Assembly: GCA_026391715.1 (NCBI GenBank)
Contig: JAPLDO010000018.1
Span: forward strand, 1 to 36,935
Direction of reading: 5' to 3'
Source: Bacteroidota bacterium
GTDB lineage: Bacteria > Bacteroidota > Bacteroidia > Bacteroidales > FEN-979
DNA: 36,935 nucleotides
Made by a program: the position numbers and the translations under genes
Part shown: positions 1 to 36,935 of the stretch, one piece after another
Layout: every line of letters begins with the position of its first letter
Position numbering within the stretch: the stretch's first letter is position 1
Notes under the pieces: model-generated
The model's database searches: none
Told to the model about the DNA's origin: nothing
What the model saw: only the letters and a program-made list of their open reading frames with translations

Positions 1-2
1 GC

Positions 3-1559
3 TTCAGAAAACGCCTCGACGAAATAGTTGAACTTACCCGCGATTTCCGGGAGGTTGTGATTACCAGCCGCACCCAGTATTTCCCCGGACAGGAAAATCA
101 AGCCTACGAACTGAGAGTCCCGCGTTTCGACGAAAAAGGATTTCACACACTTGCCAAATTGTATCTTTCACCTTTCCACAGTAAAGAGGTAAACCGGTAT
201 TTGTGCAAAAAATATGGATACTTCGCCTTTTGGAACCGCAAAAAGAAACAGACGGCTCTGAGCATAGTCGAAAATTCCCCCAACCTGATGGTTCGCCCGA
301 TGTTATTAGCCTACATTGATTATCTCGTTGACAGCAAAAAAATTTTCGCCACAACCTATCAGATATACGAAACCCTCATTGAAAAATGGATTGATCGCGA
401 AGCCGTTAAAAGAAAATATGAAAGTACATCGCGGGAAAAATTTAAAAATGATCTCCATTCCTTTTCCAATTTTGTTGCTATCGAAATTTATAAGCAACAC
501 AAACAGACAGGAAATTTGAGTATCTCAAAGGAAATTGCAACCGGATTGGGTAAACAAGAAAACCTCAACTTAAAGGATTACGAAATAACCGGACAATCGC
601 TCCTCACCCGCGATATCAACCACAACTGGAAGTTCGCGCATAAATCAATACTCGAGTTTTTTCTTGCCAAACAGTATAATGTTAATATTGAGTTTGCGAA
701 AAACTTTGAATTTGCAGGAATGGATATGGCATGTAAATTTTTTGAAGAGGTTAGTAATTTCAAATTCCTTAGAGGCGGCATTTTCACCATGGGCAGCCCT
801 GAAAATGAAACAGACAGAAACAAAAATGAAACTCAGCATGATGTAAAACTTCGTGATTTTTTTATGTGCCGGTTTACAGTTACAGTTAAGGAATTTAAAA
901 CGTTTATTGATGAAACCAAGTATCAAACTGACGCCGAAAAGGGGGATGGTAGTTCCTTATGGAATGGTAAAGAATGGAAAATGGAAAAAGGTATAAACTG
1001 GCGTTATGATGTCTTTGGTAAAAAGAGAGAAGAAAACGAATACGATCATCCGGTCATTCATGTGAGCTGGAACGATGCAACAGCCTATTGCGAATGGTTT
1101 TCGGAAAAAACAGGAAAGAAATTCCGTCTGCCCACCGAAGCCGAATGGGAGTATGCCTGCCGTGCAGGAACACCTACGCCATTCAATACGGGAGATAACA
1201 TCACTACCGACCAGGCAAATTATAATGGAAATTATCCGTATAAAAAAAATAAGAAAGGCAAATATCGCGAAAATACAGTTGCTGTGGATAGTTTCGATCC
1301 CAATGGCTGGGGCTTGTACAACATGCATGGCAACGTTTGGGAATGTTGCGGCGACTGGTATGGCGAAAAGTATTATGACGAATGTCTCAAAGCAGGCGTG
1401 GTGGCGAATCCCTTGGGACCTTTGGATGGCTCGTACCGCGTTGTTCGCGGCGGCAGTTGGTACTACAGCGCCCGGCGCTGCCGCGCAGCTTGCCGTGGCA
1501 GCAACGCTCCCGGCAATCGCTACGACGTTATCGGTTTTCGGTTGGTTCTTATCTCATAG
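3..1559 (+). CDS. NACHT/STAND NTPase fused to FGE-sulfatase (SUMF1) domain, DGR-type variable protein, 5' partial
   Basis: The frame is open from the window edge, so the 5' end is missing. The first codons read RLDEIVELTRDF then VVITSRTQYFP, which resembles the Walker B/sensor region of a NACHT NTPase; the P-loop must lie upstream. FAHKSILEFFLAKQY (~nt 636-680) is the typical STAND winged-helix motif. From ~nt 760 an FGE/SUMF1 domain follows: LRGGIFTMGSPENE, HPVIHVSWNDATAYCEW, RLPTEAEWEYACRAGT, GWGLYNMHGNVWE, RVVRGGSW and a terminal IGFRLV. This C-type-lectin fold is a usual scaffold for DGR-diversified proteins. The C-terminus (nt 1437-1559) has the codon pattern of a variable repeat. Known family role: STAND NTPases sense ligands and signal, often in defence. 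Inference: the FGE tail is the diversified sensor. FGE enzymatic activity is not implied. Confidence 0.85.
   Translation, partial: FRKRLDEIVELTRDFREVVITSRTQYFPGQENQAYELRVPRFDEKGFHTLAKLYLSPFHSKEVNRYLCKKYGYFAFWNRKKKQTALSIVENSPNLMVRPMLLAYIDYLVDSKKIFATTYQIYETLIEKWIDREAVKRKYESTSREKFKNDLHSFSNFVAIEIYKQHKQTGNLSISKEIATGLGKQENLNLKDYEITGQSLLTRDINHNWKFAHKSILEFFLAKQYNVNIEFAKNFEFAGMDMACKFFEEVSNFKFLRGGIFTMGSPENETDRNKNETQHDVKLRDFFMCRFTVTVKEFKTFIDETKYQTDAEKGDGSSLWNGKEWKMEKGINWRYDVFGKKREENEYDHPVIHVSWNDATAYCEWFSEKTGKKFRLPTEAEWEYACRAGTPTPFNTGDNITTDQANYNGNYPYKKNKKGKYRENTVAVDSFDPNGWGLYNMHGNVWECCGDWYGEKYYDECLKAGVVANPLGPLDGSYRVVRGGSWYYSARRCRAACRGSNAPGNRYDVIGFRLVLIS
1437..1559 (+). other. Putative DGR variable repeat (VR) at the 3' end of the NACHT-FGE gene
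   Basis: Framework residues GGSW, AR, CRAA, CR, P, NR and IGFR are those conserved in FGE-type DGR targets. Between them, the usual Asn-rich template positions hold TAC TAC AGC (1461-1469), CGC (1476), TGC (1491), GGC AGC AAC GCT (1497-1508) and TAC GAC GTT (1521-1529). All twelve end in C or T, as expected if AAC/AAT template codons were changed only at their adenines. Adenine is scarce on the coding strand here. No matching template repeat is visible elsewhere in the window. Confidence 0.6.
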
Positions 1560-1844
1560 TTCAAAGTGGAAATCCATACCGGTTTTGAGCTAAAAAGAAA
1601 AAGGGGGGAAGTAAATTTTTATCGCTGAAGTGAGGAATGAGCCAGGCGAAGCGGGCGAATAACGAACTGAACAGATAAAAATTTGATGTGGAATAAGATT
1701 AACTGCGGCGCGAAGCGCCAAAAAATTTTTTGAAACCTGGAATTTGGAACATAGAACCTGGAATTTAATATCTGGAATTTTTAAAACTGTTCGATTTTAT
1801 TCCGGTTTGAGAATAGCCACAATAGATTGACATTACCTCGCCAA
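1560..1844. other. Intergenic region downstream of the putative VR with inverted repeats
   Basis: No convincing gene is present. Visible structure: an 11-bp perfect inverted repeat AAATTTTTATC (1613-1623) / GATAAAAATTT (1674-1684) enclosing 50 nt; a short GC hairpin GGCGC-GAA-GCGCC (1707-1719) followed by A6T6, possibly a weak terminator; and three degenerate copies of (a)cctggaattt between 1735 and 1783. Confidence 0.5.
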
Positions 1845-2138
1845 TCATCCATTTTCCGGTATTAACCCGTGATTTTTGAGGATTTCATTTACTTCATCCG
1901 GTTTTATTTGCGCCATTTTTGATAAAATCTCAATAGAGATTCCTGCTTTGAAGCCATTAACAATCATAAGCTCGACGCCTTCAATCTTTCCTTCAATCTT
2001 TCCTTCAATCTTACCTTTAACAATTCCTTTAACAATTCCTTCTTCGCGCCCTTCTTCTTTCGCAGTGTTTATGGCATCCCGGTCTCTCGCGGTGTTAATT
2101 AAAAATTTGTCATACACTTTTCGTTCCTGCTCGCTCAT
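1845..2138 (-). CDS. Possible internal translation product (RpnS-like intragenic antitoxin)
   Basis: ATG at codon 222 of the Rpn gene (2136-2138) would give a 97-residue product starting MSEQERKVYDKF and containing all the tetrapeptide repeats. It lies just downstream of the nuclease domain, as expected for the separately translated C-terminal antitoxin known in Rpn systems. No Shine-Dalgarno stands out, which is uninformative in Bacteroidota. Translation is inferred, not shown. Confidence 0.3.
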   Translation of the reverse strand: MSEQERKVYDKFLINTARDRDAINTAKEEGREEGIVKGIVKGKIEGKIEGKIEGVELMIVNGFKAGISIEILSKMAQIKPDEVNEILKNHGLIPENG

Positions 2139-2801
2139 GTTTATTTCCGCAAGTTTTTTTTCGGCTTTATCTATGTTTTTCGACTTTGAACCTTCGGCAA
2201 CTTCGTTGTTTTTGAAAATGTAAATCCATTCGTCAATTTTTCTTTGTATGATATTCTTGTACCGCTCAACGGTAATCAGGTAATATTCGGGAAAGATGTT
2301 TTTTTCCACAAATTTGTATTTTGGTTCAAGACTTCCCAGTAACTCAACCCGCTTCTTTACAATAAGTTTACTGTGGGTATTGATCCCAAAAAAATCATTG
2401 GTTCCATAATAAAGATAGTCATCGCCGAAACCCAGATTAAAATACATGATGCTGATCGAAATCACCTTGCTGATATTGCGAAAATCATCGCCTAACTTCT
2501 GATGCTCAACAATAATCTTCGAGGCGCTGTACAACAAACTTTCTAGATAGTCGGTTTCTCTGGTATTTTGAATCTCGATATATATTTTCCGGTTTTCCGA
2601 ATCCTGTACCAACAGGTCAACACGGTTGTATTTATCTTCCTCTCCTCCCTGATTAGTTTCACTTTCGATGATGTTCAGTATTTTGATATTGTCATCTTCA
2701 AGCAAAGCGCCTAAAAAACCTTCCAGAACATCGAAATTGGTTTTGTCGCGAAGTATCGTTTTCATCGCCCAATCGAAACGGATTAACTTATTTTTGCTCA
2801 T
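1845..2801 (-). CDS. Rpn family recombination-promoting nuclease / PDDEXK-type putative transposase
   Basis: The 318-residue product starts MSKNKLIRFDWAMKTILRDK, the typical opening of the PD-(D/E)XK nuclease (Rpn/'transposase_31-like') family. The catalytic core is visible as VDLLV (D62) and YIEIQ (E76, Q78). The C-terminal part (from ~residue 210) is charged and contains glycine every fourth residue from G251 to G275, encoded by IVKG x2 and KIEG x3. Known family role: DNA cleavage that promotes RecA-independent recombination. Several Rpn proteins are antiphage toxins restrained by their own separately translated C-terminal piece. A -7-like promoter element lies 21 nt upstream (2823-2830). 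The next gene on this strand is kamA-like, with a different apparent role. No frameshift or truncation is seen. Confidence 0.85.
   Translation of the reverse strand: MSKNKLIRFDWAMKTILRDKTNFDVLEGFLGALLEDDNIKILNIIESETNQGGEEDKYNRVDLLVQDSENRKIYIEIQNTRETDYLESLLYSASKIIVEHQKLGDDFRNISKVISISIMYFNLGFGDDYLYYGTNDFFGINTHSKLIVKKRVELLGSLEPKYKFVEKNIFPEYYLITVERYKNIIQRKIDEWIYIFKNNEVAEGSKSKNIDKAEKKLAEINMSEQERKVYDKFLINTARDRDAINTAKEEGREEGIVKGIVKGKIEGKIEGKIEGVELMIVNGFKAGISIEILSKMAQIKPDEVNEILKNHGLIPENG
1978..2037 (-). repeat. 12-nt in-frame tandem repeats in the rpn gene
   Basis: On the + strand three near-identical units CCTTCAATCTTT/A (1978-2013) are followed by two units CCTTTAACAATT (2014-2037). They encode KIEG x3 and IVKG x2. 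Gain or loss of a unit keeps frame and would change only helix length. Confidence 0.9.
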
Positions 2802-2822
2802 ATTCCGAAGAATTTATTGATG

Positions 2823-2830
2823 CAAATTTA
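2823..2830 (-). promoter_or_regulatory. Bacteroidota -7-like element for the rpn gene
   Basis: The minus strand reads TAAATTTG, matching TAnnTTTG, 21 nt before the ATG at 2801. No clear -33 TTTG is present. Confidence 0.4.
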
Positions 2831-2936
2831 CAGCTTATTGATGGGTATTATACTCTGAAAATGGGTTAAACCGACCGTTTAAAATTTCAGGTTTCAAATT
2901 CCAAGACCCATTAGCAAATGGAAAACGAGAAAGTCA

Positions 2937-4205
2937 TTAAGTAAAATCGGGATATCTGAAAACCTTGTTTTCATAATTTCGCAGCAATAGAGAATCGTTT
3001 TCCCTGCCAACCTTATAGTCGGGGAGGAGAGGAATTTTTCCGCCGCCGCCCGGCGCATCCACCACATAAGTAGGAACCGCATAGCCGCTCGTATGCCCGC
3101 GTAACCCTTCGATAATCTCAATGCCCTTTTCCACCGACGTGCGAAAATGTCCGGTGCCAACAACAGGATCGCATTGATAAAGGTAATATGGGCGAACTCT
3201 GATTCTAAGCAGGCTATGCATCAGCTTTTTCATCACAGCCACATCATCGTTGACGCCTTTAAGCAACACCGTCTGACTTCCAAGTGGAATTCCGGCATTC
3301 GCCAGTTTCTCACATGCAGACTGAACTTCCGTAGTGATTTCATCGGCATGAGTAAAATGGATGCTCATGTATAGCGGATGGTACTTTTTCAACATTGTCA
3401 CCAGTGGTAGCGTAATTCGCTGTGGGAGAACAACGGGAATTTTTGTGCCGATTCGTATAATCTCAACATGCGGAATATTTCTTAATCGCGAGAGCAGATA
3501 TTCAATTTGAAGGTCAGGCATGGTTAGTGGATCTCCACCCGAAACCAATACATCCCTCACCTCATTATGCTCTTCAATATACTTCAGACCAACTTCCCAT
3601 GCCTTAACGCCAATATGACATTTGTCCTTAGCCACCATTCTGGTGCGTGTGCAATAGCGGCAATAGGTTGAGCAAAATCCGGTAACAAGAAACAGAACCC
3701 TGTCGGGATAACGATGAACAATATTCGGAACCGGACTGTCATGTTCCTCAGATAACGGATCGGCATCCTCGCCGGGATGGAGCAGAAATTCATCGAACAA
3801 AGGAACCACGCTTTTCCTTAAAGCCTGTTCGGGATTATCAGGATCAAGCAGACTAAGGTAATATGGAGAAATCCGGATCGGGAGCGACTGACCGTTATGT
3901 CCGGCGGGTTTCACCTCATTGTCAGATAATTTAATAAAGTGGGAGAGTTTTTCAATGGATCGTACACTGTTTTTGATTTGCCATTGCCAGTTGTTCCAGT
4001 CTTGACTGGATGCTTCCGGGTAAAATGTCTTCAGAAATTCAAGCGAACGGCAGCTTAATGCAGGTTTTTCCTGATCAATGTTCGTTTTGAAATATTCAGC
4101 TAACAGGGTTGTTTCTTCTTTGGAGGTGCGTTGACCTGGAGGTTCTTCCTCGTCCACAAATTCAATGTGGGGAATGATCATTTTTTCGGTGGGATTCTTT
4201 TCCAT
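2937..4205 (-). CDS. kamA: KamA family radical SAM protein, lysine 2,3-aminomutase-like
   Basis: The protein has 422 residues, close to the family size (~416). The radical SAM cluster motif is C178-x3-C182-x2-C185, followed by T-R187. Residues matching the lysine-binding aspartates of clostridial lysine 2,3-aminomutase are present: D346 in YLYQCD and D383 in VVDAPGGGGK. The PLP lysine is K390. The spacings of 37 and 44 residues equal those of the characterised enzyme (D293, D330, K337), which favours lysine over glutamate as substrate. The reaction would be L-lysine to L-beta-lysine using SAM, a [4Fe-4S] cluster and PLP. None of the usual partners (kamDE, kce/kdd, or the beta-lysine acetyltransferase ablB) is nearby, so the pathway is unclear. 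It is preceded by a 208-nt gap shared with the divergent hydrolase. Confidence 0.85.
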   Translation of the reverse strand: MEKNPTEKMIIPHIEFVDEEEPPGQRTSKEETTLLAEYFKTNIDQEKPALSCRSLEFLKTFYPEASSQDWNNWQWQIKNSVRSIEKLSHFIKLSDNEVKPAGHNGQSLPIRISPYYLSLLDPDNPEQALRKSVVPLFDEFLLHPGEDADPLSEEHDSPVPNIVHRYPDRVLFLVTGFCSTYCRYCTRTRMVAKDKCHIGVKAWEVGLKYIEEHNEVRDVLVSGGDPLTMPDLQIEYLLSRLRNIPHVEIIRIGTKIPVVLPQRITLPLVTMLKKYHPLYMSIHFTHADEITTEVQSACEKLANAGIPLGSQTVLLKGVNDDVAVMKKLMHSLLRIRVRPYYLYQCDPVVGTGHFRTSVEKGIEIIEGLRGHTSGYAVPTYVVDAPGGGGKIPLLPDYKVGRENDSLLLRNYENKVFRYPDFT

Positions 4206-4352
4206 TTGAGCTTTTTCGCTTTCTGAGTAATTGTCAAAGTTTGTTAAAGAAATAAAATTAATCTAACTATTTAATATTCTGGTTTTTAAACAATGTTTGA
4301 TTTAACAGGATCATCACTGAAAATCAGGGTGCAAATAAGGTGACTTTTTATG

Positions 4353-4360
4353 TATTTTTG
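4353..4360 (+). promoter_or_regulatory. -7-like promoter element for the alpha/beta hydrolase
   Basis: TATTTTTG matches TAnnTTTG and lies 53 nt before the start at 4414, within the divergent gap 4206-4413. No clear -33 element is seen. Confidence 0.35.
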
Positions 4361-4413
4361 ACATTCTTACGCAATTATTTTTCAACAAAATATTGTTAAT
4401 AACGTAAACCTTT

Positions 4414-5184
4414 ATGAAGTTATTTTATCGTCAGTTCGGCATTGGGCAGCCGGTCATTATTTTGCATGGACTTTTCGGCGTTTCTGATAACTGGGTGGCG
4501 TTTGGCCGTCGCATTTCAGAGCATTTCGCGGTGTATATTCTCGACCTTCGCAATCATGGGCAATCCCCTCACAGTGGAGTCTTTGATTTTCCTGCGCTTT
4601 GTGACGATCTGCTTGAATTGATTGAAGATCATCGTCTCGCGGATATTTTTTTAATCGGACATTCTCTTGGAGGAAAGATTGCGATGTTTTTCGCACTGCA
4701 ACATCCCGAACTTGTTCAAAAACTAATAGTAGTAGATATTTCATTACGGAAATCACCTCCCGACCGCGAACATCAGCTCCTGTTGAACGCGATGATGTCG
4801 GTGGATTTTACCGTCGCCCGTTCCAGAAGCGATGTTGAAAAGCAGTTGAGCAAACAGGTTAAAAGTTTGAAACTTCGTCAGTTTTTATTGAAGAATGTTT
4901 ACTGGCTCGACCGGAATACGCTTGATTGGCGTATCAATTTGAAAGCAATTAATGAAAATTTGTTATCAGTTTTTGAAGGAGTTAGTCAAGCCGGGATATT
5001 CGGGGCGCCTGCTCTGTTTATCAGGGGTGGTTTGTCTGATTATATTACCGATTCCGATATTCCTGACCTGAAAACAAAATTCCCCGGAGCTGAGGTGAAA
5101 ACCATTGCGAATGCGTCGCACTGGGTTCACGCTGATGCGCCCGGGGAATTTTATGAGGTTGTTAAAACCTTTTTCGATAGATGA
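4414..5184 (+). CDS. Alpha/beta hydrolase, YbfF-like esterase
   Basis: The product has 256 residues with the compact alpha/beta hydrolase layout. It shows an oxyanion-hole HGLFG (residues 18-22), the nucleophile elbow GHSLGG with S84, and a catalytic histidine H236 in SHWVHADAP. The acid is probably the Asp in RGGLSDYI near residue 208. HGLFGVSDNW and the SHWVHADAP ending are characteristic of the YbfF acyl-CoA/ester hydrolase group. It has no signal peptide, so it is cytoplasmic. The substrate cannot be read from sequence. Its stop codon directly abuts that of the convergent gene: TGATCA gives TGA on both strands. Confidence 0.85.
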   Translation: MKLFYRQFGIGQPVIILHGLFGVSDNWVAFGRRISEHFAVYILDLRNHGQSPHSGVFDFPALCDDLLELIEDHRLADIFLIGHSLGGKIAMFFALQHPELVQKLIVVDISLRKSPPDREHQLLLNAMMSVDFTVARSRSDVEKQLSKQVKSLKLRQFLLKNVYWLDRNTLDWRINLKAINENLLSVFEGVSQAGIFGAPALFIRGGLSDYITDSDIPDLKTKFPGAEVKTIANASHWVHADAPGEFYEVVKTFFDR

Positions 5185-6120
5185 TCAATATCGCGTAATC
5201 TCAATTTTTGAAACCGCAGTCTTTACAGTCAGCATTACCTTATTCTTAGCGCTGGTAAAATTGGCGGTTTGATAAATACCATTCCCGGTTTTTGTAAAAC
5301 CTTCGAATTCCTTACTGATCATAAAAGATTCCGATGTAATCTGGCAGGCTGATTCTTTCGGAACCTCCACCTTTATTGACGATGCGCCGGCATTAAAGGT
5401 CATTACCGTAAGCTGACTTTTATTTCCTATTTTAATATCAAGGGCAGAGGCGCCCGCGTCAATCGTAGTAGTGTCAATTTTATAATCTCTCAAATCCATT
5501 GTGATCTCAGCGGCGCCGATATCGAAATCAAGATTCCATGATGGTTTGTCGTTGAGCTTAATATCAACCTTGTTATCGCTAACGGAATGACGGATGGCTG
5601 ATTTTTCAAGCGATAGCGTAATCTCTTTGCGACCGTTATTATCGTTTGTGGTAATTGAATAGTTACCGATATCTCCGGTTTTGTTGAATGAGAGAAAGTC
5701 GGAGGTAATGCCCTGAAGATTAAAATTTCCCGCTGCCGCATCTAATTTCAATAAGCCTTTCCCGGTCAGCGTATCATACGGAACACTCAGATTTTGAGGC
5801 TGGTAATTGTATGTGGTAGTATCATCTTCTTCGTCCCAGTCGCTGTTATTGAAACCTCTGAAATGGTTAAAATGTTTCCAGGATGAGTTTTCAGATATCC
5901 TGTTGAAGAATATCACGGTAAGGGCGAGAACAGCTACGAGCGCAATAATTTTAATGCAATCCTTTATCGGAAGGATTGAAATTCCCCAGAGTATCAGGAT
6001 GAGGGGCCACAGGCTCCAGATTGCCATAAAACCGAAGTCGAGTACTCCAAAATTATTCAACATAAACAGAACCCCAATCGCGATCAGGAGAATTGCCCAG
6101 AAAACATGACGATATTTCAT
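5185..6120 (-). CDS. LiaF-like membrane protein (TM region plus C-terminal LiaF/adhesin-like domain)
   Basis: The 311-residue protein has an N-terminal block of about four hydrophobic segments in the first ~75 residues (WAILLIAIGVLFMLNNFGVL, WSLWPLILILWGISILP, IIALVAVLALTVIFF), matching the LiaI/LiaF-like TM region. From ~residue 120 there is a beta-rich domain (TLTGKGLLKLDAAAG, IDAGASALDIKIGNKSQLTV, VEVPKESACQI) like the LiaF C-terminal domain, a right-handed beta-helix type fold. Known role: LiaF relatives sense or modulate cell-envelope stress. It lies 12 nt downstream of a PspC-domain gene on the same strand, so the two are probably one operon. The exact signal is unknown. Confidence 0.75.
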   Translation of the reverse strand: MKYRHVFWAILLIAIGVLFMLNNFGVLDFGFMAIWSLWPLILILWGISILPIKDCIKIIALVAVLALTVIFFNRISENSSWKHFNHFRGFNNSDWDEEDDTTTYNYQPQNLSVPYDTLTGKGLLKLDAAAGNFNLQGITSDFLSFNKTGDIGNYSITTNDNNGRKEITLSLEKSAIRHSVSDNKVDIKLNDKPSWNLDFDIGAAEITMDLRDYKIDTTTIDAGASALDIKIGNKSQLTVMTFNAGASSIKVEVPKESACQITSESFMISKEFEGFTKTGNGIYQTANFTSAKNKVMLTVKTAVSKIEITRY

Positions 6121-6132
6121 TGGTTTGGATTT

Positions 6133-6639
6133 TTAAAACTTGTTATTATTCTGATTTCTTTTAGTTATAGTGTTGATAAGTAGTCCTACGCCAACCACAA
6201 TTAAAATTACAGGCCACAAATCCCCGAAATTAACCTGCGGGATCATTTCGTCGGCAAGAAACAGGCAGCCCACGGTAATCAATACCAAACCGCCAATAAA
6301 ACTGCCTCTTTTCCGCTTAATGGTTTTTGTTGCCGGAGGAGCGCTAATTGGCGGCGTTTTGGAGAATGGTTCTTCATTCAGTGGTTCAGACGCTGGTTGA
6401 TCAGGTTGATGGAAGTCAGTGTTTGGTTGGTTCATCGCAGGTTGAATGGTAAATGGTTGTTCTGGAGTTACAATCCAGAGTACGATGTAAATAAGCGCTC
6501 CTCCACCCCCGGCAAGGGTGAGAACTACGAAAATCAGGCGGATAAAAAGAGGATCTATCTCAAAATATTCAGCCAGTCCGCCAGAAACGCCGGCAAATTT
6601 CCGGTCAGTGATACTTCGATAAAGTCGTTTAGGTTCCAT
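6133..6639 (-). CDS. PspC domain protein
   Basis: The protein has 168 residues. Residues 1-62 form a classic PspC domain: RLYRSITDRKFAGVSGGLAEYF, DPLFIRLIFVVL, then a glycine-rich TM segment and YIVLWIVTPE. A Pro/Thr-rich linker (~63-110) leads to two further hydrophobic segments (GSFIGGLVLITVGCLFL and LWPVILIVVGVGLLINT) resembling the LiaI/LiaF-like TM unit. PspC proteins are inner-membrane components of envelope-stress responses. The gene is first in a two-gene unit with the LiaF-like protein downstream, and both carry the same type of TM unit. No dedicated sigma factor or PspA is adjacent. Confidence 0.85.
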   Translation of the reverse strand: MEPKRLYRSITDRKFAGVSGGLAEYFEIDPLFIRLIFVVLTLAGGGGALIYIVLWIVTPEQPFTIQPAMNQPNTDFHQPDQPASEPLNEEPFSKTPPISAPPATKTIKRKRGSFIGGLVLITVGCLFLADEMIPQVNFGDLWPVILIVVGVGLLINTITKRNQNNNKF

Positions 6640-6714
6640 TGTATATAATATTGGTGAGTTATGCCGGTTTAGACGGAATTACAATGGAAAGGTTACAATA
6701 TCCGGATGACTGAA

Positions 6715-7551
6715 CTATTCTGCCAGTTCCTTCTGCTTTTTCCGGTACATGCGCGATGAGATTAAAAGACTCATCTCAAATAAAGCATACAACGGCAATG
6801 CAACCACAACCTGGCTGAAGATGTCCGGGCTTGGGGTTATGATTCCGGCAATTATCAGGATTGCGATAACGGTATGTTTCCGGTACTTTTTTAGATATTT
6901 GGGGGTAATTATTCCAATCTTCGTCAGAAATAATACCAATACGGGAAGTTCAAAAAGGAGTCCCATCAGAAGGGTCATCATTGAGATCGAACTTACATAA
7001 GAGGTCAGCGAAATCTGGTTTGCAACGTCCGCGCTAACCACGTAACCGCCCAGAAAGTTGATCATCAGTGGAGCGACAACGAAATAGCTGAAAAGAACTC
7101 CGGTTAAAAATAAAATTGTTGTGATAGCCACTATGCCGCGTGAACTACCAATCTCCTGTTCTGTCAGTCCGGGCTTAATAAACCGCCACAGTTCCCATAA
7201 AACATAAGGCAGTGACAGTATTAACCCTGCAATAAGGGAGATGTTCATGTGCGATGTAAACTGACCGGCAAGGTTGATGTTTATCAGGTTAAACTTTGAA
7301 GGATCAACACATAACGAAGGCGTTGAAAGCCATTCGCCAAGTCGGCATAAAAGCTGATAGGTTATAAAAGATTTTGATTTTGGCGCAAGGATGATATCGT
7401 CAAAAAGAATTTCTTTGAACGAAAAAGCAAGAATAGATGTTAAAACGATGGCAATCAGAATCCGCCATAATGTCCCGCGAAGTTCATCGAGATGATCCCA
7501 GAATGTCATTTCACGTGGCTCTGATACATCTTTTTCTGCTTTATGTTTCAT
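6715..7551 (-). CDS. tatC: Sec-independent (twin-arginine) translocase subunit TatC
   Basis: The 278-residue protein begins its conserved part with EMTFWDHLDELRGTLWRILIA, the diagnostic cytoplasmic N-terminus of TatC. Six hydrophobic segments follow, with the conserved FIKPGLTEQEIG loop, FLTGVLFSYFVV, and VVALPLYALFEMSLLIS at the end. Role: the receptor core of the inner-membrane Tat translocon that recognises twin-arginine signal peptides on folded cargo. It stands alone; a tatA-like gene is 4 kb away on the same strand (11492-11719). Its length slightly exceeds E. coli TatC (258) because of an insert between TM1 and TM2, residues ~55-75. A -7-like element lies upstream at 7571-7578. Confidence 0.95.
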   Translation of the reverse strand: MKHKAEKDVSEPREMTFWDHLDELRGTLWRILIAIVLTSILAFSFKEILFDDIILAPKSKSFITYQLLCRLGEWLSTPSLCVDPSKFNLININLAGQFTSHMNISLIAGLILSLPYVLWELWRFIKPGLTEQEIGSSRGIVAITTILFLTGVLFSYFVVAPLMINFLGGYVVSADVANQISLTSYVSSISMMTLLMGLLFELPVLVLFLTKIGIITPKYLKKYRKHTVIAILIIAGIITPSPDIFSQVVVALPLYALFEMSLLISSRMYRKKQKELAE

Positions 7552-7570
7552 TATGAATGGTTATCGCCGG

Positions 7571-7578
7571 CAAAAATA
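7571..7578 (-). promoter_or_regulatory. -7-like promoter element for tatC
   Basis: The minus strand reads TATTTTTG, matching TAnnTTTG, 19 nt before the tatC start. It is divergent to the element at 7614-7621. Confidence 0.4.
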
Positions 7579-7613
7579 CAGATAAAAAAACTTATGTTGT
7601 CGGGAATAGCATT

Positions 7614-7621
7614 TATCTTTG
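7614..7621 (+). promoter_or_regulatory. -7-like promoter element for the Lys/Glu-rich small protein
   Basis: TATCTTTG matches TAnnTTTG and lies 24 nt before the ATG at 7646. A TTG occurs 14 nt upstream, shorter than the usual spacing. Confidence 0.45.
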
Positions 7622-7645
7622 TATATTTGAATAAACATATCTATT

Positions 7646-7936
7646 ATGGCAGAACGTGAAATTTTCCTTGAACAAATGCTCAAGGTATTAAAGGATATTG
7701 AAACCAATACCTGCGACAAACAGTTTTTCCCCGATACCAAACTGCTCGAAAAGAAGTTAGATCACATCATCGAACTTCACGAAAAAGAGATCGAGTTACT
7801 GAAGGTTCTCACCAACGATCGTTGCACATGTAAAAAGAGCAAGACCAGAAAAGAGAAGAAAGAGAAGAAAGAAAAGATAGAGAAGACTGAGGAGAAAGAG
7901 AAGAAACCAAAAAAGGAAAAAAAAGGGAAAGGTTAG
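7646..7936 (+). CDS. Small Lys/Glu-rich coiled-coil protein of unknown function
   Basis: I do not recognise this 96-residue protein. Residues 1-55 look like an amphipathic helix or coiled coil (ILEQMLKVLKDIE, LLEKKLDHIIELHEKEIELLKVL). A CTCKK motif follows, then a very basic low-complexity tail (~residues 65-96) of KEKKEKKEK type. No signal peptide or TM segment is seen. Such tails bind nucleic acid or acidic surfaces, but that is only a possibility. It has its own promoter-like element, divergent from tatC. Its stop overlaps that of the convergent metal-sensor-like gene in a TTAG tetranucleotide. Confidence 0.65.
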   Translation: MAEREIFLEQMLKVLKDIETNTCDKQFFPDTKLLEKKLDHIIELHEKEIELLKVLTNDRCTCKKSKTRKEKKEKKEKIEKTEEKEKKPKKEKKGKG

Positions 7937-8463
7937 TTTTGGCAGGCTGAATCTCTCTTATTCATGCCTTGACGATGTCGGTATTGCATTGGGTTCCCCT
8001 GCATCGGACAACCATACAAATCGCGATAAAGCGCCGATAAGCGGTGTGCCTGTTCGGGAGTGCATACTTTTTTCAACTGAAGGTATTGGTTAATATTTTT
8101 CTGCTGGATTTCCATCTGTAGAAGTGATAATGTTTTCACCACCTGGTTCAGAAAAACTGTATCAGGTTTATCCCCATCGAGTTCCGAAAGAATGATTTCG
8201 CGTTTTTCCCTGATAGCTGCCACTATTGGTTCAGCCAGTTTCCGGTATTCATCATTAATTTGTGTAACCTTCCCGGTTTGGTCGGGTGTAAGCCGAAGTT
8301 CACTGGTGAAGTCACATCCGCTCTTTTCTCCCTTCGGACAACATACCACATTAGCCTGATTCTGTTTTGAGAAGAGAAAAAAACTGACAAGCGCTGAAAC
8401 AGTGATTACAATTAGTACAATCAATGTCCAGAAAACAAACCGGTGTTTTGCAAAAAAATTCAT
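7933..8463 (-). CDS. Membrane-anchored Spy/CpxP-like periplasmic (heavy-metal sensor) protein
   Basis: The 176-residue protein has one N-terminal TM anchor (residues ~9-31), then a Cys-containing stretch (VVCCPKGEKSGC). The helical domain contains LTPDQTGKVTQINDEYR and VCTPEQAHRLSALYRDLYG, two copies of the L-T-x-x-Q-type motif of the Spy/CpxP and CnrX/ZraP-like family. The C-terminus is Cys/Met-rich (GCPMQGNPMQYRHRQGM, ending in SACQN), consistent with metal binding. It is the last gene after the sigma and anti-sigma genes, 5 nt downstream, so it is probably a periplasmic sensor or modulator of that sigma system. The metal is not predictable. Confidence 0.75.
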   Translation of the reverse strand: MNFFAKHRFVFWTLIVLIVITVSALVSFFLFSKQNQANVVCCPKGEKSGCDFTSELRLTPDQTGKVTQINDEYRKLAEPIVAAIREKREIILSELDGDKPDTVFLNQVVKTLSLLQMEIQQKNINQYLQLKKVCTPEQAHRLSALYRDLYGCPMQGNPMQYRHRQGMNKRDSACQN

Positions 8464-8468
8464 GGGTG

Positions 8469-8810
8469 TTATTTGTTAAAATTCAGGATATTATTTTCAT
8501 CTGTAATTTCTGAAATAAAAAGGCTGGTTCTCAGGCTCTGAAGATTCTTCGTTTTGGCTACTTCTATGTCATTCCTGTTATTGCCGGTACGTGCGGCAAA
8601 AGAACCAATCAGTACCCCGGCGATTAGTGCAAGCGAGATGGCAATAGGTTGAAATATCCTTGTCCAGACAGGAAAGCCGGAAGTTTTTGGCGTCAGAAAC
8701 TCTGATTCGATCCGTTGAAGAATCTTTGTAGCCTGGAAAGGGTTTGGTTCGGCTGCTTTTTCCAGGGCTATGATCTCGTCAAGGCGTTTCTGGAAATGTG
8801 AATCTTCCAT
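8469..8810 (-). CDS. Putative anti-sigma factor (single-TM protein)
   Basis: The start is taken as ATG at 8810 (113 residues), 2 nt after the sigma factor stop; a TTG two codons upstream is less likely. The cytoplasmic N-terminus (~1-45) has helices like HFQKRLDEIIALEKA and FQATKILQRIESEF. One TM segment follows (PIAISLALIAGVLIGSFAA, ~residues 53-71), then a short periplasmic tail. No HxxxCxxC zinc motif is seen. The size, topology and position directly after an ECF sigma gene suggest a membrane anti-sigma factor. No specific family could be named from the sequence. Confidence 0.65.
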   Translation of the reverse strand: MEDSHFQKRLDEIIALEKAAEPNPFQATKILQRIESEFLTPKTSGFPVWTRIFQPIAISLALIAGVLIGSFAARTGNNRNDIEVAKTKNLQSLRTSLFISEITDENNILNFNK

Positions 8811-8812
8811 AA

Positions 8813-9391
8813 TCAATTTTTTTTATATTCAGGAAAATGTGCAATAAGCTGTGTGTGAAGGTTTGATTTGGCGCGGTGAATCAATGATTCAACTGCCGCC
8901 AGACTTAAATTCATGATTTCTGCAACTTGTTTATACGCCTGGTCGTCAAACTTATGCAGAACAAAGGCGATACGCTGATTTTCCGGCAATTTATTAATAG
9001 CGTCGTGTAGCATTTTTTTATTTTCTTTCTCTTCCTGACCAAGGGAAGTTTCATTAGCGTAAGGTTCAGGTATGGAATGATTTCCAGAAAAGCCAATAAT
9101 TGATTCCAATCTGATTAAAAATCCGCGGCGTTTGTTTTTTTTCAACTGATTCAGCGATCTGTTTACCGTGATGCGGTAGATCCATGTTTCAAGAGTTGAA
9201 GAGTTTCTGAAAGTATGGATTGAGCGGATAATTTCGAGAAATATTTCCTGCGACAGGTCTTCGGCATCCTCCATGTTTCCAAGAAAATGGAAAGCCGTTT
9301 TAATAACGCCCCGCTGGTATCTGATTACGAGGTATTGAAAGGCTGTGCGCTCACACTTCAGGATACCTTCGATCAATTCCGGGTCGGTCAT
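8813..9391 (-). CDS. ECF-type RNA polymerase sigma-70 factor
   Basis: The start is taken as ATG at 9391 (MTDPELIEGILKCERTAFQ, 192 residues); the open frame extends six codons upstream to a TTG that overlaps the terminator stem. Region 2 is visible as YQRGVIKTAFHFLGNMEDAEDLSQEIFLEII and TLETWIYRITVNRSLNQLKK. Region 4 is LPENQRIAFVLHKFDDQAYKQVAEIMNLSLAAVESLIHRAKSNL, with a normal HTH. Role: directs RNA polymerase to a stress regulon. It is followed by the putative anti-sigma factor and the Spy/CpxP-like protein, together a plausible envelope or metal-stress signalling unit. A Rho-independent terminator immediately precedes it. Confidence 0.93.
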   Translation of the reverse strand: MTDPELIEGILKCERTAFQYLVIRYQRGVIKTAFHFLGNMEDAEDLSQEIFLEIIRSIHTFRNSSTLETWIYRITVNRSLNQLKKNKRRGFLIRLESIIGFSGNHSIPEPYANETSLGQEEKENKKMLHDAINKLPENQRIAFVLHKFDDQAYKQVAEIMNLSLAAVESLIHRAKSNLHTQLIAHFPEYKKN

Positions 9392-9400
9392 GCAGGGGTT

Positions 9401-9444
9401 AAAAAACAAAGAGGATATGCCGTTTCCCGACTTATCCTCTTTGT
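9401..9444 (-). terminator. Rho-independent terminator between the Cys-rich gene and the sigma gene
   Basis: Minus-strand 12-bp perfect stem: ACAAAGAGGATA (9444-9433) pairs with TATCCTCTTTGT (9417-9406), with a 15-nt loop, followed by a run of T (9406-9401). It ends the Cys-rich transcript 17 nt after its stop. It may also act as an attenuator for the sigma operon, whose start is 10 nt further on. Confidence 0.8.
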
Positions 9445-9460
9445 AAGTTCATCAAAGTAA

Positions 9461-9874
9461 TTATTTGGTTGGTTGAGGCGCCGGAGTTCCCGTGCGGGCG
9501 GAACATCCGCTCATGCCCTTTCCGCAACCTGTTCCGCAACCGTTACCGCTTTTCTCACCTTTACCACAGCAATTACCGTTGCCGGTTCCTGATCCGCAAC
9601 CTGTTCCTTTATCTTTACAATTTTTACTATTGTGGTCGCATACGCCTTCGCCGGTTTTACCTTTACAACTGGTTGCCTGCGAACATGTTCCTTTAGATTC
9701 ATGTTTATCGCAAATCCCGTTTTTGTTTGCGTCAACAAATTTTCCGGGAGCTTCAACCGTTGATTTGGTTGCCTTTTTCGGGAGCGTTGTATTCGAAGCT
9801 ACCTGCGACATTCCCATCCCGGCAATAAGCAACGCCATGGCAAGGGTTAAAATAATTTTCGATACTGTTTTCAT
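9461..9874 (-). CDS. Secreted Cys/Gly-rich protein of unknown function
   Basis: The 137-residue product has a clear signal peptide (MKTVSKIILTLAMALLIAGMGMSQ). Around residues 46-58 is FVDANKNGICDKHE, an EF-hand/dockerin-like Ca loop often seen at the start of small Bacteroidota Cys-rich exported proteins. The rest is Gly/Cys/Lys-rich with over a dozen cysteines in CC, GC and CGxGCG contexts (GTGCGSGTGNGNCCGKG, GCGTGCGKGMSGC). That composition suggests metal binding or a disulfide-rich fold. I know no named family for it. It is upstream of and co-oriented with the ECF sigma group, which also carries Cys/Met-rich periplasmic segments, so a shared metal or redox theme is plausible. Confidence 0.7.
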   Translation of the reverse strand: MKTVSKIILTLAMALLIAGMGMSQVASNTTLPKKATKSTVEAPGKFVDANKNGICDKHESKGTCSQATSCKGKTGEGVCDHNSKNCKDKGTGCGSGTGNGNCCGKGEKSGNGCGTGCGKGMSGCSARTGTPAPQPTK

Positions 9875-9969
9875 AACTATTGGTTTTAAGTGTTAAAATG
9901 GTTGATTTAACAATTAGACAACCAGACGGGGAAAAACTTGCGGAGAATTGAAAAAAAAGTTAAAAATAT

Positions 9970-11433
9970 TCAGAATTGCAGATTAAACCAGGAATCGGAG
10001 GTTATGTCGGAAGCAAATTCATTCTTGTAACTGAATTCGTTAGTGTGTTTATTGTAGATGTAATCCAGTTCCCAATCAAGATGGAGCTCTGCGATTTGCC
10101 GGATAGCGTCAATTATAAACCGGAGTTCCTCGTCAGTCATTGTTGGATGCAGCGAAAGCCTGACCCAACCTGGTTTTTCAGACAAATCGCCCTCGTTTAT
10201 TTTATCGGTGATGTTTTTGGAGGTTTCATAGCTCACGCTCAGCAGGTAATGTCCGTAAGTGCCAGCACAGGCGCAGCCGCCTCGAACCTGGATTCCAAAC
10301 CGGTCGCTGAGCAGCCGCACAATCAAATTGTAATGAATTGAATCGATGTAAAAAGAGATTACTCCCAGCCTATCCTGAATATTTTCAGCCAGCAGGTGCA
10401 AACCTGGAATAAGGGGAAGTTCTCTGAAAGCAATTTCGATCAGATATTTTTCCCTTTCGCGCATTTTTTCAACTCCCATGGAGGCTTTAAGTTCCAGAGC
10501 CAACGCAGTGCGGATTGCCTGTAAAAAGCCGGGCGTTCCCCCATCTTCGCGCACTTCGATATCGTCAATAAATTTGTATTCGCCCCAGCGATTTGTCCAG
10601 TCAACAGTGCCTCCTCCCGGCTGATCGGGAACTTTCAAGGTATATAACAAGGAGTCGAATATCAAAACGCCGGATGAACCCGGACCTCCCAGAAATTTAT
10701 GCGGCGAAAAGAAAATTGCATCCAGTTTTTCCATCGGGTCGCCGGGATGCATGTTTATATTATCGTAAGGCGCTGAGGCGGCAAAATCAACGAATACCAG
10801 ACCGCCATACTCATGCATCAACCGCGCCATCTGATAAATGGGAGTACGAATGCCGGTAACATTGGAGCAGGCTGTGAATGAACCTATTTTTCGTTTCCGG
10901 TTTTTATATTTTTCGAGAGAACTTTTAAGATGGTCAAGGCTAAAAAGAAGGTCGTCGCCGGGTTCGATTACAACAACTTCAGCGCTGGTTTCGTACCAGG
11001 AAGTCTGGTTTGAATGATGCTCCATGTGAGTAATGAAAACTACGGGAGGCTCCGTTTCACGAATACATGGCTGCTTTGAAATCTCTCCGCAGGTTTTTAG
11101 TCCTAAGATTCGCTGGAATTTAACAATAGCGCCGGTCATGCCAAACCCGGTTGTTATAATAACGTCATCCTCGCCGGCATTTACATGTTTTTTAATCAGA
11201 TGATGAGCATGGTGGTATGCCTCGGTCATCAACCGTCCGTTTTCACTGGTTTCAGTATGGGTATTGCCAATAAACGGACCGATTTTACCGAGAATGATCT
11301 CTTCGATAGGATGATAAAGCCGTCCACTTGCAATCCAATCGGCATAGATCATTTTTTTTATCCCGTAAGGAGTTCTATAAGACGCATCGGCGCCAACAAT
11401 GTTATCACGGAAGCGCTTAAAATACATTTCCAT
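9970..11433 (-). CDS. Class V aminotransferase, cysteine desulfurase/selenocysteine lyase-like (long form)
   Basis: The 487-residue protein has the fold-type I PLP signature: TGFGMTGAIVKF (phosphate region), THMEHHSNQTSW (H139/H140, ring stacking), VFVDFAAS with D216, and the Schiff-base lysine K246 in FFSPHKFLGG. The likely catalytic loop is RGGCACAGTYGHYLL, with a C-x-C-A-G motif rather than the HCAQP of SufS. It is longer than SufS (~406 residues). Known role of the family: take sulfur from cysteine (or Se from selenocysteine) as a persulfide. No SufBCD or IscU gene is adjacent, so the recipient is unknown. An upstream tatA on the same strand is 58 nt away. Confidence 0.8.
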   Translation of the reverse strand: MEMYFKRFRDNIVGADASYRTPYGIKKMIYADWIASGRLYHPIEEIILGKIGPFIGNTHTETSENGRLMTEAYHHAHHLIKKHVNAGEDDVIITTGFGMTGAIVKFQRILGLKTCGEISKQPCIRETEPPVVFITHMEHHSNQTSWYETSAEVVVIEPGDDLLFSLDHLKSSLEKYKNRKRKIGSFTACSNVTGIRTPIYQMARLMHEYGGLVFVDFAASAPYDNINMHPGDPMEKLDAIFFSPHKFLGGPGSSGVLIFDSLLYTLKVPDQPGGGTVDWTNRWGEYKFIDDIEVREDGGTPGFLQAIRTALALELKASMGVEKMREREKYLIEIAFRELPLIPGLHLLAENIQDRLGVISFYIDSIHYNLIVRLLSDRFGIQVRGGCACAGTYGHYLLSVSYETSKNITDKINEGDLSEKPGWVRLSLHPTMTDEELRFIIDAIRQIAELHLDWELDYIYNKHTNEFSYKNEFASDITSDSWFNLQF

Positions 11434-11491
11434 TTTTACGGGATAATCAGGTTGAAAAACCTGTTTGATTACGAATCTGAGGAAAAAAGGA

Positions 11492-11719
11492 TTACGGTTT
11501 CTTTTCCGCTTGCTCGACCGGAGGGTTTTTTTCGATTGGCTTCTTAAACTCTTCTTCCATTCCTTCCATGCCGTCTTTGAAGCTTTTAACTCCTTTACCT
11601 AGTCCTTTCATGAGTTCAGGAATTTTTTTTCCACCAAAAAGAAGAAGGACGACAAGGGCGATCAGCAGCAATTCTGTAGTGCCAAGTCCGAATATTAATA
11701 AAATGTAACCTGATGTCAT
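11492..11719 (-). CDS. tatA: Twin-arginine translocase subunit TatA/TatE family
   Basis: The 75-residue protein has the family architecture: a short N-terminus, one TM helix ([25 protein letters not shown]), the FGGKK-P hinge, an amphipathic helix ([24 protein letters not shown]) and a charged Pro/Lys tail. [17 protein letters not shown] with [10 protein letters not shown] points to TatA rather than TatB. It would form the pore with TatC at 6715-7551. It lies between queA and the desulfurase gene on the same strand, 50 nt after queA. A -7-like element is in that gap. Confidence 0.95.
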
Positions 11720-11746
11720 TGGAGGTGTTTTTAAACCGATTTAATG

Positions 11747-11754
11747 CAAAGGTA
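11747..11754 (-). promoter_or_regulatory. -7-like promoter element for tatA
   Basis: The minus strand reads TACCTTTG, matching TAnnTTTG, 27 nt before the tatA start and just after the queA stop. Confidence 0.45.
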
Positions 11755-11769
11755 CAAAGATGTGCGTTA

Positions 11770-13008
11770 TTATCCTCTTTTGGGCAAAAAAAAGAGGCAT
11801 GCATCGCCGTAACTTAGAAAACGGTATCCTTTAGCAAGGGCGAAATCATAAACCTCTTTCCATACTGGTCCAATCATTGCCGCCACAAGCAGGAGCAGAG
11901 TGCTTTGAGGTACATGGAAGTTGGTAATCAGTCCGGAAAGTAGGCGATAACGATATCCTGGCACAATCATCAAACGGGTTTCTCCAGAATAGGAATCCAG
12001 ATCATTTTTCTTCAGATATTTTAGCAGCGATTCCAGGGATTGATATGACGGAATATCTGCGGAGTGATTATTCTGGTATGGCGTCCATTGCGACACTATG
12101 GGATGATTAAGCGTATCTCCGTTTGAAAGCCGGCAACCCAGCCAGTACAAACTTTCGAGTGTTCGGGCTGCCGTTGTGCCAACTGCAAAAACTGGACGAT
12201 CAATGTTTTCCAGTAGTTGCTCAATGGTTTCTCTGCTCACAATGATTTTCTCAGGGTGCATCAGATGGTCTCCGATCAATTCGGTAATTACCGGACGAAA
12301 AGTGCCGGCGCCCACATGAAGCGTTACATTCAGGCTCTGAATATTTTTCTGCCGGAGACTTTCCAACACGCCTTCCGTAAAATGAAGTCCGGCAGTGGGC
12401 GCTGCAACCGATCCATCCTTTGCAGCATAAATAGTTTGATAGCGGTCAATATCAGAAATTTCGGGAGTCCGGTTGATGTAAGGAGGCAGAGGCGTCAATC
12501 CTGCAAGTTCAAGCACAGCGCTAAAAGAGATTTCCGGAGGGTCCCATTCAAACAGGACGCTATGACTGCCATCTTTCAAATCGGAAGTTCTGGTAGCTGA
12601 AAGATTATAAGTTTGTCCCTCGCTGATAACCTGAAGGATAAGCGTTCCGGTTTTCCATCTTTTGAGGTTGCCAATTAAACATTTCCAGGTTGTTCCTGAT
12701 TTTTGCAGGAATGCTGTTTGCAATTCTGCTGACGGAGCGAGAGGCTCAAGACAGAATATTTCAACAGCCGCGCCGGTGGACTTGTGAAATATGAGACGGG
12801 TACGGATAACGCGGGTATTATTGAATACCAATAAACTATGTTCGGGAAGATGGCAGGCGATATTGGAAAACACATCCTGACTAATCTGCCGGTTCCGGTA
12901 AATCAGAAGTTTAGATTCATCTCTTTCCTGCAACGGAAATTGCGCAATCCGGTCTTCCGGTAGATTATAGTGATAATCTGCAATTCTGATTTGGGTTGGA
13001 TCATTCAT
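11770..13008 (-). CDS. queA: S-adenosylmethionine:tRNA ribosyltransferase-isomerase QueA
   Basis: The start is chosen at ATG 13008 (412 residues) because the conserved sequence begins at MNDPTQIRIADYHYNLPEDRIAQFP; the frame continues nine codons upstream to a GTG. Family hallmarks are LPEDRIAQFPLQERDESKLL, LLVFNNTRVIRTRL, AAPTAGLHFTEGVLESL (the classic motif), VTLHVGAGTFRPV, GTTAARTLESLYW, LITNFHVPQSTLLLLVAAMIG and a terminal FLSYGDACLF. Role: transfers and isomerises the ribosyl moiety of SAM to 7-aminomethyl-7-deazaguanine in tRNA, forming epoxyqueuosine (queuosine pathway). No other que genes are in the window. The C-terminal YGDACLF replaces the usual YGDAMLI, a minor variation. Confidence 0.96.
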   Translation of the reverse strand: MNDPTQIRIADYHYNLPEDRIAQFPLQERDESKLLIYRNRQISQDVFSNIACHLPEHSLLVFNNTRVIRTRLIFHKSTGAAVEIFCLEPLAPSAELQTAFLQKSGTTWKCLIGNLKRWKTGTLILQVISEGQTYNLSATRTSDLKDGSHSVLFEWDPPEISFSAVLELAGLTPLPPYINRTPEISDIDRYQTIYAAKDGSVAAPTAGLHFTEGVLESLRQKNIQSLNVTLHVGAGTFRPVITELIGDHLMHPEKIIVSRETIEQLLENIDRPVFAVGTTAARTLESLYWLGCRLSNGDTLNHPIVSQWTPYQNNHSADIPSYQSLESLLKYLKKNDLDSYSGETRLMIVPGYRYRLLSGLITNFHVPQSTLLLLVAAMIGPVWKEVYDFALAKGYRFLSYGDACLFFLPKRG

Positions 13009-13044
13009 ACAGTTTCTTTCGGATACTTGGCGCACATTGAAATA

Positions 13045-14268
13045 TCAGTGTTTTTCGGAAGTAAAGAAGTTAGGTTTGTAGGTTAACATGATGTAGGCAT
13101 ACTGAGCCCATTTGCTCGTACCCTCTTTCAAACTATTCAGTCGCTCCATTGTTGAGGTTGGAATAAAAAAACAATAGGCGGCATTTATCTCAAAGTTTTT
13201 AACCGGTTTGTATATCGCCATTAAATCAATTTCCGATCCGAGGTGTTTTTTAACTGCAATATAAGGAACTTCCCCTGGTTTACTTATCGTAATGGGAAGA
13301 TATCCCTGTGCCAGACCAAAATACCTGTAGGTTGCCTCAAGTGAAGTTTTTCCGCCCAGTTTAAATGTAGCTCGCGCATACAGGTCGGTCAATCCGGCGC
13401 CCTCGCCAGTGGTCATTAAGGACGAAAACATATCCATATATCCATAAAACCCATGACTGGTTGGGTATAATGTTGAGAATGCGGTTGATTTGGTTAACCT
13501 TCCATACAGTTGAGTTGGATAGGATGTAGTAACTGGCGTAATTGTAGGAATGACAGTAGTTCCAATGGTGTCGTGATTGGTATTTACAACATATAGCGTA
13601 TCGTTGCGCAAAATTTTATTTACGCTGTTTGGTTTTTGCATAACATCCAGTATTCCGAGGAAACTGATAGTAAGTTTATCTCCGTAGAATTTCTTTTGTT
13701 CATACAGATATGCCATGTATTTGTAATTTTTCAACGGGTATGAGGCGAGAAAAGCCGACGCCGGCGCAGTATTATTAATGGCAAAACCGAAATCGCCGCG
13801 GTATCCTTTTGATTCGTTTTCCCATTGCGCAATGGCAACATCATGCGACGCGCCTTTTGGACCCCAATTGGAATTTCCGAGCAACCTCCCATCATCATAA
13901 ACCAACTCGGTACGCCCGACTTTTATGGCAAAACCTTTGGCAAAACTATACCTGAACCAGCCTTCATAAATGTTGATGGTGTTTCTGGTAATTGTATCCG
14001 ACGAGTAGTTATTCTCGCCAAATACATAAGCCTGCTGGATAGAAAACCTGGCGGTAAACTGATCGTTTTTGTAATCAAAAATCAGTCTGTTGCGCCCAAG
14101 AATAGCGAGGTATGGCGTTTTACTGGAATCCCTTAGTTTCGTATAACCGTCGCGATATTCGAATCGCGGTCTGAATTCGCCTGAAATAGTGAACTGTGCC
14201 CTGAGCGCGCCCGAAAGCAAAAGGAAAAATAAGCCAAAGAGAAATGTGGTTCGTTGCAATGTTTTCAT
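13045..14268 (-). CDS. Outer-membrane beta-barrel protein, alginate-export-family porin
   Basis: The 407-residue protein has a signal peptide (MKTLQRTTFLFGLFFLLLSGALRAQ). It is then rich in alternating aromatic beta strands. The opening FTISGEFRPRFEYRDGY and AILGRNRLIFDYKNDQFTARFSIQQAYVFGE, with the conserved YEGWFRYSFAKGFAIKVGRTELVYDDGRLLGNSNW, match the alginate_export (AlgE-like porin) family. It ends in a terminal strand (YAYIMLTYKPNF) plus a short tail. Role: probably a substrate-specific outer-membrane channel; the substrate is unknown and the family name does not imply alginate. It is transcribed toward queA with a 36-nt gap. A -7-like element lies at 14331-14338. Confidence 0.8.
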   Translation of the reverse strand: MKTLQRTTFLFGLFFLLLSGALRAQFTISGEFRPRFEYRDGYTKLRDSSKTPYLAILGRNRLIFDYKNDQFTARFSIQQAYVFGENNYSSDTITRNTINIYEGWFRYSFAKGFAIKVGRTELVYDDGRLLGNSNWGPKGASHDVAIAQWENESKGYRGDFGFAINNTAPASAFLASYPLKNYKYMAYLYEQKKFYGDKLTISFLGILDVMQKPNSVNKILRNDTLYVVNTNHDTIGTTVIPTITPVTTSYPTQLYGRLTKSTAFSTLYPTSHGFYGYMDMFSSLMTTGEGAGLTDLYARATFKLGGKTSLEATYRYFGLAQGYLPITISKPGEVPYIAVKKHLGSEIDLMAIYKPVKNFEINAAYCFFIPTSTMERLNSLKEGTSKWAQYAYIMLTYKPNFFTSEKH

Positions 14269-14330
14269 AATACGATGTTTATAAGATAACTAACTGGTTT
14301 TATTAATATTATGGTGGAGTTTTGAAGTGG

Positions 14331-14338
14331 CAAAAGTA
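14331..14338 (-). promoter_or_regulatory. -7-like promoter element for the porin gene
   Basis: The minus strand reads TACTTTTG, matching TAnnTTTG, 62 nt upstream of the porin ATG. It is divergent from the pssA element at 14380-14387. Confidence 0.45.
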
Positions 14339-14379
14339 GAGAAAAATTTTTACCGCTTTCCGATGTTTAAATAATAAGG

Positions 14380-14387
14380 TAACTTTG
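14380..14387 (+). promoter_or_regulatory. -7-like promoter element for pssA
   Basis: TAACTTTG matches TAnnTTTG and is 16 nt before the pssA ATG, implying a very short leader. Confidence 0.5.
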
Positions 14388-14403
14388 CATAAATTACCAG
14401 AAT

Positions 14404-15147
14404 ATGAAATTTAAGCAGTACGTCCCGAACGCCCTTACAACCATGAACCTTTTCAGTGGTCTGATTTCACTTATCATGACCATGCAAGGGAATTATGTCA
14501 CGGCATCCATATTTATTTTCATTGCCGCTGTGTTTGATTTTCTCGACGGGAATGCAGCCCGGTTACTGAAAGCCCATTCTGAACTGGGGAAACAGCTCGA
14601 TTCTTTGTCAGATATGGTTTCCTTTGGCGTTGCTCCTGGAATTATGATTTTCAGAATGATTTCGGCGAATTGCGCCGGAAGTTGCAATATTATGGAACAG
14701 ATGCACATAACTCCATACTTTGCAATGCTGATACCGGTTTGTTCGGCTTTGAGGCTGGCAAAATTCAACATTGATCTGCGTCAGGAAGTAAATTTTATCG
14801 GAATGCCAACTCCGGCAAACGCTTTGTTTTTTGCCTCAATCCCTTTGGTTTTGTATGTTCAGCCACAATTGTTCGCCCTGATTCATCTTGATTTTCTGGT
14901 TTCCTTCTTCTCAAATACAAGGGTTTTAACTTTGCTCGCCGTTTTCTTTTCTTATCTGCTAATCTCCGATTTCAGAATCTTCTCCATGAAATTTAAAAAT
15001 CTGAAATGGAAAGGAAATGAACTGAGATATATCCTTCTGATCAGTTCAGTCATACTGTTTTTACTCTTTTTCCTTAGCGCTATTCCGGCTATTATCGTGT
15101 TGTATGTATTACTGTCAATATTTTTTCAGAATTACATAAGCGATTAG
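14404..15147 (+). CDS. pssA: CDP-diacylglycerol--serine O-phosphatidyltransferase
   Basis: The 247-residue integral membrane protein carries the CDP-alcohol phosphotransferase motif D-G-x2-A-R-x8-G-x3-D-x3-D, seen as [20 protein letters not shown] and then LSD. Opening residues [14 protein letters not shown] and the following hydrophobic segments are typical of the Gram-positive/Bacteroidota type II PssA (about 240 residues). Role: makes phosphatidylserine, the precursor of phosphatidylethanolamine. The psd decarboxylase is not adjacent. Its stop overlaps that of the convergent lptB gene by 4 nt (TTAG). Confidence 0.93.
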
Positions 15148-15866
15148 CGCAGTTCAAAATTCTGTCCAAGATAAACCTTACGCACATGGGGATCATCGGC
15201 AAGCTCCTTGCCGGTTCCCGCACGCAGAATGGAGCCTTCGAAAAGCAGATAAGAACGGTCGGTTATACTGAGAGTTTCGTGTACATTATGGTCGGTAATA
15301 AGAACCCCGATATTTTTTTCTTTCAGTCGGGTAACGATTTGTTGAATATCCTCAACGGCGATGGGATCAATTCCGGCAAACGGTTCGTCAAGTAAAACAA
15401 ACTTAGGATCAACCGCAAGCGACCGCGCAATTTCGCACCTTCTTCGCTCGCCGCCCGAAAGGGTAATTCCGTCGCTTTTTCTGACATGCTGTAGTCCAAA
15501 TTCATCGAGAAGCTTTTCGAGCCGCTCTTTCTGCCGATCTTTGGAAAGACCAGTAAATTCGAGGATTGCCTTGATGTTATCTTCCACGCTTAGTTTTCTG
15601 AAAATCGAAGCTTCCTGAGGCAAATAGCTGATGCCACGCTGGGCGCGCTTATACATCGGTTCGCGGGTAATATTGACGTCGTCAAGGAAAACATTACCCG
15701 AAAGCGGCTTGATCAGTCCAACGATAATGTAAAACGAAGTTGTTTTGCCGGCGCCGTTCGGACCAAGTAACCCAACTATTTCACCTTGTTTAAGTTCAAC
15801 GGAAACTTCATTGACAACGGTGCGTTTACGATATTTTTTAACAATTTTTTCGGTTCTTAGAATCAT
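15144..15866 (-). CDS. lptB: LPS export ABC transporter ATP-binding protein LptB
   Basis: The start is set at ATG 15866 ([13 protein letters not shown], 240 residues); the frame extends seven codons upstream with no family similarity. ABC ATPase motifs are Walker [11 protein letters not shown]-loop [13 protein letters not shown], signature LSGGERRR, Walker [13 protein letters not shown] and H-loop [10 protein letters not shown]. The [19 protein letters not shown] and [15 protein letters not shown] stretches are diagnostic of LptB. Role: energises LptFGC to extract LPS from the inner membrane. The partner genes are not in the window. Confidence 0.95.
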
Positions 15867-15970
15867 GCGCTTTTTTCCTAATGACAATTTTCAACTATGC
15901 TTCGACCGGGTATAAATTCGGTTTCTACAGGGGAAATTCGGAAAGGATGATTGAAAAGCAAAAATGGTTT

Positions 15971-16282
15971 TCAGGTTACATTCAGAAGCTCATCGAGACC
16001 CGATATCTTAAATGTTTTCTTAATAAATGGCTGACAATGAGCGATAGAAAATTGTCCGGATTTGGTCTGTTTTGCAACGTTGACACAAATGCGGATGAAG
16101 GAAGACGAAATATAATCAACTTCGTTCAGGTCAAACACAATTTTTTCTTCATATTTTTCGTCTTTCGCAGGAAGATTAACCTGCATTATTTCACTTATTT
16201 TCTGGACGGCGAGCGTGTCCATCCTTCCAACAAAAGTTACTGTAAAGACTTTATTGTCGGGGTTATAATTAAACGTTACCAT
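15971..16282 (-). CDS. STAS domain protein (anti-sigma factor antagonist-like)
   Basis: The 103-residue protein is a single STAS domain: beta-rich start VFTVTFVGRMDTLAVQKISEIM, then KIVFDLNEVDYISSSFIRICVNVAKQTKSG. The phospho-acceptor is among the serines of DYISSSF (SpoIIAA-type D-S motif). Role in the family: partner switching with a serine kinase/anti-sigma factor or control of a sensor. No cognate kinase (RsbW-like) or phosphatase is adjacent. It lies 11 nt downstream of the acetaldehyde dehydrogenase gene on the same strand, so it is probably cotranscribed, an unusual pairing. Confidence 0.85.
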   Translation of the reverse strand: MVTFNYNPDNKVFTVTFVGRMDTLAVQKISEIMQVNLPAKDEKYEEKIVFDLNEVDYISSSFIRICVNVAKQTKSGQFSIAHCQPFIKKTFKISGLDELLNVT

Positions 16283-16293
16283 AAATTTAAAGA

Positions 16294-17727
16294 TTAATGA
16301 TTTTTATAATATTCTTTCATAATTTCATCGGCGCCGAGCGATTCGTCGTAATACTTTGAATGGTCATGGCTGAACCACAATTCGTTAGGCATTCGGCGGC
16401 TGACGCGCTGAATATTGAGCAGATTTTTTGCCGTTATGTTTTCGGTTGTGATATTTTTTCCTCCGGTTCCACAGCCCAATGTGAGCGATGGCGCAAGGTG
16501 GTTGAAAAAATAGCCAACGGCGCCTTGCGATGTAGGCGTATTTACCAGAATTCGCCCGGCATTCAGCAATTCTGAATATTCCATGATGCGCTTTTCATCG
16601 TTGGCATAAATGCACGCGCTGTGACCGATTCCGCCAAGGTAATTCAGGTCAATACACATGTTTACGGCGGTATTGTAATCATTGGCAGAGTAAAAGGCAA
16701 GAATTGGAGCAAGCACTTCAACCGACAGCGGAAAATCTTTTCCAATGCCATCAAGTTTAGCCAACAGGATTTTTGTCCCTTCCGGAACGGTTATTCCGGC
16801 TTTGGCTGCAATAACCGAAACCGGCTGTCCGACAACAAAAGGACTCATACTCATCGTTTCAGGCACAATTGCGATCTTTTCCACTTTTTTTATCTCTTCG
16901 GGATTCAGGAAATAGCAGTGTTGTTTTTCGAACTCATCCCGCACCCGTTTTTCAATTGTATCAATAACAACGATAGCCTGTTCGCTTGCGCAGATGGTTC
17001 CGTTATCAAAAGTTTTAGAGGAGATAATATTCTCAACGGCAAATGCAATGTCGGCGCTTTCATCAATAAAAACAGGCACATTCCCAGGTCCTACGCCAAT
17101 AGCCGGGTTTCCCGAACTATAGGCTGCCTTCACCAGTCCCGTTCCACCGGTTGCCAGTATAAGAGCGATCTTTGGATGAGCCATGATTGTTTGGGTGAAG
17201 TCTCTGCTGCCAGAGGAGATCATCTGGATACAATCTTCCGGGGCGCCGGCTGCAAGAGCTGCCTCATAGCAAATCCGCACTGTTTCGGTACACGATTTAG
17301 CAGCTCCGCGATGGGCGCTGATGATGATCGGATTGCGCGATTTTAAACAGATCAGGATTTTGAACATTGTTGTTGAGGTAGGATTCGTAACCGGAATTAC
17401 CGCAAGGATGGGTCCTAATGGCTGAGCTATCTCCGTTATTCCTGTTTTGGGATCAAAAGAGATAACCCCCACTGTCTTTTCATTTTTGATACTTTCATAA
17501 ACCAATTGCGTAGCGAGAACGTTCTTAATTACTTTGTTCTCCCACTTGCCCATTCCGGTCTCCTCCTGCGCCATTTTTGCAAGTTTCACCCGATTATTAA
17601 AGCCCGCTTTAAATACTGCCTCAACAATCAGGTCGGTTTGTTCCTGATTGTATTGATGAAATTCTGCTGATGCCAATTGCGCCTTATCAAGGATTTCATT
17701 GGCTTTTTCCTGAAGGTTCTCTGCCAT
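16294..17727 (-). CDS. Acetaldehyde dehydrogenase (acetylating), AdhE N-terminal-domain type
   Basis: The 477-residue protein resembles the aldehyde dehydrogenase half of AdhE: MAQEETGMGKWENKVIKN, IAQPLGPILAVIPVTNPTSTTMFK, ALILATGGTGLVKAAY, GVGPGNVPVFIDESAD and the catalytic TFDNGTICASEQ with C246 (the same number as in E. coli AdhE). The iron alcohol dehydrogenase half is missing; the protein ends shortly after the ALDH domain. Reaction: interconverts acetyl-CoA and acetaldehyde with NAD(H), important in fermentation or aldehyde detoxification. No microcompartment shell genes and no alcohol dehydrogenase are nearby. It is probably cotranscribed with the STAS gene. Confidence 0.9.
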   Translation of the reverse strand: MAENLQEKANEILDKAQLASAEFHQYNQEQTDLIVEAVFKAGFNNRVKLAKMAQEETGMGKWENKVIKNVLATQLVYESIKNEKTVGVISFDPKTGITEIAQPLGPILAVIPVTNPTSTTMFKILICLKSRNPIIISAHRGAAKSCTETVRICYEAALAAGAPEDCIQMISSGSRDFTQTIMAHPKIALILATGGTGLVKAAYSSGNPAIGVGPGNVPVFIDESADIAFAVENIISSKTFDNGTICASEQAIVVIDTIEKRVRDEFEKQHCYFLNPEEIKKVEKIAIVPETMSMSPFVVGQPVSVIAAKAGITVPEGTKILLAKLDGIGKDFPLSVEVLAPILAFYSANDYNTAVNMCIDLNYLGGIGHSACIYANDEKRIMEYSELLNAGRILVNTPTSQGAVGYFFNHLAPSLTLGCGTGGKNITTENITAKNLLNIQRVSRRMPNELWFSHDHSKYYDESLGADEIMKEYYKNH

Positions 17728-17817
17728 TGTTTTCGGATATTAATTTCAGTGGTTAAAATATTTATTTTTATTTAGCCTGCTTTATATAATTGAGTCCAGT
17801 CTAAAAACTATTGATTT

Positions 17818-17880
17818 TGGGCTAAAGCCCAGTGGGTTTCTTAGTTTCCATATCCCCGACCTGAAGGTCGGGGCAATTCA
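17818..17880 (+). repeat. Palindromic intergenic element, copy 1
   Basis: Left box TGGGCT-AA-AGCCCA (17818-17831) is followed by the central hairpin CCCCGACCT-GA-AGGTCGGGG (17854-17873) and the shared tail GCAATTCAAGTTGCCGAT (17873-17890). It lies in the 193-nt gap between the acetaldehyde dehydrogenase and M49 genes. Copies 2 and 3 have the same layout but different hairpin arm bases. Confidence 0.8.
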
Positions 17881-17920
17881 AGTTGCCGATCCTTCAATCC
17901 TTTCAATCCATCATTCCAAA

Positions 17921-19579
17921 CTACAACCCCAATACCGCAGTTCCCTGCTCGTAAACAATGTCTAAGGGGATATTAGCAGTTCTGAGTCTTTCGAGATCGG
18001 TTTGCAACGCCTCCTTGATTTTTCCATTGGTTTCAAGGTATGCGCTGGCGCCATCGTAATCGCCATCGCCTTCAAACTTCAGAACCATGGCAGCCCATTT
18101 ATTCATGGCTTCGCGGGTTTTCTCAAAGTTGACTTTGTATGTTCCATTTGCTCCGCGTTCAAACGCGCCATTATCGGCAAAGAAATTAAAGCACATCATG
18201 TTGGCTTTACCATGAGCGCTGGCAGCCCCGAATCTAACCGAGCGAATCAATCCTGCCATGTAAGTCACAAAACAATCCTCAGCGGTAATATCCTTAACCT
18301 CACCCTTTGCAATAAGTTGAGTGGTCATAAAAAGTCCGAGGATATCAGCTTTTGCCTCCTCAAAAGATGAATACTTCTCCTTCAAAGCTGTACGGACATT
18401 TCCTTTTCCGTTGATGGTGTTTTTAATGCCAAGTCCGTGCGCCACTTCATGGAACATCACATTCGAGAAAAAGGCGTCGAACTTTACATTGCCACGCTGT
18501 GAAGAATCAATCAGAACATTGGCTATAGGTAAAAGAATATAGTCGAATTTGGCGCGCATTGCATTTTTAAGTTGAAGGCGGCGCGAACCCTTTGCAAGCT
18601 GTACCTTTTCATCATTCGGGAGATTAATTGCGATGGTTTTGCTCACTTTGTTTGAGTTTCCTGAAACAAAAACTACATCGTAAGCGTTCAGGTCGGAATC
18701 GGTACCCGGTTTCTCTTTCTTATATTTGGCGTCAACCGGAAGGTTTTGCTGCAATTCGGGCAGAAATGAGGCAAACTTTGCAAGTTTCAGGCTCCAATCC
18801 TTATCCTTTATCAACACCGCGCCTTCGTAAGCTGTTTTGTAACCAAAAAGTTCATCGTCATAATTTTCGATTGGACCGATGACGAAATCAATGGTATTAT
18901 TTTTCATCTCCATCCATGCCATATCGCTTGCAAAATAATCGTCGGTGAGGAATGCTTCGGCGCGAAGTTCAAGGTATTTCTTCAAACCTGGATCTTCTGC
19001 CAGCGTGGCTGCTTTTTTTAATAATTCAGAAGCGCGGGTGATTTTTTCCCGGTATGCTTCATGGTACCAAACCGCTTTCAAAGATTTGTCATCGTTCCGC
19101 CGGATCACCGTATATTGGCTGGTTTTGTTTTTATCATTCCATTTTTCAAACTCTTCTTTGGTCATATCCGACGGATAGAACATTACGCCTGCAGGTTTTT
19201 CGCCAAATCCGGGAATGAAGGGTTTGTTGCCGTTCAACCGTTCCCATGGACCATAATTTATTTCAGCAAACTGACGCATAAGTGAATCCTGAATGGTATC
19301 AAGAAAGGCTTTCTTATCTCCCAGCGTTTGTTCCCAATACAAACCGTCAACAATCCCTGCCACTTCTATCAGTATAGGGATCATCTGTTTTTCCTTTTCA
19401 CTCAGTGTTGTAAGATCTGTGGTGAGTTTAACCGAAATATACTCGCCGATTTTTACTTTGAGTAGGGAATCTTCTGAACTAATGGCGGATACTATACCGC
19501 CCGGTTGCCGGTTACAACCTGTAAATACGAGGATAAATGATGCGGCAAGAACCAGCGTAATAGTTATTTTTTTTAACAT
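17921..19579 (-). CDS. Lipoprotein peptidase of the M49 (dipeptidyl-peptidase III-like) family
   Basis: The 552-residue protein has a signal peptide ending in FTGC (lipid-anchor C22), so it is probably a periplasmic-facing lipoprotein. The zinc site is H377-E-V-A-H381 in MFHEVAHGLG, with the third ligand in FEEAKADI (E407/E408). The long N-terminal domain with WYHEAYREKITRA, IGPIENYDDELFGYKTAYEG and the GSRRLQLKNAMRAKFDYIL segment matches the M49 family members annotated in Bacteroidota. Classical M49 enzymes have HEXXGH; here the spacing is HEXXH, as in some bacterial M49 members and the plant Nudix-fused relatives. Role: probably exopeptidase or another Zn hydrolase; substrate unknown. Neighbours give no functional clue. 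Confidence 0.75.
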   Translation of the reverse strand: MLKKITITLVLAASFILVFTGCNRQPGGIVSAISSEDSLLKVKIGEYISVKLTTDLTTLSEKEKQMIPILIEVAGIVDGLYWEQTLGDKKAFLDTIQDSLMRQFAEINYGPWERLNGNKPFIPGFGEKPAGVMFYPSDMTKEEFEKWNDKNKTSQYTVIRRNDDKSLKAVWYHEAYREKITRASELLKKAATLAEDPGLKKYLELRAEAFLTDDYFASDMAWMEMKNNTIDFVIGPIENYDDELFGYKTAYEGAVLIKDKDWSLKLAKFASFLPELQQNLPVDAKYKKEKPGTDSDLNAYDVVFVSGNSNKVSKTIAINLPNDEKVQLAKGSRRLQLKNAMRAKFDYILLPIANVLIDSSQRGNVKFDAFFSNVMFHEVAHGLGIKNTINGKGNVRTALKEKYSSFEEAKADILGLFMTTQLIAKGEVKDITAEDCFVTYMAGLIRSVRFGAASAHGKANMMCFNFFADNGAFERGANGTYKVNFEKTREAMNKWAAMVLKFEGDGDYDGASAYLETNGKIKEALQTDLERLRTANIPLDIVYEQGTAVLGL

Positions 19580-19691
19580 CGGATTGATTTTTTATAATAT
19601 GCGAAATTAATAAAAATTATGAGTATCCGGATGGCTATCTAAGCTGCCTTTTTCAGGGATGAAATGTTTGTAGAAACAAAGCCTACTGGCT

Positions 19692-19717
19692 CTGTCAGGT
19701 CTTGCAAACACTGACAG
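19692..19717. repeat. Inverted repeat in the intergenic gap 19580-19844
   Basis: CTGTCAG (19692-19698) and CTGACAG (19711-19717) form a 7-bp stem with a 12-nt loop. Apart from this and the promoter-like element at 19830-19837 I see nothing else in this 265-nt gap. Confidence 0.5.
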
Positions 19718-19829
19718 GTTTGATTTCTAAATGAGATACTTGTGACGATGGACGGAAAACTGATAATAAGTTAAATGAGCGCTGGGTATAACACCATATA
19801 TTTATTTTTCATTATTGCTTCCTTTGTCT

Positions 19830-19837
19830 TACATTTG
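19830..19837 (+). promoter_or_regulatory. -7-like promoter element for the mini-protein/DUF5674 operon
   Basis: TACATTTG matches TAnnTTTG and is 8 nt before the first ATG (19845) and 32 nt before another in-frame ATG (19869). Confidence 0.45.
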
Positions 19838-19844
19838 TAGATTG

Positions 19845-20015
19845 ATGATGAAAGATTGTCGCCAAGGCATGAAGGGTGGTCTTTGTTGCCCACAAGGCAT
19901 GGGGAAGGAAATGTGTTCTCCAAAACCCGGATGCATTTCAACCGACAGTATGATGAAATGCTGCCCAAAGCAGGTGGTATTTGATACTGCTCAAATTCCG
20001 ACATCAAAAAAATAA
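19845..20015 (+). CDS. Cys/Met-rich mini-protein of unknown function
   Basis: ATG at 19845 gives a 56-residue product, MMKDCRQGMKGGLCCPQGM and onward. It has seven cysteines in C, CC, C, C, CC order and seven methionines. If transcription starts about 7 nt after the TACATTTG element, the ATG at 19869 (MKGGLCC) would have a more normal leader. No signal peptide is present. The CCPQG/CCPKQ clusters resemble the VVCCPKG stretch of the metal-sensor-like protein at 7933-8463. A metal-binding role is an inference. It is followed by the DUF5674 gene after 20 nt, so it may be the first gene of that operon, or a leader peptide. Confidence 0.45.
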   Translation: MMKDCRQGMKGGLCCPQGMGKEMCSPKPGCISTDSMMKCCPKQVVFDTAQIPTSKK

Positions 20016-20035
20016 GCCGTAAAAACGATAATCAG

Positions 20036-20377
20036 ATGACAGAAGTCGGGTTAATTACGCTATCAGAACTTAACGACATGGCGGCGTCAATGTATGGAGA
20101 CATGGTTAAAGCTGTTGTTGATATTGAACGCGACGTTCTGATAGTTGACTCGGAGTTACATGTTGACCAGGAACAATTGCTGCTTGAACAGGGATCAAAT
20201 CAAAAAGATCTTTGGGGAATCAACCTCTATCCGCAAAAATTCCGATCGGATGAATTTATTGAATTTGATTCGATGATTAATATCCGCCCGAGGCAGCATA
20301 ACATGTCGAGAGGTGTTGAAAACGAGGAAATTAAAAAACGTATCATCAACCTTGTTTTGCGTAAAGTAAGCAAATAA
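20036..20377 (+). CDS. DUF5674 family protein
   Basis: The 113-residue protein matches my recollection of DUF5674: ITLSELNDMAASMYGDMVKAVVDIERDVLIVDSELHVDQEQLLLEQGS, QKDLWGINLYPQK, EFIEFDSMINIRPRQHNMSRGVEN, EIKKRIINLV. Function is unknown. It is compact and soluble, with no TM segment or signal. It is second in a four-gene run on the same strand, 9 nt before the next gene, and appears cotranscribed with a small helical protein. Confidence 0.85.
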   Translation: MTEVGLITLSELNDMAASMYGDMVKAVVDIERDVLIVDSELHVDQEQLLLEQGSNQKDLWGINLYPQKFRSDEFIEFDSMINIRPRQHNMSRGVENEEIKKRIINLVLRKVSK

Positions 20378-20386
20378 TAATCCTGG

Positions 20387-20713
20387 ATGGAAACCAAAGA
20401 CAAACCTTTTTACTCGGTTGATCGTGAACGATGGAAACAGTTAACGATTCTCGACCAAATGGGGAATATTGGAACTGAAGCAGGACGGACGCTGAAACAA
20501 AAGCGAAAGGGTGAAGATTTTCAGGCTGCATTAACCAGGGCATTGGACTTGTTTGATGCAACAGTGGAATTGCTGGTTATAAACAAATCGCACAGGACCA
20601 AAGAAGTATTGCGCGCCAGGGATCAATTTCTTCAAGCTCTGTTCATTTCAGATGACCTGACGATTGAAACCTATTTTATGCAATTTGCTATCGCAGCGAG
20701 GATTAACCGGTAA
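20387..20713 (+). CDS. Small all-helical conserved-looking protein, function unknown
   Basis: The 108-residue protein is probably entirely helical and soluble. Visible pattern: ERWKQLTILDQMGNIGTEAGR, DFQAALTRALDLFDATVELL, EVLRARDQFLQALF. I cannot assign a family. It sits between the DUF5674 gene (9-nt gap) and the secreted deacetylase gene (22-nt gap), so it is probably in the same operon. A functional link to DUF5674 is inferred from spacing only. Confidence 0.75.
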   Translation: METKDKPFYSVDRERWKQLTILDQMGNIGTEAGRTLKQKRKGEDFQAALTRALDLFDATVELLVINKSHRTKEVLRARDQFLQALFISDDLTIETYFMQFAIAARINR

Positions 20714-20735
20714 AAACAACTAAAATAACAACAAC

Positions 20736-22214
20736 ATGAAGTTATCATCACTCTTTGTTATTGTGATGTTTATAGGCATTTCAGTCTATGCTCAACAGGT
20801 TCCAAAGTTCAATTCATCGAACATTATTACTCTTACAGTCACATTCGATGTGCCGCCAACTAACATTACTGTCGGAAAATCAGCTTTACGCTATAACAAA
20901 GCATTTGCCTATAGTTTTATTCTTGATGATGGTCTCATTGACGCGTACACCGCTGCTTTTCCTTTGCTTAATGGGGGCTTGGTAACTGGAAACGATACGA
21001 TATATCCTGGCTATTTCTATAGCGATGGCTGTGGAAATGCAATTCCATTTAGCGCAGGTTTATCCTGGTATTCTGTTAACTCAGCAGGTACCGACCTGCA
21101 CGTAAACACACCAGGTTATGTAACATGGGATCAACTGACAACGATGTATAACGCAGGCTGGAATGTTTTAAACCATAGCTATTCACATGCAGCTAACGAT
21201 ACTGCAATTGACTATGTTTATCAGGTAACTCAGAATACTTCCTATGTAAAATCCAAATGCGGAATTGACCTTTCGCACTTTGTTCCTCCTGCGGGCGACC
21301 AGAATTATGTAATCCCTGCATTTGCAAACGGGATGCTTAGCGTGACAGGGAACAACGGCGCTTATAACGGTTCTCCGGATGGTTACCCGGTTGATCAGCC
21401 AATAGATTTCAGCAATTTTACATTGTATAAAATGTTGGTAAGCGACGCCAACCAGAATACCGCCAATATTATGCAAAAAATAGATACTGTTGCCTCAAGG
21501 AGTGTAAATGGCGCACATTTTTGGTGGAGTGATTTCACACATCATGTAGGATTTCAGTCGTCGGGCGCCAGCTTACTTTTTCCGTTATTCCGGTTTTATA
21601 TGGAAAATATAGCGCAACAGTATGGTATAACCGGTTCCGATAACGTATGGATGAGTCCAACTCAGGACGTTTATGAATACCTTAGAGTAAGAGATAATAG
21701 CCTGGTAAACTATTCACTTTCGGGAAATGTACTGACTATTACCGTTGATTATTCGGCAGCTCCAGCGAAGATGCGGACAAATGCGCTTACGCTCGTCATT
21801 CAGGCTGACCAGAATTTTAGCAATGTAGCTGCAACCGGATTACAGGAGATGACTTTCAACGGAACAGGAAACAACAAACTCATTAATTTGCAATGGGGAG
21901 ATTCTCCAATATCTGTAAACGAAATTGCTTCGGGAAAACAAACCAATGCCTGCAATATATCCGTTTATCCAAATCCATTTATCAATAAGCTTTGTATTGA
22001 TTTCAGCGAAGCCGTTAATGGTGAAATTAATTTCGAGTTAATCAATATTGCCGGGAAAACAATAATCACCAAAACAGTCATTCAACCCAAAGGAGAATCG
22101 CATTTTGAACTTAATCTGAATGAAATCAATCTTCAACCGGGCATCTATTTTCTTAAATCAGTGAATGGGCAAAAACCATTTCCCACAGTTAAAGTGATTA
22201 AGATTCAGAAATAA
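20736..22214 (+). CDS. Secreted polysaccharide deacetylase-like protein with T9SS sorting domain
   Basis: The 492-residue protein has a signal peptide MKLSSLFVIVMFIGISVYAQ. The deacetylase-like (NodB) core shows FAYSFILDDGLIDAYTAAFPLL, corresponding to the T-F-D-D motif, and GWNVLNHSYSHA, the HxxxH metal motif. The region ~350-400 is a beta-domain. Residues ~405-492 are a T9SS type A sorting domain: ISVYPNPFINKLCIDF, FELINIAGKTII, LQPGIYFLKSVNG, KVIKIQK. Role: probably an exported carbohydrate esterase acting on cell-wall or environmental glycans. It is the last gene of the 19.8-22.2 kb run and ends 6 nt from the convergent nfu-type gene. Confidence 0.8.
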   Translation: MKLSSLFVIVMFIGISVYAQQVPKFNSSNIITLTVTFDVPPTNITVGKSALRYNKAFAYSFILDDGLIDAYTAAFPLLNGGLVTGNDTIYPGYFYSDGCGNAIPFSAGLSWYSVNSAGTDLHVNTPGYVTWDQLTTMYNAGWNVLNHSYSHAANDTAIDYVYQVTQNTSYVKSKCGIDLSHFVPPAGDQNYVIPAFANGMLSVTGNNGAYNGSPDGYPVDQPIDFSNFTLYKMLVSDANQNTANIMQKIDTVASRSVNGAHFWWSDFTHHVGFQSSGASLLFPLFRFYMENIAQQYGITGSDNVWMSPTQDVYEYLRVRDNSLVNYSLSGNVLTITVDYSAAPAKMRTNALTLVIQADQNFSNVAATGLQEMTFNGTGNNKLINLQWGDSPISVNEIASGKQTNACNISVYPNPFINKLCIDFSEAVNGEINFELINIAGKTIITKTVIQPKGESHFELNLNEINLQPGIYFLKSVNGQKPFPTVKVIKIQK

Positions 22215-22220
22215 TGGCGA

Positions 22221-22460
22221 TTACACAGATTCTACGGACTTGATTTCCGGAATTGCCTTAACCACAGCAGCTTCAATCCCGTTTTTTAATGTCATACGGC
22301 TATGCGGGCAATTTCCGCACATACCGAGAAGCCGGATATTGACCGTGTTATCCTCGGTTATATTTACATATTCCACATCGCCGCCGTCGGATTGGAGATA
22401 AGGACGGATCTGTTCGATTACATTTTTTACTTTTGAAATGAGCTCTTCGTTTTGAAACAT
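22221..22460 (-). CDS. NifU C-terminal-domain (Nfu-type) Fe-S cluster carrier
   Basis: The 79-residue protein consists only of the Nfu domain: VKNVIEQIRPYLQSDGGDVEYVNITEDNTVNIRLLGMCGNCPHSRMTLKNGIEAA. The cluster-binding C-x2-C is in MCGNCPHS. Role: scaffold or carrier delivering Fe-S clusters to apoproteins. It is downstream of the Mrp/ApbC gene on the same strand (81-nt gap with tandem repeats), and both products handle Fe-S clusters, supporting a joint role. Confidence 0.93.
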   Translation of the reverse strand: MFQNEELISKVKNVIEQIRPYLQSDGGDVEYVNITEDNTVNIRLLGMCGNCPHSRMTLKNGIEAAVVKAIPEIKSVESV

Positions 22461-22470
22461 ATTGTTGAGG

Positions 22471-22505
22471 ATTGAATGGATTGAATGGATTGAATGGATT
22501 GGTAA
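22471..22505. repeat. 9-nt tandem repeat between nfu-type and mrp genes
   Basis: Three perfect copies of ATTGAATGG (22471-22497) are followed by ATTGG. A related sequence on the opposite strand occurs at 17892-17916 (TTCAATCCTTTCAATCCATC). Confidence 0.9.
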
Positions 22506-22541
22506 GCAGTTGAAAAAGTGGACATTTATGGTAAATGGTTG

Positions 22542-23633
22542 TTAAACTCCCCCACTGAAGGTTTCCCTGATTGCATTGGTTATAGCTATTTGTTGGGCTA
22601 CATTTTCGGCAAGGTTAATGAAGACAGCGGTTACAGGCGATTCATCATCCTCTGTTATCGGATTGCCAGCGTCGCCGGAATCGGCAATAGCAGAAACTAT
22701 CGGTAGTTGAGCAAGCAAAGGGACATTCAGTTCTTCGGCAAGTTTTTTACAGCCGCCTTGTCCGAAAATTGCATATCTTTTTTCAGAATTATCCGGGGGG
22801 GAAAAATAAGACATATTTTCAACCAACCCAAGAATCGGGATATTGATCTTGTCGTTTCTGAACATATCGGCTGCTTTTCGCACATCTGCGATGGCAACCT
22901 GCTGGGGGGTACTAACAATGATGGCGCCTGTGAGCGGAAAGTCCTGAATCAAAGTGAGCGGAATATCGCCGGTTCCGGGAGGAAGATCAATTACCATGTA
23001 ATCAAGTTCTCCCCATTCAGCGTCGGTGAAAAGCTGCCTGAGCGCCATTGACGCCATAGGTCCACGCCAGATCAATGCCTTTGACTGATCAACAAAGAAA
23101 CCGATGGACAGAATTTTAACTCCAAGCCGCTCTAATGGATAAATATATGTTTTTCCATCTCTGTCGAATCCTGTAGGATGTTCATCCAACATTCCGAACA
23201 TCATAGGAATGGAAGGTCCGTAAATATCAGCGTCAATAAGTCCGACACGGGCGCCTGTTTTCGCGAGCGCCACGGCGAGGTTCACGGCAACGGTTGATTT
23301 GCCTACGCCTCCTTTGCCTGAACCCACAGCAATTATGTTTTTCACATTTTTCAGCATTGCGTCTGCCTCGCGTCGTAGTGTGGTCACTCTCGACGTCATT
23401 TCGATTTCTACATCCAGCAAGGGATTAACAAACTCATGAATCGCATCGAGACAAGCCTGCCTGATCTGGTTTTTCAGCGGGCATGCCGGCGTTGTAAGCA
23501 CAACATCGAATTTTACTTTATTTCCGTCAATTGTGATATTTTCAATCATGTTGAGGGTAATCAGATCCTTTTTCAGATCGGGGTCGTCAACATGCCGGAG
23601 GGCGTTGGTAATTTGAGTTTTAGTGATTTTCAT
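22542..23633 (-). CDS. mrp: Mrp/NBP35 (ApbC) family Fe-S carrier P-loop ATPase
   Basis: The 363-residue protein has an N-terminal MIP18/DUF59 domain (residues ~1-85: ITNALRHVDDPDLKKDLITLNMIENI, TTPACPLKNQIRQACLDAI) and an ATPase domain. The deviant Walker A is AVGSGKGGVGKSTVAVNLA. Further motifs are IDADIYGPSIPMMFG, IWRGPMASMALRQLF and YMVIDLPPGTGD. The product would bind and transfer an Fe-S cluster. The typical CxxC of NBP35 near residue 300 is not seen; the C-terminal region reads GQGGCKKLAEELNVPLLAQLP, with a single Cys. It lies upstream of the Nfu-type gene. The upstream gap 23634-23807 contains nothing recognised. Confidence 0.92.
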   Translation of the reverse strand: MKITKTQITNALRHVDDPDLKKDLITLNMIENITIDGNKVKFDVVLTTPACPLKNQIRQACLDAIHEFVNPLLDVEIEMTSRVTTLRREADAMLKNVKNIIAVGSGKGGVGKSTVAVNLAVALAKTGARVGLIDADIYGPSIPMMFGMLDEHPTGFDRDGKTYIYPLERLGVKILSIGFFVDQSKALIWRGPMASMALRQLFTDAEWGELDYMVIDLPPGTGDIPLTLIQDFPLTGAIIVSTPQQVAIADVRKAADMFRNDKINIPILGLVENMSYFSPPDNSEKRYAIFGQGGCKKLAEELNVPLLAQLPIVSAIADSGDAGNPITEDDESPVTAVFINLAENVAQQIAITNAIRETFSGGV

Positions 23634-23807
23634 TGTCAGAATGTTTGCCGCCGACTAAAGCCGGGCGTTGTTTTTGGTATAGCTTTTCGCCTGGATTATT
23701 TTTAAAGTTATCAGAGGGCAATATGTTAGTAATCTGCTTCCCTTTTATTTTTTAAATTTGTAGTATATCGAGTTTCCTGAAAAAATTACATTGTCTTGAG
23801 CTTTTCG

Positions 23808-24584
23808 CTACTTATTAAATTTTGCAAAGTAGGCGTCAATCTCTGGTCGTAACTCAATTCCTGCTTTTTCAAAACAGTCAAGTAAGTCGGAATATGTACC
23901 TTCTCCTGAAAGGAAATCCCAAAACTCATGGGCAACCATTACTTCTCTGTTCAAATCAAGCATTCCTTTCATAGTCCATCGTGCATAAGGTTTGGGTTCG
24001 TAGGGATTGTATGGTATTGATATAAGTGTATTGACTTTTGCTTTGGGATGTTGGAAAAAATAAACAGCCAACCATTCAAGCATATTGCGTTTGTAAGAAA
24101 TAAAATCACCTTTGTTCGGTTTTACAGTTTTTAAATCAAACATGAAAATTTCATCCGAATTTGAAACAAGGAATAAATCAACTTTGACTGATTTAAGTGT
24201 TTTTTCAATTCCTTTTTGAGCAACTTTTCTAATTCTTTCAGTTTCTTCTATTTTATTTACATTACCTCCAACAGATAAATCATTCATGATTTCCTGAATT
24301 TCATTTTGTGCCTGGTCAGTAATGATTTTTCCAAGAACATATTGCGTTTGAACTTCTTTGAAAATTCCTTTCGCTAATTCTTTTGCAACAGGCTCATAGA
24401 TTGAAATTCCGAAAGTAGTGTTTAATGATTGAAGAAATGAAAATAAAGCCATCCTATCTTTGCCTAACAAACGATAATGAAAAGGCATATTCTCAGTTTC
24501 AGGTTTGTAATTCAAAAATTTTTGTCGTAAACAAACTTTAATTGTTTCAACAATTTCTTCTTTATGGTTTTTTTCTAATGCCAT
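23808..24584 (-). CDS. TdeIII-like type II restriction endonuclease
   Basis: The 258-residue protein has a PD-(D/E)XK nuclease core: KVDLFLV with D136 and FMFDLKTVKPNKGDF with D150-x-K152. The DLKTVKPNKG segment and following KRNMLEWLAVYFF match the TdeIII restriction enzyme family as I recall it. It is last of three same-strand genes, 2 nt after the small ORF. Role: cuts DNA not modified by the linked methyltransferase. The prototype TdeIII recognises GGNCC, but specificity here is not readable. The operon is more AT-rich than its surroundings, suggesting recent acquisition. Confidence 0.8.
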   Translation of the reverse strand: MALEKNHKEEIVETIKVCLRQKFLNYKPETENMPFHYRLLGKDRMALFSFLQSLNTTFGISIYEPVAKELAKGIFKEVQTQYVLGKIITDQAQNEIQEIMNDLSVGGNVNKIEETERIRKVAQKGIEKTLKSVKVDLFLVSNSDEIFMFDLKTVKPNKGDFISYKRNMLEWLAVYFFQHPKAKVNTLISIPYNPYEPKPYARWTMKGMLDLNREVMVAHEFWDFLSGEGTYSDLLDCFEKAGIELRPEIDAYFAKFNK

Positions 24585-24586
24585 TT

Positions 24587-24772
24587 CTATGTGATATTTT
24601 GAATAATCGCATTACGAATTGCTGTATAAAAATCAACATAATTCCCAATTTTTTCTTCGAGTAATTTAATTTCACTTTCTGTTAAATCTCTATTCAATTC
24701 TTCGTTAGCAACATTCTGCAAATCTTCAACTGTGAGTTGATAGATTATTTTGTCAATATTAATTTCTTCCAT
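24587..24772 (-). CDS. Small acidic protein embedded in the R-M operon, unknown function
   Basis: The 61-residue product (MEEINIDKIIYQLTVEDLQN and onward) is acidic and predicted all-helical. It shows no clear HTH, so it is not an obvious C (controller) protein. It lies 3 nt after the methyltransferase stop and 2 nt before the nuclease start, so it is tightly coupled to both. It could modulate the nuclease or be an accessory subunit; neither is demonstrated. Confidence 0.7.
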   Translation of the reverse strand: MEEINIDKIIYQLTVEDLQNVANEELNRDLTESEIKLLEEKIGNYVDFYTAIRNAIIQNIT

Positions 24773-24775
24773 TGT

Positions 24776-26353
24776 CTATTTTGATTTTAAATGAAAAATA
24801 ATTTCAGAGTAAGCAGCTTTGTCTTTCTCTGTTCTGTTTAATACTGGTCGCTTGAATTGATTTACAATTTTCATTTCTGCGTTTTCAGCAATGGTAGGAT
24901 ATAAATTGAACTTGTCGTTGGAAACAAGAAAGATATTGTAATCGTGCGCTAAAAATTGCTTGCAATTGTTTAGTACCGCTGAAATTCCTTTTGTGTAAAG
25001 TCGCTGCGCTTCCTTCGTCTGTTTTTTTGAAAGTGGTCCGATTTCTAATTCATCGTGTCTTTCAAAACCAAACAAGTCGTATGCGTAAGCATGTTGTTCA
25101 TGATAATCAATCAATCCAACATATGGCGGTGAAGAAAAAATTCCATTTATTTTTTTCTCTCTTGCAATTTGTCCGAACGTTGAAAATTTCTTTTCAAGTT
25201 TTTCAAAGATATTGATGCTTCTTGAATCTCCTGTCAAGCAGAATTGATTTGTGTTTGTCCGCAATCTATCAAACTCAACCAATCTTTTTATTGTGTCTTT
25301 TGCATACCGTACCCACCAACTGTAAATAGAGAAAAGTGGTTTACAAACTTTTCCATGTTTGGAACAATAATAAATATTTGAAATCGGTTCAAGTAATGTT
25401 GCCAGGTCGGCATGAGTGGTTGCTCTGCATGACCTAACTGTTCTGCTTAAAATTATACTGATTATTTTTTTTGTTGATGGGTTATTAATCTTCTTTACCA
25501 ACTCAAAAACAAAATCAATTTCCTTTCTTACTGGTTGTAAATACCATTTATCCAAAAATGTCTCTTGTGAGGTTTGCTTTATTTGAATATTGAATTCAGC
25601 AACCAACTTGTCAAAGATTGGTTGAAACTCTTTAACTTTTTCTTCTGCATATTCAAACTCATTTATCTTTTCGTCCTTAAGCCAATGCTTGAATTCAGGT
25701 GAAGGAAAATATTTGTTGTTCAAAATATTCAGTTCTTCCAAAAGCCTTTCTTCAAATTTAATGTTTGAAATGTCCACAATAAATTGCCTGAGATGACGTG
25801 AAATATTATTCAATTCAATTTGCACATCAGATAAATTATACTTGGTAATTTTTGCATTTGAAATAAGAGTGTTGAATGCTGAAATATCAATACCAACAGC
25901 ATTAATGCCTAATTCATTTGCTTGAACAAGGGTTGTTCCGCTTCCGCAAAATGGGTCGAGAACAATATCGTTTTTCTTGAAGTAAGTTTCTTTTTTGAAT
26001 TCGTCTATGTGGTCGTCAAGAAAATATTCTACAAGTTGTGGAATAAATTTTCCCTTGTATGGATGTAATCTGTGAATATGTTTTGTTGTATCTGTTTCTT
26101 TCAGGTAGTCAAATGAAAGATGCCAGTTCAAGTCGCTGCCTAATTGCTCTTTCCAGTTCACTTCTCTTTTGCCATAAAACGATTCGTAATATTTTAATAA
26201 GTCGTCTTTTCTAATTAAAGAATTTCCACTATCCCCCGTCCTTCTAATCTTCCCATAGCTAACCAAATAAGAAATGTTAGAAGTTGTCACATCTTTTTTA
26301 AGATGTTCTGACGCCCAAACACTCGCTTCCTTTATCGTCAAAAGTTCACTCAT
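24776..26353 (-). CDS. DNA methyltransferase of a type II R-M system (SPPY, probably N4-cytosine type)
   Basis: The 525-residue protein has an N-terminal region (1-60: LLTIKEASVWASEHL, ISYLVSYGKIRRTGDSG, IRKDDLLKYY) resembling a MerR/excisionase-like HTH. It then has the SAM-binding motif I DPFCGSGTT (residues 133-141) followed by IGIDISAFN-like residues, and the catalytic SPPY (408-411) in IFSSPPYVGLIDYHEQHAYAYDLFG. The FCGSGTT/SPPY combination is typical of exocyclic-amino methyltransferases, with SPPY favouring m4C. The ~250-residue insert between motifs I and IV is large. It is the first gene in the operon with the 61-residue protein and the TdeIII-like nuclease. The HTH could bind its own promoter. 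Confidence 0.85.
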   Translation of the reverse strand: MSELLTIKEASVWASEHLKKDVTTSNISYLVSYGKIRRTGDSGNSLIRKDDLLKYYESFYGKREVNWKEQLGSDLNWHLSFDYLKETDTTKHIHRLHPYKGKFIPQLVEYFLDDHIDEFKKETYFKKNDIVLDPFCGSGTTLVQANELGINAVGIDISAFNTLISNAKITKYNLSDVQIELNNISRHLRQFIVDISNIKFEERLLEELNILNNKYFPSPEFKHWLKDEKINEFEYAEEKVKEFQPIFDKLVAEFNIQIKQTSQETFLDKWYLQPVRKEIDFVFELVKKINNPSTKKIISIILSRTVRSCRATTHADLATLLEPISNIYYCSKHGKVCKPLFSIYSWWVRYAKDTIKRLVEFDRLRTNTNQFCLTGDSRSINIFEKLEKKFSTFGQIAREKKINGIFSSPPYVGLIDYHEQHAYAYDLFGFERHDELEIGPLSKKQTKEAQRLYTKGISAVLNNCKQFLAHDYNIFLVSNDKFNLYPTIAENAEMKIVNQFKRPVLNRTEKDKAAYSEIIFHLKSK

Positions 26354-26366
26354 TTTTTTTACCTTA

Positions 26367-26455
26367 TTTCTCTGAGAAACCTCTGTGAATCTATGTGCAA
26401 TTATAAAAAGGTTTCACAGAAGTACACTGAAGGATCACAGAGTTCCACAGAGAAA
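26367..26455. repeat. Imperfect inverted repeat upstream of the R-M operon
   Basis: TTTCTCTGAGAAACCTCTGTG (26367-26387) pairs imperfectly with the complement of CACAGAGTTCCACAGAGAAA (26436-26455). A further partial copy of the CACAGA motif lies at 26415-26420. This is an element of unknown role in the gap 26354-26595. I see no gene in that 242-nt gap. Confidence 0.6.
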
Positions 26456-26595
26456 GACAAATTTCATCACTGTTTATGAATAAAACAGTTTAGCAAAATA
26501 ATTCTTCAAAATTACACCTTTTGCCGCAGGCTTTCGTGGTATTAAAGATTTGGAGTGTTCCGCTTTGTAATATCCACATCAACAAGAAGTACAGA

Positions 26596-27654
26596 TTACG
26601 AATTAATTTTCACGATTTTACGAACAACCACCTGTTTATCGAAGGTAAAACGGACATAATAAACGCCGGGAGTTAATCCCAATGCTATTCCGTCAAGATC
26701 GCCGGTATGCAGTCCCTCCGTTTGAGATTGGTTTTTTATTATCAGGAGACGGTTACTGCCGGTGATATCATACAATTCGACCGATACGCTGAGCGATTTT
26801 CTGAGGAAATAATTGTATGTGATTTTTTCTGAAAATGGATTTGGGAACATTATTACAGATATTCCTTCTTTCTTGTTTTGATCATCAGAGTTATTGATTC
26901 CGCCAATCGAGTTTCCGGCGTTGGTTTGATTAAGATTCAAAAAAGCCGACCGGGTATAGGTAGGTTGGTTTCCTCCTTGCGTAAGTTGCAGCTCGCTTGT
27001 ACTTAAAACAGGATATTTGTATCCGCGCGCATACCAGAAATATTTAGTGACGTTGGAAACCAGCGAACCGCAAACGCCGATCTGCAAACCTTTCCTGACA
27101 GTTTTTACGCGTAAGACATCCTTCAACAGACGGTCAGGAAGAATCAGTGTTCCAAAAGCGTCGGCTTCTACCGTATAATCGCCGGTTAAATCAATCCTGT
27201 TTCGCTCATCATACCATGCAACTCCCGAAAAAGGATCGGAATATGTATCTCCAAACTTTAACGGAAACCGCATTTTATTAATTGGATCAGTATAGATCAT
27301 GCTCATTTTATTATCCTTATTCACATAACCTTTTTCCTGATATCCGTTTTCATCAACAGATAAATAGTATTCATAGCCATTGTCATTTAGAACCAGGTTA
27401 TAGTCGTTAAATCCGTCAGGTTTGTTCGCCGCCTGAGTCATAGCCTTGCTTACCGGTGTTTTTCCGGTAAATTGCAGGTTTGAAAAATCCCATATTCGAT
27501 CGGCTCCCGGAATACCAGGTTCGATAAATGAAATTTCGGAGTATTTCGAAGAATCACCGGCTAATATAGCATTGTTGCTATGAGTCAGCGCTATCTGTGC
27601 ATTTAAAATGACAGGAAGTATTAATAAAATGGATAAGTTTATAATGTTTTTCAT
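26596..27654 (-). CDS. Secreted protein with T9SS type A sorting domain
   Basis: The start is set at ATG 27654 (MKNIINLSILLILPVILNAQ, a good signal peptide); the frame extends 15 codons upstream without similarity. The product is 352 residues. The body (~20-250) is an unassigned beta-rich domain (AILAGDSSKYSEISFIEPGIPG, YYLSVDENGYQEKGYV, RMRFPLKFGDTY-like). The C-terminal ~85 residues are a T9SS type A sorting domain: SVIMFPNPFSEKITYNY, VELYDITGSNRLLI, LTPGVYYVRFTF, IVKINS. It is secreted to the cell surface or medium; function is unknown. A TAnnTTTG element lies upstream at 27671-27678. Confidence 0.8.
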   Translation of the reverse strand: MKNIINLSILLILPVILNAQIALTHSNNAILAGDSSKYSEISFIEPGIPGADRIWDFSNLQFTGKTPVSKAMTQAANKPDGFNDYNLVLNDNGYEYYLSVDENGYQEKGYVNKDNKMSMIYTDPINKMRFPLKFGDTYSDPFSGVAWYDERNRIDLTGDYTVEADAFGTLILPDRLLKDVLRVKTVRKGLQIGVCGSLVSNVTKYFWYARGYKYPVLSTSELQLTQGGNQPTYTRSAFLNLNQTNAGNSIGGINNSDDQNKKEGISVIMFPNPFSEKITYNYFLRKSLSVSVELYDITGSNRLLIIKNQSQTEGLHTGDLDGIALGLTPGVYYVRFTFDKQVVVRKIVKINS

Positions 27655-27670
27655 GGTTTTTAAGTTTGGA

Positions 27671-27678
27671 CAAAAGTA
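27671..27678 (-). promoter_or_regulatory. -7-like promoter element for the T9SS protein gene
   Basis: The minus strand reads TACTTTTG, matching TAnnTTTG, 16 nt before the chosen start at 27654. This also argues against the longer start. Confidence 0.5.
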
Positions 27679-27830
27679 CAGAATACCATTTAAACTCATC
27701 TACCCATTTTTGTTAATTTATTGTGAAAAGTGCGAGTCTTACGCTTGTTTTAAGTTTTGACATTTTTTACGGTATGGATTATCATTGAAAAAACAATAAA
27801 TTTACAGAATAATATAAAACTTCAGACTAT

Positions 27831-28670
27831 ATGAAATATATCGGAGCCCATGTAAGCGCGTCGGGTGGCGTTGAGAACGCCCCTGTTAATGCCCATGATA
27901 TCGGAGCGACAGCTTTTGCCTTGTTTACGAAGAACCAGCGTCAATGGAAATCGTCGCCATTGACAAAAACGAGTATCAAACTATTCAGGGATAATTGTGA
28001 AAAATTCGATTTCAAACCTTTCCAGATACTGCCGCACGATAGTTATCTCATTAACCTGGGTCATCCCGAACAGGAGGGACTTGACAAATCGCGTGAAGCC
28101 TTTCTTGACGAGATGCAACGTTGTGAGCAACTTGGTCTCGACAGGCTAAATTTCCATCCCGGAGGTTCGCTCGGAAAAATCACTGATGAAGAATGCCTTC
28201 TCCGCATTGCAGAGTCGGTAAATATTACGCTTGATAAAACCAAAGGGGTGATTGCCGTCATCGAGAATACAGCGGGGCAGGGCAGCAACCTCGGATTTAA
28301 ATTCGAACAGTTGCGGTTCATTATTGATCATGTTGAAGATAAGAGCCGGGTAGGCATTTGCATTGACACCTGCCACTCCTTTGCCGCTGGTTACGACATT
28401 TCTACAAAAAATGGATTTGCTTCTGCTTTCAGCCATTTCGATGAGGTGGTGGGTTTACAATTCCTGAAAGGTATGCACATCAATGATTCGAAAAAGGGGC
28501 TGGGCAGCCGGGTTGACCGGCATGAAAGCCTGGGAAAAGGCGCACTGGGAATTGAAGTATTCAAATGGCTCATTCACGACGCGAGATTCGACAATATTCC
28601 ATTGATTCTTGAAACTCCCGACGAATCAATCTGGAAGGAAGAGATACAGCTTTTGTACTCATTTTATTAA
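27831..28670 (+). CDS. nfo: Endonuclease IV (AP endonuclease)
   Basis: The 279-residue protein has the endonuclease IV signatures [52 protein letters not shown] (H69), [60 protein letters not shown] and [10 protein letters not shown]. These include the trinuclear zinc ligands. Its length is close to E. coli Nfo (285). Role: cleaves abasic sites in base excision repair. It appears monocistronic, with a 149-nt gap downstream that holds a palindromic element. Confidence 0.97.
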
Positions 28671-28698
28671 AATTTTTGTGTTTAGAAAAAACAAAATT

Positions 28699-28790
28699 TG
28701 GCTAAAGCCCGGTATATCAGCAACTTGAATTGCCACTACCTTAAGGTAGTGGCAATTGATAACCAGATAGTTACTGGACTTTAGTCCAAA
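28699..28790 (-). repeat. Palindromic intergenic element, copy 2 (complete, REPIN-like)
   Basis: Left box GGCT-AA-AGCC (28700-28709), central perfect 30-nt palindrome with 15-nt arms (AATTGCCACTACCTT / AAGGTAGTGGCAATT, 28728-28757), right box TGGACT-TT-AGTCCA (28775-28788). The outer boxes are inverted relative to each other, so the unit has terminal inverted repeats. Relative to copies 1 and 3 it is inverted. It lies between nfo and the ORF6N gene. Confidence 0.85.
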
Positions 28791-28819
28791 TTGTTTCCTT
28801 TTCGGAGTGGGCTCAACCA

Positions 28820-29371
28820 TTGAATTGTAATACCGTATCCCACTTGTCTTTTTTAGGCGGGGATTTAAAGAGGGTTAATGTGTTTGGGTATGCCGTCCCG
28901 GTTTCCCAGTATCTGGCTGGATTATATGGCGTAGAAGTTAAACGCCTGAAAGAGGCAGTAAGGCGGAACAGAAACAGATTTCCGACGGATTTTATGTTTG
29001 AGTTGACACAGGAGGAAAGCCGAAACTTGAGGTCGCAAATTGCGACCTCAAGTTGGGGAGGATCCCGCTATCAATTATTTGCCTTTACCGAACAAGGCGT
29101 TGCCATGCTCTCTGGAATCCTAAATTCAGAAAAGGCTGTCAATGTTAATATTGCCATTATGCGGGCATTTGTCCAGATGAGAAAATTTATAGAAACAAAA
29201 AGGGACCTTGCCCTCAAAATTGAGGAACTACAAACGATAGACTCAGAACATAACGAAAGTATCCAAATGATTTTTGAAACGATCAGACAATTGATTGAAA
29301 AGAAAAATGAGCCACAGGAACCTGTCGGTTTTAAAATTTCTATTGGAAATAGTTCAGTAGAGCGGCATTAA
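28820..29371 (+). CDS. ORF6N domain protein without a convincing start (possible 5'-decayed gene)
   Basis: The ORF6N domain is clear from LAGLYGVEVKRLKEAVRRNRNRFPTDFMFELTQEE to RYQLFAFTEQGVAMLSGILNSEKAVNVNIAIMRAFVQMRKFI. Homologues begin with a segment like GYRVMLDxDLA; here it reads GYAVPVSQYLAG, aligned without a gap but lacking the conserved Asp residues. The open frame begins at 28763 and contains no ATG before codon 60; the given start is a TTG and a GTG occurs near 28880. The C-terminus is helical (LALKIEELQTIDSEHNESIQMIFETIRQLIE). ORF6N proteins are phage- or mobile-element-associated DNA-binding proteins. The 5' end may be decayed or altered near the repeat element. Called CDS with doubt; pseudogene is possible. 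Confidence 0.6.
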   Translation: MNCNTVSHLSFLGGDLKRVNVFGYAVPVSQYLAGLYGVEVKRLKEAVRRNRNRFPTDFMFELTQEESRNLRSQIATSSWGGSRYQLFAFTEQGVAMLSGILNSEKAVNVNIAIMRAFVQMRKFIETKRDLALKIEELQTIDSEHNESIQMIFETIRQLIEKKNEPQEPVGFKISIGNSSVERH

Positions 29372-29451
29372 AGGTTTGGTATTTACATTCAGAATGTTAC
29401 AATTTACACTGTTCGCAGTATAATTATTTTCGGCGTGAACGTCGAAATTAT

Positions 29452-29459
29452 TATATTTG
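29452..29459 (+). promoter_or_regulatory. -7-like promoter element for the SprB-repeat adhesin
   Basis: TATATTTG matches TAnnTTTG, 87 nt before the ATG at 29547. An imperfect inverted repeat (TAATTATTTTCGGCG / CGTCGAAATTATTA, 29420-29452) overlaps its upstream flank and could be an operator. Confidence 0.4.
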
Positions 29460-29546
29460 CTTCGGGCGATTTAATATTTGCACTAAAATTGAACTCACCT
29501 GAATTTCATGTATAAAACTATATAAACATTAATAAAATCAAAACCC

Positions 29547-32500
29547 ATGAAAAAATCTACGTTGTTTCTTTGGATTGTTTTTACATTTATAACTTTGAAA
29601 GTAATTTCACAGGATGCGGCTCCAATCCTGCTTGGTTTACCAACGCCTGCATTATGCCATGGTGATAGTAATGGCTCAATAGACCTCACAGTAATTGCAG
29701 GAATGCCGCCATATACCTATTTATGGAGTACCGGGGCAACTACAGAAGATATCAGCGGATTAGCGGCAGGTTGGTATTCTGTAACCGTTACAGAAGCGAC
29801 TTCTCTGGCATCTACCGGCAGTTGGGAAGTTACACAGCCGGCAGTACTGGAAATAGTCCATGCCGCCCCAAGAAATCCTTCCTGCAATGGCGCAGACAAT
29901 GGCGCTATATTAATTACGGTTTCCGGAGGCACTCCCCCTTTTACATATACATACGAATGGAGTAATGGTCAGACAACTCAAAATCTGCCCTGCTGCCTTT
30001 TTGCGGGGTGTTATACCGTGACTATAACTGACATCAACGGGTGCCATGCTTCTGGCAACTGGTGTTTGATCGAACCTGAAGCGCCACTTACAGTTGCCGG
30101 TAGCGTCACATCTTTAATCTGCAACGGAGCTACTAACGGGTCCGTAGATCTCACGGTAAGCGGAGGAACCTATCCCTATGAATATACATGGAGCAATGGG
30201 CAGTCAACTCAAGATGTCAGCGGGCTTTCTGCCGGTGATTATTCAGTTACTGTGAGGGACGTTTTGGGTTGTCCAAATACAAGCCAATGGACAGTTAATC
30301 AACCTGAAGGGATCACCCTCAGCGTTACAGAATCGCCACCACTCTGCCACGGCGATGCCAACGGAGCCTTAGACCTGACGGTTTCAGGCGGTACGCCTGG
30401 CTATTTGTACCTCTGGAACACCGGGGAAACAACACAAGATATAGCCGGCTTAGCGAGTGGTTGGTACTCGGTAACTGTGACTGATGCGAACACATGCCAA
30501 ATCAACAGTAGTTGGGAGGTTACTGAGCCGGATATACTTACTCTCAATGGAATTGCGTCGCCTGTGTTGTGCCGGGGAAGCAGTAACGGATCCATTGAAG
30601 TTACTGTTAGCGGAGGAACTTCGCCATATCAGTATTCATGGAACAACGGCGCAACAGTTAAAGATATCGCCGGGCTAACTGTGGGCTGGTTTACTGTTAC
30701 CATAACCGATGCGCATACGTGCCAGACCAGCGGAAGTTGGGAAATTACCCAGCCGGAAGCGCTTTCACTCAGCGGAACGGCATATCCTGTTTTATGCAAT
30801 GGAAGTAATACCGGTTCCATCGGAATTACGGTTAGCGGCGGAATTTCTCCATATAAATACTTATGGAGCAACGGCGCAACGGTTGAAGATGTCAGCGGAT
30901 TATTGGCAGGTTGGTATATTGTGACAATAACCGACGCTAACACTTGCCAGATCAGCAATAGTTGGGAAGTTATACAACCGAATGCGTTCTCGCTCACCGG
31001 GGTGGCAACTCCGGTAGTTTGTAATGGGGGAAATAACGGATCCATTGCCGTTACAGTAAGCGGCGCTACTTCGCCCTATAAATATTTATGGAGCAACGGG
31101 GCAACTTTGAAAGAGATCACAGGGCTTTCAGCAGGATGGTTTACTGTGACAATAACCGATGCTAATTTTTGTCAGACAGATGGAAGTTATAAAGTTACCC
31201 AGCCGGATGCAACTGCGATCAACGGGACGTTATCTAATGTTTTGTGTAATGGAGGTAATTCCGGATCAATCCTTGTAACAGTTAGTGGGGGAACTTCGCC
31301 ATTTCAATATTTATGGAGCAACGGCGCCACAGGGAACGAGATAACAGGATTAACAGTAGGTTGGTTTACTGTAACAATAACCGATGCGAATAACTGCAAG
31401 GCAAGTAATAATTGGGAAATTACCCAGCCGGAGGCGCTTTCGCTCACTGGAACTGTATCGCCTGTGTTGTGCAATGGAGGCAATAGCGGCTCCATCGTAA
31501 CTACTGTAACTGGCGGAACTTCGCCATTTCGTTATTTATGGAGCAACGGCGCAACGGTTAAAGACAATACAGGATTAACGGCTGCCTGGTATTCAGTGAC
31601 TATTTCAGATGGAAATAGCTGCCAAATCGGTGGAAACTGGAATGTTACCGAACCGGATCCTATATTTGTGGATGCAGGCGACGACCAGCAATTATGCCAG
31701 CAGAATATTACCGTTCTTTCAGGAAACTGGCCGCCAACGGGAAGCTCAGGTAACTGGACACTCGTTTCCCGACCTCCGGGAACTCCCTTAGTCACTCCTT
31801 TCCCTGTAAATTCTCCAATCGCTACCGTTGTAGGTTTACTCCCGAATGAAACGGTTCCATACATATTCAAATATACTATTACAAAGTCTTTTCCCGACGG
31901 ATCTACATGCATTGTTTCCGATAATATGCAGGTATTCAACAAACATTATCCATCGCCGCCTTATGCTGGTCCTGACAAGAACCTTTGTATGAATGTAATT
32001 CCAATGCATGATACAATGACTGCCAACGCCCCTTTATATGGAACAGGAATGTGGTCGCAAGTGCCAGGAGGACCAATAGCGACAATTGCCAATACTCTTG
32101 ACCCACATACTGGAGTAACATACAACGCTGCCGGACGGTATGCCTTCCTTTGGACAGTTAACAATGGATCATGTTTGCCAAACGAACCAAATCAGGACTC
32201 GGTTATTATTAAAATCTATGCCCCGGCGGCAGTTTACGCAGGAGCGGATGTTATAACCTGTAGCGCATCGCCAATTACAATATCAGATTCATGGAAATCC
32301 GATTCCTGTATGACCGTGCTGTGGAGTACCAACGGAACCGGCGCTTTCAATTCTCAAACTATTCTTCATCCAATCTACACTCCAAGCGCCGGCGACATTG
32401 CAGCAGGAGGCGTTACTCTTACGCTTCATGGCGCTATTGGCTGCTGTAGTCCGTGCGGACCTGCCGCTGTTCTTGATTCAATGATAATCACCTTTCACCA

Positions 32501-34697
32501 CAGCCCAATCGCAACTGTTTCGTTTGTTGATGCGAGTTGTAATGGTTCAGGTGACGGATCGCTCACCGTCGCTGTTTCCAGCGGCGTACCTCCATTTTTA
32601 TATTTGTGGAGTAATGGACAAACAACGGCAACCGCAACAGGTTTAATCGCAGGTAGCTATACTGTAACCGTTACCGGTGATGACGGTTGCCAGGGTACAG
32701 CAGGCGGCACAGTGCATGAGCCAGCGGTACTTTCATTAAGTGGCGTTTCCACTGATGTAAGTTGTTTTGATGGCAACGACGGCGCTGTGAATCTGACAAT
32801 TTCGGGGGGAACATCGCCATACAGTTTTATTTGGAGCAATGGATCTACAACAAAGGATATCAGTGGGCTTAATAAAGGCGCTTATGCTGTAACCATTACC
32901 GATTTCCACTCATGTTCAGCCACCGGAAGTTGGTTTATAAATGAACCGCCTGAGTGGAACATCGGAATACTCGGAGATACAACGGTATGTTGCACTACCA
33001 GCGTCCCCGGCGTTCTTTATACTTATGCCGCTACGGTTAGCGGAGCTTATGCGCCGCCTGTAACCTATCAATGGGTTGTTGAAGGAGGTACAATTGAATC
33101 TGGCCAAAATTCGCTTTCGATTACCGTAAGGTGGAACTGCTGCGGAAGCGGGAAAGTGTGGCTGACAGTGAATCAGGGACCAATACCTTGTTCGCTTACC
33201 ACCTTTATTCAGGTCGTTATTAATCCTACGCCTGCGCCGGTTATAAGCGGACCTGTTTCGGTAATTTCAGATTCGGCAAACTTTCAATATTGTACGCCAT
33301 ATATTGCCAACCATCTATATACGTGGACTGTTATTGGCGGAACAATTGCCAGCGGCTGGGGAACCAACTGCATAACGGTAAACTGGGGTCCTTACCCCGC
33401 TTGCGGATGCGGTGAAGTGACTGTTTGCGAATCAACGCAGCTTATCGCCGGCGGCGCTGGTTGCACAGCATGTACGACAATGAACATAACTATCTTACCG
33501 AACGACTCGACAGTTAATTTGCAAGGATTTGTAATGTATGACAATCCTCCGGCGAACACACCGTTAAATGGGGTCGTGGTTACGCTGAAGAATTCGCTGG
33601 GAAATGTTTTAGGTAGTGTTGCCACTGCAAATAATCCGTCAAACGGCGAACCCGGTTATTACTCCTTTACAAATCTGCCGGATGGCGTTTATAATCTTTC
33701 GGCAACCTCCACTGACGTGTGGGGAGGCAACAATGCAACCGATGCGCTGATTATCCAGTTGAATATTATTGGAACATACCCGCTCTATTTCCTTAGAAAT
33801 ACGGTAGCCGACGTTAACCAGAGTATGAGTATCACGGCGCTGGATGCGCTTTACGTAAAACTCCGCACCGTCAACATGATCACATCATATCCTGCGGGCG
33901 ACTGGAAGTTTAGCGACGCCACGTTCACACTGACTAACAGCGCCATTGTCAACCTGATAGGACTCTGTGTTGGCGATGTAAATGGTTCAAACATCCCAGA
34001 CGGGTTAAAGGGAACATCTTATGTTAACGCTATAAATGATGACGTAAAGTTAATCCCTGTGAACGAATCGTTCAACTACTCAATCAGCGCCGGGCAACTG
34101 GGAGATCTTGGGGCTATGACGCTTGTTTTGGGATTTAATCCGAAAAAGTACGAAATAGAAGAGGTTGTTTCCTCGCTCGAAGGATTGCAGTATGGCGTTA
34201 AAGATGGAACCATAGCCATTGCCTGGTCCGACGTCAAACCAATCACAGTAAATGAAGGCGATCCTGTTTTCGTTTTACGGATGAAGGCAAAAGCGCCTGT
34301 ATTCCAGCCTGAACAAATCTTTACAATTCAGTCGGAAAGTGAATTTGCTGACCGCAATGCCCGGAAATATGATAATTACACGCTTAAAATGTCGGATGTG
34401 ACGACCGAATCGCCAAGCGCTATTTTCTCACTGACCAACTACCCGAACCCGTTTTCTGAAACTACTGAAATTGACTATACAATTCCTGTTGCCGGACATG
34501 TACGGCTTACGCTTACAGATATGGTAGGGATAACATTGAAAACTCTTGTAAACGCCAATCAGGCGAAAGGTTCATACACAATCACTGTTGACCCGCGCGA
34601 GATAAATTTGAAAGCGGGTCTTTATCTCTACAAATTTGAAGTTGAAGGAACTTCTGAGTCGTATAAAAAAACAAACCGGATGATTTTTACTAGGTAG
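29547..34697 (+). CDS. SprB-repeat surface adhesin with T9SS sorting domain
   Basis: The 1716-residue protein has a signal peptide (MKKSTLFLWIVFTFITLKVIS). Nine SprB-type repeats follow at residues ~35-703, each with C-x-G-x2-x-G-S-I-x2-T-V-S-G-G-T-x-P-Y and W-S-N-G-x-T; two more occur near residues 997 and 1072. The conserved Cys codons of repeats 3-9 lie exactly 225 nt apart (30120, 30345, 30570, 30795, 31020, 31245, 31470). The region ~710-990 resembles PKD/gliding-motility adhesin modules. Around 1330-1490 is an SdrD-B-like segment (GFVMYDNPPANTPLNGVVVTL) plus dockerin-like loops (ADVNQSMSITALDALY, GDVNGSNIPDG). A cohesin-like domain follows, and the T9SS type A tail (~1632-1716: LTNYPNPFSETTEIDY, LKAGLYLYKF). 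Role: exported cell-surface adhesin of the gliding/T9SS class; the ligand is unknown. Confidence 0.9.
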   Translation: MKKSTLFLWIVFTFITLKVISQDAAPILLGLPTPALCHGDSNGSIDLTVIAGMPPYTYLWSTGATTEDISGLAAGWYSVTVTEATSLASTGSWEVTQPAVLEIVHAAPRNPSCNGADNGAILITVSGGTPPFTYTYEWSNGQTTQNLPCCLFAGCYTVTITDINGCHASGNWCLIEPEAPLTVAGSVTSLICNGATNGSVDLTVSGGTYPYEYTWSNGQSTQDVSGLSAGDYSVTVRDVLGCPNTSQWTVNQPEGITLSVTESPPLCHGDANGALDLTVSGGTPGYLYLWNTGETTQDIAGLASGWYSVTVTDANTCQINSSWEVTEPDILTLNGIASPVLCRGSSNGSIEVTVSGGTSPYQYSWNNGATVKDIAGLTVGWFTVTITDAHTCQTSGSWEITQPEALSLSGTAYPVLCNGSNTGSIGITVSGGISPYKYLWSNGATVEDVSGLLAGWYIVTITDANTCQISNSWEVIQPNAFSLTGVATPVVCNGGNNGSIAVTVSGATSPYKYLWSNGATLKEITGLSAGWFTVTITDANFCQTDGSYKVTQPDATAINGTLSNVLCNGGNSGSILVTVSGGTSPFQYLWSNGATGNEITGLTVGWFTVTITDANNCKASNNWEITQPEALSLTGTVSPVLCNGGNSGSIVTTVTGGTSPFRYLWSNGATVKDNTGLTAAWYSVTISDGNSCQIGGNWNVTEPDPIFVDAGDDQQLCQQNITVLSGNWPPTGSSGNWTLVSRPPGTPLVTPFPVNSPIATVVGLLPNETVPYIFKYTITKSFPDGSTCIVSDNMQVFNKHYPSPPYAGPDKNLCMNVIPMHDTMTANAPLYGTGMWSQVPGGPIATIANTLDPHTGVTYNAAGRYAFLWTVNNGSCLPNEPNQDSVIIKIYAPAAVYAGADVITCSASPITISDSWKSDSCMTVLWSTNGTGAFNSQTILHPIYTPSAGDIAAGGVTLTLHGAIGCCSPCGPAAVLDSMIITFHHSPIATVSFVDASCNGSGDGSLTVAVSSGVPPFLYLWSNGQTTATATGLIAGSYTVTVTGDDGCQGTAGGTVHEPAVLSLSGVSTDVSCFDGNDGAVNLTISGGTSPYSFIWSNGSTTKDISGLNKGAYAVTITDFHSCSATGSWFINEPPEWNIGILGDTTVCCTTSVPGVLYTYAATVSGAYAPPVTYQWVVEGGTIESGQNSLSITVRWNCCGSGKVWLTVNQGPIPCSLTTFIQVVINPTPAPVISGPVSVISDSANFQYCTPYIANHLYTWTVIGGTIASGWGTNCITVNWGPYPACGCGEVTVCESTQLIAGGAGCTACTTMNITILPNDSTVNLQGFVMYDNPPANTPLNGVVVTLKNSLGNVLGSVATANNPSNGEPGYYSFTNLPDGVYNLSATSTDVWGGNNATDALIIQLNIIGTYPLYFLRNTVADVNQSMSITALDALYVKLRTVNMITSYPAGDWKFSDATFTLTNSAIVNLIGLCVGDVNGSNIPDGLKGTSYVNAINDDVKLIPVNESFNYSISAGQLGDLGAMTLVLGFNPKKYEIEEVVSSLEGLQYGVKDGTIAIAWSDVKPITVNEGDPVFVLRMKAKAPVFQPEQIFTIQSESEFADRNARKYDNYTLKMSDVTTESPSAIFSLTNYPNPFSETTEIDYTIPVAGHVRLTLTDMVGITLKTLVNANQAKGSYTITVDPREINLKAGLYLYKFEVEGTSESYKKTNRMIFTR
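29648..31660 (+). repeat. Tandem SprB repeat array (nine units, 225-nt period)
   Basis: Units 3-9 are spaced exactly 225 nt (75 residues); units 1-2 and 2-3 are 228 and 237 nt apart because of small in-frame insertions. Units 5-9 are the most alike, with near-identical stretches such as tatttatggagcaacggcgc. Recombination could change copy number without frameshift. Confidence 0.9.
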
Positions 34698-34718
34698 TGA
34701 ATACTATTTACCTTATGC

Positions 34719-34759
34719 AAAAAACTCCGGGCTGCTTGTTACAGCCCGGAGTTTTTTTT
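34719..34759. terminator. Strong bidirectional Rho-independent terminator
   Basis: An 11-bp perfect stem ACTCCGGGCTG (34724-34734) / CAGCCCGGAGT (34742-34752) with a 7-nt loop is flanked by an A-run (34719-34724) and a T-run (34752-34759). It can end both the adhesin transcript (+) and the thrH transcript (-). Confidence 0.95.
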
Positions 34760-34786
34760 ATTGCGCGCCTGACAAGGCGGTTGCAA

Positions 34787-35386
34787 TCAAATATATTTAC
34801 AAAGGATTTCCATTAACTCCGGGTAGTCGGTTACTACAGGAAACTGAGGATAATCGGATATTACATTTTGCGGCGGACGGAAAAGAATACCTACGTCGGC
34901 TTGTTTCAACATACTGATATCATTATAGGAATCGCCCATTGCAATTACCTGGTATTTCAGTCCCTGCAAGGCTTCTACCGTCTTTCGCTTTGGGTCGGGC
35001 TGGCGAAGTTTATAATCTATTATCCGGTTGGTTTCGTCCATCACGAGGGTATGACAAAACAATGTTGGTCTGCCAAGTTTTTTCATCAGCGGGTCGGCAA
35101 ACTGAATGAAAGTATCGGAAACTACTATCATTTGCGTGCGTTCTTTAACCCATTCAATAAATTCGATTGCGCCGGGCAATGGTAAAATCTGTGCAATTAC
35201 ATTCTGAATGTCATGCAGTTTTAAGCCATGCTTGTCCAGAATTGTCATCCTGCTTCGCATGAGTTTGTCATAATCTGGTTCATCGCGGGTTGTGCGGCGC
35301 AGTTCGGAAATACCGGTTTTATCGGCTACATTAATCCACACTTCGGGAACAAAAACGCCTTCGAGATCGGAGCAAATGAGATACAT
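34787..35386 (-). CDS. thrH: Bifunctional phosphoserine phosphatase / homoserine phosphotransferase ThrH
   Basis: The start is taken at ATG 35386 (MYLICSDLEGVFVPEVW, 199 residues). The open frame runs 23 codons further upstream into the intergenic palindromic element, so the longer start is rejected. It matches ThrH across its length: LEGVFVPEVWINVADKTGI, TTRDEPDYDKLMRSRMTILDKHGLKL, PLPGAIEFIEWVKER, VSDTFIQFADPLMKKLGRPTLFCHTL, RQPDPKRKTVEALQGLKY, GDSYNDISMLKQADVGILFRPPQNV. The HAD motif is D7-L-E9. Role: dephosphorylates phosphoserine and transfers phosphate to homoserine. The neighbour thrC uses the resulting O-phosphohomoserine, which makes the homoserine activity here very plausible. Confidence 0.93.
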   Translation of the reverse strand: MYLICSDLEGVFVPEVWINVADKTGISELRRTTRDEPDYDKLMRSRMTILDKHGLKLHDIQNVIAQILPLPGAIEFIEWVKERTQMIVVSDTFIQFADPLMKKLGRPTLFCHTLVMDETNRIIDYKLRQPDPKRKTVEALQGLKYQVIAMGDSYNDISMLKQADVGILFRPPQNVISDYPQFPVVTDYPELMEILCKYI

Positions 35387-35440
35387 TAGATTGAAATTTG
35401 ATGATTTGAAAATTGAAAATATTCCGAAAAGAAAATATTT

Positions 35441-35520
35441 TTTGGCTAAAGCCAACTAAGAAGCTGATGATCAATTGCCACGACCTTAAGGTCGTGGCAA
35501 TTCAGGTTGTTGATATACCG
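35441..35520 (+). repeat. Palindromic intergenic element, copy 3
   Basis: Left box TTGGCT-AA-AGCCAA (35442-35455) and a perfect 30-nt palindrome with arms AATTGCCACGACCTT / AAGGTCGTGGCAATT (35473-35502). The right flank GTTGTTGATATACC matches, in inverse, the flank of copy 2. It sits between thrH and the thrC stop; no outer right box is seen because the gene begins there. Confidence 0.8.
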
Positions 35521-35523
35521 CGC

Positions 35524-36882
35524 CTAATGCAGAGATAGAAGATATTCTTTGAAAGCGCCATAGTCATTCTCTGATTCTGTTACATGTTCATTCCTTTCAT
35601 CAATTCCCACAAGGCTTGGCGGCAATTCCGGGTCTATCCCGATAATCTTCCTGAGTTCTTCGGGAAACTTTGCCGGATGCGCTGTTTCCAGTGAAAAACA
35701 AAGCTGATCCGGATTGTTGTCAGTTGGATTATTTTTCAGGTATTCCGTCAATCCTGCCCATCCTACAGATCCATGTGGTTCCAGTAGCAATTTCCACGAT
35801 TGGTAAGCCTCTCGGATGGTTTCCCTCGTTCTGACGTCAGAAATACTGACTGAAAATAGATCTTTCCGCATTAGTTCCATATCAGCCGGTTTATGGATAA
35901 CTCCCTTTTCATCCATAATGCCGCCATATAAGGCAACCAGCCGCGCCAGATTGCTTGGATGCCCCACATTCATTGCGCTGGAGATGCAATTTCGCGAAGG
36001 CTCAATCTTTTCGTACTTCCCCGAATTCAGATACTTCGGAAATTCATCATTTTCATTGGTTGCAATAATCATTTTCTTCACGGGAAGTCCCATCTTTATA
36101 GCCAGAGTCCCACCCATCATGTCGCCGAAATTGCCGGACGGCACGGAAATTATTGCCTTTTCATCAGAATCAGGAAGAGAGAGCCGTGAGAATGCGTAGA
36201 AGTAATAGACAATCTGAGGAATTAGCCTGCCGATGTTGATGGAGTTGGCAGATGACAACTCAAGGTGTACGAGGTCGGGATCAGAAAAAGCCTGCTTCAC
36301 GAGCTCCTGGCAATCATCAAACTTGGCGTCGAGCCCCAGAACCTCAATATTCTTTCCGAGCGTTGTCATCTGTTTGCGTTGTCTTACGGTGACTTCGCCT
36401 TTCGGGAATAGCACAACAACGCGAATATTATCCAAACCATAGAAGGCATTGGCAACTGCGCTTCCGGTATCCCCGGATGTGGCGGTAAGGATCAGGAGTT
36501 TTTTTTGCTCCGATCTCAGATAGTACTGCATCAACCTGCCCATCATCCGGGCTGCATAATCCTTGAACGACGCTGTTGGTCCCCGATCCAGACGCATCAC
36601 GAATTTCCGGTCAACTACATGTTCCAGCGGCGTTTCAAAATCGTAAGCATCCTCAACAATTTGCCGGAGGTCATCGTCGCAGATCTCTCCAGTCAGATAT
36701 GGTTTTGCAATCTCAAAGGCAATTTCAGGATATGTCATTACCCGGAACTTCCGAAGGGTCTCCCTTGAAATCTGAGGAATTATTTCAGGCATATACAACC
36801 CTTTATCGGGAGCCTGCCCTCGTATAAGCGCCTGACTGAAAGTAACAGTTGGCGCTTTTAAATTTGTGGAATAAAATTTCAT
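35524..36882 (-). CDS. thrC: Threonine synthase
   Basis: The 452-residue protein begins MKFYSTNLKAPTVTFSQALIRGQAPDKGLYMPE, typical of the long threonine synthase. The PLP lysine is K107 in GPTASFKDYAARMMG. Further motifs are LTATSGDTGSAVANAF, VVLFPKGEVTVRQRKQMTTLG, ELSSANSINIGRLIPQIVYYF (the serine/asparagine substrate loop) and SVPSGNFGDMMGGTLAIKMGLP. Reaction: O-phosphohomoserine + water to threonine + phosphate. It is followed on the same strand by thrH after 137 nt, which supplies its substrate. No thrA/thrB is in the window; the upstream edge holds only a short repeat. Confidence 0.97.
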   Translation of the reverse strand: MKFYSTNLKAPTVTFSQALIRGQAPDKGLYMPEIIPQISRETLRKFRVMTYPEIAFEIAKPYLTGEICDDDLRQIVEDAYDFETPLEHVVDRKFVMRLDRGPTASFKDYAARMMGRLMQYYLRSEQKKLLILTATSGDTGSAVANAFYGLDNIRVVVLFPKGEVTVRQRKQMTTLGKNIEVLGLDAKFDDCQELVKQAFSDPDLVHLELSSANSINIGRLIPQIVYYFYAFSRLSLPDSDEKAIISVPSGNFGDMMGGTLAIKMGLPVKKMIIATNENDEFPKYLNSGKYEKIEPSRNCISSAMNVGHPSNLARLVALYGGIMDEKGVIHKPADMELMRKDLFSVSISDVRTRETIREAYQSWKLLLEPHGSVGWAGLTEYLKNNPTDNNPDQLCFSLETAHPAKFPEELRKIIGIDPELPPSLVGIDERNEHVTESENDYGAFKEYLLSLH

Positions 36883-36902
36883 CTGATTTCGAATTGCAGA
36901 TT

Positions 36903-36935
36903 TCGTCCCTCGTCCTTCGTCCCTCGTCCTTCGTC
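36903..36935. repeat. 14-nt tandem repeat at the window edge upstream of thrC
   Basis: Two full copies of TCGTCCCTCGTCCT (36903-36916, 36917-36930) and a partial third run to the window end. It lies 21 nt upstream of the thrC start; its extent beyond the window is unknown. Confidence 0.9.

Follow-up and report, generated by a model that had tools for sequence, protein, structure and literature searches.

A NACHT-FGE gene ending in a DGR-type variable repeat with no matching template in the assembled genome

A NACHT-FGE gene probably split between two contigs

The window, i.e., the whole 36,935-nucleotide stretch of DNA that we analyzed, opens with the 3′ part of a NACHT-FGE gene (positions 3-1559, + strand; 518 codons). 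The frame is uninterrupted and its translated C-terminus reads ...RVVRGGSWYYSARRCRAACRGSNAPGNRYDVIGFRLVLIS*. Base 1 of the window is the first base of contig C8, hence the gene is truncated at the contig start. The closest homologue found is a complete NACHT-FGE protein of 704 residues in genome G046 (L101, 465-2579), which is 48% identical over query residues 1-516. When the N-terminal part of this homologue was used to search the window's genome (5.02 Mb in 256 contigs), two matches were returned at E ≤ 10: the first bases of the window's gene (C8:3-71) and C243:11327-11929, which encodes 201 codons starting at a homologous ATG. Contig C243 terminates at base 11930, within the NACHT-FGE frame. 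The two contigs do not overlap, and about 12 codons are absent between them with the G046 protein as reference. Based on this homology, the C243 and C8 parts appear to be the 5′ and 3′ ends of one gene.

Walker A (ADSGMGKTT) and Walker B (LLLDAFDE) motifs can be read in the N-terminal part on C243, together with a hydrophobic stretch that we recognized by our own reading. The C-terminal part of the NACHT/STAND module lies at window positions 3-740 (+ strand; boundary approximate, from alignment to the homologous loci L041 and L186) and consists of VVITSR, which we take to be sensor 1, and a helical part. The protein is probably a membrane-anchored NACHT (STAND) NTPase. Pfam called no NACHT domain; nSTAND3 scored 21.0 in the G046 homologue, below the cut-off of 27.2, and the NCBIfam match to EruA NACHT (9.5e-4) also fell below its cut-off. 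PADLOC returned zero matches for two NACHT-FGE proteins.

Upstream of the gene, C243 carries on the same strand a transglutaminase-core ORF, an ORF with no Pfam match, a Peptidase_S8 gene, and ORFs with weak LapA_dom and CHAP matches. Directly 3′ of the gene, in the window, lies a PDDEXK_2 gene (1845-2801, - strand; PD-(D/E)XK nuclease family transposase). Farther along, a 1716-residue protein that combines 11 stretches of SprB repeats with a Por secretion tail (29547-34697, + strand) points to a Bacteroidota host, and we infer from this domain content that the genome is a Bacteroidota MAG.

The C-terminal domain has an FGE-type fold

The NACHT module is followed by an FGE-sulfatase (CLec-type) domain (765-1547, + strand; Pfam 1.9e-62, 213.8 bits). 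Both its sequence and its predicted fold match FGE and the Treponema denticola protein TvpA (2y3c) in the PDB. The AlphaFold model of the domain by itself (residues 251-518) had a mean pLDDT of 85.6. We set aside the model of the whole protein, for which the mean pLDDT was 58.2 and in which most of the variable repeat described below scored 29-44 and its end 73. The predicted structure is consistent with the C-terminal CLec-type fold of DGR targets, and TvpA is itself an FGE-like DGR variable protein; TvpA is not known to have a NACHT module.

The domain shares its fold with human formylglycine-generating enzyme (SUMF1), with 35% identity in Foldseek alignments to 1y1h and others. The SUMF1 catalytic pair, which we take to be C336 and C341 (residue numbers from the PDB entry titles), is not kept: the position of C336 is a variable tyrosine codon in the window's domain, and that of C341 is a gap. 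We therefore do not expect this domain to be an FGE enzyme.

The gene ends in a probable variable repeat and a 3′ target-site signature

Comparison with the template of a DGR on contig C149 of the same genome placed a variable repeat (VR) in the last 132 nt of the gene (1428-1559, + strand). The earlier note, made from the sequence of the window, had put the VR at 1437-1559; its end stands, while its start moves nine bases upstream, to about 1428. Codons that align to AAC or AAT of the C149 template start at 1434, 1443, 1461, 1464, 1467, 1476, 1491, 1497, 1500, 1503, 1515, 1521, 1524 and 1527 (+ strand), and the third base is C or T in every one of these 14 codons. The variable codons that the note had listed are present, and its observation that they end in pyrimidines extends to this larger set. 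Because 127 of the 225 FGE codons 5′ of the VR are pyrimidine-ending, a score of 14/14 would arise by chance with a probability of ~3e-4.

The target site extends beyond the VR to about 1592, as judged by comparison with C149. This region carries a 3′ target-site signature (1557-1592, + strand) that is common to targets in register with a template and that consists of the stop codon TAG, TT and, farther on, TGAGCTA. We searched for it as TAGTT, 15-35 nt, TGAGC (window copy at 1557-1590) among 60 non-template FGE tails, of which 17 had the signature and 43 did not; six template tails were kept apart. Tails were dropped when they did not match the pattern, exceeded 70 residues, had an RGG-to-GFR stretch of other than 32 residues, were empty fragments, were shorter than 118 nt or were identical copies. 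Six of the 17 signature tails agree at every non-A site with a template from the genome that carries them. The mean mismatch to the C149 template at non-A sites was 0.21 in signature tails and 0.45 in the others. The signature is not universal: a target in G053 (L093; 1/94 non-A mismatches) lacks it, and the targets at G266:C34 and G046:C180 have TGAGC without TAGTT at the stop.

We considered whether the tail reflects ordinary divergence of an FGE domain, with the pyrimidine pattern due to chance or codon bias. FGE tails vary here in any case, with mean mismatches at the adenines of the C149 template of 0.58 in signature tails and 0.60 in the others. A pyrimidine score of 14/14 was found in 14 of the 17 signature tails (range 12-14) and in 6 of the 43 others (range 7-14), counts that include near-identical relatives and so are not independent. 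Two of these six are DGR tails, namely L093 and a decayed C149 relative (L029). The codon pattern by itself is hence suggestive, and the pattern combined with the 3′ signature is strong evidence. The framework of the VR also argues against ordinary divergence. Relative to the template of a congener (G007), the window's VR has 18/93 non-A mismatches, of which 15 are synonymous and 3 are not, which indicates that the amino-acid frame was kept while the A-containing codons changed. Together with a mutational hot spot confined to the VR in a sister-species pair (see below), these observations make ordinary divergence an unlikely account of the tail. The VR anatomy and the 3′ signature instead support the earlier proposal of a DGR-like variable tail on a NACHT-type STAND protein. 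On the other side, the window's VR has a 17-nt run over variable codons in common with a signature-less tail (G015:L042).

The genome contains three DGRs

An RVT_1 search of the genome found six places, five of them above the cut-off, and revealed three DGRs, on C149, C225 and C169 (the last with two reverse transcriptases, RTs); at every one of these loci a template and a target are in register. The earlier note had called for a search for a DGR RT elsewhere in the genome, and these loci answer it. On C149, the RT lies 3′ of an HRDC-domain ORF and is followed by a 132-nt template (C149:202696-202827). Three caspase-FGE genes surround this template (locus L020, C149:196000-208000), with 18, 21 and 19 mismatches at its 35 adenines and 0/97 elsewhere. 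C225 carries an HRDC-RT-template cassette with one adjacent FGE target (17/31 A and 0/101 non-A mismatches). The two tandem RTs of C169 adjoin a target with another type of C-terminus (a sub-threshold Lcl_C match, E 0.0075); across the ~180 nt that precede its stop, 20/20 mismatches to the template face template adenines. The place on C201 is a fragment with stops. We rejected the RT on C92 as a DGR because its top NCBIfam matches are retron-type, all below cut-off, and it lies beside ORFs read as CRISPR-associated; at this locus (L019, 4739 bases), the retron-like RT is flanked by ORFs read as type III CRISPR and cas1/cas2.

A fourth FGE gene on C149 (C149:194808) shows 12 non-A mismatches; its last 66 nt account for 11 of these, and a T run there appears to have caused a frameshift. 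The C225 cassette has as a neighbor a gene for an LRR-Roc-COR-TIR protein (L018, C225:42000-58000; 3355-6012, - strand). Tails on contigs C159 and C147 differ from the C225 template at 14 and 16 non-A sites overall, of which 0 and 2, respectively, fall within the final 66 nt, and the RVT_1 search found no RT on either contig. From sequence, these tails are best read as products of partial homing in trans by the C225 element. The note had suggested a remote element that serves several paralogues; this fits C159 and C147, at least in their 3′ halves, and is not supported for the window's gene.

No template in the assembly accounts for the variable repeat

Could one of these elements diversify the window's gene? 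In favor of this, the C149 and C225 targets have the same domain and a comparable framework, and the C225 element appears to reach genes on other contigs. However, the window's VR differs from the C149 template at 20/97 non-A and 21/35 A sites and from the C225 template at 32/101 non-A and 20/31 A sites, whereas the targets adjacent to these templates have no non-A mismatches. Homing starts at the 3′ end of the VR, and 10 of the 20 non-A mismatches to the C149 template sit in the last 66 nt. We thus rejected both elements as the generator and regard service of the tail by either one as very improbable. C169 was also rejected, as its template is in register with the other target type and the best non-A mismatch count of the window's VR within 8000 nt (C169:1-8000) was 43.

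A sequence matching the VR with mismatches only at template adenines, as the note had envisaged, was sought across the assembly and not found. DNA searches of the 5.02-Mb assembly found no third FGE-type template. The window's VR as query recovered its own locus plus ten matches of 14-18 nt, of which one lies within the C225 target. The C149 template as query returned the C225 template, the three C149 targets, the decayed relative and, besides short matches, 31 nt of C159; it misses both the window's VR and C147, and thus this is a search for template-like sequence rather than for all VRs. Among six templates from this and other genomes, the lowest non-A mismatch count was the 18/93 of G007, and those of G250, G276 and G266 had 23, 26 and 33 non-A mismatches over 132 nt; none shows for the window's VR the A-only pattern of a DGR target. 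A scan of genome contigs yielded one distant locus, and a scan of viral contigs yielded none.

The note's statement that the window itself holds no RT or template was borne out: the best other 132-mer, taken as a template, has 34 non-A mismatches. The first of its two options, a retroelement that acts from upstream, was not, because the 5′ part of the gene lies at the end of C243 and we found no RT or FGE-type template on that contig, including the ~11 kb upstream of the gene (best 132-mer, 37 non-A mismatches). An RT just beyond the contig edge was accordingly rejected. Its broader expectation of a retroelement elsewhere holds in that DGR RTs do exist at other loci, and lacks support in that none of those found appears to serve the window's gene.

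The 3′ arm of the signature resembles template flanks

The right arm of the signature is in part the reverse complement of known template 3′ flanks. The cognate flank scored highest in 10 of 11 target-template pairs (eight template loci). Of these 11 pairs, 4 are partial or cross-species: C147 and C159 (3′ half only), G046:C180 with the G266 template, and G266:C34 (2 mismatches near the end). The exception is G276, although its VR is in register with its own template (0/99 non-A mismatches). In all six C149- or C225-type targets of the window's genome, the flank of the target's own template scored above that of the other. This preference could arise from relatedness alone. If it holds, arm-flank complementarity offers a testable rule for assigning templates to targets. 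For the window's arm, the top flank was that of C149 with a score of 14, above 300 shuffles (p 0.003) and below the 15-24 seen in the 11 pairs, which points to another template. By eye, differences between the left arm and the template flank were often C-to-T or A-to-G (uncounted).

Inverted repeats 3′ of the VR matter in BPP-1, according to passages of PMC3240598. As DNA, the stretch 3′ of the window's VR folds with a z of -1.4, not clearly above shuffles. We rejected the argument that a DNA hairpin proves an IMH, since z ranged from -1.4 to 0.84 over eight stretches (seven behind VRs and one control). Single-molecule RNA energies, computed with no shuffle control, were lower behind most signature tails; two signature-less tails reached -15 and -15.6.

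A hot spot is limited to the variable repeat in a sister-species pair

Genome G266, of the same genus as G046, has nearly the same NACHT-FGE gene. Across the 1198 aligned nt 5′ of the VR, the G046 and G266 copies show 4 mismatches along with 6 gap columns. Inside the VR they have 35/132 mismatches, and the 124 nt that follow the stop contain none. The excess in the VR over the rest of the coding sequence is highly significant (Fisher p 5e-33). After the stop, 277/279 nt are identical without gaps, and similarity then ends. This sister-species pair thus shows a hot spot limited to the VR. The loci that carry these genes (L041, G046:C81; L186, G266:C167) are 99.7% identical across the gene outside the VR, with similarity ending ~280 nt after the stop, and the gene looks like a transferred cassette.

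The AA sites of AAY codons, 28 in all, account for 19 of the 35 VR differences, and the remaining 104 sites for 16; 8 of the 35 are at third bases, so the change is not purely A-type. Block replacement may therefore have acted beside A-directed mutation. In G046, the NACHT-FGE VR and the VR of C180 have 26 identical nt in common, variable codons included. The template of G266 (C34) has 2 mismatches to the C34 target and 1 to G046:C180, near or at the end, and 25 and 26 mismatches to the two NACHT-FGE VRs. NACHT-FGE VRs without a matching template hence occur in three genomes, i.e., that of the window, G046 and G266.

These data raise the question of whether an orphan VR could acquire its variable codons second-hand, through gene conversion with template-coupled VRs at other loci as donors. 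In favor of this idea, the C180 VR that shares the 26-nt identity is itself in register with the sister species' template. It is, however, a single case, and the longest in-register run between the window's VR and the tails of its own genome spans 12 nt and includes a single variable codon (GTT), in the C225 target. We therefore consider gene conversion an unlikely source of the window's tail. A wider scheme would keep template-less STAND sensors of this group variable: one or a few DGRs would diversify the VRs next to them, and cassettes would then reach orphan VRs on unlinked genes, such as the window's, through gene conversion or by way of an address-like 3′ arm. This scheme seems similarly improbable.

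A probable STAND sensor with a lost or unassembled template

We consider it likely, on sequence evidence, that the window's gene is a DGR target, a STAND sensor with a diversified tail, that has been uncoupled from its template or whose template is unassembled. The putative NACHT (STAND) NTPase would have a C-terminal FGE/CLec domain that ends in a DGR VR, with this DGR family's 3′ target-site signature behind it. As its anatomy suggests, the present tail would have arisen when an AAC/AAT-rich template was copied, with errors, into the VR. That template, presumably a relative of the C149 and G007 templates, was not found in the assembled genome, and for this reason we call the VR an orphan in the assembly. 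The DGR may have been lost, may lie in unassembled sequence, or may reside in other cells of the population. The diversified tail would bind a ligand and the NACHT module would act as the switch; the S8-peptidase and transglutaminase-like products encoded on the same strand are candidate effectors.

One sub-case is that a further FGE-type DGR, with its RT and template in an assembly gap or binned out, still diversifies the VR in trans. This sub-case falls within the preferred reading, so the likelihoods given to the two overlap. Several observations elsewhere favor it. Three signature-bearing tails of G052 (L161, L170 and L173) differ by 1, 2 and 1 third bases per pair against 13-16 first bases, yet have 21-24/95 non-A mismatches to the sole G052 template seen, and G052 has one such RT at E ≤ 1e-20; the common third bases despite the template mismatch therefore imply a hidden second template. 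Similarly, G046:C180 matches the G266 template except at its terminal base, yet G046 has no RT above the Pfam cut-off, and the last 66 nt of the C147 and C159 tails keep register with the C225 template, on contigs where no RT was found. Against this, the assembly is listed as 98.99% complete, and the search with the C149 template recovers the C225 template and no third one of FGE type. We thus view a live, unassembled DGR as possible and less likely than not to be the case here.

If the uncoupled-target reading is correct, the gene would encode a bacterial NLR-like sensor whose recognition tail is mutation-targeted and anticipatory, while orphan VRs would record a repertoire with no visible generator. 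Such sensors would escape surveys that link each target to an RT close by; as stated in part of PMC8144416, the survey reported there would not detect remote targets.

Relation to known systems

This kind of system is already known, and the missing template is what stands out here. According to sections of PMC10907252, DGR 3 of Thiohalocapsa PB-PSB1 has a NACHT NTPase fused to a DGR-diversified CLec domain, with an adjoining S8-family peptidase, as proposed for the window's gene and its C243 neighborhood. The Thiohalocapsa peptidase has WD40 repeats, whereas the one on C243 has no further Pfam domain. Those sections propose antigen sensing for NACHT-CLec targets, one of them with an S8 peptidase neighbor. 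They also judge some DGR 4 and 5 targets to be diversified in trans and describe template-unmatched targets, with structural variants that carry intact parts. The target VRs of DGR 7 lack a perfect counterpart among templates in the rest of the genome, as does the window's VR in its assembly. Unlike the Thiohalocapsa systems as described there, the window's gene has no RT or template that we could find on either of its contigs, and its host is, judging by domain content, a member of the Bacteroidota.

NTP-dependent conflict systems offer a second parallel. In the portion of PMC7159879 that concerns them, an FGS/FGE variable domain is found on a conflict protein, with the template nearby or elsewhere in the genome. 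Those DGR cases are vWA/VMAP ternary systems, chiefly of cyanobacteria and gammaproteobacteria, and in this they differ from the NACHT-FGE gene of the window.
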